Part shown: one piece after another, positions 1 to 64,000 of the stretch
Layout of the letters: each line of letters opens with the position of its first letter
How positions within the stretch are numbered: position 1 is the first letter of the stretch
NCBI GenBank assembly: GCA_002701385.1
Contig: NZVD01000087.1
Location: forward strand, 1 to 64,000
Reading direction: 5' to 3'
Source: Rhodopirellula sp.
GTDB lineage: Bacteria; Planctomycetota; Planctomycetia; Pirellulales; Pirellulaceae
DNA: 64,000 bases
The notes under the pieces: generated by a model
What the model saw: the letters and a program-made list of their open reading frames with translations, nothing else
The model's database searches: none
Told to the model about the DNA's origin: nothing
Program-made: the position numbers and the translations under genes

Positions 1-27
1 AAAAGACCCATCTTCGGTGGGTCTTTT
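1..27 (+). terminator. Rho-independent terminator of an upstream gene
   Basis: Positions 1-10 (AAAAGACCCA) pair perfectly with 18-27 (TGGGTCTTTT) around a short UUCG-containing loop, and the hairpin ends in TTTT. It probably terminates a + strand gene lying before the window, and it separates that gene from the giant-protein operon that follows. The symmetrical A and T tails mean it could also work on the minus strand. Confidence 0.75.
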
Positions 28-108
28 CTCATATCAATTTACTCGGATCGGCCAATGCAAGATTGGATTGCTCAAAGCGACAGTGCGCTAAGGTTTGGCG
101 CAAGAGTT

Positions 109-3100
109 ATGCTTGTCGGGCCGGCGAGTCTTGCACATCGATGTCCACGCTTTTGGGCATTGATCGTTTTGTTTATTTTTACTCAGCCGATCTATGCTCA
201 GCCAAATGCCGAGACACCGGCGGTGGAAACTGGCGAGATCGGACAAGTGCGAAAGGCCCCAACGGAGATTGTTCTGCTACGGGACAAGAATGGCAATCTG
301 GTCAAAGTTGCGACCAACCTGTCGCTGGAAGAGTATTTACGAATCTATAACCAGCAGAACGATGTGGAGGACCAGAATGCTCCTCCCGACTTTGCAATCG
401 AACAGGCGGTTTACACGGGGCGAGCCACTCAAACGCATCTTAACTTCACAGGAGAATTTAGGATTCAACTGGTTCAGGCCACTCAGGATCAATGGGTGAA
501 GATTCCTTTGAGCTTATCAAAGTGCGTTATGAACTCTGCGCCGAAGTATTCCGGAAACGGAGAGTTCTTTGTTACCTGGGATAAGCAATTGGGGCATGTA
601 GTTTGGTTGAAGGGGGCTGTTAATAGTCAGCATGTTCTTACGCTGAATCTGACTCGGCCATTGCGACAGTCTGGGCAGATCACCGAGTTGATGCTCTCGC
701 TTCCTGCAGCTCGTAGTCAGTTTCGACAGTTAATCGTGCCGTTGAGTAAGGCTCGACCAGTGGCTGGTGAATTGGATGTCAAAGTTACTTCTCCATCGAA
801 TGTCACGACTTCGTTTGCCTTTGATTTTCAAACAAGTGATCTGGTATTCGGTTGGAGTGATTCCAGCTTAGCCATGATTCAACCTCTGAATCGATTAGAG
901 GCGCAGGTCGATACTGCATTTACCGTTCTTCAAAATCGTAATATTAGCGCGACATCAACGATCACGGTGAATGCACTGAATGGTGAAATATCTAACTTTG
1001 AAGTGGATTTGCCACCGAGAATGCAGTTGCTGGATCTTCCTAGTCAATCCTATCGTGTCACTCGTGTGAGCAGAGCAGAAGCAGAGGATCCGATTGAGCG
1101 TCAACGGATCCGAGTTAGTGTAATTCGACCAGAGAAAGAATTTGTGCTGACGCTTCAGGCAGAAATACCTCGAGCATCGATTGATTCCTTGGAATTGGAG
1201 CAGTCGTTTTCGGGGTTTGAAGTCGTCAATGCGATTAAACAGTCAGGAACGTTGAAAGTCAGTACCACTTCGAATTGGGATGTGGTCTGGCAAGCCAGTG
1301 GCGATATTCGGCGGACGTCAAGAGAATTGGAATCTATGGCAACGAATTCAGGCGTCCGCCAGGTTGCTTTCGAATTCTACAATACGGCTTACACTATCGT
1401 TGGAACTTTGCAGGAAAGAGAAAATCAGCTTCGTATCGTGCCTCGGTACTTGCTTGAAGTTTCCCCGACTCAGCTGCGAATGACGAGCAGGCTACGATGT
1501 TTATATACCGGTGCAGGACAGTATCAGATTCTAGGAGACTGGGCTGGATGGGAATTAGATCAGGTATTTCGCAGCCGGGAAGGCGTCTTAGAGTTGGTTG
1601 ATACTGAATTAGTCGACGGTAATCTACAGTTTCCGTTGGTTAGTTCCGAATCCGAGACACGCGGGGAAGTCGAGCTTGTTATTCGGGCACGAAGAGAACT
1701 TCCAGATTCTCAAGAAGGGGAATCGCAGTTATTGGATCTTGTGATTCCTCAAGTGAAGGTAACCAGTGCTGAGAATGCGAGAATAACTTACGGTGCTCAG
1801 ACCGTCCTGTTACAACCCGCCGATAACGTCGAAATTATTCCGGATCTGGAAGGCAGCGTCGGACTGCTGGCTGCAGCAGTTGGGGATGCAGAGTTACCGG
1901 ATCTATCCAGTTATCAACAACAGCCGTTAGTTTACCTCTCTCAACCTAATCTGGAGGAAGACTCGCTCGTCAAAATCGCAGGGTCGGTCAAGATTCGAAA
2001 ACGAAGTGTCCTGGTTGCTTCAACAACGAAGATCCAGTTGGAAGAAAAATATGCTTCGTTTGAACAGCGATTGGATTATCAAGTAGCCTACGAACCGGTG
2101 CGGCAGTTGACGCTAACAGTGCCAGGCATTATTCGCCGACCTGAGAATTTGCGTATCTTCCTTCAGGCGACAGACATACAGTCGGAAGATACCGCCGGAA
2201 GTAGTGTGTTGCCATGGAGCATCATTCCTCGTTCAGAGAATACGGGCACCGGTAGTGAGCCGCTGGAAATCGAAAACATTTCCGTGGACTTGTTAGCGGA
2301 ATATACAGGGGCTCTACGTATCATACTTAAGTATCAGGAACAGCTTCCTTTATTGATGGCGGACTCCTCTCAGCGTGTCAATTTTCTGTTGGTGTCACCA
2401 GCGGTTGAGGATGTAAGGCTTGTCCAAAATGACGTCACAATTAATACCCAAGACATCTTCGTCAGTGAACCAGCGGATGATTTGTGGCAGGTAGTTCGAG
2501 GCGTTGCTTCAGAGGAATCCAGTGGCGACCGTTTGAGATTGCAGGCATCTGATGCGACGACAAGTTTACCCGTGCAGATGCGGATGCGACGGGATATCAG
2601 TCGTACTTCTACTTTGATTCAACGCCGTTGGGTGCAAACGGCATTACTCAATGAGCAATGCCGTGAACGACTGGCATTTCAAATAAGGACTAACGAATCC
2701 GATTTAAGAATTCAATTTCCACCGCGCGGGGTGGACCCGTCGACCTTGATTGTTGCGATCAATAATCAGCGAGTTCCGGTGGATTTGGTTGTGCTGGATT
2801 CACAGCAGGAATTAACCATCCGATTGGCTTCCTCCAACGTGGAGTCAGATTATCGAGTTGAGCTTTGGTACATGAGGAGTGGTTTTGATTCTCAACAATT
2901 GAGCCTGCCATTACCAACGGTCGTCAATTCCAAAATGAGTGGTTCAACGTACTGGCAGATCGTTACGACCAATTCTAAGCATTTACTCGGCACACCCCGG
3001 GGCTGGACTCCGGAGTATGACTGGTCTTGGTCAGGTCTGTATTGGTTCAGAGCATCCGCATTGGGTCAATCCGACTTAGAACAATGGGTTGGTGCGTCGA

Positions 3101-3558
3101 CTCAATTGGCTTTGCCTGAAAACACGAATCAGTACTTGCTTTCAACGGTTGGAGAGGAGGACACTCTTTCGGCCTCTATCACGAGCCGGTCAACATTATT
3201 GCTATGGATTTCTGGAATGGTGCTTGGTATCGGACTGATTATTTTGAAGTTACCTGTACTGCAGCATCCGATGGTGATTTTTTCAGTTGGCATTGTAAGT
3301 GCGTTGGTGGCTGTTTGGGTGCCGGAATTAATGTTGTTGGTCATGCAGGCAGCTTTTCTTGGGATAGCACTAGTCGTTGTTGCTCGCATTTTGGACTGGA
3401 TTATTTCCGGTCCCCGAATCCAAACCACGGCTATACAACGTGGTAATTACGCTCAGGACACGAATTCTGAAGCTATTGCATTGCTAAAGCTTGATTCTTC
3501 CCGGGCCACTGTTGAGAAGGAAAAAAATCTCGACGACTCCCAACAGCAGCAGGCCTAA
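109..3558 (+). CDS. Giant secreted beta-rich protein with C-terminal membrane segments
   Basis: Family not recognised. The reading frame is open from ATG 55, but ATG 109 gives a normal signal peptide (Arg near the start, hydrophobic WALIVLFIF, then a QPIYA-Q cleavage-like site), so I prefer 109 (1149 aa). The mature part is about 1000 residues of alternating hydrophobic/polar sequence typical of beta-sandwich repeats, almost without cysteine. Near the C-terminus are three hydrophobic spans (about residues 1030-1100: LLLWISGMVLGIGLIILKL and two more), followed by a short charged tail. Expected topology: a large domain outside the inner membrane, anchored at its C-terminus. The next gene starts 2 bases after its stop, so the two are co-transcribed and probably work together. 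Function is unknown; an envelope structural or scaffold role is inference only. Confidence 0.7.
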   Translation: MLVGPASLAHRCPRFWALIVLFIFTQPIYAQPNAETPAVETGEIGQVRKAPTEIVLLRDKNGNLVKVATNLSLEEYLRIYNQQNDVEDQNAPPDFAIEQAVYTGRATQTHLNFTGEFRIQLVQATQDQWVKIPLSLSKCVMNSAPKYSGNGEFFVTWDKQLGHVVWLKGAVNSQHVLTLNLTRPLRQSGQITELMLSLPAARSQFRQLIVPLSKARPVAGELDVKVTSPSNVTTSFAFDFQTSDLVFGWSDSSLAMIQPLNRLEAQVDTAFTVLQNRNISATSTITVNALNGEISNFEVDLPPRMQLLDLPSQSYRVTRVSRAEAEDPIERQRIRVSVIRPEKEFVLTLQAEIPRASIDSLELEQSFSGFEVVNAIKQSGTLKVSTTSNWDVVWQASGDIRRTSRELESMATNSGVRQVAFEFYNTAYTIVGTLQERENQLRIVPRYLLEVSPTQLRMTSRLRCLYTGAGQYQILGDWAGWELDQVFRSREGVLELVDTELVDGNLQFPLVSSESETRGEVELVIRARRELPDSQEGESQLLDLVIPQVKVTSAENARITYGAQTVLLQPADNVEIIPDLEGSVGLLAAAVGDAELPDLSSYQQQPLVYLSQPNLEEDSLVKIAGSVKIRKRSVLVASTTKIQLEEKYASFEQRLDYQVAYEPVRQLTLTVPGIIRRPENLRIFLQATDIQSEDTAGSSVLPWSIIPRSENTGTGSEPLEIENISVDLLAEYTGALRIILKYQEQLPLLMADSSQRVNFLLVSPAVEDVRLVQNDVTINTQDIFVSEPADDLWQVVRGVASEESSGDRLRLQASDATTSLPVQMRMRRDISRTSTLIQRRWVQTALLNEQCRERLAFQIRTNESDLRIQFPPRGVDPSTLIVAINNQRVPVDLVVLDSQQELTIRLASSNVESDYRVELWYMRSGFDSQQLSLPLPTVVNSKMSGSTYWQIVTTNSKHLLGTPRGWTPEYDWSWSGLYWFRASALGQSDLEQWVGASTQLALPENTNQYLLSTVGEEDTLSASITSRSTLLLWISGMVLGIGLIILKLPVLQHPMVIFSVGIVSALVAVWVPELMLLVMQAAFLGIALVVVARILDWIISGPRIQTTAIQRGNYAQDTNSEAIALLKLDSSRATVEKEKNLDDSQQQQA

Positions 3559-3560
3559 TC

Positions 3561-6500
3561 ATGCTACGGCTTCCCGTTATCATTGTTAATCGTTCACTGA
3601 CCTCCTTGGTAGTGATTCTACTGGTCATCGCCGGTCTGAATTCAAATGTCTGGAGCCAGCAGCCTATACCCACACCGGAAGATTTACTCTATCGCCAGAT
3701 CAAGGTGGAAGAAGGTGACCTAGATGAGGTGCTGGCCGGTACGATTCCGGTGCTGCGTAGTCAGTTTAATCTGATGGTCGGAGCGATCAACAGTCAGGCC
3801 CGCCAGCAGTTAGAAGAATTACCGGACTATCGACAAGGGGGGTATATCCGTCAGGCTTTGTACTACGGAGCTTTTCAGGGGGGGCAAATTGTAAATGGGC
3901 AAGCCGTCCTTGGCGTCGAGGCCCAACAAGATGCTGTGGGCTTAATTCCGTTATCGCCGTTGTCACTAGCACTCAATTCACCTCAATGGGTCACCCCAGT
4001 GGAAGACGGTAATGGAGAGAATCGAGCAGCCATTACAGGGACAACAGACCGTAACACCCCAGTGCTTAAAATTACCGAGTCCGGAGAACTGATATTCAAT
4101 TGGAGTTTGAGCGGTTCATCGATCGTAGAGAATGAACGTAAGTTTAGTTTTGAAATTCCTCAAAGTGAATCGAGCTATCTGGTATTGGATTTACCATCGG
4201 AGTTGCTGTTGCATTCGACACAGGGGATTGTCTGGTTACCCGAAGGAGAAAATATCCAGCTACCGGTTGACGGTCTACCTGAACTTTCCTCAGACCATTC
4301 ACGTTGGATTGTTCAGTTGGGGAGTCAGGCAAGAACGATCCTGACTGTCCATTCGGATCAAGGTAATTCAGTAAATGAGAATGGTCTTTTTTACCGTCAG
4401 AATTTTCAATACTCCATAAATCCAGAGGGAATAGGAGTTCAAAGTCAATTGACTTTGGAATCCGTTGAGGAGAGTCGACAGCAGATCGTGTTAACGTTGG
4501 CCCCTGAGTTGGAGTTGATCCGTGTAAGTCACGAAGGAACGGAACTCGCACTTTCACGACAAGATGAATCGGTCAATCGCTGGACGGTCGGACTAAATCC
4601 TGATACAGGCACGATCGAGTTAGATATCGAGGCCTTCGCAAGAGTCTTTCCGTTGCAACCTCAGGTTCTTCCCAGTATTGCAGTTGATCAGGGAATTTGG
4701 AGACAAGGGCAAGTTGCGTTAGAAATCTCCAATCAACTGGAACTCTATCGGTTTGATATACAAGGGGCGATAGAGAGTCGGGTAGAGACGATCGGCACTA
4801 GGAAACGCCGAATCCTCGAGATGTACGAACCGACTCCTCAGTTAGTGGTAGTTACTGGTCATCGCGAGGTCGAATTACACATTTCCCAGGTGTCGCGATA
4901 CGAACTGGATTTCAATCAATTGAATCTACAGTCTGAACTTCGATTAACAGCGGCAACCGAGGCTGTTAACCAACTTCACTTTGAATTGGTTAATGACTGG
5001 AGAATAACCTCGGTGACAGTCGGTGGTGGAGGCAGGGAAGGCCAACGTATTGAACAATATGCTCCTAAATTGTCATCGGTCGTTTCGAACGGAATCGTCC
5101 TGCAACAAATTGATTTTGCAGAGGGAATAAAACCAGAGGCCGATGTCACTTTGGTAATGAGTTTTGAGCGATCGCTTTCAGGTGGGCAAGTGAATGGAAA
5201 TTCTCTGCAGTGCATGAAATTTCCCAATCAACCCGAATCTCCACTTCAACAGAAGCAAGTGGTTTTACAACAACACTTGCTGGGGCTTACGGCGAAGCAA
5301 CCCCGAGTTTTGGCTATTTCTGGTGCGGATGCGGCTCGGAATGGGCAATTGCCACCGAGCAATGAACAAGTCCTCGAGCAGGCATTGTTACGTGATGTCG
5401 GAACGGTGTTTCAAGGCACGCAATACCTACAGGGGTTACAGATTTCTTCGGTAGTAGCCACTCAGTCATTTGATTCGAATGTCCAAACGGTGGTGGAGGT
5501 TGGAGAAGTGGTTGTCGAAACCACTAGACTGCAAATCACACCGGTAGGAACACCGGTCAGGAAAGTAGAGGTCCTAAGCACTGGTTTAACAGATATTGGC
5601 GTCCAGTGGACACTAAAGGGCACTCAGCAAGAAACCACTCAATCGGATGGAATCTTTAACGTTGTCACGTCCGAATTGGATGGGGGGCAACGATGGGTGA
5701 TTGAGTTAGTGGAGCCGACGGTAACCGAATTTGAATTGGTGGCGACCAGAGAATTCAATCCTACGCAACTTGTACGTCTTCCTCTCTACCGAATTCCAGA
5801 CGCAAAAGCGTTTGAAGCAACGATCGAAGTTGGCTGGGGGGCCAGTGTAGAGGTGGAAATCAGTCGCGAGCCCACTATGGAACGCATCCTGCCGCAAGGT
5901 ACAGTCCCTATCTCCGGTTCTTATCGAAAGGCTTACCAATATACGGTGCCGGTTGGGACGCCACCACAGGTTAGCATTTCCTCGATGGAAGACCCCTTGG
6001 AGCATTTTGTTTGGAACGCTCATGTTCATTCCAAGTATTTAATTCATGGCTTTAGTAGTCACGAGGTGCGGTATCTGGTTGAGCGGCATGGGCAACAGGA
6101 TTTACAAGTGGATCTGCCGGACGATGTCAATTTAGAGAGTGTCTGGCTGGGAGATCAGCGTATACAGCTTGCATCAATTCGTAGTTCGGAGTTTCCTAAT
6201 TCGCTGTTCATTCCGGTGGATGCAGACCAGAGGTTTTCGAAAATTAGGATACGTTTTACATCCAGTGCACAGCCACTTGGTTTTAAAACATTACTTGAAA
6301 AACCATTGCCCGAGGTAAGAGCAAAGACGCTACAGTCTTATTGGTCGGTGGCGGTCCCACCGGGGTTTGAGTTAGCGAATCACTCGACAGATTATTCAAT
6401 TGCCGCGCGTCTTTTAGGGCCATGGTTACAACGCAACTCATCAATGGGTGACCAAACTGAATCTCGGCAATTTAAGCAGTACGCTGCGAAAGACTCGGCT

Positions 6501-9500
6501 CAGATGACGATCCGGTCACTAGTGGAACGAGCGGCTTCGATGGGGCAGGCAGTGAATACAAACAGGACATTGAGTTGGGCACAGTGGTTATATAACGTGG
6601 ATCTGCTACTGGCAGAGGAACTCAATTCAACCCAACTCGCGGTCGATTTTGTTGCGTTGGAGGCGGTGGGGATCAATCCATTGACCCAACTCAATTCGGA
6701 TGTCAGTGGGATGTCGGGAACTTCGGCGATCCAATGGCTTCGGGACTCCGGGTTGGCATTCGTTCTGGACTCAGATCGACTGATACTTACATCAGATCGT
6801 TGGCTTGACGAAAAATCAACAATTATAGGGCAGATTGTTGTCATTGAAGATCGGTTACGTCCAGTCCTTGAAACTTACGAACTCGCAGGCGGGTCAGTTG
6901 TGACGTTGGAGGATTGGGTATTAGGCCGTCGGGTCTTGTCCTTGTTGTCTCAACAGGAGGTCAAGCAACTTCACGAAACGCTTAAGCAGGATTTAATGTG
7001 GACCTATGATTCCGGTGTTGAGCAGCCTCAGCAAGGTGTTTCGTTGGTGGTTTACAACAAGTCGTCGTTAATCTCCGCCGCCTGGTCAAGCCTGCTTGTG
7101 TGGATTGGTGTACTGTTATGGCTTTGCCGTCGAAACTGGAGGTTGGCATTTGTTTTACCGCCCCTCACTGCGTGTTTGGCATTATTTGTTAATAAAGAAT
7201 TTGTGGAATTTGGTTCGCAGGGATTTGTGGCTTCCCTTTGTGCGACTGTCTATACGGTATTTGATCGTTTGGTGACCAGCTTCAAGATTCGTCAGGTAAG
7301 TCAGGAGTTTGAATTTGAGCTGCAGGCACGGCCCAATTTTTTGACATCATTGCTCCTCACATTACTCCTGTTTGGCGGATCATCTTATGTGACTGCCTAT
7401 CAACCGCCCGCGATTCTACAGCCAGATAATCAGGAAGAGCAGCAAGCGAGCTCAACGGATGCAACCAACGATGACGAACGCCAAAGGACATTGATTCATT
7501 CGGTGTATCTTCCGATTAATGAAGAAGGCAAAGATGTCGGAGAGTATTTATATCTAGCGGATGAATTCTATCAGTCATTACGAAAATGGTATGCCGATGT
7601 TGACCGAACATCAGAAGCCTGGATGATTACGTCGGCAAACTATCAGGTTCTTTGGGAACCTCAGGAGAACGATGAAAACATAGTTATTCCCTCAGTACAA
7701 ATTCAATATGACATTGAGTTGGGAGAAGGTATGCAGAGAGTTACTCTTCCGTTTAGTCGTGACGAATGTTCGGTTAGAACAATTCGAGTGAATGAGTTAG
7801 ATGCTGACTTTCAATGGCTTCCAAATGCAGGGGGCTTACAAGTCCTCACGGATCAGGAAGGCAACGTGGAGTTAAAGTTAGAAGTTTTGCCAGTGATTGA
7901 TTCTCAGGACGGCATAGGTCGATTTGAATTGACTATCCCAGGCGTTCCTGAGGCTGTCCTTGAAACGTCACCGTTATCTGACGAGCATAAGATCTTACTT
8001 AGCGGAATTCATGGACAGACGCGAGTAGATCCATTGACGAAGCGTCTGGCGGCAGCGTTGGGGAGCACGGAACAAGTCGGAATGGTTTGGGCGATGGGAG
8101 ATGTTGAAATTGCCGGCGTTTCCGTACTTGAGTCCAGTGAATATTATTGGCTAAAAATCGCTCCTCATTCAGTCGTAATGGACGTGCTCTTGCAGGTGGA
8201 GGTGGTTGCCGGGAGGACACAACAGTTTAGTCTCAACGTAGATCCACGGCTCAGATTGTTGCCGATCCGATCGGGGCAGATCATTTCGGAAGCTCCACGC
8301 ATTCGCTATGGCGATTTGAAAACCCTTTACTTTACATTACAACGGCCAGTTTCCACCAATTTTGAAGTACAACTGTCGTTCTATCTCGAGGATGTATCCG
8401 GGATTGGCAATATTCCTGTCCCGGAAATCACCCCCGTCGTACAAAGGCGACGGGAACGATGGTTGGCGTTAAGCGTGAAAGAAGATTTGACCTGGTACAG
8501 CTCTCTCCAGCCGGTCGAGGCCGAGGGAAATGAATTGTTTTCCAAGTGGGGTACACCGGATCAGCCGCCTCAGGCAATTTACTCTGTAAGCGAGGAACTA
8601 CTGGCATTAGAAGAGCCTATTACAACACTGCCACGAGTCGTGAAGACCGAGGTGGCACAGACCAATAGTGTTGTTGTCGATTCGAGGGAATTACTGACGC
8701 TATACCATGCGGAATTACTGATCGAAGATGGCCAATCTTTTCAACAGAGATACCGCGTACCTGAAGGGAGCATCATCGAGTCCTTCACACTACAACAGGA
8801 TGGAGCCATTCTGCCTGCCAGAATTCAGTTTGACCAAAAGGGAATCTTGACGGCATTTACCGATGCAGGAGTTACTGGTGAGGTGACGGTGGAGGTTAGA
8901 AGCCGACTTCCTTTGCGTACTGAAGTTGTGAAGTTGCCGGTGATTACCTATGAAAACGGTATTGTGATTGATGAAAAAATATCGGTGATTCAGCGTTCGG
9001 ACGTCATCGTTGAGCTTGAAGGGCAAGATTCAAAACCGGTGGTAACAGGCGGATATGTTGAAAGTCTGGCAGGGCGATTGTTAACCGAATTCGATTCTGC
9101 GACCGAAGCCAACTCCAGCACGCTTAGAGTCCGGCCCAATGAAGTCGAATTACGAGGGGCAGCTAGTGGTGGGTTGGTGGAAATAGAAGGACAGTGGCGA
9201 TATGTGCTTCAGGCTGACTTTTCAGTGGCAGCGGGGATAGTCAGTGAATTGCAACTTCTATTAAAGGACATACAATTCGAGAGTGTGGAGGTCCAACAGG
9301 GAGATTACTTACTCGATCTCAATCAATATGCAGCTGGGGACTATTTGGTTACGCTGCGTCCCAAGCAGCTCCAGAATGAATCGATATCGTTTCAAATTGT
9401 TTTTGAACTGGAGCAGTCAGACGGAATTCTGACCGTGCCGGAGTTTTCGTTTGTGGCATCGGAGGCAAGTAATATTCAGCATTTCTTTTTTGCTCCACTG

Positions 9501-10694
9501 CAGTTAGAGGGGCAGCAACAAATTGAGTGGGATGGTGTTGGGGCTCAGCGGATTACGCAATGGTCTACTGAAGTGATCCCCGATGAGGTGAAGCAGCAAT
9601 CGCATGCTGTATTTCTCGGTATGGGAAATACGGATATTCGTTCACGTGGATTTGTACAATCCGCGTCACAGCTCCAAGTCGAAGTGGCAAGCTATGAATT
9701 GGCTGTGATTGACAAGAATCATATTGTTGGACTGGCTAGATTTGACGTGTTGCCTACGCGTGGATCTGACCTCTCTCTCGTGTGGCCGGAAATGTGGGTG
9801 CTCGAGGGAGCCTCTATTCAGGGCACGTCGGTGGTTGCCCAGCAACGTGATTTACAGTCCACGTCGAGTGAATCCAATACCCGAGTTGTCATTCCTTTGT
9901 TGTCCGACGGTCAAATACAACAGGTCGATATCGTATTTACCCTGGTCAGCGGTCGAAAGCTTGCCGCGGGATCTAACCTACTGCAATTGCCTGTCCCAGA
10001 AAACGAAGTCGGTGAGTCGAATATTACGATACAGGCTGCTGACACCGATTATGCCTCGTTGGAATTTGCAAGCGACAACGTTGAAGCCGGCTCGTTGGAG
10101 ATGTTGCTTCAGCAGGAAGTCGCCTGGGCTACTGAACTTGTAAACAATCGCCTTTCTGGCGACTTTGAAGTTGAGCAGTCATTGTTGGCTGAACAGCAAT
10201 ATTGGCAGTCTTATCAGGATCGCTTGCAGGTATTGGCCGACGTGGAGTCACAAACTGAGTCGAATCTCACATTAACAGGATTACCCGAAGCCGGATTTGG
10301 CTACCGTGACTTTCAGGTGTTACAGACGCCAGGGATTCGTTTAACCGGCCATACGTCCGGAGTTCTATCTCAAGTGCTTGTCCGCGCCGAATTGCACTCG
10401 TCGGTTAGTCAAATCTGGAAGCCACTTGGTGTAGTTTTTGCCATTGCGGTGAGTTGTGGGGTGGTTTATTTCCTGACCGAACAGGGCTGGCTCGCCAATT
10501 GGATTAGCCAGGCACCCATGAGTCCATTAGTGCTTTTAGGAGTACTTTGGTGGACTTTTCTTGCTCCCGCGGTCATCGGCCTGGTTTTGATACTCATGGG
10601 AATAACCGGACTGATTCTACCGGATCGTCGATTTATCAAAGTGCGATTCGATTGGGTTCGGGAATCTCGTCAACAGCCTTCAAATCAAAAGTGA
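3561..10694 (+). CDS. Giant membrane-anchored protein, apparent tandem fusion (2377 aa)
   Basis: Family not recognised. The N-terminal signal segment (VVILLVIAGLNSNVWSQQ) is followed by a long beta-rich region. About residues 1170-1240 hold three hydrophobic spans (for example AAWSSLLVWIGVLLWLCRR). Then comes a second signal-like segment near 1259-1280 (FLTSLLLTLLLFGGSSYVTA), a second beta-rich region of about 1000 residues, and terminal membrane spans near 2284-2357. Each half therefore repeats the layout and length of the 1149-aa protein encoded just upstream (signal, beta-rich ectodomain, membrane spans), which suggests duplication and fusion. ATG 3561 lies 2 bases after the upstream stop, so translational coupling is likely. 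No catalytic motif is visible. It is continuous, with no frameshift. Giant exported proteins are common in planctomycetes; the role is unknown. Confidence 0.7.
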   Translation: MLRLPVIIVNRSLTSLVVILLVIAGLNSNVWSQQPIPTPEDLLYRQIKVEEGDLDEVLAGTIPVLRSQFNLMVGAINSQARQQLEELPDYRQGGYIRQALYYGAFQGGQIVNGQAVLGVEAQQDAVGLIPLSPLSLALNSPQWVTPVEDGNGENRAAITGTTDRNTPVLKITESGELIFNWSLSGSSIVENERKFSFEIPQSESSYLVLDLPSELLLHSTQGIVWLPEGENIQLPVDGLPELSSDHSRWIVQLGSQARTILTVHSDQGNSVNENGLFYRQNFQYSINPEGIGVQSQLTLESVEESRQQIVLTLAPELELIRVSHEGTELALSRQDESVNRWTVGLNPDTGTIELDIEAFARVFPLQPQVLPSIAVDQGIWRQGQVALEISNQLELYRFDIQGAIESRVETIGTRKRRILEMYEPTPQLVVVTGHREVELHISQVSRYELDFNQLNLQSELRLTAATEAVNQLHFELVNDWRITSVTVGGGGREGQRIEQYAPKLSSVVSNGIVLQQIDFAEGIKPEADVTLVMSFERSLSGGQVNGNSLQCMKFPNQPESPLQQKQVVLQQHLLGLTAKQPRVLAISGADAARNGQLPPSNEQVLEQALLRDVGTVFQGTQYLQGLQISSVVATQSFDSNVQTVVEVGEVVVETTRLQITPVGTPVRKVEVLSTGLTDIGVQWTLKGTQQETTQSDGIFNVVTSELDGGQRWVIELVEPTVTEFELVATREFNPTQLVRLPLYRIPDAKAFEATIEVGWGASVEVEISREPTMERILPQGTVPISGSYRKAYQYTVPVGTPPQVSISSMEDPLEHFVWNAHVHSKYLIHGFSSHEVRYLVERHGQQDLQVDLPDDVNLESVWLGDQRIQLASIRSSEFPNSLFIPVDADQRFSKIRIRFTSSAQPLGFKTLLEKPLPEVRAKTLQSYWSVAVPPGFELANHSTDYSIAARLLGPWLQRNSSMGDQTESRQFKQYAAKDSAQMTIRSLVERAASMGQAVNTNRTLSWAQWLYNVDLLLAEELNSTQLAVDFVALEAVGINPLTQLNSDVSGMSGTSAIQWLRDSGLAFVLDSDRLILTSDRWLDEKSTIIGQIVVIEDRLRPVLETYELAGGSVVTLEDWVLGRRVLSLLSQQEVKQLHETLKQDLMWTYDSGVEQPQQGVSLVVYNKSSLISAAWSSLLVWIGVLLWLCRRNWRLAFVLPPLTACLALFVNKEFVEFGSQGFVASLCATVYTVFDRLVTSFKIRQVSQEFEFELQARPNFLTSLLLTLLLFGGSSYVTAYQPPAILQPDNQEEQQASSTDATNDDERQRTLIHSVYLPINEEGKDVGEYLYLADEFYQSLRKWYADVDRTSEAWMITSANYQVLWEPQENDENIVIPSVQIQYDIELGEGMQRVTLPFSRDECSVRTIRVNELDADFQWLPNAGGLQVLTDQEGNVELKLEVLPVIDSQDGIGRFELTIPGVPEAVLETSPLSDEHKILLSGIHGQTRVDPLTKRLAAALGSTEQVGMVWAMGDVEIAGVSVLESSEYYWLKIAPHSVVMDVLLQVEVVAGRTQQFSLNVDPRLRLLPIRSGQIISEAPRIRYGDLKTLYFTLQRPVSTNFEVQLSFYLEDVSGIGNIPVPEITPVVQRRRERWLALSVKEDLTWYSSLQPVEAEGNELFSKWGTPDQPPQAIYSVSEELLALEEPITTLPRVVKTEVAQTNSVVVDSRELLTLYHAELLIEDGQSFQQRYRVPEGSIIESFTLQQDGAILPARIQFDQKGILTAFTDAGVTGEVTVEVRSRLPLRTEVVKLPVITYENGIVIDEKISVIQRSDVIVELEGQDSKPVVTGGYVESLAGRLLTEFDSATEANSSTLRVRPNEVELRGAASGGLVEIEGQWRYVLQADFSVAAGIVSELQLLLKDIQFESVEVQQGDYLLDLNQYAAGDYLVTLRPKQLQNESISFQIVFELEQSDGILTVPEFSFVASEASNIQHFFFAPLQLEGQQQIEWDGVGAQRITQWSTEVIPDEVKQQSHAVFLGMGNTDIRSRGFVQSASQLQVEVASYELAVIDKNHIVGLARFDVLPTRGSDLSLVWPEMWVLEGASIQGTSVVAQQRDLQSTSSESNTRVVIPLLSDGQIQQVDIVFTLVSGRKLAAGSNLLQLPVPENEVGESNITIQAADTDYASLEFASDNVEAGSLEMLLQQEVAWATELVNNRLSGDFEVEQSLLAEQQYWQSYQDRLQVLADVESQTESNLTLTGLPEAGFGYRDFQVLQTPGIRLTGHTSGVLSQVLVRAELHSSVSQIWKPLGVVFAIAVSCGVVYFLTEQGWLANWISQAPMSPLVLLGVLWWTFLAPAVIGLVLILMGITGLILPDRRFIKVRFDWVRESRQQPSNQK

Positions 10695-10900
10695 GATTGG
10701 TCGAAGTTAGTATTGGCAAGAATCGATGGATGTGTTAATTTTTTGTTGCCTCAAAGAAAGAGGATACGTCAAAAAAGAAGTATCAAATCTGGAAGAGGTA
10801 AATCTGTAATCGACAGGGAAAGGGCTGCCAGGGAAGGATGCTCTTACCGACAGATGAAACGGGAATGCAGAATAATTGCCGGCACTGGAAGGAGTCCAAT

Positions 10901-11416
10901 ATGGCGGCAGAGCCAACTCAGAATACGGGAATTCACATTCGTTGGATGATTCGAAGGGACATGACCGATGTCCTTAATATCGAAACTGAGAGTTTTGAAT
11001 TTCCTTGGACTGAAGAAGATTTTGTGCGGTGCCTGCGGCAACGCAACTGCATCGGCATGGTAGCCGAACAGGATGATGAAATCGTTGGTTTTATGATCTA
11101 TGAACTCCATAAAACACGCCTCCATATTCTTAACTTTGCCGTCCATTCGGGACACCGTCGTGAAGGGGTGGGCAATTTGATGGTTGAGAAGCTAAAAAGT
11201 AAGCTTTCAACTCAACGGCGAAATCGAATCGTTCTTGAGGTACGCGAAACGAACCTGGACGCCCAGCTCTTTTTCCAACAGCAGGATTTTCTGGCACTAT
11301 CGGTGCTTCGTGATTTCTATGACGATACTGTCGAAGATGCTTATCTCATGCAGCATCGATTTGTGGATCAACAGGTTGAAGAACCTGTCAATCGGATTAC
11401 TCGCTTGGCTGGTTAG
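10901..11416 (+). CDS. rimI: Ribosomal-protein-alanine N-acetyltransferase (RimI-like GNAT)
   Basis: GNAT-fold acetyltransferase that transfers acetyl from acetyl-CoA to the N-terminus of ribosomal protein S18 or similar substrates in the cytoplasm. The sequence shows the RimI pattern: an early ESFEFPWTEEDF segment, GFMIYELHKTRLHILNFAVHS, the acetyl-CoA pyrophosphate loop HRREGVGNLMV, then LEVRETNLDAQLFFQQQDF near the end. The frame is open upstream to 10838, but GGAAGGAG at 10887-10894 sits six bases before ATG 10901, which decides the start (171 aa, about the RimI norm). It follows the giant-protein operon after a roughly 200-base gap and precedes an acyltransferase. Other GNAT substrates are possible. 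Confidence 0.85.
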   Translation: MAAEPTQNTGIHIRWMIRRDMTDVLNIETESFEFPWTEEDFVRCLRQRNCIGMVAEQDDEIVGFMIYELHKTRLHILNFAVHSGHRREGVGNLMVEKLKSKLSTQRRNRIVLEVRETNLDAQLFFQQQDFLALSVLRDFYDDTVEDAYLMQHRFVDQQVEEPVNRITRLAG

Positions 11417-11657
11417 TAGGCGGCTGACTGAATTACCCGCAAACAGCCTTTGTAACTTCGTGATTTTCAAGGGCTGAACTGTATTCTCCCGACGATGTCT
11501 CTTAACCCTGTTTCCTGATTCAGTTTATGTTGTTTAGTGCATAGCCGATTCTAAAAAGGGTAATTTTGTGCTGGCGTGATTATAATTGAGCAGAGCATGA
11601 TCTCGCTTGTGTAGAGCGTGAATTGATAAGAACGACACCTGGAAGAAGAGACAGTTT

Positions 11658-12425
11658 GTGCAACAGGATTCCGCGTTTCTCCTGGTAGATATAGTGCTAG
11701 TTCTGGCGGCCTTATTACCGCTTTGGTTAGCCATTGGCTTTACCGTCCGATCACCACTCAACTTCCTGCAGGTCTTGCTTTGGATGCCGGCTGCAATGTT
11801 TACGGCGTTTTTATGGCGTTCCCGTTTACATGGACGGATCCCGGAAGATATTGACGGCGCAATCCTTATAAGCAACCACCGTAGCAGCGCAGATCCCTTC
11901 TTCATGCAGATGGCTTCGCGTCGTCCTATTGGCTGGATGATTGCCAGAGAATTCGCCTCGGGCCCGCTGATCCGTCACCTCATGAATATATTAGATGTAA
12001 TTACTGCAGGACGTCGAGGTGTGGATACGGCCGCTACCAAGCGTGTTATCAGGGAAGCTAAGGCAGGACGTTTGATTTGTATGTTTCCCGAAGGAAGATT
12101 GAATACGACTGAGCAATTTATGCAGTCTTGTAGGCCCGGAGCTATTATGGTGGCCATCCGAGCGGGTGTACCGGTCATCCCATGTTATTTACACAATCTA
12201 CCGTTTAGCAACGTCATTGCTCAGCCTTTTTATACTCCTGCCAGAGTCTCTCTTTTTGTCGGAGAACCAATTGATGTCGTCAAACTCGCCAATGGTCAAA
12301 CAGACAAGGCGACTTTACAGAGAGTGACGATCCATTGTCTAAAGGAGATTGCCAGGTTAGCTGGTATACACGACTGGGAACCGGAAATGGCAGGCAAGAA
12401 CTGGCTTAAAGACCAAACGTCTTAA
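11658..12425 (+). CDS. PlsC-type lysophosphatidate/glycerolipid acyltransferase
   Basis: Membrane-bound acyltransferase of the PlsC family (1-acyl-sn-glycerol-3-phosphate acyltransferase type), expected on the cytoplasmic face of the inner membrane. Two hydrophobic stretches near the N-terminus (VDIVLVLAALLPLWLAIGF and NFLQVLLWMPAAMFTAFLW) precede the catalytic HX4D motif (NHRSSADPFF, about residue 74). The substrate-binding FPEGRLN motif lies near residue 145. It begins with GTG at 11658 behind a purine-rich GGAAGAAGAG. It is 255 aa, normal for the family. A second PlsC-like gene at 42726 is shorter and sits with cmk; the two probably differ in acyl or head-group specificity. The stop overlaps the convergent ATP-grasp gene by 4 bases. 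Confidence 0.8.
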   Translation: MQQDSAFLLVDIVLVLAALLPLWLAIGFTVRSPLNFLQVLLWMPAAMFTAFLWRSRLHGRIPEDIDGAILISNHRSSADPFFMQMASRRPIGWMIAREFASGPLIRHLMNILDVITAGRRGVDTAATKRVIREAKAGRLICMFPEGRLNTTEQFMQSCRPGAIMVAIRAGVPVIPCYLHNLPFSNVIAQPFYTPARVSLFVGEPIDVVKLANGQTDKATLQRVTIHCLKEIARLAGIHDWEPEMAGKNWLKDQTS

Positions 12426-13537
12426 TTCAAAAGTATCGTCTGGATTTGCTCTTCGACATCGTCTAAAGCCGCTTTGATTTGGGGCGGGGACTGGCAAGAC
12501 GCAAGTACCGTTAATACCGGATGGCCCGCTTCAATTTTGGTGTCTGCAAAAGGCAAGTCAGAAAGCTTCACTCCTTGATCTGCTGCTAACCGTGTTAGTC
12601 GGCGGTGCTTGTGATCATCAATATGACAGGATTCCTGAGCATAGATGATGAGCTTCCCACTGTTTGGCGAATTACTTACTTGTTTCAGGGTGGTATGCTC
12701 ACCAGTGAAGGATTCGATGTGATATTGCAATAGAGGTGCTTGCCAGCAAGGTTCGAGCAATTCCATGGTAGCGGTGTAGCGTGGATTGACCTCTAAGATA
12801 TAGATCTCTCCATCGTTGGTGAGGATGAAATCGACTCCCAATAAACCATATAATTTGAGCCTTCGGAGGAGAGTCCCAAGGCGTTCGAGCGATGTGACTT
12901 GATTTTCCTCCAGTGTACCTGTCACTGCACCGCAAAACTGAAAACAGTTATCTCGATTGAATTGTTCTGTAAAACCTAGCAAAGTGGTCTGTTCAGCCCG
13001 AACCAGAAAGCTGGCGCTCATCGTGGTACCAGCAACAAATTGTTGTAAATAAAAGCCGGTAGGAATGGAGTGTCCGAAGGTATAGGATTGAATATTCAGT
13101 CCGGCGGCGGATAGGAATGGCTTGACTAACCAGTTGCCTTCCAGTGCATTGTTTGCTGGAGACGTCATGGCGATGGCAGGTGTATTAAATCCTTCTTCAG
13201 CTAGGATACGTTGTAAGGATTCAGGAGATCGTACATTGGCGATGGCTTCCTCAGTCGGAGCGAAGACGGGGGCCACCGTTCGTAAGCTCTGGACTACACT
13301 GGGGTGATTCTCTAAGGCACCTGTAAAGCAAATCGCATCCGGATTGTATTTACGTACCACGTTATAGATGCCATGCGGGTAATCCGAAAGTGTTTGCCCT
13401 TCAGCGACCTTCCTGGTATCCGAATCTCCAAACAGATCGATTGCTGTGACCGTGTAGCCAGCTGCATGAGCTGATTCGGCAGCGGGACGTACACAGGCGC
13501 CGACAAGCAGGACGTGAGAGATATTAATATTAGTCAT
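12422..13537 (-). CDS. ATP-grasp superfamily enzyme next to H4MPT C1 genes
   Basis: ATP-grasp enzymes join a carboxylate to an amine or thiol using ATP. Here the N-terminus (SHVLLVGACVRPAAESAHAAGY) looks like the pre-ATP-grasp Rossmann-like part. GNWLVKPFLSAAG and QQFVAGTTMSASFLV fit the nucleotide-binding strands, and LEVNPRYTATMELLEP (about residue 250) carries the Glu/Asn metal-binding pair. The frame opens at 13573; I chose ATG 13537 because the conserved fold begins directly there, though neither site has a clear Shine-Dalgarno. It is divergent from fae, about 200 bases away. ATP-grasp genes are recurrent members of H4MPT C1 gene sets in methylotrophs and planctomycetes, so a role in making or modifying the C1 cofactor is a reasonable inference. 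The substrate is unknown. Confidence 0.75.
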   Translation of the reverse strand: MTNINISHVLLVGACVRPAAESAHAAGYTVTAIDLFGDSDTRKVAEGQTLSDYPHGIYNVVRKYNPDAICFTGALENHPSVVQSLRTVAPVFAPTEEAIANVRSPESLQRILAEEGFNTPAIAMTSPANNALEGNWLVKPFLSAAGLNIQSYTFGHSIPTGFYLQQFVAGTTMSASFLVRAEQTTLLGFTEQFNRDNCFQFCGAVTGTLEENQVTSLERLGTLLRRLKLYGLLGVDFILTNDGEIYILEVNPRYTATMELLEPCWQAPLLQYHIESFTGEHTTLKQVSNSPNSGKLIIYAQESCHIDDHKHRRLTRLAADQGVKLSDLPFADTKIEAGHPVLTVLASCQSPPQIKAALDDVEEQIQTILLN

Positions 13538-13735
13538 GCTGATTGGTTGTATCGGACCTGAAGTTACTGTCAAATAAAGTTTGACGATTAAAGCACCTTT
13601 TGTCAGCTGGTAAGAATCAATTTACTGTTATGAATTCCTTAATTCGGTAGGGGTTCTTGTAATTGGCCCAGAGTGTGCTATTTTCACTTCAGAGCTTTAG
13701 TTTTAGGTTTTCTCAGAATAAACGGAGATTCATCC

Positions 13736-14233
13736 ATGTCGATGTATGTCGGTGAAGCACTCGTTGGCGATGGCAACGAAATTGCACATATTGATTTGTT
13801 AATTGGTAGTAAAGATGGCCCTGTAGGCGATGCATTTGCAAATGCTTTGGCTCGTCAAAGTGAAGGTCACAATAACTTGCTTGCTGTTTTAGAGCCAAAT
13901 TTGGCTGTAAAACCAAGTACCGTAATGATTACTAAGGTAACAATCAAAGGTATGAAGCAAGCAGTTCAAATGTTTGGTCCAGCTCAGGCTGCTGTTGCTG
14001 AAGCTGTGGCAGATGCTGTGAAGGAAGGCGCGATCGCTGCTGATCAAGCAGAAGATTTGGTTATCGTATGTGGAGTCTTTATCCACCCGGCAGCTGAAAG
14101 TGATGAATTGATCTATAAGTACAACTACGAAGCGACTTTGCAGGCGATTCGCAATGCAATGACCGGAGATCCTTCTGTTCAGAAGATGCTCGATGGACGT
14201 GATGGCGCTGCTCACCCGTTTAAGGGATGCTAG
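13736..14233 (+). CDS. fae: Formaldehyde-activating enzyme
   Basis: Fae condenses formaldehyde with tetrahydromethanopterin to give methylene-H4MPT, the entry step of H4MPT-linked formaldehyde oxidation and detoxification in the cytoplasm. The protein is 165 aa, the usual Fae length, and matches the family throughout: YVGEALVGDGNEIAHIDLLIGSK with the conserved His (residue 18), then DAFANALARQSEGHNNLLAVLEPNLAVKPSTV, MFGPAQAAVAEAVADAV and a closing AAHPFKG. An open frame extends upstream to 13673, but CGGAGA at 13723-13728 fits ATG 13736. A strong terminator follows at 14291, so fae is probably a single-gene transcript. The dehydrogenase for the next step is 230 bases downstream. Confidence 0.95.
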   Translation: MSMYVGEALVGDGNEIAHIDLLIGSKDGPVGDAFANALARQSEGHNNLLAVLEPNLAVKPSTVMITKVTIKGMKQAVQMFGPAQAAVAEAVADAVKEGAIAADQAEDLVIVCGVFIHPAAESDELIYKYNYEATLQAIRNAMTGDPSVQKMLDGRDGAAHPFKGC

Positions 14234-14290
14234 TAGTACTTACGATTCAGGCGATTTAAAACGCTTGATCTGTATGAATCAAACGAAAAT

Positions 14291-14319
14291 ACCCTGTTGA
14301 TATTCAGCAGGGTGTTTTT
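14291..14319 (+). terminator. Terminator after fae
   Basis: ACCCTGTTGA (14291-14300) pairs with TCAGCAGGGT (14304-14313) around a TAT loop, giving a 10-bp stem with one G-T pair, followed by GTTTTTG. This is a canonical intrinsic terminator closing the fae transcript 58 bases after its stop. Confidence 0.9.
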
Positions 14320-14461
14320 GTGCGCAATAGAGGCCGGTGGTGTAGCATTCGAAAGAACTTCCATGGAATAATTTCAGAGTCTCCGATTCAGTCAATTGGC
14401 TGATTAGATAAAATGGGAGTTGAGCATTGAAAGAAATCCCAATTAAGGAAACTGTTGCCCT

Positions 14462-15331
14462 ATGAGCAAACAGAGAATACTAATTCAATTAGATAGTGAT
14501 AAACATGCCAGCGTGTTTGATGGAGTGGTTGCAGTGGATTCCGGTGTCGATCACTTATTCCAATACAGCCAAGTTTCTGTGGATGATGTGGAAGGTCTGG
14601 TACACGGAGCAATGTTTACCCGAGGCCCGCAGGATCTTCATCAAACGGCGGTGTTTGTTGGCGGTTCAGATGTAGCAACTGGAGAAGCATTGGCCGAAGC
14701 GGCAACGAATTGCTTTTTTGGTCCAATGCGTGTCAGTGTAATGATGGATTCAAACGGGGCAAACACCACAGCCGCAGCGGCTGTGCTGGCGGCGGCCAGA
14801 GAGATGAATCTGAATGGGGTTGAAGCTCTTGTGTTGGCAGGAACGGGGCCTGTGGGCTTGCGAGCTGGACGATTGTTGGCAACGCAGGGAGCTCGCGTAA
14901 AACTTGGGTCGAGATCTTTGGAACGAGCCCAACAGGCTGCCGCTGCCATTCAAAGTCAGGTTGACGGTTCCGAAGTCCAGGGCGTCGCCACAGCAACGGG
15001 TGAGGAAACATTGCTTGCTGCCAAAGACGCTGAGGTGATTATTGCAGCAGGGGCTGCAGGAATTCAGTTGATTTCAAAGTCTGTTTGGGAACAATGTGAG
15101 CAGTTGAAAGTGTTGATTGACTTAAACGCAGTTCCTCCTCTGGGTATCGAAGGTGTCGATGTGATGGATAAAGCGAAAGCAGATGGGCAACAAATTCTTT
15201 ATGGAGCTATTGGAGTGGGCGGTACAAAAATGAAGATTCATAAAGCCGCCATAGCGAGCCTATTTGAAAGCAATGAGCAAGTTTTGGATGCTGAAGAGAT
15301 TTATTCTATTGGGGAATCATTAGAGTCTTAA
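14462..15331 (+). CDS. mtdC: Methylene-tetrahydromethanopterin dehydrogenase (MtdB/MtdC type)
   Basis: Oxidises methylene-H4MPT to methenyl-H4MPT with NAD(P), the step after Fae in formaldehyde oxidation. The N-terminal part (ILIQLDSDKHASVFDGVVAVDSG, then YSQVSVDDVEGLVHGAMFTRG) is the MtdA/MtdB-family pterin domain. A Rossmann domain follows, with VLAGTGPVGLRAGRLLATQGA as the nucleotide loop near residue 125, LGSRSLERAQ after the second strand, and IDLNAVPPLGIEGV towards the end. It is 289 aa, normal for the family. Planctomycetes are reported to carry the MtdC subclass, so I use that symbol; the sequence alone does not separate MtdB from MtdC, and cofactor preference is not visible. It has its own upstream gap after the fae terminator. 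Confidence 0.88.
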   Translation: MSKQRILIQLDSDKHASVFDGVVAVDSGVDHLFQYSQVSVDDVEGLVHGAMFTRGPQDLHQTAVFVGGSDVATGEALAEAATNCFFGPMRVSVMMDSNGANTTAAAAVLAAAREMNLNGVEALVLAGTGPVGLRAGRLLATQGARVKLGSRSLERAQQAAAAIQSQVDGSEVQGVATATGEETLLAAKDAEVIIAAGAAGIQLISKSVWEQCEQLKVLIDLNAVPPLGIEGVDVMDKAKADGQQILYGAIGVGGTKMKIHKAAIASLFESNEQVLDAEEIYSIGESLES

Positions 15332-15364
15332 GGGTAGGACTCGTAGCCGATTTATTGTGTATTC

Positions 15365-16561
15365 ATGAATTTACTTACATTTCAATGTCCGGTGTGTGAC
15401 GGTGTTTTCCGAGCAGACGATTCTGCGACGGAGGTGGCCTGCCCACATTGCCATGAAATCATTGAATTGATTGGTGACGAAACGGGCTCCCAGCAGAGTC
15501 AAACAACGACTGCATCACAAGTCGAAATGACGGTTACACGTAATGCAACTCTCTCTCCATTGTTGCCTCCGGGATTTCGGAAGAAGACAAAGTCCAGGGA
15601 ACCAGCCCAGAAAGCAAACGATCCTGAAGAGATTCCGCTGGCTCCACCTGTGCTCCCTGCTGTGGAGCCGGGAATTGATGAGCTTGAGATAGTAAACGAG
15701 CTACCAGCTTCCAGTGCTGTAGAAGACATGAATGCCCCTGTTCCTCCATCTGAGCCAGTTTCGCAGTCCCTTGTTGTCGAGGACTCAAGCGTTGCTGAAG
15801 CACCGTTTTCGGGGATATCTGAATCTCAGCCGGACGCGATGGATACATTGCCAGAAATCTATGATCACAACGAGGCAGTTGATCCAAATCTTAACGAGAA
15901 TGTGACTACAGTCTCTGAATTAGATACTCTAGTCGAATTTGTAGCAGATATTTTAGATGACGAATCTGAGGCGTCATTGACGGATGAGTCTGCGGGCTTT
16001 GAAAATGCTGTGTTTCCTGTTGACGTAGAGAGTTTAGTTGAAACGTTAGCTGAGCCTTCTGAGCTGAGTGTAGTTAGTAGTGCACAGACAGACACCAGTG
16101 AAGAGGATGTTATTGGCGAGGAATCTGCTGAGAAATCAGATCTGGAAAGCCCCGAACCTCCCGATGAACGCGACAAGCAAAATGGCGGTTCGCCTGCTGG
16201 CGTCGAACCGGACTTGGAACTGCCTGAAGATCTCTTAGGCGACTTAGACGACCCATCGGATAGTGATTTACTACCACCTTCAATCGATGGAATGTCCGTA
16301 TTGCCTCAGAAGCCTGTTGGTCTACCGACTCCGGTAATTGATACCGGTGAGATTCTGTCGCAATCTCAGGTAGAAGAACCGAGTGTTACGATTAGAGTCG
16401 AAGAAAATATTCAGACGGTAGGTTATGGAAACAATAAAATTGAGTTGCTCAGTCGTACATCAGACGAAAAGGAACAATTCAAAAAGAACAAGAACATTAT
16501 GGTGTGGGTGATAGGTGCACTGATGATCGTATTGACGATGATCATAATGTTGAACTTGTAA
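15365..16561 (+). CDS. Zinc-ribbon, acidic, tail-anchored hypothetical protein
   Basis: No known function. The N-terminus is a short zinc ribbon (FQCPVCDGVFRADDSA then VACPHCHEIIEL, with Cys pairs near residues 8/11 and 26/29), of the MJ0042-like type common in planctomycete membrane proteins. About 300 residues of strongly acidic, Ser/Pro/Glu-rich sequence follow and are probably disordered. The C-terminus is a single membrane span (IMVWVIGALMIVLTMIIMLNL) with basic residues just before it, so the protein should be tail-anchored with the ribbon in the cytoplasm. It starts 33 bases after the methylene-H4MPT dehydrogenase and may share its transcript, but nothing in the sequence links it to C1 metabolism. 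It converges on the BamA-like barrel gene with 1 base between stops. Confidence 0.65.
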   Translation: MNLLTFQCPVCDGVFRADDSATEVACPHCHEIIELIGDETGSQQSQTTTASQVEMTVTRNATLSPLLPPGFRKKTKSREPAQKANDPEEIPLAPPVLPAVEPGIDELEIVNELPASSAVEDMNAPVPPSEPVSQSLVVEDSSVAEAPFSGISESQPDAMDTLPEIYDHNEAVDPNLNENVTTVSELDTLVEFVADILDDESEASLTDESAGFENAVFPVDVESLVETLAEPSELSVVSSAQTDTSEEDVIGEESAEKSDLESPEPPDERDKQNGGSPAGVEPDLELPEDLLGDLDDPSDSDLLPPSIDGMSVLPQKPVGLPTPVIDTGEILSQSQVEEPSVTIRVEENIQTVGYGNNKIELLSRTSDEKEQFKKNKNIMVWVIGALMIVLTMIIMLNL

Positions 16562-16562
16562 T

Positions 16563-18158
16563 TTAGCCGCGACTGAATCCCATATAGAAACTAAACACTT
16601 GCTTGTCATCGGTGTCAGCATGGTGGATTGGGAATCCAAAATCGAGGGCAAACGGCGCTTGGGACATAAATGGCATGGAGATTCTTAGTCCTGCCCCCAC
16701 GACTACGCGGAAGTTTTCCGCATGAACGCTGTAGTCCTGCTCGACTGTTCCAAAGTCTGTGAAGACTACACCTTTAAGCATATCGTCGGCTGTGAAGGGA
16801 AACAGATACTGCAACGTGCCTAGGAAGCGTTGGTGTCCACCAACACGTACTCCATTTTCTTCGGGGGAAGCTCCACGGAATTCAAACCCACGCATTGTCG
16901 AATATCCACCGGCAAAATAGTGGTCATATAGCGGAGTGTCCTCGCCGGTGATGTCATACTGTAGTCGCCATGAGAATGTGTGTCGTCCAGAGCCATCCGC
17001 ACGTTCACGTATCAGATAATATTTGCGGTATTCAATACTTCCCCGGGGGTAAACATAATCCCCGAGAACTTGTTCGAAGGATGTGTTGAAGTAATACCCT
17101 TCCGTCGCAAGAAATGGGGTATCGCGGGTGTCATGACTGAGTCCGACTTTGAGACCAACGAGATCGTTGTGTCCCAGGGCATCATCCAAATCGGCAACCC
17201 CTGTGATAGAGGGATCTGTGAGCTTAATTCGTTCCAAACGGGCACTTAAATTGACGCTTAAGTCAGGGTTTAAGCGATAGCCAAATCCGAATCGACCTCC
17301 AGCTCGTTTTTCATCCCAGTCGCGATAAATTCGGTCATACATAAATGCGCTGGTGTTCAGGCTTACCTTCGTATCCCGAAAGTAAGGGTCCGAGTATTGC
17401 AGCATGTATCTTTCCCAGAATTCACCAGGCATAGCTTCGAGGCGAAATCCTTGGCCTCCACCTCGGAATGCCCGTCCCTCTGCAAAATCTTCCCAGCTAT
17501 CAGGTACAGCATGATAATCGAAGTTTCGTTCATCGATTACGATTTGTCCTGTTACACCGGCATCGGAATTGACGCCCACGCCGAACATGAAACGGCCGGT
17601 TCGGCCCTCTTCCACGTAAACGTCGAAGGGAATTGAATTCATGGCGGCATTAGGATCAAAAAGCGGTCTTACCGAGTTGTCATTTGGGGCAAGTTCCTCT
17701 TCGGCTTGAGCTAATTGCAACTGGTCATCGACACGTAAGACTTTGGAAGGATTGGATAGTTCAACGAAGTCCGCGTTGGTGACGGGACTTTGACCCCGGA
17801 TAATAGTGGCATCAGGGGCCGGAGTGTGAAGAGCAGAGTCGTCAAATTGTGGGATGAGGGATTCGTCGGGGGTTGTTTGCAATTCTACGGCAGCTTGCCT
17901 CGTCGTTTTGCTTTCGTTTGCGGGGGTACTCGTCTGAGGCTGAGATACCTCTCGTCTGTCTTCCGAGGCGTTGCTGACAACTGAACGCTGAGCATCTGAT
18001 TCGGTTAGTTGCTTGAGGGTTCGCTGTTTGCCCGAGATCTGTTCAACTGCAGTTGGATTGGGCGCCAAATTGGATGTACAACCAGTTAGCACACCGGCAA
18101 GCGTGAAGCTGACCAGAGCAAGCATTGTTTTAGAATTACGTAGTATTTGAAAGGTCAT
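16563..18158 (-). CDS. BamA-type outer-membrane beta-barrel carried on a lipoprotein
   Basis: The C-terminal 345 residues look like a complete BamA/Omp85 16-strand barrel. They open with GRTGRFMFGVGVNSDAGVTG (about residue 186), contain the loop-6 motif GGYSTMRGFEFRG (about residue 420), and end in ALDFGFPI...FSFYMGFSRG. No POTRA domain is present. Instead the N-terminus is a lipoprotein signal with lipobox LTGC (Cys27) and a long Ser/Thr/Pro-rich linker. An open frame runs up to 18344, but ATG 18158 is chosen because it begins exactly at the lipoprotein signal and lies 4 bases after the stop of the five-POTRA gene. I infer that the two products together replace a one-chain BamA, inserting outer-membrane proteins. 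The product is 531 aa. A TamA-like or other Omp85 role is the alternative. Confidence 0.8.
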   Translation of the reverse strand: MTFQILRNSKTMLALVSFTLAGVLTGCTSNLAPNPTAVEQISGKQRTLKQLTESDAQRSVVSNASEDRREVSQPQTSTPANESKTTRQAAVELQTTPDESLIPQFDDSALHTPAPDATIIRGQSPVTNADFVELSNPSKVLRVDDQLQLAQAEEELAPNDNSVRPLFDPNAAMNSIPFDVYVEEGRTGRFMFGVGVNSDAGVTGQIVIDERNFDYHAVPDSWEDFAEGRAFRGGGQGFRLEAMPGEFWERYMLQYSDPYFRDTKVSLNTSAFMYDRIYRDWDEKRAGGRFGFGYRLNPDLSVNLSARLERIKLTDPSITGVADLDDALGHNDLVGLKVGLSHDTRDTPFLATEGYYFNTSFEQVLGDYVYPRGSIEYRKYYLIRERADGSGRHTFSWRLQYDITGEDTPLYDHYFAGGYSTMRGFEFRGASPEENGVRVGGHQRFLGTLQYLFPFTADDMLKGVVFTDFGTVEQDYSVHAENFRVVVGAGLRISMPFMSQAPFALDFGFPIHHADTDDKQVFSFYMGFSRG

Positions 18159-18162
18159 TGCG

Positions 18163-19839
18163 TTATCGGTTGGTAATCCATGTTGCAGGTTTTGGCGGGA
18201 GCTGAAATGCGGAGGTGCGATCGACTTGCTGGATATTTGGTCGTTCCGGACTCTGACCTCGGATCGAACCCGTTGTTGGTCCGGTAGCGGCCTTTGGGTT
18301 AGGAGCTGGTGGCAGCCCGGAATCTTCCGGACTATTCGTCTCAATTTCTTCAGTGCGTACGACGATGGTTGGGGGCGACCCCATCATGGCTCCATCGTTA
18401 AACAAAGAGCTGTGTCGCAAACGCCGTTCACTTGAACGCATTTCCTGATTACTGGCCAGATCACCGGGGATAAGTGAGAGTCTGTTTAAGACGACTGAAT
18501 TTTTAGTGTGTGGTGCAATTCCTGAAATGTGGACAGCGATTTCCCCCACTTTGAATTGTTCGCCTTCGTCGACAGAAAAGACCAACTCCAATTCTCCGGG
18601 CGTCTCCTGAAAGCGGATGTCGGTAGTGATGGTTGAGTAGATATATCCGAGTTTCCCGTAGATTTCCCGCAGAGCGTCGAGGTCTTCATTTAGCTGGCCA
18701 CGTAGAAAGTAGTCTCCGGACCGAGTGGAGATAAGTTGGTTGAGTGACTCGGAGGAGACGTGCTGATTTCCTTCGACTCGCATCGCTGTGATACGGTAAC
18801 GCGGCCCTTCATTTACGATGAACCGGAGTGTGACCCAATGCCCTGATTCGTCATAGTCGATCTGGCGGCCAACGGTCGCCTGGAAGTACCCTAGGTTTCT
18901 GTAGTAGGCAACAAGTTTCTCCATATCGCTTTCCACACGAGTTGGAATATAGTCGCCGCCAATGATCCAGTTGGTCAATTTAGCTTTGGATTCGAATAGT
19001 GTCAGGAGTCTGGCATCCTGTGCGAGATGAGGGTTATTGCCAACCACTTGAATAGCGGCGATCTTTTCTCTCGGGCCTTCATTTACGTAGAACACCACAT
19101 TTCGTTCACCAGGCTGAAGTCCTTCCAGTACCGACACGTGAGCTTTGGGGAATCCGTGTTCGTGATACAATTCCTCAATTTTCCGTTTCGCATCTTCGAT
19201 GGAGAACAGATCCAGAGCATCTCCAGCTTTGAGGTCTGTCTCTTTGGTTAGTTTCTTGTCCAAGTACATGCGATTGCCGATGTAGCGAACGGTCGCAATC
19301 GTGGGGCGTTCAAAGAGTTCAAACGTAAGGTGCAGCCCGAGATTGGATTGTTTGATTAGCAAACGCACGTCGCGGATAAGTCCCGTGCCGTATAAGGATC
19401 GCACATCCTCCTGAATCACGGTTGCATCGAACGATCGGTCAATTCGAGTCTTAATCGTACCGTAAAGTCGCTCGCCGGTGAGGAATTGATTTCCTTTGAA
19501 TTCGATAGAGGCAACAGGAAGGCCGTGATACTGCAGGTGCTTTTTCTCTTCTTCTTTTTGCAGTTCGTCTACCGTTTTAGGGGAACTGTCCTGAGCAGGA
19601 CCACGAGTACCTGGTGTACCTGGTTGTCGATTTAGGCTTTGTGTACGAGGGGGGCGTCCTGTATTGGGGAATATTCCACTTGCTTGTTGCACTTGTCCGG
19701 TCGATCCAGGGCGGAATGCAGCATTACCAATAAGAGGTTGCTGAGCCAGCAGAGTGGGGCACAGGAACAGGCACATCAGGCAGGTTCCAAGACGCTGCAG
19801 ATAAGATTCATTCATTCGAGGATGGCGCTTATTTGTCAT
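18163..19839 (-). CDS. Five-POTRA exported protein (BamA N-terminal part)
   Basis: A signal peptide (hydrophobic LGTCLMCLFLCPTLLA, cleavage before QQPL) and a Pro/Gly-rich linker precede five consecutive POTRA repeats: about 108-178 (PVASIEFKGNQFL), 179-257 (ATVRYIGNRMYL), 258-345 (AAIQVVGNN), 346-425 (TAMRVEGNQHV) and 426-497 (VGEIAVHISGI). Five is the number in proteobacterial BamA, where the barrel follows POTRA5 in the same chain. Here the protein ends with a Pro-rich tail and a stop at 18163, and a separate lipoprotein barrel gene starts 4 bases later. POTRA domains sit in the periplasm and receive unfolded outer-membrane proteins. The start may be 19839 or Met9 (19815); both keep the signal peptide. 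It heads the two-gene operon. Confidence 0.85.
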   Translation of the reverse strand: MTNKRHPRMNESYLQRLGTCLMCLFLCPTLLAQQPLIGNAAFRPGSTGQVQQASGIFPNTGRPPRTQSLNRQPGTPGTRGPAQDSSPKTVDELQKEEEKKHLQYHGLPVASIEFKGNQFLTGERLYGTIKTRIDRSFDATVIQEDVRSLYGTGLIRDVRLLIKQSNLGLHLTFELFERPTIATVRYIGNRMYLDKKLTKETDLKAGDALDLFSIEDAKRKIEELYHEHGFPKAHVSVLEGLQPGERNVVFYVNEGPREKIAAIQVVGNNPHLAQDARLLTLFESKAKLTNWIIGGDYIPTRVESDMEKLVAYYRNLGYFQATVGRQIDYDESGHWVTLRFIVNEGPRYRITAMRVEGNQHVSSESLNQLISTRSGDYFLRGQLNEDLDALREIYGKLGYIYSTITTDIRFQETPGELELVFSVDEGEQFKVGEIAVHISGIAPHTKNSVVLNRLSLIPGDLASNQEMRSSERRLRHSSLFNDGAMMGSPPTIVVRTEEIETNSPEDSGLPPAPNPKAATGPTTGSIRGQSPERPNIQQVDRTSAFQLPPKPATWITNR

Positions 19840-20037
19840 ACAAGTGGTGCTATAGTCGACAGAAACGTAAAAAGTTCGATGTGATTAGTCGGATTATTGG
19901 CTTCCAGAGAAATGCGTAGTCAGCGCGCACGTAAGACGCCGGAAGTTACGCGAAAATAACGCAAAACAGAGGTTGGCGGCAATACAGATTTGAGCCGCAA
20001 TCAGGAGGAAGTCTGCAAAAAAATGGAGGAGTTGTTT

Positions 20038-20065
20038 AAAAAACGACCGAGTTTAGAAAGGGTCG
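20038..20065 (-). terminator. Terminator overlapping the end of dnaB
   Basis: On the minus strand CGACC (20065-20061 region) pairs with GGTCG (20048-20044) across a 12-base loop that contains the dnaB stop codon, followed by six T. The stem is only 5 bp, so it is a modest terminator. Confidence 0.5.
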
Positions 20066-21504
20066 CCTCCAGCAACACCGGATTCTGCACCAGAATTAAA
20101 ATCATCGAAGGCCTGCAGTCGTTCGGGGGCCTTATCCACGAAGCGTGTAAAGTCTTTTTGCCATAGGACTTCAATTTCCCCTACCGGACCATTTCTTTGT
20201 TTGGCGATGATGATTTCAGCCAGGCCAGCGAATTGCTCTGCATCTTCACCTCGACGATAATATTCTTCACGGTGGATAAACATGACCACATCGGCATCCT
20301 GTTCAATAGCACCCGATTCACGTAAATGGCTTAGCTTTGGACGATGGTCAGCCGATCCTTCAGCCTGCCGATTCAGCTGCGCCAAGCAAAGGACGGGCAC
20401 CTTGAGGTCACGTGCCAGCCCTTTGAGTCGTCGAGCGATACGAGCCACTTGTTCCTGACGCGGGTCACGGGCATTGTCTGGTTCAATCAGCTGCAGGTAG
20501 TCGATGACGATTAATCCGAGGTGCCCATTATGCGTGCGTTGGATTCGTCTGGCTGCGGAAGCAATTTCGCTCACAGTTCGTGTTGGGGAATCATCGACAT
20601 AGAGAGGGGCGTTGGCCAGTTCACCAGCTTTTTCGACTAACTTGGCACGATCTTCGTTGGAGATAGTACCATTTCGCATCTTATGCCCATTCACTCGGGC
20701 AGCACTACAGAGCAATCTGTCACAGAGTTCCAATTGAGACATTTCGAGGCTAATAAAGAGAACAGGAGCTTTTCCGAGGTGGACGACATTTTCGGCGATG
20801 TTCATTGCCAAAGCTGTTTTGCCCATCGATGGCCGTGCGGCAAGAATCAGCAGTTCGTTGGCATGAAAGCCTCCCATCATACGGTCAAGTTCGGTAAAGT
20901 GTGTTTCGACTCCATCCTCGGTTTGTTCGCCGCTCATACGAGCTTCCATCCGGTCCATCGCCTTATGGAGGATTTCGTCCAGCTTGGAAACACTTTGGCC
21001 TCCTCTGGCATCGGCGATGCTATAAACCTTTTGCTCGGCCTGACTTAACAACGCGCGGCAGTCCACGGCCTGTTCGTATGCTTCTCGGAGAATCTCCGTA
21101 CCAACGTTGATGAGCGAGCGATAGATTGCTTTTTCGCGAACGATTTCCCCGTAGTAGACGGCATGGGCTGCATTCGGAACGGCGGCACCCAATTCGGCCA
21201 GATATTTGGTGCCACCGATCAATTCATAAAGGCTTTGAGACTTTAGCTCAGCAACTAAGAGCATCGCGTCAATCTTTTTGGCATTGTCATGCATTTCAAG
21301 CATGACCTGATATAGTTTGCTGTTAGCTTCATCAAAGAAGTCATCCTTGCGGACAACTAGCAAGACTTCATCCATGATGTCTGGCTTAAGCAGGATACTC
21401 CCCAAAACACCTCGTTCTGCATCCAGATCATAAGGCGGCTGGCGTTGCAGAATATCTGAGGTTTGTTCAATGGCTGCGCTTCGTTTCTTGGGGGCAGTTG
21501 CCAT
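20053..21504 (-). CDS. dnaB: Replicative DNA helicase DnaB
   Basis: Hexameric 5'-3' helicase that unwinds DNA at the replication fork and recruits primase. The N-terminal domain begins at RQPPYDLDAERGVLGSILLKPD. The RecA-like C-terminal domain has Walker A ARPSMGKTALAMNI, the Walker B strand LGLIVIDYLQLIEP, and the DnaB-typical LSHLRESGAIEQDADVVMFIHR near the end. The frame is open to 21639, but the first 45 residues do not resemble DnaB, so Met at 21504 is chosen (483 aa, normal size). No intein is visible. It lies last after rpsF-ssb-rplI on the same strand, a common bacterial order, but a strong terminator at 21606 separates it from rplI, so it probably has its own promoter. Confidence 0.95.
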   Translation of the reverse strand: MATAPKKRSAAIEQTSDILQRQPPYDLDAERGVLGSILLKPDIMDEVLLVVRKDDFFDEANSKLYQVMLEMHDNAKKIDAMLLVAELKSQSLYELIGGTKYLAELGAAVPNAAHAVYYGEIVREKAIYRSLINVGTEILREAYEQAVDCRALLSQAEQKVYSIADARGGQSVSKLDEILHKAMDRMEARMSGEQTEDGVETHFTELDRMMGGFHANELLILAARPSMGKTALAMNIAENVVHLGKAPVLFISLEMSQLELCDRLLCSAARVNGHKMRNGTISNEDRAKLVEKAGELANAPLYVDDSPTRTVSEIASAARRIQRTHNGHLGLIVIDYLQLIEPDNARDPRQEQVARIARRLKGLARDLKVPVLCLAQLNRQAEGSADHRPKLSHLRESGAIEQDADVVMFIHREEYYRRGEDAEQFAGLAEIIIAKQRNGPVGEIEVLWQKDFTRFVDKAPERLQAFDDFNSGAESGVAGGDPF

Positions 21505-21605
21505 AACGTTTGAGGTCGTTGCGAGGAGTTGGGTAGTGATGAGATTGGATGCCCCATTGTACCTGATTAGGGAATGGGGAGAATACTTTGGAATCGTAGC
21601 TAAGT

Positions 21606-21657
21606 AAAAAAGCCCTGCCCGCAAAGTTGCTTGATTCAAGCAGGAGTGCGGGCAGGA
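21606..21657 (-). terminator. Terminator after rplI
   Basis: On the minus strand GCGGGCAGG-type arms (21648-21656 and 21614-21622, 9 bp) enclose a second perfect hairpin (TGCTTGA/TCAAGCA). The outer stem is followed by a run of six T (21606-21611). It closes the rpsF-ssb-rplI transcript 40 bases after rplI and before dnaB. Confidence 0.85.
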
Positions 21658-21696
21658 CTGGTGTTTGCAGGGTGGTCGAAGTCGACTACCTAGTGT

Positions 21697-22218
21697 TTAT
21701 TCGTCCCCAGCAGGTGGGACGACCCAAACTTTGAGTTCAGCAAGTTCGATATCCTGATGCAATCGAATCTGAACAGGGAATAAGCCGTGTTCTTTGATTT
21801 GGCCATCGAGTAGAACGTGTTCGTTGTTGACCTGAATGTCTTTACCACGTAGGCCTTCCACGATTTCGGCAACGCCAACACTACCGTAGAGTACGCCTTC
21901 TTCATTAGCCTTGGATTCGATCGTGACGCTTTCTTCGTTGATCTTATCAGCGATTTCACGCAATCCGGCCAGACGAGCTTCCTGCTGTGCTCGGATTTTG
22001 GCACGGTGCTTTTCGACCATGCGTTTATGGTGTTCGTTTGCAACCGTTGCCAGTCCCTGAGGGATGAGGTAGTTGTTTGCAAAACCAGGCTTCACTTCGA
22101 CGATGTCGCCTGAGTGCCCCAGGTTATCGACGGACTGGATTAGTAGCAGTTCAACGCCACCGTTGGGGCCCTTGGGGAGTCGCTTATAAGTTCGTTTCTT
22201 TTCCGAGCTTCTTGGCAT
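21697..22218 (-). CDS. rplI: 50S ribosomal protein bL9
   Basis: bL9 binds 23S rRNA near the L1 stalk base. The sequence has the L9 N-domain signature VELLLIQSVDNLGHSGDIVEVKPGFANNYLIPQGLA, the long linking helix rich in Lys/Arg/Glu (HHKRMVEKHRAKIRAQQEAR), and the C-terminal domain with GVLYGSVGVAEIVEGL. The protein is 173 aa, about 25 longer than usual. The excess is a basic extension of about 20 residues at the N-terminus (MPRSSEKKRTYKRLPKGPNG), which pushes the normal start region inside. It lies 42 bases after ssb. The usual rpsR between ssb and rplI is absent. A strong terminator follows. Confidence 0.95.
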   Translation of the reverse strand: MPRSSEKKRTYKRLPKGPNGGVELLLIQSVDNLGHSGDIVEVKPGFANNYLIPQGLATVANEHHKRMVEKHRAKIRAQQEARLAGLREIADKINEESVTIESKANEEGVLYGSVGVAEIVEGLRGKDIQVNNEHVLLDGQIKEHGLFPVQIRLHQDIELAELKVWVVPPAGDE

Positions 22219-22260
22219 GAGTTTATGTCACTTCAAAAAGGTAGTAATCGTTTGGTTTCG

Positions 22261-22803
22261 TTAAAATGGGATATCGTCATCTGCTGGCGGCATTCCCTGT
22301 TGTGCTGGGGGATCGTTGTAAAACCCACCAGGTCCATTGTCTTGTTGTGGAGGTGCTTGTTGGCTGGTGTTTCCACCATAATTGCTTCCACCACCGTATT
22401 GTGCTCCAGTTGTATTGTAAGAGCCTCCAGATCCTTGGGAACTGGAACCTCCGTTGCCGCCATTTCCACCACCACGAGGAAGCATCTGCATCCTTTCGCC
22501 GGTGACTCGCAGGCGACTGCGGCGTTGTCCGGTTTGTTTGTCGTCCCATTGGTCTAGGCGAAGTCGGCCTTCCACCATGACTCCGGAACCTTTTCCAAGG
22601 TATTGGTCGGCAACTTCGGCAGTACGTCCCCATAGGGTTACATCCACGAAAGTTGTTTCTTCCTGCCACTGACCATCCTGGCCTCGTCTGCGGTCATTCA
22701 CAGCCAGTGTAATTTCAGTGACTGCGGTTTGGTTACCTGTGTACTTTAATTCGACATCCCGCGTCAGGTTACCCATCAGGATTACTTTATTAAAGCTTGC
22801 CAT
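22261..22803 (-). CDS. ssb: Single-stranded DNA-binding protein
   Basis: SSB coats single-stranded DNA during replication, repair and recombination. The OB-fold runs from ASFNKVILMGNLTRDVELKYTG through TFVDVTLWGRTAEVADQYLGKGSGVMVEGRL. A Gly/Asn/Gln-rich linker (GGGNGGNGGSSSQGSGG) follows, and the acidic tip DDDIPF at the C-terminus recruits partner proteins. The frame is open upstream to 22854, but AAAGGAG lies about nine bases before ATG 22803 and the OB-fold starts there (180 aa). It sits between rpsF and rplI as in many bacteria. Confidence 0.95.
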   Translation of the reverse strand: MASFNKVILMGNLTRDVELKYTGNQTAVTEITLAVNDRRRGQDGQWQEETTFVDVTLWGRTAEVADQYLGKGSGVMVEGRLRLDQWDDKQTGQRRSRLRVTGERMQMLPRGGGNGGNGGSSSQGSGGSYNTTGAQYGGGSNYGGNTSQQAPPQQDNGPGGFYNDPPAQQGMPPADDDIPF

Positions 22804-22960
22804 TTGCCAACACTCCTTTGTTAAATTCCCAGCGTTTTGGTGACTCGATGCCAATCCGGCGCAGTTTATCAGAGCAAAACACCAAGGGCAAGCAAATCAA
22901 AGTGATTATCAGATTGCCGCCAGGGACAATTATCACGTTGATTGCTCAGGTCGTTACAGC

Positions 22961-23353
22961 TTATTCTGCTGCAACTTCTTCGGTTGCTTCTGATGACTCT
23001 TGTTCCGGCTCTTCTGCCGTGGATTCACCTTTCGCATGGGCGATCAGGTGATCGACCAGACGAGGATCAATTTTCAGAGTCAGGCTTCGCATGACGTTAT
23101 CGTTGAGCTGATTTGCTCGTTCGTATTCAGTCAGCTTGGTGCCTTCCAGACGCAGGTAAGTCAACCAATAGGTTCCTTTACGGTTCCCGTTGATTGGGTA
23201 AGCCAGTTTCTGCTCGCTCCACAATCTTGAGACAAGGATTTCTCCGCCAAGAGAGCTTGCCGCATTGTTAATTGACTCCTGAACCCCGTGCGGGTCACGA
23301 GCGTATCGATTGGAATCGAGTATGAACATGCATTCGTATACGTTTGCAGCCAA
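22961..23353 (-). CDS. rpsF: 30S ribosomal protein bS6
   Basis: bS6 binds 16S rRNA in the platform of the small subunit together with bS18. The protein shows the S6 ferredoxin-like fold: YECMFILDSNRYARD at the start, ILVSRLWSEQKLAYPINGNRKGTYWLTYLRLEG in the middle, and NDNVMRSLTLKIDPRLV. It has an acidic tail (EEPEQESSEATEEVAAE), as often in this family. It is 130 aa. It heads rpsF-ssb-rplI and lies 67 bases after pth on the same strand, so it may be part of a longer rplY-pth-rpsF transcript. Confidence 0.95.
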   Translation of the reverse strand: MAANVYECMFILDSNRYARDPHGVQESINNAASSLGGEILVSRLWSEQKLAYPINGNRKGTYWLTYLRLEGTKLTEYERANQLNDNVMRSLTLKIDPRLVDHLIAHAKGESTAEEPEQESSEATEEVAAE

Positions 23354-23420
23354 TGTAAAATCTCCTAGTACTACATCACACGAGTTCGGGTTTACGCCAG
23401 CCCGGACTTCAAATTTGTCA

Positions 23421-24008
23421 TTAGGTTTCGTGCGAGTTCGTATTTTGTTTTCGGTTGTATTGATTCATGCAGAATTCAATTCCCTGCTGAACCCAATCTG
23501 CCACGGCTCCGGACCCAGAATCGACGACTTGTTTTATGTCAGGCAGTTCCGCTTTGGTGAATTTGCTTAACACATAGTCTGCCGTATCCCACTGGGGAGG
23601 TGGCTGGCCGACGCCGATTCGCAATCTGGGGATTTCCTGTGTTCCCAGTTTGTTAATGATGTCTTTGAGGCCGTTTTGACCTCCGGAAGACCCTTGAGGT
23701 CGAAACCTCATCATGCCAACCGGAAGGCTAATGTCATCACAGATGACGAGTATGTCCCTAGGGGACAATTTGTAAAAATCGCTTGCCGGCCGAACACTTC
23801 GACCGCTCGCATTCATGTACGTCATAGGACAGAGTAACAGTCCCTTTTCCGTACCAAATTGTGTCTCAATCACTTCCCCTTCAAATCGAGCTTTTGGTTT
23901 GCTCGACCCGTGACGTCTGGCAAGTTCTGCCAGAATCTGCCAACCCACGTTGTGTCGGGTGTCCTGATATTTCTTTCCGGGATTTCCCAGTCCAACGATC
24001 AGTTTCAT
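23421..24008 (-). CDS. pth: Peptidyl-tRNA hydrolase
   Basis: Cleaves the ester bond of peptidyl-tRNAs dropped from ribosomes so that tRNA can be reused. All family landmarks are present: MKLIVGLGNPGKKYQDTRHNVGW with the catalytic His20, PMTYMNASG with the substrate-binding Asn, VICDDISLPVG with the Asp that positions the His, and SSGGQNGLKDII. It is 195 aa, the usual length. It follows rplY by 52 bases on the same strand, the ctc-pth order conserved in many bacteria. Confidence 0.97.
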   Translation of the reverse strand: MKLIVGLGNPGKKYQDTRHNVGWQILAELARRHGSSKPKARFEGEVIETQFGTEKGLLLCPMTYMNASGRSVRPASDFYKLSPRDILVICDDISLPVGMMRFRPQGSSGGQNGLKDIINKLGTQEIPRLRIGVGQPPPQWDTADYVLSKFTKAELPDIKQVVDSGSGAVADWVQQGIEFCMNQYNRKQNTNSHET

Positions 24009-24060
24009 GGCACTTGGGCAAGGTGATTAAATTGTAATATCTTAACGAGGTGTGAAACGA

Positions 24061-24666
24061 TTACTCGTCTCCACCACTTTCTTCTGTTTCGTTACTTCCA
24101 GCATCATCAGCTACAGTAGCTTCTTCAGCAGGAGTTTCAGGAGCGGCTACTGCGCCACAGGTAACTACCACTGTACTTGGGTCACTTAGGAGGCTTACTT
24201 TTTCAGGAAGTTCAATATCGCCCAAACTGATGCTGTCCCCGTCGTTAAGAGAGGAAATATCAGCGACAAGGCCGTTGGGTATGTTCATCGCTGGTACGAC
24301 AGCTGTCGTCGTACGAATGACCTGATTGATGGAAGCTCCGGCATCTCCGGTTAAAGAGATCGTCAAGTCGACTTCAATCATGGCATTAGCATCCATCCGA
24401 GTTAAATCGACGTGCAGAACGGTACTGCCAAGGGCATCCCACTGAAGTTCCTGAATCTGAGCACTTTCTGTGCTGGCCCCTTCAAGTTGAATGTAGGGTT
24501 GGTTGTTTCGAACCGCTGAGTTGACCTGAGATTCCGGGATCGACAGGTGAACAACGTCCTTACCCTGTCCATACAGAATCGCAGGTACCATGCCTGCCCG
24601 ACGTAAACGACGAGTATTGGCTGAACCGGTTAATTCACGTGCTTCTGCTTGAAACAATTCCGCCAT
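24061..24666 (-). CDS. rplY: 50S ribosomal protein bL25 (Ctc family)
   Basis: bL25 binds 5S rRNA. The N-terminal domain is recognisable (FQAEARELTGSANTRRLRRAGMVPAILYGQG), and the longer C-terminal beta domain of the TL5/Ctc subfamily follows (VLHVDLTRMDANAMIEVDLTISLTG, then IPNGLVADISSLNDGDSISLGDIELPEKVSLLSDPSTVVVTC written in parts). A low-complexity acidic tail (EEATVADDAGSNETEESGGDE region) completes 201 aa. GGAAGAATTCC just before ATG serves as the ribosome site. It is the first gene of rplY-pth-rpsF-ssb-rplI and has a 340-base upstream gap likely to hold its promoter. Confidence 0.93.
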   Translation of the reverse strand: MAELFQAEARELTGSANTRRLRRAGMVPAILYGQGKDVVHLSIPESQVNSAVRNNQPYIQLEGASTESAQIQELQWDALGSTVLHVDLTRMDANAMIEVDLTISLTGDAGASINQVIRTTTAVVPAMNIPNGLVADISSLNDGDSISLGDIELPEKVSLLSDPSTVVVTCGAVAAPETPAEEATVADDAGSNETEESGGDE

Positions 24667-25006
24667 GGAATTCTTCCTCTTTTTAACTGATGTTTATTTG
24701 GTGATTGATTGGTTTGGGATCTTAAACTTATCCATAATTCAATAACCTAACACCTGTTTTTAGGTGTGAGATTGAAATCTTAAGATCGCTGCTATTCCAA
24801 GGCTAAAACTCTGGAACAACCCCTCTATAGACTTTATATAGGGGTCAAACAGATTATTTTGCCATAAAGACTGTGGATTACAAGGCCTAATGCAATGTTA
24901 GCACCCCACAGAAACCAAGATTTTTATGAGCTTTTAGGCGGCAGGCAAATTGCTTGAATTCTCGAGTGAAAATCCAGGTGAGATTTCGGTATGCCGGAGG
25001 AAATAG
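24667..25006 (-). other. 340-base gap between groES paralogue and rplY
   Basis: No gene is seen. Two hairpin-forming stretches are visible: CACCT-GTTTTT-AGGTG near 24751-24766, and an imperfect CCCCTCTATA/TATATAGGGG pair near 24825-24850. Read on the minus strand the second could terminate the solitary groES, but it lacks a proper T run. The rest is AT-rich and presumably carries the rplY promoter; I cannot identify a convincing one. Confidence 0.4.
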
Positions 25007-25315
25007 TTAGTCGTTAGAGCGAAAAACCGCCACGATGTCATCGACGGGAACGACAAAAAGCTGATTGTCGTGCTCGAATTCTACCGGAATGGCGTCTTTG
25101 GGATGAAAAAGAACTTTATCGTATTGTTTGAGCGGCATTTCATCATCGTTTTCGACGACGGCGGAAATGGCGACAATCCGCCCTGTAATGGTAGGGATTT
25201 CAGCCGCATCGGGAAGAGCGATACCTCCACGGGTTTCACGTTTTGGCTCGTCCTTGCGAACTAAAATACGAGCTCCGATCGGTTCTACGGTTTCATACGT
25301 CTTTCGTTTTGCCAT
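25007..25315 (-). CDS. groES: Solitary GroES-like co-chaperonin (second copy)
   Basis: GroES forms the heptameric lid of the GroEL chamber. This 102-aa protein has the GroES outline: VEPIGARILVRKDEPKRETRGGIALPDAAE with the mobile-loop GGIAL, GRIVAISAV, QYDKVLFHP and the closing FVVPVDDIVAVF. It is clearly divergent from the copy at 62607, for example DDEMPLKQYDKVLFHPKDA where the canonical copy has a more usual loop. No groEL is adjacent. ATG 25315 is chosen; an in-frame TTG at 25324 lies closer to GGAG and could be used instead. It sits between prs and rplY, a position where GroES is not normally found. It may serve a specialised GroEL or act as a reserve copy. Confidence 0.8.
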   Translation of the reverse strand: MAKRKTYETVEPIGARILVRKDEPKRETRGGIALPDAAEIPTITGRIVAISAVVENDDEMPLKQYDKVLFHPKDAIPVEFEHDNQLFVVPVDDIVAVFRSND

Positions 25316-25479
25316 CGTGATCAAGCTACTCCGGTACTTCTAAGGTTTCGTGGATTTCCGAGGGACTAAAATTTAATAAAGAGGGTTGAGGGTTTTGGCG
25401 TAAGGGAAGATTTTAAGTTGACACTAATTGCATCGTAGGAAATCTTTGCTACCACCCATCTATTGTCGCCAAACGATCG

Positions 25480-26436
25480 TTAGGGTTCATAGCTCGCAAA
25501 GATATCACTAATGGACTGGTCATGATGGACGCGTTTGATGGCCTCTGCCAGTAAAGGAGCGACCGTCAATTGCTTGATTTTACTAACCTTACTTGCTTCC
25601 CCCAACGGGATGGTGTCTGTCACTACCACACTTGTGATTGGTGAGTCTTCGAGGCGTTCTAATGCTGGTCCGCAGAAGACACCGTGAGTGGCAGCCACAT
25701 GGATCTCACTTGCTCCGGCAGCCTTTACGAGCTCGGCCGCTCCGCAAATACTTCCCGCCGTACTGATCATATCGTCGAACATGAGTGCGACTCGGCCTTC
25801 GATGGGACCTCCGATTAAGTTTTCCTGTGTCGTTTCCAATGCGCTGGCGCGTCGTTTGTCGACAATCGCCAGCTTGCCACCTAGTCGACGCACGTGGCCA
25901 ATCGCTCGCTTGATACTTCCTTCATCCGGGCTGACTACGGCAAGATTGTCTTCCTGAATTCCCTGGTCGATAAAGTACTTGTTCAGGACAGGAGCTGCAT
26001 AGAGGTGATCGACCGGCACATCAAAGAACCCCTGAATCTGTGCTGCATGTAGATCCATCGCCAGAACACGATCCGCGCCGGCTCGGGTAATCAGGTTGGC
26101 ACATAGCTTGGCTGCAATGGCAACTCGCCCTTCGTCTTTCCGATCCGAACGAGCATAGCCAAAATAAGGAATGACTGCAGTGATTCGTGAGGCACTGGCC
26201 CGTTTGCAGCTGTCGATCATGATCAATAGCTCCATCAGATTGTCGTTTACTGAAGGACTGGTGGGTTGAATAAGAAAGACATCCCTGCCACGCACATCTT
26301 CTTCGATTTTGCAGTGGCGTTCTCCGTCGGGAAACGTACTTAGTGTGATCTGCCCCAGAGGCAGGTGTAGAAATCCACAAATATCCTCGGCCAATTGAGG
26401 ATTGGCACCACCACTAAATATCTTCAATTCGCGCAT
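25480..26436 (-). CDS. prs: Ribose-phosphate pyrophosphokinase
   Basis: Makes phosphoribosyl pyrophosphate from ribose 5-phosphate and ATP for nucleotide, His and Trp synthesis. Family features are clear: LKIFSGGANPQLAEDICGFL at the start, FPDGERHCKIEEDVRGRDVFLIQP, YFGYARSDRKDEGR in the ATP site, DLHAAQIQGFFDVPVDHL (metal and PRPP loop), and the PRPP-binding LMFDDMISTAGSI. It is 318 aa, normal. The start codon directly follows the stop of the glmU-like gene, so translation is coupled. The glmU-prs order is widely conserved. Confidence 0.96.
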   Translation of the reverse strand: MRELKIFSGGANPQLAEDICGFLHLPLGQITLSTFPDGERHCKIEEDVRGRDVFLIQPTSPSVNDNLMELLIMIDSCKRASASRITAVIPYFGYARSDRKDEGRVAIAAKLCANLITRAGADRVLAMDLHAAQIQGFFDVPVDHLYAAPVLNKYFIDQGIQEDNLAVVSPDEGSIKRAIGHVRRLGGKLAIVDKRRASALETTQENLIGGPIEGRVALMFDDMISTAGSICGAAELVKAAGASEIHVAATHGVFCGPALERLEDSPITSVVVTDTIPLGEASKVSKIKQLTVAPLLAEAIKRVHHDQSISDIFASYEP

Positions 26437-27255
26437 TTAGTAACCTAGCTTTCTCATCTCGTCTTCCACCAGTTGCAGTTGCGTTTGCGTATTCACGCTA
26501 AGTGCCTCACAAGGTTGAAGTACGGCTTTTGCATCCACTGATTCCCCCCGAGTTAGTAAGATCGCTGGGCAATCGGTAAGGTAGTACTCGTTTTGAGTGT
26601 TGTTGGTCTGTAGTTGACTCAGAGACCATTGTAAGTGATCCGAATCAAAAACGTAGGTACTCATGTTGACTTCGTTGATCTGGCGTTGTGCTTCCGTGGC
26701 ATCCTTGTGTTCAACAATGCCGACGAATTGTCCTGCTTGGTCACGTACAATTCGTCCTAGTCCTTCAGGGGCATCACTCAGTAAGGATCCTAGAACGCAT
26801 GCAAGAGCTTGTTCCTGCTGATAGGCTAGTAAAGCCTTAATCGAGTTGGGCTGGATCAACGGTGAGTCTCCTGTGACGATGACGACGGGGCCTTGATGCT
26901 GAGCTAACTCTTCATGGCACATTTGCACGGCGTGACCGGTGCCCAAGCGTTGATGCTGAGTGACGAAGACAATATCTGGTTCACCTTCGAATTCAGCACG
27001 GACCAAATCTTCCCTAAACCCGACAACCAACACAAGTTTGGTCACCTGAGCATTTCGTAATGCCTCGACGACGTGCCGGACCATCGGTTTTCCACATACA
27101 GGAAACAGTACCTTGGGCAGCTCCGAATTCATTCTGGTTCCCTGACCTGCAGCCAATATGATTGCCAGTGTTTCTCCAGAGGAAACGGCGGTGGCGTTTT
27201 GATTTGCAGCGGTTTCGGGCATAGCTAAACGAGGTATTTCTCGTTGGCCTTCCAT
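26437..27255 (-). CDS. glmU: GlmU-like uridylyltransferase lacking the acetyltransferase half
   Basis: The N-terminal pyrophosphorylase domain of GlmU makes UDP-GlcNAc from GlcNAc-1-phosphate and UTP. The nucleotide loop AIILAAGQGTRMNSELPKVLFPVCGKPMV, RLGTGHAVQM, VVIVTGDSPLI and the NEYYLTDCPAIL region are all present. The protein stops at 272 aa, whereas full GlmU is about 450 aa with a C-terminal left-handed beta-helix acetyltransferase; no hexapeptide repeats occur here. The acetylation of glucosamine-1-phosphate must then be done by another protein, or this enzyme uses a different sugar. The first residues are unconserved, so Met12 (27222) could be the start. It abuts prs. Confidence 0.85.
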   Translation of the reverse strand: MEGQREIPRLAMPETAANQNATAVSSGETLAIILAAGQGTRMNSELPKVLFPVCGKPMVRHVVEALRNAQVTKLVLVVGFREDLVRAEFEGEPDIVFVTQHQRLGTGHAVQMCHEELAQHQGPVVIVTGDSPLIQPNSIKALLAYQQEQALACVLGSLLSDAPEGLGRIVRDQAGQFVGIVEHKDATEAQRQINEVNMSTYVFDSDHLQWSLSQLQTNNTQNEYYLTDCPAILLTRGESVDAKAVLQPCEALSVNTQTQLQLVEDEMRKLGY

Positions 27256-27408
27256 GATGGACGGATGGACGGAGATAGGAAAAGGTCAGGGGCTCAAGGC
27301 ATCCACGTGTAACAATATCATGCCACGAATAGAACATTCATTCTAGGGGCTATCAGTTTTGCCTCCCGTAAAAATTACGCTATCTCCTCAGACGTGAAAA
27401 TCTCTTCG

Positions 27409-27438
27409 TTGACACTGTGAATAGTCTAGGTCTAGAAT
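27409..27438 (+). promoter_or_regulatory. Sigma70-like promoter of the arg operon
   Basis: A perfect -35 TTGACA (27409-27414) and a good -10 TAGAAT (27433-27438) are 18 bases apart, about 120 bases before argB. Transcription would start near 27445, at the foot of a strong hairpin. Confidence 0.65.
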
Positions 27439-27447
27439 GGCCTGTTT

Positions 27448-27483
27448 CCCCTGTACCGAAGGCCTTCGATACAGGGGTTTATT
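27448..27483 (+). promoter_or_regulatory. Leader hairpin upstream of argB
   Basis: CCCCTGTACCGAAGG (27448-27462) pairs with CCTTCGATACAGGGG (27463-27477), a 15-bp inverted repeat with one mismatch, followed by TTTATT. It lies at the predicted transcription start of argB. It could stabilise the 5' end or, with its weak T run, attenuate transcription; no leader peptide is evident. Confidence 0.6.
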
Positions 27484-27559
27484 CCCTGTCAACCCATAGC
27501 CTGGTTGCTCAAAAAGAACACAAGACCCCCGACCGAGTCATTTGGGTCACATACAAACT

Positions 27560-28432
27560 ATGCAAGACGCGATTCAAAAAGCAGATACACTCATTGAAGC
27601 ATTGGGCTGGATACGCCAATTTCGTGGAAAGACCACGGTGATTAAACTTGGCGGCAGCATCATGAAGGATGAAGATGCGCTACGACATGTTTTGGTGGAT
27701 ATCGTTTTCATGGAAACCGTGGGCATGCGGCCCGTTTTGGTTCATGGTGGAGGTGCGGCTATCAGCGCTGCGATGGACCAAGCAGGGATTGCTCCTAATT
27801 TCATTCATGGGCGTCGCGTGACAGATCAAAAAACGCTGGAAATCGTTGAAAGCGTCCTGGCGGGTCAAGTGAACCAGCGTTTGGCCGAGTTAATCGAGGA
27901 GATTGGCGGCCGCGCGATGACACTCAACTTTGAAAGCACTCCCGTCCTGATCGGTGAAAAACTGGACCTACATGTCGATGGCGAGTCTGTGGATCTCGGA
28001 TATGTTGGTCGCGTTACTGAAGTGGAACGAGCAGTTATTGAGAATCTCTGTTATGCAGGTACGATCCCGGTAATTCCATCGATGTGCCTTGATAATCAGG
28101 GGCAGAAATACAATGTGAATGCGGATACAGCAGCCACCACCGTTGCTCAACTGCTAGGCGCGGACAAGCTGGTGTTTCTTAGTGATGTCAATGGTGTTCG
28201 GCGTGATAAGGAAGATGAATCAACGCTGATTAATTCACTTTCCGCAACGGAAGCACGTGAGCTAATTGCTTCGGGCGTGATCGATAGTGGCATGATTCCC
28301 AAAGTGGAAGCTTGCCTAGAAACGCTCGACCGCGGAGTTCAGAAAGTCCATATTATTGATGGTCGTATTCGGCATTCACTGTTACTAGAGATTTACACGA
28401 GTTCCGGGGTTGGAACGCAAATTACAAAATGA
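27560..28432 (+). CDS. argB: Acetylglutamate kinase
   Basis: Phosphorylates N-acetylglutamate, the second step of arginine synthesis. An amino-acid-kinase fold is evident: [10 protein letters not shown] (phosphate loop), [15 protein letters not shown], the substrate segment [17 protein letters not shown], then [29 protein letters not shown] and [27 protein letters not shown]. The N-terminal helix [17 protein letters not shown] resembles that of arginine-sensitive hexameric forms, so feedback inhibition is plausible. An open frame begins with TTG at 27542, but ATG 27560 is a better start (290 aa). It is first of argB-argD-argF, 100 bases before argD. Confidence 0.95.
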
Positions 28433-28535
28433 TCGGTTTTAGCCCATTCCGGCTGAAGCGAGCCTGACAGACGGACCGATTTCTAGTTATTTCCAATTAC
28501 TTCGATACTATTAAGAAAACGAGAGGACCTGTGCC

Positions 28536-29735
28536 ATGGATAATTCATTCCTTAGCTCAGCAGATACAGTCGATTTATTCCGACAATATGTAGTGCCCAA
28601 TTACGGTCGCTATAGTGTGAATCTCGTTCGCGGTGAAGGCTCCAATATTTGGGATGCCGAAGGAAATAAATACCTCGATCTGTTTCCCGGATGGGGGTGC
28701 AACCTGCTTGGGCATTGTCCGGAGCCGGTAGTAAGAGCTGTACAAAAACAGGTGGAAACTCTTATTCATGTACCCAATTCATGGCATCTGGAAGTTCAGG
28801 GGAAATGGGCGCAATTGTTGAGTGATCGAAGTTTTGGTGGGCAGGCCTTTTTCTGCAATTCCGGAGCTGAAGCGAATGAAGCGGCTATTAAACTAGCGAG
28901 GCTGCATCATGGACCCTCTCGTTACAAAATAATCACCTTCGAAGGTGGGTTTCATGGTCGAAGTTTGGCTACCACGACAGCGACCGCGCAACCTAAATAC
29001 CATGAAGGGCTGGGACCACTTGTCGCAGGATTTAGCTATGCACCTTACGGTAATTTGGATGCAGTAAAGGAACTGATTGATGACGAAACTTGTGCGATCA
29101 TGATTGAGCCGATCCAGGGGGAAGGCGGAGTGCGTATTCCTCCAGAAGGATTTTTACAGGGATTGAGACAACTCGCCGATGAAAATGATCTGCTGCTCAT
29201 CTTTGACGAAGTGCAGACAGGTTGTGGGCGAACAGGTAAATGGTTTGGCTATCAGTATTTCGATGTGAATCCGGATGTGATGACGCTGGCCAAGAGTCTT
29301 TGTGGTGGCGTTGCGGGTGGCGCTATGCTAACTACCGCTGAAATAGCCCCTAGTTTGCGACCGGGTATGCATGCTGCCACGTTCGGGGGGAACCCAATTG
29401 CTTCGGCCGCTGGAATTGCCACACTTCAGATGATTGAACAAGAGAACCTCCTGGACAACGTGAGTGTGCTGGCTGATCTCTTTAAGACGCGGTTTTCCGA
29501 ACTCCAAAAGGAGTGCCAGTGGATCAAAGAAGTGCGTGTTGCCGGAATGATGGTTGGCGTCGAATTGGAAGTGGAGGGAGCTTCGGTGGTGCAGCAGTGC
29601 CTGGATCGGAATCTCCTTGTCAACTGCACTCAGGGCAATGTGATTCGCCTCTTACCTGCAATGAATTTATCAGTGGAACAAGCCAATCAAGGAGTGGATA
29701 TTTTGTCCGAAGTACTCCGCGAACTTCGAGCCTAG
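28536..29735 (+). CDS. argD: Acetylornithine aminotransferase
   Basis: PLP enzyme that converts N-acetylglutamate semialdehyde to N-acetylornithine in arginine synthesis. Class III aminotransferase landmarks are present: [66 protein letters not shown] and the PLP lysine in [10 protein letters not shown], then [15 protein letters not shown]. It is 399 aa, normal. GAGAGGA lies ten bases before the ATG. It may also serve lysine synthesis (succinyl-DAP), but the neighbours argB and argF point to arginine. Confidence 0.95.
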
Positions 29736-29756
29736 TTTTCTCTTTCAAGATTTCAT

Positions 29757-29783
29757 AACCGGTCTGATAAGAACCGGTCTGAT
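29757..29783 (+). repeat. 12-base direct repeat between argD and argF
   Basis: AACCGGTCTGAT occurs at 29757-29768 and again at 29772-29783. Because ACCGGT is its own complement, the two copies can also fold into a 6-bp hairpin. There is no T run, so it is not a clear terminator. It could be an intercistronic processing or regulatory element. Confidence 0.5.
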
Positions 29784-29826
29784 GTAGTCGCGTTTGTATT
29801 GCAAGCGTATCTAAAGGTATTAAAAG

Positions 29827-30744
29827 ATGAGACATTTACTTTCTTTATTTGATCTAACAACAGACGAAATTAAACAAATACTTACATACTCATTACAGCT
29901 CAAGGCTGAGTTGGCTGAAGGTAATCGTCATTCAGTGTTAGCGAGTCACAACTTAGCCCTGCTGTTTGAAAAGCCTTCACTCCGTACTCGGGTTAGTTTT
30001 GAATCCGGAATCAGTCAGTTAGGTGGGCATGCGTTATTCTTAGGCCAGGAAGTGGGGTGGGGAAAGCGTGAGTCGGTCAAGGATTTTAGCGAAGTGCTAA
30101 GTCAGTACGTGGATGTGATTGCGTGTCGAAGTTATAAACACTCAACTCTCGAACAGTTGGTGGAATATTCCACCGTTCCTGTTATTAATGCATTAACCGA
30201 TTATTCTCATCCCTGTCAGGCTCTGGCGGATGTATTGACGATCCAAGAAGAATTTGAATCGCTTGAAAATCGTCATTTGGTATTCGTTGGCGACGCGAAC
30301 AATGTATCCCGGTCTTTGGCGATCGCCTGTGGCAAGCTTGGTCTGAAATTTACGCTGGCCGGACCAGCGGCCTATCAGTTTACTGATCAAGAGAAGACTG
30401 AGATCGAATCAGGTTGTGCCGTCGCTAACTTTGAGCAAACAGAAGATGCTGTAGGGGCTGTGGCTTCCGCCGACGCCATCTATACGGATGTCTGGGCCAG
30501 TATGGGGCAGGAAAAAGAGCAGAAACAACGCGAACAGGACTTTGCTGATTATCAGGTCAACGAATCGCTTATGGCCGCTGCCCCAGAGCATGCGATTTTC
30601 CTACATTGTCTACCCGCAAAGCGAGGGCAGGAAGTGACGGACGCAGTGATGGACGGTCCTCAAAGTCGAGTTGTGGCTCAGGCTGGAAATCGAATGCATG
30701 CTCAGAAGGGGCTGTTGGTTTGGTTGCTAGACAAACAGTTGTAA
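29827..30744 (+). CDS. argF: Ornithine carbamoyltransferase
   Basis: Joins carbamoyl phosphate and ornithine to give citrulline. Family motifs are intact: carbamoyl-phosphate site FEKPSLRTRVSFE, VIACRSYKHSTLEQLVEYS, the NALTDYSHPCQALADVLTI loop, FVGDANNVSRSLA (ornithine-domain strand), DVWASMGQE, and the HCLPAKRGQEV loop bearing the active Cys. It is 305 aa, normal for anabolic enzymes. It is the third gene of the arg operon, 91 bases after argD. No argG or argH is within the window. Confidence 0.96.
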   Translation: MRHLLSLFDLTTDEIKQILTYSLQLKAELAEGNRHSVLASHNLALLFEKPSLRTRVSFESGISQLGGHALFLGQEVGWGKRESVKDFSEVLSQYVDVIACRSYKHSTLEQLVEYSTVPVINALTDYSHPCQALADVLTIQEEFESLENRHLVFVGDANNVSRSLAIACGKLGLKFTLAGPAAYQFTDQEKTEIESGCAVANFEQTEDAVGAVASADAIYTDVWASMGQEKEQKQREQDFADYQVNESLMAAAPEHAIFLHCLPAKRGQEVTDAVMDGPQSRVVAQAGNRMHAQKGLLVWLLDKQL

Positions 30745-30771
30745 GTATCTAATTTGAGGAGCGTCTGAAGC

Positions 30772-31488
30772 CTAGGCTTTAAGAGCGTCCTTTTGGATAC
30801 GTGTGAGCTGCCGAATTCCCTTTTTGGCCAGACCTAGTAAATCCGCGAGCTGAGTTTCACTGAATGTGCTTTCTTCGCCCGTTCCCTGAATCTCGACAAA
30901 TTGTCCTTTTCCCGTCATGACTACGTTCATGTCGACTTCGGCCGCGTAATCTAGTTCGTAGTCCAGATCCAGATAGGCCTTGCCTTCGACAATACCAACA
31001 CTCACTGCAGCTAGGCTGTCACGAAGCGGTGATTTTTTTGGGTTAGGCAATTCAGCTTCAAAGCTGCGAATGGCATCGACCACGGCGATGTAGGCTCCGG
31101 TAATACTGGCAGTTCGAGTCCCACCGTCGGCCTGTAGCACATCACAATCGATGGCGATGGACCGTTCTCCTAGTGCCTCCAGATCGGCCACTGCACGAAT
31201 GCTCCTGCCAATAAGGCGTTGTATTTCGGTTGTGCGACCGTCGACTTTTTTCCGATCTCGGCGTTTCCGGGGACTGGTGCTAGAAGGCAACATGTTGTAC
31301 TCGGCTGTGATCCAACCCTTGCCTTTACCCTCCATCCATGGCGGGACAGAGTTTTCGACGCTGGCAGTACAAAGCACGACGGTTTCACCGGCTGAAAAGA
31401 GTACACTTCCAGGTGCCTTATTGGTGAAATGCCTTTGGACTTTAATCTCTCGAAGTTGATTTGCTCGGCGAGCCTTGGCTTTGGCCAT
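30772..31488 (-). CDS. rph: Ribonuclease PH
   Basis: Phosphorolytic 3'-5' exoribonuclease that trims tRNA 3' ends. Sequence features: [19 protein letters not shown], the RNA/phosphate segment [31 protein letters not shown], the catalytic region [23 protein letters not shown], and [19 protein letters not shown] with the metal-binding Asp. The open frame runs to 31545, but AGGAACC lies just before ATG 31488 and the family similarity begins there (238 aa). It follows the Met/Gly-rich protein gene on the same strand after a 126-base gap with a hairpin, so it may be separately expressed. It converges with argF. Confidence 0.95.
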
Positions 31489-31539
31489 GTCGGTTCCTGA
31501 TCGGCGTAGAAGTTGTATATGTAGTTGACTGAACGAGAA

Positions 31540-31572
31540 CGGCACAGGCCCTGATGAGTCCTGTGCCGAGGT
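31540..31572. terminator. Hairpin between the pilus-like operon and rph
   Basis: CGGCACAGG (31540-31548) and CCTGTGCCG (31560-31568) form a perfect 9-bp stem with an 11-base loop. On the + strand it is followed by AGGTTTTC; on the minus strand only by TTCTCG. It may partially terminate the upstream minus-strand operon or be a processing site before rph. Confidence 0.45.
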
Positions 31573-31614
31573 TTTCTTGATTGTGTAGATAGTCGTTGGT
31601 TAGCAGTGGACGGA

Positions 31615-34146
31615 TTACATTGGGAATCCACCCTCGCCACCTGCATTGGGGTCCATCATACCGCCCATGCCACCATCCATGCCGCCATCCATGCCACCCA
31701 TCATTCCGCCACCGTTGTTTTCAGTTGGTGCATCGGGTTGGTAGTTATAGCGTTCCCACAATTTGGTGTCATCGATTTCATTTTGAACGGTGAAGTTACC
31801 GTCTTTGTCGAACAGTACAAATTCACCAGGGGCAAAAATTGCATTGTCCTTAGAAAACATCTTTTCGTAGTTAGTACCTTTGAACAGTTCTTCTCCACCA
31901 CGTAGGTCGGCAATGATTACGTCGGCATTAAAGTTAAATTGAGGCAGGGCATTAATGACTTCGGTGATTGGATGTCCGTATTCGGCATCTGCTGTGAAGT
32001 TCAAGATGGCTCCTCGATTGACGGTGCGATCAAATGGAACATCAACGGCACGTTTGGTGTCAAATACGATTGGCTTAATGATGCCACTAGGTTCAGAATC
32101 AATATACATGGAGCCGTTTGGAGCACGTGTTTCCCGCGGGGCTGTAACAGAGCCAGCTGCAATTTGAGTTGGATCTGGTACCGTAATTGCCTCACTTGGT
32201 GTACTCCATTCGGTTTTACGGAACCAGACGTTACCATTAGCATCATTCGCTCGAAGGCCTTTGACGCGGGCTAATGCATCGGCATTTAGTGCCTGATCTG
32301 ATGGGGCATTGTGGTCACGATATTCGTCTTCAGGATTTGTGTTAGGACGGTTGGGGTCTTCGATCCAAAGTTGAACGCGATATCGGTAGGTGCGACCAAT
32401 TTTTGCAGAGAAGTCAAAGAAACGGACCATCTTGTAGTCAGGGATATTAGCGGACATCATGCCCCCCATATCTCCGCCCATGCCGCCCATCATGCCGCCC
32501 ATGCCGCCCATCATGCCGGCCATGTCGCCCATACCGCCCATACCGCCGGCCATGTCACCCATGCCGCCCATACCGCCGGCCATGCCGCCCATGCCACCAG
32601 CCATATTTCCATTACCGGCCGCTGCATTGTTGTTTTTAGGCTTACGACCGCTACCTGGGATATTGTTGTCGACCGGTGCTTCGTTCTCATCCTCCGGATT
32701 GGCTTCGGCAGCGTTGTCTTCTTCGGCAGGAGCTTGTCCGGTCAGTGGAATTTCCGGGTGTCGTAGAATGTCATTAATATCCCGTAGCATCACGGGAGGG
32801 CAGCTCAGTGAGATGTATTCGTTGAGGTGCGTATCATCTACGATTTCAGTCGCTGCCCCAAACCATCGATCTGCTGCGCGATTGTGTTCACGCGTACTAA
32901 GAAGGTATTCCCAGTTGTATTCTCCTTCGGCTTGCTGCAAGTCGTCAGTAATGTCAACTCGTTCTACGGTCATGAAAATGTAGTCAGGGCGATCACGCAT
33001 GGCATCGTAGCCTGAACGCATGGCCAATGCTCGTTCGTATTCGTCAAACTGTTTTTTGAATGGCACCAATGCTGTCACGCCGACAATCGTCTGAGCTACT
33101 GCCACAGGTGTACCTTTCGGACCGTCATCGGCAGCAGGCATTCCGCCACCACCTTCGGAACCTCCGGCCATACCAGCCATGTCACCCATGCCGCCAGCCA
33201 TGTCACCCATGCCGCCCATACCGCCGGCCATGTCCCCCATGCCGCCCATCATGCCGCCCATGGCTCCACCGCCACCACCGTTTGGACGATAGCCGAGGAT
33301 TTGCCCTCGATCGGCTCGTAGGCGTCTAATCGTGCCACCGGTGTTGGCGTCGCCGCCCATTCCACCCATCATGCCACCCATTTCTCCGCCCATGCCACCC
33401 ATGCCGGGCATGCCGGCCATATCGCCGCCACCATCCATACCCGGGATGCCGCCGCCTGCGAATGGATCATTGTTGTTTCGCTTAGGACGCGTTGGACGAG
33501 GTTTTTCTTCTTCGACTTTCTGAATCGCTGGTTCGTCAGCTTCGGTGGGATCGACAGCACCTTCAGGCAGTACGTAAGCAACCGGGCCTGTAAGTGCGTT
33601 TACCCGTAAATCAGTGGCAGCGTAGATTTCAGGGTCCTCACGTTTCTTGGTGTTTCGATTAACAGGAGGACTCAGAAGGCGGGACATGCCGTAGTCGGCC
33701 GCATTAATGTTGATCTCACCTGCCGCAGCACGCTGTTCAAACGGCTGTTCTAAATCAGCTGTGTAGAGTTCTTTTTCCTGATCCCAGTCACCATTACTAA
33801 TCGCACTATTGGCGGCTGTAATCTGAGTTTGGAGTTCCTCGGGGGTTTTGGAGAAGTTATTGCCCATCGCATCTTTTCCCGCATTGAGCCCGGAATATAT
33901 TAGGTAACCGGAGGCTAATACGGCCAGCGTCAGCGCAATTTTTTCTCCGTAAAGGACGATCGGATTGTCGGTAACCTGCTTACCCTTGCGTCCTCGCCCT
34001 GACGAACTCTTCTTGGATTTCGCCGGCTTTTCCGGTTTAGGAGCATCCGGGTCCGCGGTGAGATCGTCTTCACCTGTCGCTGCCAGAACAGCATTCATAA
34101 TTGCTTCTGCTTCAGCGTCTTTTTTCTTTTTACGTCCGAATACCAT
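31615..34146 (-). CDS. Met/Gly-rich single-span membrane protein in PilM operon
   Basis: Function not recognised. A basic, Lys-rich cytoplasmic N-terminus (about 1-50) precedes one membrane span (KIALTLAVLASGYLIYSGL, about 55-73). The rest is extracytoplasmic and alternates ordinary sequence with Met/Gly/Asp repeats based on GGMGGM at about residues 236-264, 294-334, 514-564 and the C-terminus 814-843. Between repeats are folded-looking parts, for example VVAVAQTIVGVTALVPFKKQF-like and MVRFFDFSAKIGRTYRYRVQLWIEDPN segments. It is the third gene of an operon starting with a PilM-like protein, so a role in a type IV pilus or secretion-like inner-membrane platform is inferred. The repeats resemble Met-rich copper-binding stretches only superficially. 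843 aa. Confidence 0.65.
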   Translation of the reverse strand: MVFGRKKKKDAEAEAIMNAVLAATGEDDLTADPDAPKPEKPAKSKKSSSGRGRKGKQVTDNPIVLYGEKIALTLAVLASGYLIYSGLNAGKDAMGNNFSKTPEELQTQITAANSAISNGDWDQEKELYTADLEQPFEQRAAAGEININAADYGMSRLLSPPVNRNTKKREDPEIYAATDLRVNALTGPVAYVLPEGAVDPTEADEPAIQKVEEEKPRPTRPKRNNNDPFAGGGIPGMDGGGDMAGMPGMGGMGGEMGGMMGGMGGDANTGGTIRRLRADRGQILGYRPNGGGGGAMGGMMGGMGDMAGGMGGMGDMAGGMGDMAGMAGGSEGGGGMPAADDGPKGTPVAVAQTIVGVTALVPFKKQFDEYERALAMRSGYDAMRDRPDYIFMTVERVDITDDLQQAEGEYNWEYLLSTREHNRAADRWFGAATEIVDDTHLNEYISLSCPPVMLRDINDILRHPEIPLTGQAPAEEDNAAEANPEDENEAPVDNNIPGSGRKPKNNNAAAGNGNMAGGMGGMAGGMGGMGDMAGGMGGMGDMAGMMGGMGGMMGGMGGDMGGMMSANIPDYKMVRFFDFSAKIGRTYRYRVQLWIEDPNRPNTNPEDEYRDHNAPSDQALNADALARVKGLRANDANGNVWFRKTEWSTPSEAITVPDPTQIAAGSVTAPRETRAPNGSMYIDSEPSGIIKPIVFDTKRAVDVPFDRTVNRGAILNFTADAEYGHPITEVINALPQFNFNADVIIADLRGGEELFKGTNYEKMFSKDNAIFAPGEFVLFDKDGNFTVQNEIDDTKLWERYNYQPDAPTENNGGGMMGGMDGGMDGGMGGMMDPNAGGEGGFPM
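32456..32606 (-). repeat. Tandem Met/Gly codon repeat (largest tract)
   Basis: About 150 bases of degenerate GCCGCCCAT/ACC-type units encode runs of GGMGGM and GGMGDMA (minus strand). Related tracts lie at 33145-33265 and 33355-33440 in the same gene and at 34425-34550 in the neighbouring one. The units keep the reading frame, so they are coding repeats likely to vary in copy number between strains. Confidence 0.8.
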
Positions 34147-34231
34147 TTCTATGGTTCTCCACCCGAATTTGCTCGGGTCTGTTTGTCATTAAACTGAAAT
34201 TAGTTTTTGTTCGTTAAAATTATAGGCGGAC

Positions 34232-35869
34232 TTATTCAGCACCGACATCCAAAGGTTCGCCTTGCCCTGGGGCTGGTCCATTTCTACCGTTGTCGGCACC
34301 AGCCGGTTGGTCGTCAGGGTTGATTCCCAACGCCAATGGATTTGGTGGGTTGTAAATATTAACAATCCCGTATACTTCGACTTCCTGATGATAGGGATGC
34401 TCAGATGCTTGTACGACCGCACCTCCCATACCACCTTCCATGCCGCCCATCATGCCGCCCATGCCACCATCGGTACCACCCATGGCTCCACCCATGGCTC
34501 CACCCATGCCGCCTCCCATGCCAGCACCGCCCTCCATGCCTCCGGTGCCACCGGCTGCAGCTCCACCTTTGTTTATCCCACTTTCTCCACCGATTCGCAC
34601 CTGAAGTACTTCAATACTTAGTTCTGCATTGCCACATTCCGCTAGGAACTGAGACAAATACCTCATGTCCAATTTAAGGCGGATTCGTGTTGGGTATCGT
34701 TTGGCGATTGCCAGTTCCGGTTTGGGAGTCCTGGCTTCGGGGTCCAGTGCGTCTCGCAAAGCGGTGACTTGCAGTGGTTGGTATTTGTCATCCACGTATC
34801 GCAAATCGCCGGGATCATCAGAGGCTACCAGATTGCCTTTTTCATCATTGCCGCCACTGTTATCAGAGGAGCCCGAGGAATTTTCACCTCCCTCAGGAGC
34901 CATGGTACCCATTTGCTGCATCATGTCCATTCCGCCGATACCACCATCATCGCCTCCGGCTTCACCAGCAACAATTTTACCGCCACTGAGTATGGACTCT
35001 TTGGCTAGGTCGACACCGCTGGGACCCAATAGGTCACCGTTTTTGGCAAGGTCGATGCCGATAATTTCAGTGACTTTAGCGTTGTAGGCAGCTTCTGCCT
35101 CTTTGTTCAGGTTTTCAATAATGCTCAGCCACTGTTGGAGTACCCAGAGGTCTTCCTGGGTATAAAGGATGGACAGCGTCGAGGGCGTTTCGGTAAATGT
35201 AAACCGAGCATCCAGAGCCTTTTGGTTATTCTCTTCCCATACAACCATATGCGAAGGCACTTCCTGTTGGACCGTTGGGTTGCCACCTCCGGTAGGATCT
35301 CCTCCGGTTGTTTCACCACCAAATCCACCGACGGCTCCACCAAAGCCTTCGCCTTCGATTTGGGGTTCTCCCCAAGCAGCATCGATGCGTGAGGCCAATT
35401 TAGGCATGTAGTCCTTCACGAAATCAGCGTAATTGGTTCTGGCAATACGGTTGACTTCCACAGACACATCTTTGTTGTTTGGGTTGATGATTCCGCCTGC
35501 AGTTACCTTGAGTTCAATTGGGGTTAGAGGAATGAATTGGTTTGCGGTTACCTGAGGGAGTTCGCCTTCCGCAGTAGGCCAGTTGAAAGCAGTCTTTTGA
35601 GTAGTGTATTTAGCTTCCCAAGTTCTGTGGATGTCGAACTTCACCTGAGTCATGATTTCTTCCATTCCGTCCTGGAAGTCATCATTGGGATGATTATTCT
35701 CGTTGACCGATTTGATCTTACCGAGATCACTGAACACAGAATTGATACTACTGGTTTGTTGGGTACGTTGAACGTTAAGCTGACCTACGGCAAGAAACCA
35801 GAGGACACCGACGGTCACTGTTACAATGCTGGAAACAATCCAGAACAGATATTTTTTTGCGTCTGCCAT
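34232..35869 (-). CDS. Single-span membrane protein with Met/Gly-rich tract, PilM operon
   Basis: Function not recognised. A short cytoplasmic N-terminus (MADAKKYLF) leads into one membrane span (WIVSSIVTVTVGVLWFLAVGQL, residues 10-31), then a long periplasmic part with helical segments (NVQRTQQTSSINSVFSDLGKI), Gly-rich linkers (GFGGAVGGFGGETTGG) and a Met/Gly tract near residues 440-482. It ends in YHQEVEVYGIVNIYNPPNP and a charged tail. Size (545 aa) and topology recall PilO/PilN-like platform proteins enlarged by low-complexity insertions; that comparison is inference. It lies between the PilM-like ATPase (96-base gap) and the larger Met/Gly protein (85-base gap), so the three are very likely one operon. 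Confidence 0.65.
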   Translation of the reverse strand: MADAKKYLFWIVSSIVTVTVGVLWFLAVGQLNVQRTQQTSSINSVFSDLGKIKSVNENNHPNDDFQDGMEEIMTQVKFDIHRTWEAKYTTQKTAFNWPTAEGELPQVTANQFIPLTPIELKVTAGGIINPNNKDVSVEVNRIARTNYADFVKDYMPKLASRIDAAWGEPQIEGEGFGGAVGGFGGETTGGDPTGGGNPTVQQEVPSHMVVWEENNQKALDARFTFTETPSTLSILYTQEDLWVLQQWLSIIENLNKEAEAAYNAKVTEIIGIDLAKNGDLLGPSGVDLAKESILSGGKIVAGEAGGDDGGIGGMDMMQQMGTMAPEGGENSSGSSDNSGGNDEKGNLVASDDPGDLRYVDDKYQPLQVTALRDALDPEARTPKPELAIAKRYPTRIRLKLDMRYLSQFLAECGNAELSIEVLQVRIGGESGINKGGAAAGGTGGMEGGAGMGGGMGGAMGGAMGGTDGGMGGMMGGMEGGMGGAVVQASEHPYHQEVEVYGIVNIYNPPNPLALGINPDDQPAGADNGRNGPAPGQGEPLDVGAE

Positions 35870-35965
35870 GTTAAAAATCTCTTTAGGCTGGAATCCACTA
35901 CCTTAAAGGGAAGGTCATTGGATTCTCGGAGTGTGATTTCCGTTGTCTTATTCTTTTGTTTTGGT

Positions 35966-38410
35966 TTAAATGCCGGCTGGGGGCCCGTCAGGACCGTCTA
36001 TCGGAGGCCCATCAGGACCGTCTATCGGGGGGCTGTCAGGGTTACCGTTTTGATCGCCATTGAGTCGCGCTGCTTCCTCGGCTTGCTTTTCTCTTTCAAG
36101 TCGAGCCGCCTCGTCTGCTTCTGCTTTGAGACGATAGCGTTCACTCACTTCATTCGGTTCCCACATGAATTGGACTGTAAAGGAATACTTATTTGCAATG
36201 TATTCCTTCTCTTCTTCGGCAGCGTTGCCTCCGGCATTTCCGTCGTTACCACCTTCGGTCGTATTGCCTCCAAAACCGCTGGCTGGATCGGTGCCGGCAC
36301 CGGTACCACCGGCTGGGTCACCGCCGAAGCCACCAGCGGCTCCACCAAAGCCATTGTTGTTACCTGAGGCACCGATCTTAACTTCGCCTTCATTTTTGGC
36401 ATTAACGAGTACGACGTACTTGATGCCCATTTGTTCCATGCTGAATGGTGTGACGCCAAATGGAGTGGGCATCGTAAGAACGGAATGTCTTAGGCGTTCG
36501 AGCAGAGCATATTGAACGTGGCTCTTGAAACCGGTTTCGTTGTTGTTGTTGAAATAGTGGTAGCCCTTAAGCTGAACCACCCAAGCACCATCTTCCGGTG
36601 GGGTGAAGTCATCACTTCCACTATCACCACTTCCTCCGGAGGATCCGCCACCGCCACCGTTGTTGTCCGCGGCTTCCGCTGCGGCTTTAGCAATGCGATC
36701 TGCTTCATAATCTCTTAGGAATTCCACGTAAGCTTGATTGTTTTGAATAAAACTGGGGTTGTTGGCAATGCTGTCTAGCCAGGTCTGTCGATCCTGATCT
36801 GTTTCCTCTTTGTCGGCCGTATATATAGGACTGTTTTTTTCCCACCAGGCTTCAAGGTCTTCTTCGGTGAAATAGGCATTGTCGACGGATTCAATGTAGA
36901 TGTCAGGTCGATCTTTGAAATCGACAACATCCGGATCTCGCCACTGCGTCTGTTCGCCAGGCAGGACAGAATTGATCGATCCGATTAATTCGAGCCACAT
37001 TACCTGACGGTCACCGTTACCGATCATCTGCTTGCCGAAGTTCAGCAGATCGTCGTATTCCTTTTGGATCTTTTCATAGTCCTGTTTGTTTTTGGTCGAT
37101 TTTGAGCTGGTGGACTTGGCATTGGCAAGTTCGGCTTCCCAATGTCCATCCATCGTGGCACCACTGCTGTCGTGAGCCACTCTATTCCAATGGGTGTAAT
37201 TCAGGAAGTAATTGAAAGTAAAGGCAACCAGTAACAATGATACGGCGGCGACCACCCAGGGTTTCTTTGAATCGACTAGGCGATCAAACAGCAATTCCCG
37301 AGGCAGCAAATTCGTTTGCAGTTGTGCCAGTCCGAGTGTTTGTAGGCAGAGTCCATAACAATTGCCATAGGCAAGAACATTGTTACGGAATGTTGGACTG
37401 GCTGTGACGCTGGAGCCTTTGAGTCGATTCCATGTTTCCAGATCAACTAATTCCAATTCTAGTTTCTTGCCAACAAAAGACCGAAGTCCGGGAAGTTTGG
37501 CGGTATTGCCTAAAATGACAAGACCATTAATCGTGGCTTTACGATCGATGCCTTCAAAGAATTTCAGAGACCGTTGAACTTCCGTTCCCAGGCTGTCATA
37601 AACACTACGCATTGCCTGAAAGACACGTTTTGGATCCGGAGCTTCACGAGCATTACGCTTTAAGTGTTCGGCTTTGGCAAAAGTTAGTTTGAGTTGTTGC
37701 GTCATTTGCCGGGTGAAGTGGTTACCGCCGATGGGAATACTGCGGTGCCAAACTCGGAACCCATTGGTAATGATCATGTCGGTCGTTTCTGTTCCGATCG
37801 ACAAGACCATATAGCTGGCTGGAGGTGAATCCGGGTCAAATGCATCCGGGTCGGGGCAGTTATCCAGCAAGTCATAAGTGATGCAGTTATAGATCGCCAT
37901 GGGGGCTAACTGAATCGCATCCAACTTCAGGTCAGCATTGTCAAACGGACGCATCTCACGGACCACTTGGTCACGTTTCATCGCGAACAGTCCGATCTCG
38001 GCTTCCGTGATTAGTCCTTCAAGCTCCGTACCACCACCCATCTGCTGGTAATCCCAGACAACTTCGGAGAGTTCAAATGGGATTTGCTGGCGAGCCTCAA
38101 ATTCAACGATGTCTCGTAATTTCTTCTGTTCGATTGGCGGTGGCTTGAAGAATTTAGCAAGACCTGCCTGGCCTGAAACGGAGACGGCAACCCGCTCATC
38201 GTTAATGTCGTTGCGTTCTTTGAGTTGTTCCAGAGCATCAGCGATTAACGCCTCTGGATCTGCATCCGGTTGGCTTAGAATTTTTGGGTATTCAATGTAG
38301 TCGACTTGTGTTGCGACGACTTCACCGTCCTGTATCTCACAACGCATCGCTTTGAGCGCACATTGCCCGATATCAACTCCCCAAACTCCCGGATTCGTTT
38401 TTGTGGCCAT
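35966..38410 (-). CDS. pilM: PilM-type actin-like ATPase fused to a PilN/O-like part
   Basis: The first 370 residues are a PilM/FtsA-like actin-fold ATPase of type IV pilus assembly: VWGVDIGQCALKAMRCE is the phosphate-1 loop, KFFKPPPIEQKKLRDIVEFEARQQIPF the PilM signature, MVLSIGTETTDMII phosphate-2, and GLVILGNTAKLPGL the adenosine loop. A membrane span (VVAAVSLLLVAFTFNYFLN, about 385-405), a helical segment and a periplasmic part resembling PilN/PilO follow (WVVQLKGYHYFNNN, HVQYALLERLRHSVL). In most bacteria PilM and PilN are separate chains, so this is an apparent fusion. The tail is an 8-residue DGPDGPPI repeat. ATG 38410 with GGAAAGGG five bases before it is chosen over 38449; 814 aa. 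First gene of the operon. Confidence 0.8.
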   Translation of the reverse strand: MATKTNPGVWGVDIGQCALKAMRCEIQDGEVVATQVDYIEYPKILSQPDADPEALIADALEQLKERNDINDERVAVSVSGQAGLAKFFKPPPIEQKKLRDIVEFEARQQIPFELSEVVWDYQQMGGGTELEGLITEAEIGLFAMKRDQVVREMRPFDNADLKLDAIQLAPMAIYNCITYDLLDNCPDPDAFDPDSPPASYMVLSIGTETTDMIITNGFRVWHRSIPIGGNHFTRQMTQQLKLTFAKAEHLKRNAREAPDPKRVFQAMRSVYDSLGTEVQRSLKFFEGIDRKATINGLVILGNTAKLPGLRSFVGKKLELELVDLETWNRLKGSSVTASPTFRNNVLAYGNCYGLCLQTLGLAQLQTNLLPRELLFDRLVDSKKPWVVAAVSLLLVAFTFNYFLNYTHWNRVAHDSSGATMDGHWEAELANAKSTSSKSTKNKQDYEKIQKEYDDLLNFGKQMIGNGDRQVMWLELIGSINSVLPGEQTQWRDPDVVDFKDRPDIYIESVDNAYFTEEDLEAWWEKNSPIYTADKEETDQDRQTWLDSIANNPSFIQNNQAYVEFLRDYEADRIAKAAAEAADNNGGGGGSSGGSGDSGSDDFTPPEDGAWVVQLKGYHYFNNNNETGFKSHVQYALLERLRHSVLTMPTPFGVTPFSMEQMGIKYVVLVNAKNEGEVKIGASGNNNGFGGAAGGFGGDPAGGTGAGTDPASGFGGNTTEGGNDGNAGGNAAEEEKEYIANKYSFTVQFMWEPNEVSERYRLKAEADEAARLEREKQAEEAARLNGDQNGNPDSPPIDGPDGPPIDGPDGPPAGI
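35982..36029 (-). repeat. 24-base tandem repeat at the 3' end of the pilM-like gene
   Basis: Two near-identical 24-base units (35982-36005 and 36006-36029) plus a partial third encode DGPDGPPI repeats at the C-terminus. The period is a multiple of three, so copy-number change would leave the frame intact. Confidence 0.75.
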
Positions 38411-38434
38411 TAGGACCCTTTCCAAAACTTCAAA

Positions 38435-38462
38435 CCAAACAGAGTGCAAATCAGCTGTTTGG
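38435..38462 (-). promoter_or_regulatory. Perfect inverted repeat in the pilM leader
   Basis: CCAAACAG (38435-38442) and CTGTTTGG (38455-38462) are perfect 8-base arms 12 bases apart, about 25 bases before the start codon of the PilM-like gene. Its place fits an operator or an mRNA leader hairpin near the ribosome site. Confidence 0.5.
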
Positions 38463-38838
38463 AATTTATTCGGATTTATATGTCTATTTAACTAGTTTGT
38501 ACCAACCAAGGCTTCTTCCTGGCGGCGCGCACTACCTTAACAACTGTATCGACCAGAAACAGGGATGAATCTGGTGTTAGTTTTATTAGGATACTACACC
38601 TCCTACAGTCGTCATGTCCATCACAACTTGGTGTAATCACATAGCTCCCAATGGAGTAATTATAGCGATTACAACGAGTTTGTCGTGGTTTGCGAAGACC
38701 TTTGCCTTTAGCAGTTGCTAGATAAGTCTATAAATGAATGATTCCGCAATAATACCTTTGGACAGAATTCAACCGCTAAAAGTTCCCTGATACCTCTGTG
38801 TTCCCTACTAATAATCTAGTGAAGTACTGGTTTTAGTG
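38463..38838. other. Gap upstream of the pilM-like operon
   Basis: About 375 AT-rich bases with no credible gene. It should hold the promoter of the pilM-like operon (minus strand), but no clear -35/-10 pair stands out. Confidence 0.4.
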
Positions 38839-39081
38839 TCAATCATTTTCAGCCTCTGGAATCTCATGTTTTGCCCTATATAGCTCCTGCAAAAAAAACC
38901 ACATGGCAGTGATTGTGAGTAAATCAAGTGAAATCAACGTGCCACGTATGGCAGAGGAGGCCAGATAAGCAAATAATGCAATAAAGTACGTTGCAATAAG
39001 TATGTTGGGTGAACGACAATTTGGTACCGAGTCGTTGTTCTCAGCAAAGGCATACATTACCGAGCTTGCACAGTGGCTCAT
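38839..39081 (-). CDS. Possible small two-span membrane protein
   Basis: An 80-codon frame divergent from the GH38-like gene, with 26 bases between starts. It encodes two hydrophobic stretches (NILIATYFIALFAYLASSAI and LISLDLLTITAMWFFLQEL) and an acidic end (HEIPEAEND), a composition unlike the usual shadow frames. Met9 may be the true start. No family is recognised and there is no clear ribosome site, so it may not be real. Confidence 0.4.
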   Translation of the reverse strand: MSHCASSVMYAFAENNDSVPNCRSPNILIATYFIALFAYLASSAIRGTLISLDLLTITAMWFFLQELYRAKHEIPEAEND

Positions 39082-39107
39082 CCTCCTTTTGTTATGGTTG
39101 TTTATCG

Positions 39108-41936
39108 ATGCCCTACAAAGAACTTTCCATCCTACTTTCCTGTCATAGCTTGGAGGATTTTCCGACCTACCATGAAGGAGATGAAGCTGCGAGTTTGTTG
39201 GCAGGATGGACGGGACTCTGGCATCCTTTTCTGATTCACGAGTCGCGGGGGATTATCAAGTGGCACAGAGTCGACGATCCACCGGAAGAGCTTTTAGACA
39301 AGTTGATCGTTGTACCCTTGGCCAGCGCCGATAATTTACAAACCGGCTATCTGCAACGAGCAGAAGACGCGGGAGCTCGTGTCATCAGTCGGCAAACCTG
39401 TCGGCAGGAAGTAATCTGCCAGGCACTGGAAGGGCATGACGTCCCTGAAATCGCGCAGGATCTAGTCGATGATTTTCTGGCTCTAGGATACTTTTATCTG
39501 CAAATCGAACTGTTAACTAGGCAGATGCGATACGCCAGTAATTTGGATGAGATCCACTTTGAAAACACTGTCTGCGATGCAGCTCGATTTGCCGTCGAAG
39601 GAGATCATGTTCAGGCCACCGAAAAAATTCAGTCCGCCTTTGACTTGTTGTCGACCGAACGAGACCACTATTATTCCGTGGATGCCTATCTGGTTGATAT
39701 CAACATGATGGCGGAAACTACCTTAGGGGGAATGTTGCAAGAGGAGTTGCACGAGACGCCCCCCACTAATCTGTTACTGGCCCCTGCACTCTACCAGTCA
39801 CTGATGAACTCACACCCAGAATCCGCCCAGCTAATTCGCCAGCGTCTGGAAAATGAGTCTTTGAGCATTCTTTGTTGTGAGCAGGATAGTATTCCTAACG
39901 CACTACTGCCAGCCGAAGCGGTAAGAGCCTCACTACTTGCAGGCGTTCAATCTTTTGAAGCGGCATTTGGGAAACCGCCTCAGGTTTATGGAAGAAGAGA
40001 TTTTGGCCTGACAGCCAATCACCCTCAGTTGCTCAGTCAACTCGGCTTTGCGGCAGCACTTCATGTCCTACTTGGGGAAGGGAGTTATCCGGAAAGTTCT
40101 CAGGCCAAAACGCGTTGGGAAGGTCAGGACAATACCCAATTGGATTGCATTGCTCGTGTACCCTTAAACGCGAATCGACATGAGACTTTTTTGGGGCTGT
40201 CTAATCGTCTGGGAGAGACGATGGATATGGACCATGTTGCTACGCTCTGCCTGGCTCACTGGCCAGGACAGATATTACCTTGGTACGAGGATATCCGTCG
40301 TGCATCGAAGTACACCAATGCCTTGGGGCGTTTTGTCACCTTGGAAGAGTACTTCCGTGACACCGATCTTCCCGGGATGAATGAGAAATTCGAAGGAGAT
40401 CAATATAAGGCGCCGTATCTAAAACAGGTGATGATTAAAGGAGTTGCCAATCCAATTTCACGCTGCAGTCGTTATTGGCGTCTACATAATCGTCTGGAGT
40501 TATTGAACGGGGCCAGCCTCATGTTGGGGTTGATGGGAGCGGAATTCGATACGTTGGCTAGTCAAATCCGGCAGACTCAGGAAAACTTGCTTTCCATTAG
40601 TGCTGCGTTTACAGAGGACTCGACGGAAGAGCAGTTATCTCAAGTTGAATCGTCAGTGGATTCGCTTACTTCAGGCATGCGAGAGAAACTCTCAGCAGCA
40701 GTTCCTCGAGACGGGGAACCACAGCCGGGAGCGATCGTCTTTAATCCTTATGGGGTGACCCGAAGGTTTCAGCTGAACGAGGTGGAGCTCGAGCAGATTC
40801 CGCTGATTGAAAAACCCGTTTATGCGGCGGCGAGTGCGGGAACTGGCAAACAGGTTGTCGTCGATATACCGTCGATTGGGTTTACGTGGTTGTCGGCGGG
40901 CAAGAAGAGGGAAAAGAGTGCCGCAGTCATTGCCGATAAAAACGTACTCAAGAACGATTTCTTTGAAGTCATGATCAATGAAACCACCGGAGGAATTCAA
41001 TCGATTAATTCCTACGATGCTCCGCGTCACAACCGTGGCTCTTTTCAACTAGCTTATCGACGTCCAGTGCGAAAGAAATCCGGGCGTCCTGCGGAGCCTG
41101 ACGATCTGGCAAATTACTCCGTCATGGCAGCTGATTCTGTTGACGTGACTGCTGCCAGTTCCGTTTATGGTGAAATTACTGTCCAGGGCCGAATTATGAG
41201 CCGGCAGGGGGACGTCCTCTCGAATTACACTCAGGTTGTTTCTCTGCACCGAGGCTCGCGGATTGTCGGCCTCGATATCGAGTTGGATATTCAGGAACAA
41301 CCAAAAAACAACCCATGGAATTCTTACTACTGTCTCAGGTACGCCTGGGATAACGAGGCAGCAAGTGTATATCGTTCAGTCAACGATGTGCGACAGCGAG
41401 CTTCAGGAAGCCGTCTGGAAGCTCCTCAGTACTTGGAAGTTGAATCAGATAAACGCACGGCATTGTTGACAGGGGGATTACCGTTTCACCGTCGAGTGGG
41501 GCGACGATTTCTGGATTCAATCTTGGTGGTCCATGGGGAGGCGACCAGGAAATTCCAACTCGGTATCGGGATGGACCTCCCGCAGCCAGTCCATGCTGCT
41601 CGGCAATTTGGCATTTCTCCACTCTGGGTCAATGAGACGGCCGCTCCGCCTGCAGGCCAGTCGTCCAGTTCATTACTGCACGTCGATGCTCGTAATGTAC
41701 TGGTGACACACTGGGAAGCATTAATCGAACAGGGGCAATGTGTCGGGTTTAAGGCCCGCCTGATGGAAACAGCAGGCCGTCCTGTCAGAGTTCGTTTAAC
41801 CAGTTGCCGTCAGGTCAGTCAGGCGTTTCAATCCAAGTTGGGCGGCGAAAAGATTGCTGATTGCAACCTCGACCAAGGCCGTGTGATTCTGGAACTGACA
41901 GCCAACGAATGGGTCGATTTAGAGGCTCGGTTTTAA
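39108..41936 (+). CDS. GH38-like (alpha-mannosidase-type) glycoside hydrolase
   Basis: Large cytoplasmic-looking enzyme without a signal peptide. The N-terminal half resembles the beta/alpha barrel of GH38 and related deacetylase-fold enzymes: LSILLSCHSLEDFP at the start, VQSFEAAFGKPPQVYGRRDFGLTANHPQLLSQLGF in the middle. The C-terminal half has the GH38-type beta-sandwich, with KNDFFEVMINETTGGIQSINSYD (the usual 'new fragment differs from parent' strand) and VVSLHRGSRIVGLDIELDI. I do not see the classic Asp nucleophile segment clearly, so the activity and sugar are uncertain. The frame opens at 39009, but similarity and composition favour ATG 39108 (942 aa). It precedes cmk by 36 bases and may be co-transcribed with it. 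Confidence 0.65.
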   Translation: MPYKELSILLSCHSLEDFPTYHEGDEAASLLAGWTGLWHPFLIHESRGIIKWHRVDDPPEELLDKLIVVPLASADNLQTGYLQRAEDAGARVISRQTCRQEVICQALEGHDVPEIAQDLVDDFLALGYFYLQIELLTRQMRYASNLDEIHFENTVCDAARFAVEGDHVQATEKIQSAFDLLSTERDHYYSVDAYLVDINMMAETTLGGMLQEELHETPPTNLLLAPALYQSLMNSHPESAQLIRQRLENESLSILCCEQDSIPNALLPAEAVRASLLAGVQSFEAAFGKPPQVYGRRDFGLTANHPQLLSQLGFAAALHVLLGEGSYPESSQAKTRWEGQDNTQLDCIARVPLNANRHETFLGLSNRLGETMDMDHVATLCLAHWPGQILPWYEDIRRASKYTNALGRFVTLEEYFRDTDLPGMNEKFEGDQYKAPYLKQVMIKGVANPISRCSRYWRLHNRLELLNGASLMLGLMGAEFDTLASQIRQTQENLLSISAAFTEDSTEEQLSQVESSVDSLTSGMREKLSAAVPRDGEPQPGAIVFNPYGVTRRFQLNEVELEQIPLIEKPVYAAASAGTGKQVVVDIPSIGFTWLSAGKKREKSAAVIADKNVLKNDFFEVMINETTGGIQSINSYDAPRHNRGSFQLAYRRPVRKKSGRPAEPDDLANYSVMAADSVDVTAASSVYGEITVQGRIMSRQGDVLSNYTQVVSLHRGSRIVGLDIELDIQEQPKNNPWNSYYCLRYAWDNEAASVYRSVNDVRQRASGSRLEAPQYLEVESDKRTALLTGGLPFHRRVGRRFLDSILVVHGEATRKFQLGIGMDLPQPVHAARQFGISPLWVNETAAPPAGQSSSSLLHVDARNVLVTHWEALIEQGQCVGFKARLMETAGRPVRVRLTSCRQVSQAFQSKLGGEKIADCNLDQGRVILELTANEWVDLEARF

Positions 41937-41972
41937 CAGCCGCTGGTCTGGAAAGGAAATTTGATTTCGCCC

Positions 41973-42620
41973 ATGATTGTTACCATCGATGGCCCGGCGG
42001 GTGCTGGAAAAAGCACTGTGGCTCGTAAGCTGGCCGCTAAACTAGGATTTGATTTTCTCGACACCGGCGCGATGTATCGATGTGTTGCCTTGTCAGGAAG
42101 TCGGCAAAATGTCGACTGGGAGGATGAAGCGGCTTTAGGTGAAATTGCTCGCAGTCTCCCATTAGAGTTTGATGGAGCTCGCGTATTGCTAGGCGGTGAA
42201 GATGTGAGTGCGGCCATTCGTACACCGGAAGTAACAGCCATTATTCACTATGCGGCCGATAATCTGATGGTGCGAGAAGCTATGGTTGACTTGCAGCGTA
42301 AATTGGCAGCCGAAGACAATGTGGTCACCGAAGGACGCGATCAAGGGACCGTTGCATTTCCTCAGGCCGAGTGCAAATTCTTTTTGTCGGCTAGCGCTGA
42401 GGAACGAGCGCGGCGTCGCGTTGAACAGTTACGTCAAAATGGAAAGCAGGCGTCTCTCGAAGAAGTATTGGAGCAGCAGACAGTGCGAGACGAGCAGGAT
42501 GAAGCGCGTGAAGTCGGTGGGCTCAAAGCAGCAGAAGATGCACTCTATGTCATTACCGATGGAATGAAACCCTTCGAAGTCGTCGAGCATCTGGAACGAT
42601 TAGTTCGCATTCGCATGTAA
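41973..42620 (+). CDS. cmk: Cytidylate kinase
   Basis: Phosphorylates CMP and dCMP with ATP. The P-loop TIDGPAGAGKSTVARKLA, LGFDFLDTGAMYRCVAL, the CMP-specific domain with VSAAIRTPEVTAIIHYAA, VVTEGRDQGTVAFPQAECKFFL, and the lid SAEERARRRVEQL are all present. An in-frame TTG exists at 41961, but ATG 41973 begins right before the P-loop strand (215 aa, normal). It stands before plsC, a gene pair found together in several phyla. Confidence 0.95.
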   Translation: MIVTIDGPAGAGKSTVARKLAAKLGFDFLDTGAMYRCVALSGSRQNVDWEDEAALGEIARSLPLEFDGARVLLGGEDVSAAIRTPEVTAIIHYAADNLMVREAMVDLQRKLAAEDNVVTEGRDQGTVAFPQAECKFFLSASAEERARRRVEQLRQNGKQASLEEVLEQQTVRDEQDEAREVGGLKAAEDALYVITDGMKPFEVVEHLERLVRIRM

Positions 42621-42725
42621 CATGGTATAGTACTCACAGCTTACGTCTCGCTGGCATTGTCAGAGAGCCGGTGGCTGAGCCATCCCCAGTGAAATCAATA
42701 TCAGACAGGAAACAGTACCACGTTT

Positions 42726-43382
42726 ATGGCGGACTCAAACACAGGTCGGAAGCCTCTGGTTAAATATACCTTCTATGCCTTCTTTAGGTATCTATTTCGC
42801 TTGGCCGGCCTGCTGTTGTTTAAATATCACTGCATCGGAAGGCATTACCTCCCCAGGTCCGGAGGGGCGATTATTTGTGCAAACCATCAGAGTCACCTGG
42901 ACCCACCGTTAGTTGGTATGGCTCCTTCCCGACACTGTATTTATCTGGCTCGCAAAACGCTATTTAATAATCCCTTGTTTGGATTTATTATCGCCAATCT
43001 GGATGCCATTCCATTGAACCGTGATGGGATGGGTATCGAAGGGATTAAAGCCACGCTTCGTAAGCTTCGAGCGGGTGAAGCGGTGGTCATGTTTCCGGAG
43101 GGAACGAGGACGAAGACGGGCGAACTTCAACCTTTGAAAAGTGGGTTTATTACTTTAGCCCGGAGGTCGAAAGTTCCGTTAGTTCCCTGCGGATTTGTAG
43201 GGGCTTATCAATGCCTCCCTAAAGGTGGGAAACTACCTCAGTTCGAGCGTATTCGCTGCGTCTATGGTCCTCCGATTTCAGCGGAACAGGTTGCCGAGAT
43301 GGATGACGAAGCGTTGATCGACTTGCTTACAGAACGGATGCAGGAGTGCATTGCTCAGGCTGAAATTAGTCGGGCTGGCTAG
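42726..43382 (+). CDS. plsC: 1-acyl-sn-glycerol-3-phosphate acyltransferase
   Basis: Adds the second acyl chain to lysophosphatidic acid to form phosphatidic acid at the inner membrane. A hydrophobic N-terminal stretch (FYAFFRYLFRLAGLLLF) is followed by the catalytic NHQSHLDPPLVG (HX4D), LDAIPLNRDGMGIEGIKA, and the substrate motif VVMFPEGTRTKTGEL; LVPCGFVGAYQCLP completes the family pattern. It is 218 aa, typical for PlsC. It follows cmk by about 100 bases on the same strand. Confidence 0.88.
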   Translation: MADSNTGRKPLVKYTFYAFFRYLFRLAGLLLFKYHCIGRHYLPRSGGAIICANHQSHLDPPLVGMAPSRHCIYLARKTLFNNPLFGFIIANLDAIPLNRDGMGIEGIKATLRKLRAGEAVVMFPEGTRTKTGELQPLKSGFITLARRSKVPLVPCGFVGAYQCLPKGGKLPQFERIRCVYGPPISAEQVAEMDDEALIDLLTERMQECIAQAEISRAG

Positions 43383-43385
43383 GAG

Positions 43386-44516
43386 TTATTTTTCCATCCG
43401 CCGGGCAATGACGTCATGGTGCAACGGTGTGATCTTTACGTTGCTTGCCAGTTCTGTGAGCAAAATGTCGTGACGTTGCTGCTTAGGAGCCGAGAAAGAA
43501 AACTGAAGAACAAAGGCCCCCACCTGCACACCGTGTCCAGAGTAGACTGGTGGCCAAAAATCCTCTCCCCGAGTAGCCAATGTCCTAGCAAGCATTCGTG
43601 TGGCTCGCCCCGAGAACCCACCGATAACCATTTCCATCCGGCCTAATGCTTCACGGTGAATGTAGAAAACCATGGCGGCATCTTCCGTCTTTTCATTCCA
43701 TTTGCAAATATCCCAGGAACCGTCCTGCTTTTCAAACATGATCCCAGCTGTCTTGGGGAATTCACTGGCCGATAAACGAGTGCCTGCCATGCAGGATTCC
43801 GGTTTGAGATCGTCATCGCGATACCGTAGCATGATCGGGCACCCGCGTGCCGTACCTGCCTCAACTTGCGACTGATCTTTAAAAGGTTCGCAATTGAAAG
43901 TCGTTGCCATGATGTGTTCAACAACCGGATTACTCTTTACAGAGCCTAATCCGATTAGCCCACGATCGGAACTGAATTGGGTAAAGGCATCATACACTTC
44001 CGCACTACGCCGAAAGACTTCGGCCTGATCCTGCTCACTGGGGCTCCACACAAGAGATTGCTGCAACGATTCCGGATGTGGAATCGGCGCCGCTTCGTTC
44101 ATTTTGGAGGTGCCTCCCAGCGAAGAGATACCGTTGAGTAACTCGCCAATCAGAAGTGAGTCAGAGGCGACTAGCCAAGCGCCAGTTGGGCCATCACCAT
44201 CATCCTGAAATCTCCGAATACCACAGCAAATTTCGATCCTTTGACGGCGGGCCAGCATTTCCCAAAAATTCTCGGCTTCCACCGCGAATAAAGCACCTGG
44301 TAGTTGATCAGCCGTGGCGTATCCGTGTTCCACGAGATAATCACAAAGGCGAGAAAGCGCCTTGAGAGGGATGTATTTGACTTCGTTTTTTAGTAACGCG
44401 GATACCTGATGACGGTCTAACCCAGTGTATTCAACAATCGCCTTCACGGTTCCGGGGCGTTTACGAGGGTCGGGGACGTGGCCGAGAATTTCGGCAAGAC
44501 GAAAGGAATATTGCAT
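43386..44516 (-). CDS. HTH DNA-binding protein with unknown C-terminal domain
   Basis: The first 70 residues form a Cro/C1-like helix-turn-helix: RPGTVKAIVEYTGLDRHQVSALLKNEVKYIPLKALSRLCDYLVEHG, written here in order, with the recognition helix at HQVSALLKN. The remaining 300 residues match no domain I know. They include ARRQRIEICCGIRRF, WLVASDSLLIGELLNGISSLGG and a C-terminal part with VLQFSFSAPKQQRHDILLTELASN, which may sense a ligand or bind a partner. It is 376 aa. It converges with plsC (3 bases between stops). A transcriptional regulator is the simplest reading; its targets are unknown. Confidence 0.65.
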   Translation of the reverse strand: MQYSFRLAEILGHVPDPRKRPGTVKAIVEYTGLDRHQVSALLKNEVKYIPLKALSRLCDYLVEHGYATADQLPGALFAVEAENFWEMLARRQRIEICCGIRRFQDDGDGPTGAWLVASDSLLIGELLNGISSLGGTSKMNEAAPIPHPESLQQSLVWSPSEQDQAEVFRRSAEVYDAFTQFSSDRGLIGLGSVKSNPVVEHIMATTFNCEPFKDQSQVEAGTARGCPIMLRYRDDDLKPESCMAGTRLSASEFPKTAGIMFEKQDGSWDICKWNEKTEDAAMVFYIHREALGRMEMVIGGFSGRATRMLARTLATRGEDFWPPVYSGHGVQVGAFVLQFSFSAPKQQRHDILLTELASNVKITPLHHDVIARRMEK

Positions 44517-44616
44517 GAAAGTGCCCGGAGCAAGGAAGGACCAACGACGAATTCGAAAAGCTTAGACTTAGGTATTCTAACCAACACGGGACGTATAGTG
44601 TTGCTTCTTACTACCG

Positions 44617-44865
44617 TTAGGCAGCATTAGCGGTGGGATCTTCGTCATTGATGCTGATTTCGGTAGTCTCAGCTTTGTCATCAATGAGCGACAGAATCCC
44701 CGTTTGTGGGTTCCAGGCAACCTGTAATTCAGCACAGAAAAAACGTCGTCCGCTATAACAGCCATCGGCTAGCACAATGACTTCCTGCATTCCTGCAGTT
44801 GGATCCGCCCCGTTCTCTAGAAAGAAGTCGATGGCATGAGCTCGGATAGTTTCAGATGATTCCAT
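44617..44865 (-). CDS. Small conserved-looking hypothetical protein
   Basis: An 82-codon gene, counted from ATG 44865 (an upstream Met gives 93). It encodes a compact acidic protein: SSETIRAHAIDFFLENGADP, an amphipathic start, then EVIVLADGCYSGRRFFCAELQVAWNP and GILSLIDDKAETTEI. No family is recognised. Composition and codon use look like a true gene. It sits alone between the HTH gene and tRNA-Ser. Confidence 0.55.
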   Translation of the reverse strand: MESSETIRAHAIDFFLENGADPTAGMQEVIVLADGCYSGRRFFCAELQVAWNPQTGILSLIDDKAETTEISINDEDPTANAA

Positions 44866-45131
44866 GGGTAAGCAATGGCTGACATTGAGATAATTCAACA
44901 GGCAATAGGGATTTCGGTAAGTATGGAGTTCTACGTTGACTGTTTCATTCTTTACAGGAACAGATCTTCCAAATCCCCCAAATTGCCATGTGCCTTGTTT
45001 GTCACGCTTTTATAGTCATAGACGAGCAGGCAAGGGGTGATAAAAGAGTGGAGAGCATTTCACTGCCTCCATATGTGTGCTCATAATATTGACGTTCTAC
45101 CTCGCTCAAGGTAGCTCGAGACACAGAGCAT

Positions 45132-45169
45132 AAAAAAACGTCTTCCGAGAATTCACTTAGAAGACGTTT
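45132..45169 (-). terminator. Terminator after tRNA-Ser
   Basis: On the minus strand ACGTCTTC (45167-45160) pairs with GAAGACGT (45145-45138), a perfect 8-bp stem extended by A-T pairs, followed by seven T (45138-45132). It lies about a dozen bases past the tRNA 3' end. Confidence 0.9.
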
Positions 45170-45180
45170 GGTTTGAGAAG

Positions 45181-45267
45181 CGGATGGGCTGGGATTCGAA
45201 CCCAGGGTACGCGTCAACGTACAGTAGTTTTCAAGACTACCGCCTTCGACCACTCGGCCACCCATCC
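45181..45267 (-). tRNA. tRNA-Ser (anticodon UGA)
   Basis: The 87-base minus-strand sequence folds as a class II tRNA. Acceptor arms GGATGGG (45267-45261) and CCCATCC (45188-45182) pair fully. The anticodon stem GTAGT/ACTAC encloses CTTGAAA with anticodon TGA (complement at 45231-45233). A long variable arm (GTACGTTGACGCGTAC) and GGGTTCGAATCCC T arm follow. The long variable arm and anticodon agree on serine. CCA is not encoded. Confidence 0.95.
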
Positions 45268-45394
45268 TGTGAGGCTTGCAGGCGAACCTGCCGCTCGTTG
45301 TGTTGTTATCGGCTGATTTGATAAAAAAATCAAGCAGGGGAAAGAGTGAAAAGTCAAATCACCTACGGGAGTCCAAAATGGATTCCACCATGCT

Positions 45395-46495
45395 TTAGCT
45401 GGCTTGGTAGCGATGGGTTGGAACGGGTCTTCCAGGCCGGAAACTCTGTGTTTCACCAAATTCCGCATTCCCGCCTACTTGGGCTACTGCAGCATGTACA
45501 CATTCATGCACCAGTTTTGTCAGAATTTCTGGATCCATTGCGACCCGGGCATTCACAATCAGATCGGCTTTACATAATTCTTGCTGGCTGGCGAGTGAAA
45601 TTTGGGCCGGTGTGTCACTGCTGATTAGATTGGCGACGGCATGGGCTGCATCGCCTACGCCGATCGTCTTTAAATGGGCGGTCTCTGCGTTGATCGCTTC
45701 TAGTGCAATGCGTAATCGTTCGATGATATCTAATAGCAATCCGTCCAAGTCAAAGGGCGAATCGGCCTGCACCTGAAGACTGCTATTGAGCCACCCTAGT
45801 TCGGCTTCGCCTTCGGCATAGATATCATAATCGAGCTCTAGTATGCGGGAGCCGAATTCTCCTTGCTGATCGATCATCGATACCAACTGTTCCATCCCTT
45901 CGCCCGTTTTGGCGGAGATTTTGACCACTGGGATATCCGGGTGTTTGGTCATTAACAGAGATTCTAATTCGCTGACTTCGTCAATAGAAAGTTCGTCGAT
46001 TCGATTGACGATCAGGAAATCAGCTTCCTCAAGCTGTTTTTCGAAAATGTAAGCCGCCTTGGGGGAAAATCCAGCATTGGCTTCCCCCTTGAGGATCCGG
46101 CGTCCGTGACTTGGCTTGAGAATGACTCCGTAAGGAGCCACTTCGAATTCATTTTGATGTAGATGCTTTAATGGTTGGACGACCGTGGCAACTAGGTCAG
46201 TACAACTGCCGACTGGTTCGGCGATGATCACATCGGGATGTTGATCCTGGCTAAGCTTAGAGGTGGTGGCGGTCAATTCGTTGAAATGGCAGCAGAAACA
46301 GGCACCTGCTACTTCACCAACTTCGAACCCTTGATTGCGAAGTGTATGGGTATCGACCAGGTCCGAGGCCTGGTCATTGGTGACGATTCCCACTTTCAAT
46401 CCCTGAGATTGATACATAGCAGCCAGTCGACCGATTGTCGTTGTCTTACCGGCGCCTAGAAAACCGCCGATCATGACAAATCGCATTTTCTTCAT
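45395..46495 (-). CDS. COG0523 (CobW/G3E) metal-related GTPase
   Basis: G3E GTPases of this family insert or deliver metals such as zinc, cobalt or iron to target proteins. Visible are the P-loop [11 protein letters not shown] (residues 10-20), the metal-binding GACFCC (Cys66, Cys68, Cys69), [12 protein letters not shown] (Walker B-like), and the guanine-specificity segment [10 protein letters not shown] (NRID in place of NKxD). It is 366 aa. The C-terminal part differs from classical CobW and ends with [21 protein letters not shown]. The metal and client are unknown. It starts 34 bases after the stop of the DJ-1/PfpI gene on the same strand, so the two may share a transcript. Confidence 0.8.
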
Positions 46496-46529
46496 CGTTT
46501 TGACTCCTGCTAAATGGCGAGGGAAAATA

Positions 46530-47105
46530 CTATTCGGCCTGTGTGGCAGCGTCGAGCATTTCCAAAAACGTTTTCATTAATGGGGCATTGTCATGCCAGG
46601 TGCGAGCGGAGACGATATTTCCGTCGACGACCGTTTCCTGATTAACGTAGACGCCGCCTCCCTGCTCAGCATCCATGGCACATTTGGCGACCGTGGTAAC
46701 ATTGCGGCCGTTGATAATACCAGCCGAAGTGAGGATTTCGACACCATGGCAAACGCTGGCTACAGGTTTCCCGGCATCGTGAATTGCCTTGACGACTCGA
46801 TTTAAATCCTGATCGTATCGAATATATTCCGGCGCTCGTCCACCCGAGATGAAGACTCCAGCATAGTCATCCGGATTCATGTCCTTAAAGGCGACATCCG
46901 CTTTGATGAAATAAGCAGGGCGTTCCTGAGTAATATCCCAGGGAATGCTCGAATCCGGTGGGATTTCGTGCAGGACAGTGTGATAGAGGCGAGCTTCAGG
47001 GCCGGCAACAACGACTTCGTAGCCAGCTTCCTGCAGACGGAAGAAAGGGTAGAACGTGTCGAGTGCTTCTGTGGCATCTCCCAGTGGCATTAATACTTTT
47101 GCCAT
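46530..47105 (-). CDS. DJ-1/PfpI family protein
   Basis: Class I glutamine-amidotransferase-like fold with the nucleophile elbow [12 protein letters not shown] (Cys119 followed by His120), [14 protein letters not shown] (the Glu/Arg-adjacent strand) and [20 protein letters not shown] near the end. It is 191 aa. Members act as deglycases, chaperones or proteases in stress; the exact reaction cannot be told here. It lies between the exported oxidoreductase and the COG0523 GTPase on the same strand, and a strong terminator at 47201 separates it from the former. Confidence 0.85.
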
Positions 47106-47200
47106 GATTCACCTGTAGTTAATGAATGTTGTGTGTATTCCATGTTGATTTGACAGTCGGCTGCTCTCGCCCTGATCTGCCTTGCGATTAATTATGGCAT

Positions 47201-47239
47201 AAAAAAAAGGTCGTGAATACCAACGGGTATTCACGACCT
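47201..47239 (-). terminator. Terminator after the Gfo/Idh/MocA gene
   Basis: On the minus strand AGGTCGTGAATACC (47239-47226) pairs with GGTATTCACGACCT (47221-47208) as a perfect 14-bp stem with a CGTT loop, and eight T follow (47208-47201). One of the strongest terminators in the window. Confidence 0.95.
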
Positions 47240-47280
47240 TGTCGTTGACATGAAGTCTTCCACGTCCGAGTAACAACGAT

Positions 47281-48672
47281 TTAGATGTTGTAACCGTTGT
47301 GGTATTCTTTTCGAACAATGTGAGCGACTTCAGGTGCGTTTGTAGGCACCATGTTCTTCGCATCCCATTCGATCTTCTTGCCGTCTGCATAGACAGCCAG
47401 ATTGCCGAGAAGAATGGTCTCGGTTAGAGGACCGGCGTAGTTCGGGAAGTTCGAAATCGGAGCAGGTCCACCTTTGATGGCATTTGCCAATTCGGTGAAG
47501 TGTCCTGGGGATTCCGGGAATTCGACTTCCTGATCGATATCACCAATCAGTGTGAAATCATCACCTTGCAGAACACCAGTATGCCGTGCGTCCTGACCGT
47601 AGTCGCCAGGTGAGAAGAAGGAACCCTTATCTCCAACCACGAGCGAACCGGTGTTTAATAGGCGAGCATAAGCTTTGGTGTCAGCCACGATTTCTTTTCC
47701 GTTTTTGTCCTTGAACTGGCTTCGTTTTGGGAACAAAGAACGGTCTGGTTTTTCACCACCGTCATACCAGTACATTGTTAGTGCTTCTCGTCCCTTGTAA
47801 GCAGGGAATTCAAAGGTGATTTTGCACTTGGCAGGATAGGTCTCTTTGTTGTGACCACTGGTTTCAGCTACCACGCTGGTGGGATCAAACAGATCTAGCC
47901 CCATAAATGGCATGTTCAGAGTGTGGCAGGCCATATCGCCAAGTGCACCGGTACCAAAGTCCCACCAGCCACGCCATTTGAATGGAGTATAGGAAGGATG
48001 GTATGGGCGATGTTTTGCTGGGCCTAGGAATTCTGGCCAGTGAATATGTTCCGGAATCGCAGGAGTATCTGTTGGTCGTCCACCGCCTTGAGGCCAAACC
48101 GGACGATTGGTCCAAACATGCACTTCCTTGACAGCACCAACCACACCAGCACGCAGTAGAGCAGCACTTCGACGAAGGTTGCTCGACGCCGTACCCTGAT
48201 TACCCATCTGAGTCTGAACGCCGGCTTCCTTGGCAAGTTCACCTAGATGGCGAGCTTCCTGGATGGTGTGTGTCAAAGGCTTTTGAGTAAAAGTATGCTT
48301 CTTGGCTTTGAGGGCAAGGGCGGCAGCAGGGGCATGGTTATGGTCAGGTGTGCTAACCGTTACACCGTCAAAGCTGTCAGCAGCTGCTTCGAACATCTTA
48401 CGATAGTCATGAAACTTCTTGGCTTTAGGCCATTTGTCTGCAGCTTTATTAAGGTTGCCGTCGTCAATATCACAGATGGCGACGATTTCACCGTGACGGG
48501 CCGCGTCGTTGGAATCGCTGGTACCTTTACCACCAACACCGACACATGCCCAGCGGATAACTTCATTAGCGGACGTGCTGGCTTTGAGTTCTACTCCGCT
48601 GGCAGCAAAAAATCCTGTGCTGGCCGCGGCAGTAAGTTTCATAAAGTCACGTCGTTGTTGACGTTTAGTCAT
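47281..48672 (-). CDS. Tat-exported Gfo/Idh/MocA family oxidoreductase
   Basis: NAD(P)-dependent sugar or inositol-type dehydrogenase fold. A twin-arginine signal (RRDFMKLTAAASTGFFAASG, residues 8-27) sends the folded protein across the inner membrane with its cofactor bound. The Rossmann part follows (WACVGVGGKGTSDS, VAICDIDD), then TVSTPDHNHAPAA and the catalytic Lys segment TFTQKPLTHTIQEA, typical for the family (EKP is usual; QKP here). The C-terminal half includes WWDFGTGALGDMACHTLN. Such Tat-exported members are numerous in planctomycetes and are thought to act on carbohydrates. GAAGGAG lies a few bases before ATG. 463 aa; single-gene unit. Confidence 0.85.
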   Translation of the reverse strand: MTKRQQRRDFMKLTAAASTGFFAASGVELKASTSANEVIRWACVGVGGKGTSDSNDAARHGEIVAICDIDDGNLNKAADKWPKAKKFHDYRKMFEAAADSFDGVTVSTPDHNHAPAAALALKAKKHTFTQKPLTHTIQEARHLGELAKEAGVQTQMGNQGTASSNLRRSAALLRAGVVGAVKEVHVWTNRPVWPQGGGRPTDTPAIPEHIHWPEFLGPAKHRPYHPSYTPFKWRGWWDFGTGALGDMACHTLNMPFMGLDLFDPTSVVAETSGHNKETYPAKCKITFEFPAYKGREALTMYWYDGGEKPDRSLFPKRSQFKDKNGKEIVADTKAYARLLNTGSLVVGDKGSFFSPGDYGQDARHTGVLQGDDFTLIGDIDQEVEFPESPGHFTELANAIKGGPAPISNFPNYAGPLTETILLGNLAVYADGKKIEWDAKNMVPTNAPEVAHIVRKEYHNGYNI

Positions 48673-48851
48673 TCGAATAACTCCTTCGAATACTCGATAT
48701 AGATTAATTAATTATTGATAGAGGGGAATTTAATAAAGGTTACACGCTATTTGTCGCAAGTTCAATTTGAGCGAATAAAAAAACTACAATGGCAGGCGAC
48801 GTTTGACGTGGTAGGCTGAATTGGAAATCCCTCAAGAAAGGAATCGCGACT

Positions 48852-49775
48852 ATGAGTCACTTATTGGTGATTGGCTCTATCAATCTGGATCTGGTCCTCG
48901 AGGCTCAACAGCTACCGACTCCCGGTGAAACAGTGCTGGGAGGGATGTTCTCGCAGGTCAACGGCGGTAAAGGTGCTAACCAAGCGGTTGCTGCAGCTCG
49001 TGGCGGGGACAGCGATGTGGTGTTCATAGCTGCTGTGGGTAACGACGATTTTGGTCGTCAGGTCCTGCAGGCTTATGAGGAGGAGGCGAGACTGAGTACC
49101 AAATTAATCCAAACTAAGGCAGGAGTTTCTACGGGGGTTGCCGTGATCTTAGTGGATCAGCAAGCTGAAAATATGATCTGTGTAGCTCCTGGTGCCAACG
49201 CGCAATTGACCTCGGAGGATGTAGAGCGACTCGATGATGTTTGGTTTGACGACGCCCGGGTGTTGCTCGCTTCCATGGAAGTGCCACTGGACTCAATCGA
49301 ACAGGCTGTCATTCGTGCCAAGCAGCGAGGAGCCATGGTCGTAGTAAATCCAGCACCGGTTGTACCTCAACTAGCTGAGCAGATGTTTTTGGCGCAGGTG
49401 GATCTTTTGACTCCTAACGAACATGAAGCATCCCAATTGTCAGGCGTTAGAGTTGAGGATGTGGAGTCTGCGAGAGTGGCGGCAGCAGAAATTCGCGACA
49501 AATATTCTATTCCTGTTGTTATCGTGACATTAGGGGCAGACGGAGTTGTAGTGGATTCCCCTGATAGCAGTCTGCACGTACAGGCTCCCAAAGTCGATGC
49601 CGTGGATACGACGGCGGCAGGCGATTGTTTCAATGGAGTCCTCGCGACGCAGTTAGCTGCGGGTGTGCCATTACAGCAAGCGGTCTCACTTGCAGTACAG
49701 GCTGCGAGTATCAGCGTGACTCGCCGAGGTGCTCAAACATCACTTCCACAACGGAACGAATTCAATAAATTGTAG
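48852..49775 (+). CDS. rbsK: Ribokinase
   Basis: PfkB-family sugar kinase that phosphorylates ribose at O5. It begins LLVIGSINLDLVLEAQQLPTPGETVLG, has the sugar-binding GGKGANQAVAAARGG, NPAPV, LTPNEHEA and the catalytic VDTTAAGDCFNGVLATQLAAG (Asp of the anion hole loop near residue 255). It is 307 aa, normal for ribokinase. It stands alone, divergent from the exported oxidoreductase, with AAGGAAT before its ATG. Another pentose or nucleoside substrate remains possible. Confidence 0.85.
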   Translation: MSHLLVIGSINLDLVLEAQQLPTPGETVLGGMFSQVNGGKGANQAVAAARGGDSDVVFIAAVGNDDFGRQVLQAYEEEARLSTKLIQTKAGVSTGVAVILVDQQAENMICVAPGANAQLTSEDVERLDDVWFDDARVLLASMEVPLDSIEQAVIRAKQRGAMVVVNPAPVVPQLAEQMFLAQVDLLTPNEHEASQLSGVRVEDVESARVAAAEIRDKYSIPVVIVTLGADGVVVDSPDSSLHVQAPKVDAVDTTAAGDCFNGVLATQLAAGVPLQQAVSLAVQAASISVTRRGAQTSLPQRNEFNKL

Positions 49776-49891
49776 GACATGTTTTCGCTAGTATTTTTAG
49801 CTGTATTGCCCCGTGAATCCTAGCGAGAGTAAAATGGGGGCTTGGCTACCTAGCTTGTCTCTACCTCCTTTAATCCCGTGTTCCTACATTT

Positions 49892-51049
49892 ATGACTTCA
49901 GGTCCTAAAAATATTGCCATCCTCGGTTCGACCGGAAGCATAGGACGCTCCACATTGGACGTTGTTCGAGCGTGTTGTGATCGGCTTCGAATTGTCGGGA
50001 TTACTGGACATGCCAATCTGGAGCTATTAAGTAGACAGGCTCAGGAATTTCAGCCCGCGGTTACCGTAGTTTCTGATCCGCAAAAAGCAGCCACCTTCCA
50101 GCTTGATGGATGTCCAGAGACAACGGTGCTTTCCGGGCAGGCTGGGATTTGTGAGCTCGTGACTCGAGAGGATGTCGATCTGGTGGTGTCGGCGATTGTC
50201 GGTAGTGCCGGTCTACGAGGTACGTGGGCGGCGATTGAAGCGGGCAAGACAATTGCCCTAGCAAATAAAGAAACCTTGGTAACAGCCGGCCCACTGGTGA
50301 TGCAGCTTGCCAGTGATTACGGCGTGGATATTTTGCCGGTTGACAGTGAACATAGCGCTATTTTTCAAGCGATGAAAAGCGGTCGTGGGAAAGAAGTTTC
50401 ACGAGTCGTGTTGACAGCCAGTGGCGGCCCTTTTCGAAACCATAGTGCAGAACGGTTGGAATATGTCACGATCGAAGATGCGTTGGCACATCCAACCTGG
50501 GATATGGGGCCAAAGATAACCGTGGACTCAGCGACGATGATGAACAAAGCATTGGAGATTATCGAAGCCCGTTGGTTATTTGGATTGTCAATCGATAAAA
50601 TCGACGTCGTGGTGCATCCGCAGTCCATCGTCCACTCGATGGTGGAGTATTGTGACGGCAGTATCTTGGCTCAAATGAGTCCCCCGGATATGAAGCTCCC
50701 AATCCAATATGCGATGTCCTATCCGGAGCGTTGGGAAGGTCCTGCTGAAAAAATCGATTTGACTCAGGCCTTTCACTGCGAGTTTCATCCACCTGATTAT
50801 GAGCGGTTTCCGGCATTGTTACTGGGTCGCGAAGTTGCCGAGCGTGGCGGAAGTTGTGGGGCAGTATTAAATGCCGCAAACGAATCAGCGGTTGCCGGAT
50901 TTCTAGATGGGCGGTTAAAATTCACTGAAATCGTCGCGGCTTGCCGGGATATTTTAAATCATCATGACTACGACCCGAACCCAAATCTGGAGCAACTCAT
51001 TGCTTTAGATCAGTGGGCTCGAGAGGAGATATTACGTTGGAAACCTTAA
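49892..51049 (+). CDS. dxr: 1-deoxy-D-xylulose 5-phosphate reductoisomerase
   Basis: Second step of the MEP isoprenoid pathway: makes 2-C-methyl-D-erythritol 4-phosphate with NADPH and a divalent metal. The NADPH loop ILGSTGSIGRSTLDVV is at residues 8-23, followed by IALANKETLVTAGPLVM, the metal site LPVDSEHSAIFQ, the loop TASGGPFRNHS, and HPTWDMGPKITVDSATMMNKALEIIEA split across the active site. It is 385 aa, normal. The 3' end overlaps the start of the rseP-like gene by 13 bases, the common dxr-rseP pairing. ispE of the same pathway lies 8 kb away. Confidence 0.97.
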   Translation: MTSGPKNIAILGSTGSIGRSTLDVVRACCDRLRIVGITGHANLELLSRQAQEFQPAVTVVSDPQKAATFQLDGCPETTVLSGQAGICELVTREDVDLVVSAIVGSAGLRGTWAAIEAGKTIALANKETLVTAGPLVMQLASDYGVDILPVDSEHSAIFQAMKSGRGKEVSRVVLTASGGPFRNHSAERLEYVTIEDALAHPTWDMGPKITVDSATMMNKALEIIEARWLFGLSIDKIDVVVHPQSIVHSMVEYCDGSILAQMSPPDMKLPIQYAMSYPERWEGPAEKIDLTQAFHCEFHPPDYERFPALLLGREVAERGGSCGAVLNAANESAVAGFLDGRLKFTEIVAACRDILNHHDYDPNPNLEQLIALDQWAREEILRWKP

Positions 51050-53106
51050 TTGCCGCCTCGTTTGACGGGTTTTTGGCTGGTGCCTGGAACATAGGAAAGG
51101 TTCTGGCAGGGCTGGGGTTTGTTATTTTTGTTCATGAGCTCGGGCACTTCTTAGTAGCCAAAGCTTGCGGAGTTCAATGTGACAAATTTTATGTCGGATT
51201 CGATGTGCCCATGAGAATCGGTCGGCTGAGAATTCCTAGTGCTCTTTTTAAATTCCAGTGGGGTGAGACAGAGTACGGAGTAGGGACTATTCCGCTCGGC
51301 GGCTATGTCAAAATGCTGGGGCAGGATGATAATCCGAATATGGCCGAAGAAGAGGCCGCACGCATTAAGACCGTTAATGAGGATGGTGAGGAAGTTCTCA
51401 ATCCTCGTAGTTACCCCGCTAAAAATGTACCGCAGCGAATGGCAATCATTTCGGCCGGTGTGATCATGAATCTTATTTTTGGGATTCTGATGGCAGCAGC
51501 AGCCTACAAAATAGGAACTCCCATTCAGCCAGCGGCGGTCGGCGGAGTCACTTACGGATCCCAGGCGTGGAAAGCTGGTTGGGAGCCTGGTTATGACCTG
51601 ATTGGATTTGGGGATGGTGAGGAGGATAGCCGTTTCTATCGCTACACTTGGGATTTGAGATATGCGGTCATCGGCGCCGGCATGGATGGCGATCAACCGG
51701 TTAGTTTTCGAGTATTAGATCAGCAGCGTAATCACAAAGTCAGCGATGTAGTTCCTGTTCAAGTCAGTAATGAGTCCAATCATCGTGCCATCGGAATTAC
51801 GAGTGCCATCAACAGTACGGTCCTACTTAATACAGTAAACGCTGAAAATAGTGAATTGATGCTGTTACCAGGGGATGAGGTTATAGAAGTCGCTGGTGTT
51901 CTTGTTGACTACGACGATGCAGGTCCTGAAGAGTCAAGGCAGCGTCTAGGGTGGATTGTCAAAGAGGCATTTGCCAGAAATCCTTCTGAGTCAGTTGAAG
52001 TCAAGGTCATACGAGCAGGTCAGGAAGTTTCACTGTCGGTGGAACCGGTTGCGATGCAAGCTCCAGACTTTGTGTTGGGTATAGGTCCCATTACTGCCTT
52101 TCAAGAAGGGAGTTTGGGAGAGTCTTTGGGGTTCCGTCTGGGGGATGCGATCCAATCGATCAACGGGGAAGATTTGAGTAATGTCGGAGCAGTCCAGTTA
52201 CCCCAATATCTTGCTCAATTCGATGGTCAGGATGTGTCCTTTGGTGTTTCAAGACAGGACGGCGAAGCAATAACGACTGTAGAAATCGTTGTTCCAGACT
52301 ATCAAAGTGCATTGACCTATGAAACATCTCAGACGCCCAACGCGTTGGGAGCTTTGACTTCACTTGGAATTGCTTACTCGAGCAATAATCTGGTTACCGC
52401 TTCACAGCATGCAGTTGTTAAAGTCGGAGACGAATTGGTGGCCATGCAGTTTGCCAAACGGGAAGGCAGTACGGGGGAAGTGGGGGCCCGAGTGCTCAAT
52501 GAGAAAAACCTTTCGCAATATTTGTCGTGGTTTTTCCTCCATGCCAATGCACAATCGGAAAGCCCCGATTTGGAAATGCAGCTGAAGTTTAAGCGTCAGG
52601 GTAACGACGAACTGATCGCGGTGACACCTGAATGGAATGAAATCGAAGGACGTTTTCGAGCATCGCGAGGAGTTATCTTTAGACCCCTTCAGCGAGTGCA
52701 TCAGGCTGCTGGGTGGGGAGAGGCCATACAGTTGGGGTGGACTCGTACGAAACAAGATTTGCAACGCGTCGGGCAAACGTTGGGGTGGATTGCTGATGGG
52801 ACGGCCTCTGTAAAAGACCTCGGTGGTCCTGTGATGATTCTCAAAGTCGCACAAGACGAAGCTGCGGTCGATGTTACTCGACTGTTGTTATTTCTCACGA
52901 TGCTGAGTGCCAACCTTGCGATTCTTAATTTTCTGCCGATCCCAGTATTGGATGGCGGGCACTTCGTCTTCCTGACTATCGAATTAATAACACGCAAACC
53001 CGTCAGCGAGAGAATTCAGGGCTCGCTTTCCGTCTTGTTCCTGTTCCTGCTTCTCGGTTTCATGCTGTTTATTGTTTCGAACGACATTCTAAGATTGTGG
53101 TTCTAA
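51037..53106 (+). CDS. rseP: RseP-like site-2 metalloprotease (M50) with PDZ domains
   Basis: Intramembrane zinc protease that cleaves anti-sigma factors or leftover signal peptides. The active site FVHELGHFLVA (HExxH, residues 33-37) is in the first membrane span; the second motif NFLPIPVLDGGHFVFL is near the C-terminus. The 689-aa protein is well above the usual 420-450. The extra length is periplasmic, with at least two PDZ-like segments (LPGDEVIEVAGVLVDYDD and FRLGDAIQSINGEDLSNVG). The start is chosen as TTG 51037 behind GAGAGGAG, overlapping dxr by 13 bases and so probably coupled to it; GTG 51013 is an alternative. The stop was apparently created by a 14-base duplication. Confidence 0.9.
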   Translation: METLIAASFDGFLAGAWNIGKVLAGLGFVIFVHELGHFLVAKACGVQCDKFYVGFDVPMRIGRLRIPSALFKFQWGETEYGVGTIPLGGYVKMLGQDDNPNMAEEEAARIKTVNEDGEEVLNPRSYPAKNVPQRMAIISAGVIMNLIFGILMAAAAYKIGTPIQPAAVGGVTYGSQAWKAGWEPGYDLIGFGDGEEDSRFYRYTWDLRYAVIGAGMDGDQPVSFRVLDQQRNHKVSDVVPVQVSNESNHRAIGITSAINSTVLLNTVNAENSELMLLPGDEVIEVAGVLVDYDDAGPEESRQRLGWIVKEAFARNPSESVEVKVIRAGQEVSLSVEPVAMQAPDFVLGIGPITAFQEGSLGESLGFRLGDAIQSINGEDLSNVGAVQLPQYLAQFDGQDVSFGVSRQDGEAITTVEIVVPDYQSALTYETSQTPNALGALTSLGIAYSSNNLVTASQHAVVKVGDELVAMQFAKREGSTGEVGARVLNEKNLSQYLSWFFLHANAQSESPDLEMQLKFKRQGNDELIAVTPEWNEIEGRFRASRGVIFRPLQRVHQAAGWGEAIQLGWTRTKQDLQRVGQTLGWIADGTASVKDLGGPVMILKVAQDEAAVDVTRLLLFLTMLSANLAILNFLPIPVLDGGHFVFLTIELITRKPVSERIQGSLSVLFLFLLLGFMLFIVSNDILRLWF

Positions 53107-53114
53107 GATTGTGG
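53087..53114 (+). repeat. 14-base tandem duplication across the rseP stop
   Basis: TTCTAAGATTGTGG occurs twice in direct succession (53087-53100 and 53101-53114). The second copy supplies the TAA stop of the rseP-like gene. Confidence 0.9.
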
Positions 53115-53163
53115 TTCAAGGTTTTTGATCGGCTTTTCCTTGGATTGACTGGAAGGTACTCGA

Positions 53164-53859
53164 ATGCTGGCTGAATCAGTTCAAGTTGTGCTGTTTGATG
53201 CGGTTGGGACAGTCATTTACCCTCAACCGTCCATTGCAGATGCCTACGTGGATATTGGCAGCCGATTCATCGAGGACTTGGATCCAGATGAAGTCTTAAG
53301 ACGTTTTAAATTAGTGTTCTCCAGAGTCTTTAGTGCAGAGAATGCACAGTCACCGGTTACCGAGTCCTCGACGGTAGAGTCCTGGCGACAGGTGGTTGAA
53401 GGCACGTTTCCTGAATTCGAGGATGCTGAAGGTGCATTGTTTCAGCAGTTGTGGGACCATTTCGCAGATAGTCGTTCATGGGGAGTCTATGACGATGTTG
53501 CCGAATGTTTTACTCGTATTCGGTCTCAGGGACTACAGATCGGAATTGCATCCAATTTTGACAGTCGATTGGAGCGAATTGTGAATCTCGATCCAGTGCT
53601 TAGGCAGGCAGAGTATGTTTTTCATTCTGCTCAGTTGGGATGGAATAAACCGGCAGTCGGATTTTGTGATGGAATCGGGAAGCGACTAGGGCTTCAGCCG
53701 AATCAGATCGTCCTCGTTGGGGATCGACTCGACAATGATATACAACCCGCATTGGCAGCGGGTTGGCAGGGAATCTGGATTGACCGCGAGGAAGTTGGGT
53801 CAGCGGCACCGGTACCTAAGGGAGTTCAGAGAATCGTAACGCTTAACGAACTTTTCTGA
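53164..53859 (+). CDS. HAD-superfamily hydrolase
   Basis: HAD phosphatase-type fold of subfamily I. Motif I is VVLFDAVGTVIYP (nucleophile Asp12; the residue two further on is Val, not the usual Asp acid/base), motif II IGIASNFDSRL, motif III Lys in LGWNKPAVGF, motif IV VLVGDRLDNDIQPALAAGW. The cap domain is helical (about 20-90). It is 231 aa. The DxVGT version of motif I resembles haloacid-dehalogenase or HDHD3-like members, so hydrolysis may use another acid or a different substrate. GGAAGG lies just before the ATG. The substrate is unknown. Confidence 0.8.
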   Translation: MLAESVQVVLFDAVGTVIYPQPSIADAYVDIGSRFIEDLDPDEVLRRFKLVFSRVFSAENAQSPVTESSTVESWRQVVEGTFPEFEDAEGALFQQLWDHFADSRSWGVYDDVAECFTRIRSQGLQIGIASNFDSRLERIVNLDPVLRQAEYVFHSAQLGWNKPAVGFCDGIGKRLGLQPNQIVLVGDRLDNDIQPALAAGWQGIWIDREEVGSAAPVPKGVQRIVTLNELF

Positions 53860-53889
53860 GACCGTTTTTCGTCAGAACTCGGAAGAAAC

Positions 53890-54822
53890 TTATGCCGCAT
53901 CGCGATGGTCTGCGTGTGCGGTAAGCTTGCCAGCTTTCAACGCGACTACAGTGATTTTGTTTTTACGGGCGTATTCAATCACATCTGCTTCATTGATGAT
54001 AATAGTGTGACCTGCTTCCACCGCCAAGCAGCTTCCGCCAGCATCCTTAATGGACTCCAGTGTACCGACGCCGATGGCAGGTACATCAAACCGACTATCC
54101 TGTTGTGGTTTTGCCACTTTGATGACAGTAAATCCGCCCTGTTTACAGAGTTCGCCAGCGCGTTGGATACATAGGTCTGTTCCTTCCACTGCTTCGACTG
54201 CTAGTACGGCCTGATTTTTTACGACCACCGTTTGGCCGACGTCGAGGCCACCCATCTGTTTGGCTAGCTCCCAGCCAAATGAAATGTCCAACTGTTGTGA
54301 TTTTGAGATCTTGGAGCCGGTGAGATTGCCTTCTTGCACGAGTAACTCCGGGGCAAAGTGGGTGGCGGGTAATACGGAAATTCCATGGCGCTCAAATAGA
54401 TTAACAAAGGCGAGCAGGAATGTGTCGTCTTTGCGGTCTTTTTTCTTGGTGATCATAAAGTCCCAAAACATTCGCAAGGTTGCGCGGTCTGGAATGTAAT
54501 CCAACCAGGCAAATTTCCGAAAGTATTGAACCTTGTGAATCTTTCCGGCAAATGTAATGTGCTGCACTTGGTGTTGTTTGAAAAAGCGAATGGCCATTCC
54601 GACTTTCGCAATCGGGCCCATGGTAAAGGCATCGCACTCCTGGGCTAATGCTGGATCCGCATGTCCTTTGATACCAACGCCAATAACCTTATAGCCTTGT
54701 CGCTTAAGACTTCTGGCCACGATGACCGGATATTCTCCCCAGCCTGCCATCAGCCCAACCGCTTTGGCATTCAATCGTGATTCTGAGGTAAGAGCAGGAA
54801 TTTCACTCACGTTAAGCGGCAT
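53890..54822 (-). CDS. lpxI: UDP-2,3-diacylglucosamine pyrophosphatase LpxI
   Basis: Hydrolyses UDP-2,3-diacylglucosamine to lipid X in lipid A synthesis; LpxI replaces LpxH in many bacteria. The family signature is clear: VGLMAGWGEYPVIVARSLKRQGY, ITFAGKIHK, DRKDDTFLLAFVNLFERHGI in the middle, and VIKVAKPQQDSRFDVPAIGVGTLESIKDAGGS with the catalytic Asp region, ending in the HTIIINEADVIEYARKN strand. It is 310 aa. It overlaps the end of lpxD by 11 bases, so translation is coupled. Convergent with the HAD gene. Confidence 0.92.
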   Translation of the reverse strand: MPLNVSEIPALTSESRLNAKAVGLMAGWGEYPVIVARSLKRQGYKVIGVGIKGHADPALAQECDAFTMGPIAKVGMAIRFFKQHQVQHITFAGKIHKVQYFRKFAWLDYIPDRATLRMFWDFMITKKKDRKDDTFLLAFVNLFERHGISVLPATHFAPELLVQEGNLTGSKISKSQQLDISFGWELAKQMGGLDVGQTVVVKNQAVLAVEAVEGTDLCIQRAGELCKQGGFTVIKVAKPQQDSRFDVPAIGVGTLESIKDAGGSCLAVEAGHTIIINEADVIEYARKNKITVVALKAGKLTAHADHRDAA

Positions 54823-55924
54823 CCTGTTGGGTCGATTTATCAGCTGAATCAGAGGTCGTCTGATCCTCTTGCTGGCTAGCGAGTTGCTTTTCCAGTTTTT
54901 TGAGTCGTTTAATCATGTCAGGCACTTTCGATAGTGCGGCGGCTTCACGCATGGCCTGTTTGACATCACGAGCCGGAGTCCCAAAATAGTTGCCTTTAGA
55001 GATGTTGCCAATGATTCCACTCTGAGCTGCAACCATGGTCCCAGGTTCAATGTGAACGTGATCCGCAACTCCAGCCTGGCCTCCCATCACAACGTAGTCT
55101 CCCGTCGTGGTACTTCCGGCAATGCCAACTTGAGCACAGATCAGGTTATGTTTTCCAATCTGGCAGTTGTGCCCGATTTGAACAAGATTGTCGAGTTTGG
55201 TGCCTTGCCCGATCGTAGTGCTGGAAAATGTTCCTCGATCCACACAGGCATTCGCTCCGACCTCTACTTCGTCTTCCAGCACAACATAGCCAAGCTGGTC
55301 GGAAAGCAAGTGTTTACCGGAAGAAGAGTCATAGCCAAAGCCATAGGCACCCAGTTTGCATCCGGCGTGAAGGATACATCGGTTACCAATTTGAGTGTTG
55401 TCGTAAATAACGACGTTGGGAAAGATGATGACCTGCTCCCCAATCGTCGTTCCGTCCATGACGACGGAGTTATCCAATACGCAGGTATGATCGCCTATCG
55501 TGACGTTGTCTCCGATCACCACTCCTGCTCCGATCGTAATATCCTCTCCCAAGGTAGCGGTCGAACTAACCGTGGCGGTAGGGTGAATTCCTTTAGCCGG
55601 TGGCTTCATCATGTTTCGGAAGAGACGGACAATCTTCGCAAACGCGTCGACAGGATCTTGCACTCGAAGCGTCATTTTTACGCCGTTTGGAGTTTCGGTA
55701 ATCTTGGAATCATTCAGTGGCGGAGCGTCGGTGTAGACAATTGCCGCGGTCACTTCCGAAGCACAGAATTCCTTGAAGTGCTTTTCGTCACTGACAAGTG
55801 TTAACCAATTGGGCCGGCACTCGCGAATCGTTCCAGCATCGAAGATCAGGAAGTCCGGATCTCCATCTAGTTCGGCTGAAGTAAGTTCAGCAATTTCGCC
55901 TAGCGATAGTGATTTGGCTGACAT
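54812..55924 (-). CDS. lpxD: UDP-3-O-acylglucosamine N-acyltransferase LpxD
   Basis: Third committed step of lipid A synthesis, adding the N-linked hydroxyacyl chain from acyl-ACP. The N-terminal uridine-binding domain (LGEIAELTSAELDGDPDFLI) is followed by a left-handed beta-helix of hexapeptide repeats (IGAGVVIGDNVTIGDH, IIFPNVVIYDNTQIG, VQIGHNCQIGKHNLICAQVGIAGS) with the catalytic His in IGHNCQIG. A helical C-terminus (MIKRLKKLEKQLASQ) completes it. It is 370 aa, normal. First gene of lpxD-lpxI; the pair indicates an outer membrane with lipid A. Confidence 0.95.
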   Translation of the reverse strand: MSAKSLSLGEIAELTSAELDGDPDFLIFDAGTIRECRPNWLTLVSDEKHFKEFCASEVTAAIVYTDAPPLNDSKITETPNGVKMTLRVQDPVDAFAKIVRLFRNMMKPPAKGIHPTATVSSTATLGEDITIGAGVVIGDNVTIGDHTCVLDNSVVMDGTTIGEQVIIFPNVVIYDNTQIGNRCILHAGCKLGAYGFGYDSSSGKHLLSDQLGYVVLEDEVEVGANACVDRGTFSSTTIGQGTKLDNLVQIGHNCQIGKHNLICAQVGIAGSTTTGDYVVMGGQAGVADHVHIEPGTMVAAQSGIIGNISKGNYFGTPARDVKQAMREAAALSKVPDMIKRLKKLEKQLASQQEDQTTSDSADKSTQQDAA

Positions 55925-56174
55925 TGAATTCGGATTCCTTTCCGAAAGGTATGTGATTTGGTCGAGATGACATTTATGTTGTTTGTACCACTCAAATATC
56001 TCAACGATAATCTAGCGAAATTGATGATTTGCTCCAATATGAACCGAGTGAAATGTCTCAAAATGAAGGGATGAACGCCTGCTTTTTGAAAACATTTCCG
56101 CAAGGGTACGGCGGGCCGGATCTGTTACAATGAGCCCTCTGTAATTTGCTGTTCATAACCGTTTAGGTGTTCTG

Positions 56175-57473
56175 ATGCGTATTATTCGTTTTTGTTTTCT
56201 ATTGTTTCTATTTAGCTTTGTTGGATTACTATCGGCTCAGGCTGAGGATTGGCCTCAGTGGCGTGGGCCGACAAGCGATGGTGTTTGGCATGAACAGGGG
56301 ATCCTCACCAAATTTGACTCTCCAGAGATTCCGCTGAAATGGAAAGTTCCAGTTGGGTCGGGGTATAGTGCCCCAACGGTGGCGTCTGGGCGCGTTTACT
56401 TAACGGATCGTGTACTTGAGCCAGTACCCTCCGAACGAGTATTGTGTTTCGATGAGCAGACAGGAGAAACCATTTGGGAATTCTCATACGAATGTAATTA
56501 CGAAATCGGATACACGGCAGGTCCACGAGCGGCTGTTACTGTCCGAGACGGGAAAGCATATGCACTCGGAGCTATGGGGAACTTTCTTTGCTTTGACGCT
56601 AAAGCTGGCAATATCTTGTGGCAACACGATCTCAATGCAGAATATGACATTCAAATGCCCATTTGGGGAATTGCCGGGTCACCGTTAGTGGTCGAAGAAA
56701 CGGTAATTGTGCAGTTAGGGGGCAAGCAGGCAACAGTTGCTGGATTTGATATTGAGACAGGTAAAGCTCGCTGGACGGCTCTGAAAGATCGAGCATGCTA
56801 TGCCTCCCCGATCCTGATTAAGCAGGCAGATAAACAAGTCGTGGTGGTTTGGACGGGAGATTCAGTCGCGGGCCTCGCACCACAGACAGGTGAGGTTTAT
56901 TGGAGACATATTTGGCCACCGAGTCGGATGCCCATTGGCGTCGCAACGCCTGTGACGTCGGGGAATCAACTGTTCCTTACGAGTTTTTATGATGGCTGTT
57001 TGCTACTGGATCTTGCTCAGGATAAACCTGGTGTGAAGAAGGTTTGGCAGCGAACAGGTGAGGATGAACGTCATACTGATGGCATTCATTCGATCATCAG
57101 CACACCCATTGTGTTAGACAAGCACGTCTATGGCGTTGATAGTTATGGTGAGTTGCGTTGTCTGGACTTAAAGACAGGTGACCGAGTGTGGGAAGACCAG
57201 ACTGCCACTCCTCGAGCTCGCTGGAGTACGATTCACTTCGTGAAGAATGGTGAAAATATCTGGATGTTCAATGAACGAGGCGAGTTAGTGATTGGACGTC
57301 TTTCGCCAAAGGGCTTAACTGAAATTAGCCGAGCCAAATTGATTGACCCGACTGAAGATCAGTTGCGTCAACGGGGGGGAGTCTGCTGGAGTCATCCCGC
57401 CTATGCCAACAAACATGTATTTGCCCGTAGCGATAAGTATCTGGTCTGTGCCAGCCTCGCAGCCAAAAAATAA
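56175..57473 (+). CDS. Secreted PQQ-like beta-propeller protein
   Basis: A signal peptide (IIRFCFLLFLFSFVGLLSAQA, cut before EDWPQWRG) precedes a propeller of repeated blades with the PQQ-like motif: LKWKVPVGSGYSAPTVASGRVYLTD, VLCFDEQTGETIWEFSYE, GNFLCFDAKAGNILWQHDL, VAGFDIETGKARWTALK, LRCLDLKTGDRVWED. Propellers of this kind in planctomycetes often lack PQQ catalytic residues and act as binding scaffolds in the periplasm; nothing here shows a dehydrogenase site. It is 432 aa and stands alone between lpxD and rpsU. Confidence 0.85.
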   Translation: MRIIRFCFLLFLFSFVGLLSAQAEDWPQWRGPTSDGVWHEQGILTKFDSPEIPLKWKVPVGSGYSAPTVASGRVYLTDRVLEPVPSERVLCFDEQTGETIWEFSYECNYEIGYTAGPRAAVTVRDGKAYALGAMGNFLCFDAKAGNILWQHDLNAEYDIQMPIWGIAGSPLVVEETVIVQLGGKQATVAGFDIETGKARWTALKDRACYASPILIKQADKQVVVVWTGDSVAGLAPQTGEVYWRHIWPPSRMPIGVATPVTSGNQLFLTSFYDGCLLLDLAQDKPGVKKVWQRTGEDERHTDGIHSIISTPIVLDKHVYGVDSYGELRCLDLKTGDRVWEDQTATPRARWSTIHFVKNGENIWMFNERGELVIGRLSPKGLTEISRAKLIDPTEDQLRQRGGVCWSHPAYANKHVFARSDKYLVCASLAAKK

Positions 57474-57607
57474 CTCTTTCAAAATGAGTTAAATTGGGGG
57501 TGGTCAAGGTGTCGATTCTCGGTGTAGAATCCTAGTTTACGCAGGCGCAATTCCTGCACACTTTAACTAATACTCATTAATTATGCTGGAAGGTAGGCAC
57601 GAACACC

Positions 57608-57796
57608 GTGGTCAAAGTAATCGTTCGCGACAAAGAGACGATTCAGGAAGCTGTACGTCGTTTTGGTAAGTTGGTAATGCGAAGTGGTCTTAAGAAAGAG
57701 ATGCGTCGTCGTAAGTTCTACGAAAAACCAAGTGATATTAAACGACGAGCCCGACTACGTGCAGAACGCCGAGCTCAGAAATCTCGCCTCAGCTAA
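57608..57796 (+). CDS. rpsU: 30S ribosomal protein bS21
   Basis: Small basic ribosomal protein near the anti-Shine-Dalgarno end of 16S r[27 protein letters not shown], then [20 protein letters not shown] and an Arg/Ala-rich tail fit the family. It is 62 aa. The start is GTG at 57608 with GGAAGG about a dozen bases before it. A terminator follows after 30 bases, so it is a single-gene unit. Confidence 0.93.
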
Positions 57797-57823
57797 ACAC
57801 TAGCTAGTAGCATAAAAAAATAC

Positions 57824-57856
57824 AAAAGGCCGTTCCTTTTAGGACGGCCTTTTTTT
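57824..57856 (+). terminator. Terminator after rpsU
   Basis: AAAAGGCCGTTCCT (57824-57837) pairs with AGGACGGCCTTTT (57841-57853) with one bulged base, and the T run continues to 57856. It closes rpsU and, by its A tract, could also work against the convergent DUF368 gene. Confidence 0.9.
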
Positions 57857-57911
57857 ATGAACTTAGGTGAACCAGGATAGCGTCGCAATGCAGCTGAGAC
57901 GCATTTGGCAA

Positions 57912-58871
57912 CTATTTCTTTTTGTTCGTGAGTGCTGCAGCTTGACGAGTAAAAAAGAACATTGCAAGAGCAGCGACTAACGCAGTGCCGATCAATGCGA
58001 CAGTGGTCGTATTACTGGTTTCGTTTAATGGCTTGAGGCTGAATGCCTGATCAGTAAGAACCGGAAGTGCCCCTATCATGACTCCGGTGAGCAGGGCGAG
58101 TAATGGATTTCGGAAATGAGTTAAGAACCACTTCAAGACTCGGCTGAACAGGATTAGTCCGATTCCCGCTCCGAAGGCAAATATTGCTAAACGAAGGATT
58201 GCCTCCGTTTGCGTTTGTTCGTTGAAAATAGCCTTTGGGAGTCGTACGACGTGATCGTAAACCCCCAGAAGCATTAGTATCATGGAGCCGCTAATGCCGG
58301 GAAGGATCATGGCACAGATAGCGATACTTGCGCAAATGAATAAATAAAGTTTGTCAGGCTCGGAATCTGTGGGAGTCCCGTTGGGATCCTGTAGCTGATT
58401 CAGTAAAAGAGCTGTAACAAATCCGATTACGATAAATACGGCAACCTGTAGTTTGGACGCAGAGGAATTTGTTTTGATCGTCTCGATCACCAGATAGGCA
58501 GAAATCGCGATCATGCCAAAGAACGCTGCAAATGTAAACTGACGGCTTACGGGGGCATCGAGGAGCGTTGAGGCTAGAGCTGACATGCAAAGAATACCAG
58601 CTAGAATACCGGGGATCAGAGACAACAGGAAGTTGAGATTAATGTGTCGGCCGGCCTGAGTAAATTGACCTCGACGGATGGTGGTCAGAAGCCTGGTGTC
58701 AAATCGCGTGATGGTAGTAATCAGTTGATCATAGATTCCCATCACTAAGGCAATCGTACCACCCGAAACTCCGGGAACGACGTCAGCAACTCCCATAAAG
58801 ACTCCTTTACCTGCGTTCACAAGAAAGTCGACGGGTTTTTTGATTTTTACGGAATGGCCGTCTTTTGACAC
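57912..58871 (-). CDS. DUF368 polyprenyl-phosphate transporter-like membrane protein
   Basis: Integral membrane protein with about eight to nine hydrophobic spans. The signature GVADVVPGVSGGTIALVMGIYDQLI near the N-terminus and the repeated AMILPGISGSMILMLLGVYDHV later form the paired PGxSGG/S motifs of DUF368. Members of this family (PopT) were shown to recycle undecaprenyl phosphate across the membrane for cell-envelope synthesis. The repeated motif suggests two inverted halves. It is 319 aa, within the family range. The last residues are Lys-rich. The neighbours (rpsU, ispE) do not add evidence, though ispE feeds the isoprenoid pathway that makes the lipid. Confidence 0.85.
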   Translation of the reverse strand: MSKDGHSVKIKKPVDFLVNAGKGVFMGVADVVPGVSGGTIALVMGIYDQLITTITRFDTRLLTTIRRGQFTQAGRHINLNFLLSLIPGILAGILCMSALASTLLDAPVSRQFTFAAFFGMIAISAYLVIETIKTNSSASKLQVAVFIVIGFVTALLLNQLQDPNGTPTDSEPDKLYLFICASIAICAMILPGISGSMILMLLGVYDHVVRLPKAIFNEQTQTEAILRLAIFAFGAGIGLILFSRVLKWFLTHFRNPLLALLTGVMIGALPVLTDQAFSLKPLNETSNTTTVALIGTALVAALAMFFFTRQAAALTNKKK

Positions 58872-59012
58872 TTTAGCTCTCGATATTGAAAGTTTTCGGC
58901 AGAATTTTTTTCTGTTGTATTAGCGTTGTTAATAACCCTGTTTTTAGAGGGGTTTCTTTTATTTGTCCTTTGGAATCATCGGCATGAACGGGTGGGTTTA
59001 CGATATTTTTTT

Positions 59013-59040
59013 TTGACGCGATTACGGTGAGCGATACAAT
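59013..59040 (+). promoter_or_regulatory. Sigma70-like promoter upstream of the ncRNA/ispE region
   Basis: TTGACG (59013-59018) and TACAAT (59035-59040) lie 16 bases apart. Transcription would start near 59047, which matches the 5' foot of the structured region that follows. Confidence 0.6.
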
Positions 59041-59046
59041 TTTTAG

Positions 59047-59277
59047 TAGGTCAATTGTTGCGGTTGATCGGTGGTCTGACTTATTTTACGAGGAGGATCT
59101 CCGCTAAAGAGGACTAGATATCCCGAGCCGCTGACCGATGTAAGCGTAATTAAGAAGGTGGTTTTACCGCCGTTAGTATATTTGCTTACTTCCTTCAGCG
59201 TTGCTTATCACTCCTCTTTGTCGTCATCAGTTGACTACGCCTTGTCACGGAATCAGATCCAAGGTGTTGTTTTTTTA
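59047..59277 (+). ncRNA. Candidate structured RNA upstream of ispE
   Basis: No gene is visible, but the region folds. GTCAATTGTTG (59050-59060) can pair with CATCAGTTGAC (59225-59235) over 11 positions with one mismatch, closing about 165 bases. Inside are ATCGGT/ACCGAT, GTAAGC/GCTTAC, GGTGG-TTTTA-CCGCC, and AAAGAGGA/TCCTCTTT arms. A promoter precedes it, and a weak hairpin with seven T (near 59239-59276) follows, 19 bases before ispE. Length (about 190-230) and a long closing stem recall 6S RNA, but I cannot confirm the family; a regulatory 5' leader of ispE is the alternative. Confidence 0.45.
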
Positions 59278-59295
59278 ACGTAGAGATGACGCATC

Positions 59296-60228
59296 ATGTT
59301 TATTCGGCAGGATGGCCCCGAACTCGAGGTATTGGCTCCGGCCAAGATTAACCTCTTTTTGGAGGTCACTGGGAAACGCGACGACGGGTTTCACGACCTG
59401 GATATGTTGATGGTGCCTGTCGCTCTGTATGACACAGTGAAACTGATCCTGCAACAATCTCCTGAAATCTCGCTGACTTCTCGGTGGGCCTTCGGCTTAG
59501 AGTCACAACCGGCTCTTCCACCGGCACATGAAAATCTTGTGATGCAGGCGTTGGAGCTGTTTCAACAGCATTTGGAAGAAAAACACGGAAAGTCGTTTGG
59601 GCTATCAGTTGATCTGGTCAAGCGAATTCCTGCTGCTGCCGGTTTAGGTGGTGCTTCAAGTGATGCAGCCGCTGCCTTGGTCGGTGCAAATCGGCTCAAC
59701 GGTAACTTGCTGAGTTTAGAGGAGCTGACATTCATGGCAGCCCAGGTGGGCAGTGATGTGCCCTTCTTTCTCTATCAATCTCCGGCTCGTTGTCAGGGGC
59801 GTGGCGAAAAAGTGACTCCTGTTTCCAGTCCGCAGTCCCTGCCGGTGGTGTTGGTGAAGCCCACAGTCGGTTTGTCGACACCTTCCGTCTTTGGGAGAGT
59901 GGCTGAATTTGGATTTGAGGACCGTCAATCGATCGACGACATGCTTCAGGTATTTACCAGCGGAGATTTATCAGGTGTTGGTCGTGCCCTACATAACAGA
60001 CTACTCGAACCTGCACTGGCGGTCTTGCCGGAGTTGCAAGGAGTGGTGCATCTTCTTCAGGACTTTGATGTCGCTGGATTCCAAATGACTGGCAGTGGTA
60101 GCACTTTCTTTATGATTTGCCGCCATGCTAACCAAGCTAAAAACCTTGCTGCCAGGCTTCGCCAAATGAAGCTGGGAGCAGTTATAGATACATACACAAT
60201 TGGACAGCCTTTCGGTTGTGCAGCTTAG
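59296..60228 (+). CDS. ispE: 4-diphosphocytidyl-2-C-methyl-D-erythritol kinase
   Basis: GHMP kinase of the MEP pathway that phosphorylates CDP-ME at the 2-hydroxyl. The start VLAPAKINLFLEVTGKRDDGFHDLDMLMVPV is the substrate part, VDLVKRIPAAAGLGGASSDAAAALVG the ATP-binding glycine loop, and FQMTGSGSTFFMIC the third GHMP motif. It is 310 aa, normal. It follows the candidate structured RNA and precedes spoVG, the order (ispE ... spoVG) also seen in Firmicutes. Confidence 0.95.
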   Translation: MFIRQDGPELEVLAPAKINLFLEVTGKRDDGFHDLDMLMVPVALYDTVKLILQQSPEISLTSRWAFGLESQPALPPAHENLVMQALELFQQHLEEKHGKSFGLSVDLVKRIPAAAGLGGASSDAAAALVGANRLNGNLLSLEELTFMAAQVGSDVPFFLYQSPARCQGRGEKVTPVSSPQSLPVVLVKPTVGLSTPSVFGRVAEFGFEDRQSIDDMLQVFTSGDLSGVGRALHNRLLEPALAVLPELQGVVHLLQDFDVAGFQMTGSGSTFFMICRHANQAKNLAARLRQMKLGAVIDTYTIGQPFGCAA

Positions 60229-60342
60229 GACGACAATTTAGCAGATTGAAAAACTCTATCCGTAGGGTAGGGATGGACTGTTTTGCGGGTGTCGCGTCTA
60301 GGAGTGTTATTATCGTTGTGTTTGGCTTAGGGAGTAAGGGCC

Positions 60343-60867
60343 ATGGAAATTACAGAAGTTCGTGTCAAGCTTGTGGAAGATACAGATGATCGTCTACAGG
60401 CATTTTGCAGTATCACTTTTGACAACAGCTTTGTTGTTCGGGATCTGAAAGTCATTGAAGGGACTAATGGCCCTTTTGTTGCCATGCCGAGTCGTAAGAT
60501 GACAGCTCACTGTCCACGTTGTCACTCTAAGAATCACACCCGAGCATCCTACTGCAACCAGTGTGGTAGCAAACTTAAGCACCACGTGGCACGGGAAAAT
60601 CAGGATGGCCGATCCAAACTCTACGCAGACATTGCTCACCCGATCAATTCGGAATGTCGCGAGATGATTCAAAAGAACGTATTGGAAGAGTACAAAGCTG
60701 AATTGGAACGCTCTCGTGAACCCGGCTATTCCAGTCGCTACGACGAGGGTTTTTCGCCGGGAAATGCTAAGTCTGGCGGGCCTCATCTGGAAAACCGTCA
60801 TGAAAGTCAGGCAACGCCGGCGGGCGAAGACCAAAAGAACTTCGGGTCCGGGATTTTTGACAATTAG
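60343..60867 (+). CDS. spoVG: SpoVG-family protein with inserted zinc ribbon
   Basis: SpoVG proteins bind nucleic acids and influence division and gene expression. The two family blocks are intact: [52 protein letters not shown] (1-52, in order), and [29 protein letters not shown]. Between them, where the ordinary protein has only a few residues, a zinc ribbon is inserted (CPRC and CNQC, Cys57, 60, 71, 74). A disordered tail of about 50 residues follows. The total is 174 aa against about 90 in Bacillus. GGGAGTAAGG precedes ATG. It follows ispE by 114 bases, so co-transcription is likely. Confidence 0.88.
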
Positions 60868-60903
60868 TCATTTAATCATTTAGCCAGTTGATTGATCAGT
60901 TAC

Positions 60904-62106
60904 TTAATCGGATGCGCCGGCTACTGTTGGTAGTAATTCAGGAACAAACGATTCTACAATCAGTGAACCAAAGATCATGGTGAATGCTAGTATAGCCATG
61001 ATTCCGAGTCCCCCTACATACTTGCGACGCATAAAGGCCCAGATCATGTTGTAGCCAGGAATGGCACTGGCAAGGAACGCTTGCGTCTTGTCGTTGTCCT
61101 TGAAGGCCCATGTGGCAATCGAAATGTGGCAAATCACGTAGTATACAAGGCCGATATAAAATTCAATGGTGCAGTAAGAACCGAGCCCTTTGTACAAGGC
61201 GTAGTAGGCTTCGTCAGTGATCGGGCGTTGTTCTTTAGGCGTATCACCGGCATTGCCCAAAATGATTAAGTCGACTTGAGCTCGGGATACGTGGACGACT
61301 CCAGAGCTTGGTACCCATCCGCTTGGCCCGGAATTCGTCTGATCTGGCAACGGGTTGAATCGGAAGAATCCATTTTGTTCATCAAGCTTATAAACGAACG
61401 TGCCGGGCTTGGCTTTCTGCGTCATCGTACTGCCAGCAGAACTGTTAGCATCTTTTTTGGGTTTTGAAGGCGTCGCAGAAATTTCGGCTTCAGAAACTAA
61501 CAGGTAGAGATCGTCCTTTTTAGTAGGGTTGATTTCTGCGGCTTCTGCTAATTGTGTCACTCCATTTCCACGCATTGTGGCGATTTTGAGAGTTTCTCCG
61601 CTAAGCGAGAACCACGTTAGTGAAAACATGGCCAGTCCCAGTCCAAAAGAGATCACGTTAAAGAAAACAAACAGCCAAAACCAATAAGGTAGTCCTCCTT
61701 CTGCGTTAATCTCAAGCAGCTCTTTTTCCATCATCTGAGCTGCATGATCCAACTGCTCATTGCCGTAGGAGCGATGAGTGTAGGTGGCCGCACCAAACGC
61801 TTTCTTCTGTTTCTTTTCATCCCCACCCATAAGTGAGCCTGTTTCGACGTTATAGCCGCAGGCAATACAGATGATCCCACCAACGGGGATTTCTGCGTCC
61901 AGACAGTGAGGGCAGGGGATACCTCCAGATCCGGCTTTGATACCCAAACCTTCTAATGCTCCTCCCAATCCTGTATTGGCAGCAGCCGGCGCGGCGGCGG
62001 GGATTGTGAGTGGATTGCTACATTGCGGGCAATTGACTTGTTGACCGGCATAATGGTCGGGGGCATCTACCTGATAACCACATTGGCATGAGACCGGGAT
62101 CGGCAT
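60904..62106 (-). CDS. Zinc-ribbon membrane protein of unknown function
   Basis: Two zinc ribbons at the N-terminus (CQCGYQVDAPDHYAGQQVNCPQC, and CPHCLDAEIPVGGIICIACGY by its Cys pairs) lead to a membrane span (FWLFVFFNVISFGLGLAMFSL, about 140-160). A soluble region with an SH3/GYF-like look (GTFVYKLDEQNGFFRFNPLP...GWVPSSGVVHV) and two to three more hydrophobic stretches follow (YIGLVYYVICHISIATWAF, GLGIMAILAFTMIFGSLIV). It is 400 aa. The first ribbon is of the MJ0042 type often found at the front of planctomycete membrane proteins. No enzyme motif is visible. Convergent with spoVG. Confidence 0.65.
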   Translation of the reverse strand: MPIPVSCQCGYQVDAPDHYAGQQVNCPQCSNPLTIPAAAPAAANTGLGGALEGLGIKAGSGGIPCPHCLDAEIPVGGIICIACGYNVETGSLMGGDEKKQKKAFGAATYTHRSYGNEQLDHAAQMMEKELLEINAEGGLPYWFWLFVFFNVISFGLGLAMFSLTWFSLSGETLKIATMRGNGVTQLAEAAEINPTKKDDLYLLVSEAEISATPSKPKKDANSSAGSTMTQKAKPGTFVYKLDEQNGFFRFNPLPDQTNSGPSGWVPSSGVVHVSRAQVDLIILGNAGDTPKEQRPITDEAYYALYKGLGSYCTIEFYIGLVYYVICHISIATWAFKDNDKTQAFLASAIPGYNMIWAFMRRKYVGGLGIMAILAFTMIFGSLIVESFVPELLPTVAGASD

Positions 62107-62606
62107 GAAGTGACCTTTGCAATAAGCTGATTTGAGAACAAACGACTCAGAGAGTAAGGGGGCTCGATAAATACGCTCTATTAACTATACATTGTGCAAA
62201 ATGACAGTAAGAAATCAATCAGAAGAATGTAGGAGAGGGAGATGTTTTGAATAGAGTGGCCTGCAATCTTACCATTTTGGCAGGTTCGCTCAGCCAGTTT
62301 ACCTGATTCTGTCAATTTGGCAGAAAACTGAAAAGGAAGGAACGCTTAAAAATCTAAAAAACTAATACTCCCCCATAGATAAACGCTCTTTTTTGACTTA
62401 TCTTTAATCCTTTATGGCATGTCTTGGATGGCCATCTGTGTGTATTCACAGTTTTGGCACGGGACTTGCAAATGAGTAAACAATCCAATCGGTCGAGTAA
62501 CACTCTGATTTGATTGGAATTAACAAGAATAAGACTAACCAGCGAATCGTTAAAATGATTCGTGCTTGCCAGAAACAAGCATTGATTCCGGAGGTAAGGG
62601 ACACAG
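62107..62606 (+). promoter_or_regulatory. 500-base upstream region of groES-groEL
   Basis: No gene is seen. The CIRCE element (TTAGCACTC-N9-GAGTGCTAA) is absent. Instead a near-perfect palindrome CGAATCGTTAAAATGATTCG lies at 62543-62562, 45 bases before groES, followed by GCTTG-N7-CAAGC (62564-62580). These are candidates for heat-shock control. A short TTTGGCAG sequence occurs twice near 62275 and 62315. Confidence 0.45.
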
Positions 62607-62897
62607 ATGGCAAAATTGCAACCATTAGGTGACCGTATTGTTGTAAAGCGTGATGAATCCGAAGAGGTAACAGCTGGAGGGATCGTTCTGCCTGATTCAG
62701 CCAAAGATGCTCCTGCTAGGGGTACTGTTGTAAGCGTTGGAGACGGCATCATGACCAGCGATGGATCAAAGATTCCACTTCAGCTTAGTTCTGGCGACCG
62801 TATTATTTTCAGTAGCTATGCTGGCGAAGCGATCAGCGTTGACGACCAAGAGTTGTTGTTAATGCGTGAAGCCGACGTCCTGGCTGTCATCGAATAG
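62607..62897 (+). CDS. groES: Co-chaperonin GroES
   Basis: Heptameric lid of the GroEL folding chamber. LQPLGDRIVVKRDESEEVTAGGIVLPDSAKDAPARGTVVSVGDG is the canonical GroES start with the mobile-loop GGIVL, and the closing roof strand is SGDRIIFSSYAGEAISVDDQELLLMREADVLAVIE in pattern. It is 96 aa, normal. AAGGG lies six bases before ATG. It is followed after 81 bases by groEL, the usual groESL operon. The paralogue at 25007 is the divergent copy. Confidence 0.96.
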   Translation: MAKLQPLGDRIVVKRDESEEVTAGGIVLPDSAKDAPARGTVVSVGDGIMTSDGSKIPLQLSSGDRIIFSSYAGEAISVDDQELLLMREADVLAVIE

Positions 62898-62963
62898 AGT
62901 AAACCAATTCTGAGGCGTGGTTGCTTTGACGGCTTCTGCTCAGACTAGATAATAAACAACTAA

Positions 62964-64000
<1,037 letters not shown>

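Follow-up and report, generated by a model that had tools for sequence, protein, structure and literature searches.

In the window analysed here (a stretch of 64,000 nucleotides of Rhodopirellula sp., contig NZVD01000087.1), BamA is cut into two proteins, and the cut falls inside the fifth POTRA domain (POTRA5) rather than between domains. The two proteins are the cell's only detected BamA, and a strand carried by the barrel chain is likely to complete POTRA5 in trans and so restore a canonical insertase. BamA is usually regarded as a single chain.

A POTRA gene and a barrel gene

Both genes lie on the reverse strand. The POTRA-chain gene (18163-19839, 558 aa) encodes a plain Sec signal, a disordered N-region, four whole POTRA domains, POTRA5 without its last strand, and a disordered tail. 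The barrel-chain gene (16563-18158, 531 aa) begins with an ATG at 18158, 4 bases past the POTRA-chain stop codon (TAA, 18165-18163), which is the spacing given in the earlier note. The lipoprotein signal (LTGC) and the loop-6 MRGF motif that the note had assigned to the downstream gene are also present, at 18089-18078 and within 16872-16901, respectively.

The Pfam Omp85 profile (PF01103) matched residues 231-528 of the downstream product (E 1.9e-46) and the Pfam POTRA profile matched five stretches of the upstream product (E 5.6e-47). The BamA profile TIGR03303 scored the two halves at 223.2 and 162.4 bits, each below the curated cut-off of 297.15, and automatic annotation may therefore miss or mislabel such genes. 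BamA is defined by POTRA domains and barrel on one chain, five POTRA domains, and a 16-strand Omp85 barrel with the loop-6 RGF motif. Here, there are two genes with two signal peptides, and five POTRA domains are reached only across the pair, with four whole and POTRA5 shared between the chains. The barrel (16566-17606) has the Omp85 match and the MRGF motif, and its count of 16 strands is by homology only, taken from a modelled fused relative.

Searches of the organism's own genome returned one match for PF01103 (E≤0.001), three for TIGR03303, all at this locus (E≤1), and five for PF07244, all in the POTRA-chain gene (E≤1). Neither a second barrel gene nor a second POTRA gene was found in the assembly with these profiles, and the one-chain BamA elsewhere in the genome that, according to the earlier note, would overturn a split was looked for there and not found. 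The pair is thus the sole detected Omp85 able to serve as main insertase. In two relatives assembled as single contigs (G018 and G026), the pair is likewise the sole TIGR03303 match (E≤0.01).

The cut within POTRA5

In the POTRA chain, the elements of the AF2 model place POTRA1 at residues 108-177 (19309-19518), POTRA2 at 183-253 (19081-19293), POTRA3 at 259-343 (18811-19065) and POTRA4 at 349-424 (18568-18795). Pfam, structural alignment and AF2 all indicate that POTRA5 (residues 431-494, 18358-18549) ends after the β2 segment PPTIVV. Pfam matches this domain at model positions 6-49 of 79 only, whereas the matches of the other four cover 76 to 79 positions. The earlier description of exactly five POTRA domains followed by a stop therefore holds for four of them, the fifth lacking its last strand. 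When the window's POTRA chain was modelled alone, POTRA5 consisted of two helices and no strands, and the tail was predicted to be disordered. Aligned structurally to full-length Escherichia coli BamA chains, this chain matches from about residue 24 and ends at 406-409.

The missing strand is found on the other chain. In contiguous planctomycete BamAs, β2, a short turn, β3 and the barrel follow in order in the alignment. In the window, the POTRA chain ends after β2 and the barrel chain resumes at β3 directly before barrel strand 1, and the cut is therefore in the β2-β3 turn. The segment IPFDVYVEE (17607-17633) is identified as β3, the last strand of POTRA5, by alignment, by conservation and by the homologous strand in the fused model. 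The barrel chain has no Pfam POTRA match (E≤1), which bears out the earlier statement that it has no POTRA, although that statement missed this strand.

On the barrel chain, the last POTRA5 strand and the barrel come after about 175 residues, which comprise a lipoprotein signal peptide (18078-18158) with the lipobox LTGC ending at Cys27, and a low-complexity, fast-evolving tether (17643-18077) that includes an RGQSP motif (17784-17798). From the sequence, Cys27 would be lipidated and the N-terminus of the chain lipid-anchored, as the earlier note had proposed. Of 77 distinct split pairs, 67 have a lipobox-like site at this position. However, the other 10 have no lipobox, and lipidation therefore cannot be essential to the design.

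In the AF2 model of a fused relative, L118, POTRA5 has strands at 332-342, 394-397 and 567-577, with a disordered linker between them. The strand at 567-577 is the homologue of IPFDVYVEE and would pair within POTRA5. Barrel-only BamA crystal chains that start at 423-426 align from residues 580-583 of this model, just past strand 567-577. 6fsu_A, a barrel-only structure starting at residue 412, was aligned from residue 338, in the first POTRA5 strand, and not from 567. The best structural match of the fused model is full-length BamA (8pzv_A, Z 27.7, 693 aligned, rmsd 10.3). PDB entries with 'BAM-hinge' in the title (9h85 and 9h89) were met in the same comparison.

Conservation, distribution and origin

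Across 77 split rows, β3 positions -8, -6, -4 and -2 are hydrophobic in 86, 90, 91 and 92 % of rows, respectively, and the 20 tether positions upstream of β3 in 19-52 %. Split and linker rows are hydrophobic at position -8, compared with only 6 % of 17 contiguous rows, and the start of the strand is thus unlike the canonical one.

Both halves are under selection. Between the window and the congener G006, dS and dN are 0.35 and 0.016 for the POTRA core and 0.44 and 0.013 for the barrel, with no nonsynonymous change in β3. The same absence of change in β3 was found against five of the seven congeners tested, the other two (G003 and G007) giving a dN of 0.10. The dN of the tether exceeds that of the cores.

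Split BamA was found in all 35 relatives of the window's family with a match, and in a further eight sampled later. Of 80 barrel loci, 73 have the POTRA gene upstream; in the remaining seven, the contig begins inside the barrel frame. Three genomes (G040, G228 and G004) had no barrel match, which is taken to reflect assembly gaps. A mixture of fused and split forms within the window's genus was considered and rejected, as same-frame pairs have an intervening stop and all are split.

The fused forms that the earlier note had suggested looking for do exist in related genomes. Most of the sister families sampled have a one-chain BamA with a long disordered linker, and the ordinary contiguous BamA is found further out. 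In a quick tree, from which the evolutionary order was drawn, 70 split rows form one supported clade. The linker probably came first and the cut second, once for the 70-row clade and apparently four more times. A long disordered insert would have entered the β2-β3 turn of POTRA5, and the gene would then have been cut within the insert and gained a new signal peptide.

How the two halves may work

That BamA is split, as the earlier note had it, is supported by the search of the assembly, in which no one-chain BamA was found, and by the presence of the split in relatives. Association of the halves and insertase function are predicted, and completion of POTRA5 in trans is a prediction drawn from the fused L118 model and the isolated POTRA chain of the window, which were folded with different alignments. 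With its plain signal peptide, the POTRA chain should be a soluble periplasmic protein made up of POTRA1-4 and a POTRA5 lacking its last, probably central, strand. The lipoprotein signal should anchor the N-terminus of the barrel chain, from which the flexible tether would run to the severed POTRA5 strand, which continues straight into barrel strand 1. A cut inside POTRA5 suggests a way for the halves to join, namely that the barrel-chain strand slots into POTRA5 in trans, in a manner like donor-strand complementation. In chaperone-usher pili, a strand of one chain completes the sheet of another in this way. These pili are unrelated in fold and purpose, and the comparison is an analogy only.

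The halves could instead associate with POTRA5 completed in cis by a strand of the POTRA-chain tail. The barrel-side strand would then be a duplicate with another role, and the chains might be joined via RGQSP segments or BamD-like partners, for example. In several split lineages, strand-like segments such as LDIDVYV do come after RGQSPD in the POTRA tail. A permissive motif is present in 21 of the 77 split rows, against 5.6 expected, and in 32 of 61 linker rows, against 12.3 expected, and tails and linkers show a strong enrichment of RGQSP-type motifs. The window's POTRA tail has an RGQSP motif (18247-18261). However, this tail lacks the permissive motif and is predicted to be disordered, the barrel-side strand is kept across the split rows, and in the AF2 model of L118, where both segments are present, the one in the linker is disordered and the barrel-side strand is formed. 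We consider completion in cis unlikely.

RGQSP was also considered as a genome-wide docking motif and rejected, as no partner emerged from the 11 of 19 loci inspected. The pattern, limited to CGN arginine codons, gave 19 matches in the own genome and 14 in a control. At the 11 loci, where the codons read RGQSP, frames of more than 100 residues were limited to the two BamA chains, L234 (an open frame of 524 residues whose N-terminus is signal-like) and L238 (a dioxygenase-like protein, named by eye). The genome encodes a lipobox-bearing TPR protein that resembles BamD (E 3.0e-18, below the cut-off), and the same unspecific TPR search matches 13 of 14 control genomes. TamB (PF04357) was not found in the own genome (E≤0.01).

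It is improbable that the halves work apart, the POTRA protein as a periplasmic chaperone and the lipidated barrel as a POTRA-less insertase with the strand a remnant. There are two separate signal peptides, and Omp85 barrels with no N-terminal extension are a described group in the part of PMC4104836 consulted. Against this, the POTRA gene is upstream of every barrel whose contig reaches far enough (73 of 80), the strand is retained while the adjoining tether diverges, and no other Omp85 protein was found in the own genome to do the joined job.

Frameshifting or stop read-through could also join the frames, such that a one-chain BamA is still made. In the window, the open barrel frame extends upstream past its ATG (ORF from 18344), and relatives are fused. 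However, the 77 split pairs have no common slippage geometry, the shift of the barrel frame being 1 in 30 of them, 2 in 28 and 0 in 19, and 67 pairs have a lipobox-like signal where the joined protein would carry linker. We regard joining as very improbable. The window is from a draft assembly of 100 contigs, in which a sequencing or assembly error, such as the frameshift raised in the earlier note, could have broken one gene. The chance of this is negligible, as the architecture is the same in every family genome with a match (35 of 35) and in the eight more, one-contig genomes included, with the barrel frame shifted by 0, 1 or 2 and a signal peptide of its own.

Relation to known systems and significance

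Like BamA in E. coli and in other diderms (TIGR03303; e.g. PDB 5d0o), the pair has the five-POTRA plan, the 16-strand barrel and the loop-6 RGF. It differs in being two chains, cut between POTRA5 strands 2 and 3, and in the lipoprotein signal and long tether of its barrel chain. The one-chain linker BamAs of planctomycetes, from the order's sister families and two other families of the class, have a low-complexity insert at the same POTRA5 turn, with RGQSP-type motifs in most linkers of the order, but remain single chains. Mitochondrial Sam50 resembles the pair in having one POTRA beside the barrel and differs from it in being a single chain. The Sam50 structure 9nk6_B aligns with residues 329-914 of the fused model (Z 25.5, 377 residues aligned, rmsd 5.6).

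In TamL, which we take to be the NCBIfam name for the 'Lipo' group of Omp85 proteins, the barrel chain itself carries a lipid anchor and then POTRA domains, and the window barrel has no such POTRA (E≤1). In the part of PMC4104836 consulted, the lipid of this group, from Bacteroidetes/Chlorobi, lies ahead of three POTRA domains of the one chain; the window barrel is like it in having an N-terminal lipid, but on a chain with no complete POTRA. The 'noNterm' group in the same part of that source resembles the window barrel in having no complete N-terminal domain. However, the window's POTRA domains are encoded next door, its last POTRA5 strand is kept, and the 175 or so residues of its barrel chain amount to an N-terminal extension.

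Among the matches listed in a search of open-licence PMC articles without preprints, covering titles and abstract openings, no description of a split BamA was found. In the rows of Table 1 consulted in PMC3422733, each planctomycete genome has a single BamA accession; the text of that paper contains neither 'POTRA' nor 'split'. A text find for 'planctomyc' in a 2026 BAM review (PMC13067283) returned nothing.

A more speculative extension of completion in trans, doubtful but possible, is that strand exchange at POTRA5 is reversible, with lipid-anchored barrels idle until a soluble POTRA chain docks, and RGQSP segments on both chains recruiting a shared partner. This would make BamA a regulated machine of two parts, and outer-membrane insertion could be switched by assembling and releasing the POTRA unit.

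A whole bacterial family appears to have cut BamA inside POTRA5 and left the severed strand with the membrane half. Split BamA serves as a natural experiment on the importance of the covalent joint between POTRA domains and barrel, and contiguous, linker-bearing and split BamAs together offer an evolutionary series. As a two-component system, its POTRA unit and barrel could be purified, mixed and exchanged.

A BamA divided within POTRA5

The POTRA gene (19839-18163, minus strand) encodes 558 aa and ends in TAA, and the ATG of the barrel gene (18158-16563, minus strand, 531 aa) lies 4 bases after this stop. In profile searches, the first product matched Pfam POTRA in five stretches (E 5.6e-47) and positions 3-372 of TIGR03303 (BamA), and the second matched Pfam Omp85 (E 1.9e-46) and TIGR03303 positions 423-739, with an extra weak stretch at 384-423. 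Neither reached the curated TIGR03303 cut-off on its own. By sequence, the best PDB matches of the barrel chain were TamA (6.3e-8) and BamA (9.9e-7). Its N-terminus, MTFQILRNSKTMLALVSFTLAGVLTGC, was judged by eye to be a lipoprotein signal.

In contiguous relatives, POTRA5 beta2 is followed by a short turn, then beta3, the last strand of POTRA5, and directly by barrel strand 1; the contiguous locus L184 reads ptvtv-LDPESDSEFKDILVQV-eedrtgsllvgmginsdag. Aligned to these, the POTRA domain of the window ends at PTIVV and resumes on the barrel chain at IPFDVYVEEGRTGRFMFGVGVNSDAG. The fifth Pfam POTRA match spans only 6-49 of 79 model positions. When the AF2 model of the POTRA chain was aligned to full-length BamA chains of E. 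coli, the match ran from about residue 24 to 406-409 and no further; 3og5_A and 4c4v_A reached 421-422 by pairing an earlier POTRA of the window with POTRA5. In fused L118, a relative modelled by AF2 with pLDDT 81.6 and pTM 0.69, a disordered linker with low-confidence segments between 406 and 552 is followed by a strand at 567-577 (EAIPFDIYVDE) and then by 16 barrel strands (581-922); residue 580 of this model corresponds structurally to E. coli 423. We take E. coli POTRA5 to end near 421, which agrees with the end of the VDVVYKVKER segment at 421. The partial Pfam match, the alignment end of the window chain and the L118 model thus agree on a cut within POTRA5. Barrel-only 6fsu_A, which starts at residue 412, was aligned from L118 model residue 338, not 567, so the aligner gave no confirmation of the last-strand placement.

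An earlier note had proposed a BamA split into a five-POTRA protein and a lipoprotein barrel. That interpretation is supported and the split is borne out, but the alignment, partial Pfam match and models move the boundary inside POTRA5.

Two neighbouring genes were also recorded. A plus-strand gene (15365-16561) runs towards the barrel gene, stops 2 bases away and encodes a protein with a CxxC zinc-ribbon-like start, a C-terminal hydrophobic segment and only weak family matches. A formaldehyde-activating enzyme (13673-14233; TIGR03126, E 2.6e-74), which belongs to the tetrahydromethanopterin pathway, also lies near the pair.

Copy number and distribution

In the genome of the window (99.19 % complete, 100 contigs), the one PF01103 match (E<=0.001), three TIGR03303 matches (E<=1) and five PF07244 matches (E<=1) all fall at this locus. 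In G018 and G026, relatives assembled as a single contig, the split pair is likewise the sole TIGR03303 match (E<=0.01). Two other single-contig relatives, G013 (E 2.0e-4) and G035 (E 1.0e-4), have one extra weak match each, and in certain draft relatives (e.g. G011, G020 and G027) additional weak matches lie on further contigs (best E 9.2e-7). A profile of this family did not find a BamA barrel in G040 (99 % complete) or G228 (94 % complete), which may reflect an assembly gap, loss or divergence. Elsewhere, the genome of the window encodes a lipobox-bearing TPR protein that resembles BamD (L174, G000:C33:29554-30048); it scores 67.2 bits (E 3.0e-18), below the TIGR03302 cut-off of 81.4. This profile is unspecific: it matches 32 times in the genome of the window and also hits 13 of 14 controls. 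TamB was not detected in this genome by profile search.

Sixty relatives were searched, 36 from the family of the window and 23 from other families of the order. BamA was split in all 35 window-family genomes with a match; in four of these a contig end truncates one part. The remaining genome of the family, G004 (69 % complete), had no match. Eight further genomes of this family, drawn separately, also carry the split. Among the 23, 17 had one chain with a long linker, five were split (G038, G039, G044, G057 and G058) and one, G040, lacked a convincing match. A barrel-anchored scan confirmed 497 loci and kept the best 80, which biases it to close kin; some of its records are those of the G genomes. 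It gave 40 split loci, 33 one-chain loci and seven where the contig starts inside the barrel frame. Titles of the split records include Pirellula, Rhodopirellula and Roseimaritima, suggesting that the split-bearing family is Pirellulaceae, though titles conflict: L120 and L141 (Blastopirellula marina) and L172 (Pirellulaceae) are one-chain, and L107 (Blastopirellula) is split.

Three states can be told apart by the distance from the POTRA to the barrel profile match: contiguous, at 16-51 residues; linker, at 115-450; and split. Contiguous forms are represented by 17 rows from elsewhere in the class and phylum, as chosen examples among the listed matches rather than a census. Two more families of the class, f21 (8 rows) and f73 (4 rows), had linkers in the members that were sampled. 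A quick LG+G4 tree was built from 155 rows, of which 17 are contiguous, 61 linker and 77 split; it has long branches among outgroup rows and many weak forks. In it, 70 split rows form one clade (SH-aLRT 100), within which no re-fusion was found, and the remaining seven are spread over four other positions. Five changes of the split label are needed, at least two of them forced by well-supported branches. The four f73 linker rows (L194, L195, L196 and L212) group with contiguous rows; the linker may have arisen twice, or these rows may be misplaced. G058 carries two split pairs (L091 and L092), whose barrel chains both have a plain signal peptide; on the tree they mark a separate origin of the split.

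Lipid anchor and RGQSP-type motif

Using a permissive pattern after a hydrophobic stretch, a lipobox-like site was found on the barrel chain in 67 of 77 distinct split pairs (counting the borderline L166). In none of the 67 is the Cys followed by Asp, in keeping with the E. coli rule for sorting to the outer membrane. The other ten chains (L052, L091, L092, L138, L167, L173, L201, L203, L204 and L207) have plain-signal-like starts; the lipid is therefore common in split pairs, but the arrangement does not need it. A separate count of 42 loci gave 37 by pattern and two by eye. POTRA chains mostly have a plain signal, with 6/77 flagged lipobox-like by script, of which we judge L135 and L162 the clearest.

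Shuffling gave the expected counts for the motif R[GAMS]Q[SN]P. It is present in the POTRA tails of 44/77 split rows (expected 0.23), in the barrel N-regions of 25/77 (expected 0.36) and in 38/49 one-chain linkers from the order (expected 0.21), 28 of which hold two or more; it also occurs in 3/12 linkers from the two other families, and in none of the 17 contiguous forms. The window has sites at 18247-18261 and 17784-17798; the motif takes the form hydrophobic-RGQSP, and D/E often comes next. These occurrences suggest that the POTRA-chain tail and barrel-chain tether are the two halves of an old linker, and the motif might serve for binding or processing.

Proposed completion of POTRA5

For the POTRA chain of the window alone, AF2 gave POTRA1-4 with strands, POTRA5 as two helices with no strand of >=3 residues, and a tail (499-558) with pLDDT <50 nearly everywhere. 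Its backbone could still be superposed on the POTRA4-5 crystal structure 3q6b as far as residue 407 (142 residues, 2.3 A). The L118 model has POTRA5 strands at 332-342, 394-397 and 567-577. On the simplest reading of these models, POTRA5 of the window would be a sheet without its middle strand, whose central place we infer.

Beta3 positions -8, -6, -4 and -2 are hydrophobic in 86, 90, 91 and 92 % of the 77 split rows, versus 19-52 % across the 20 tether positions -30 to -11. Among the 17 contiguous rows, just 6 % have a hydrophobic residue at -8, which means that the strand starts differently there. Compared with five of the seven congeners (G001, G002, G005, G006 and G008), the nine beta3 codons carry no nonsynonymous change, with tether dN 0.07-0.47; against G003 and G007, dN is 0.10 for beta3 and 0.61-0.71 for the tether. 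Relative to G006, the POTRA core (dS 0.35, dN 0.016) and barrel (dS 0.44, dN 0.013) are both under purifying selection; synonymous sites are saturated in most other congener comparisons.

A second strand-like tail segment might instead complete POTRA5 in cis. A permissive motif for such a segment after RGQSPD is present in 21/77 split rows (5.6 expected by shuffling) and 32/61 linker rows (12.3 expected). The tail of the window has no match to it, and AF2 left the strand-like linker segment of L118 in a disordered stretch. In L110, L058, L045 and others, an LDIDVYV-type tail segment after RGQSPD looks like a duplicated beta3.

In the trans arrangement, which we favour, beta3 of the barrel chain would complete the POTRA5 sheet of the POTRA chain. 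We infer that the two chains associate and function together. The split pair is a new variant of BamA.
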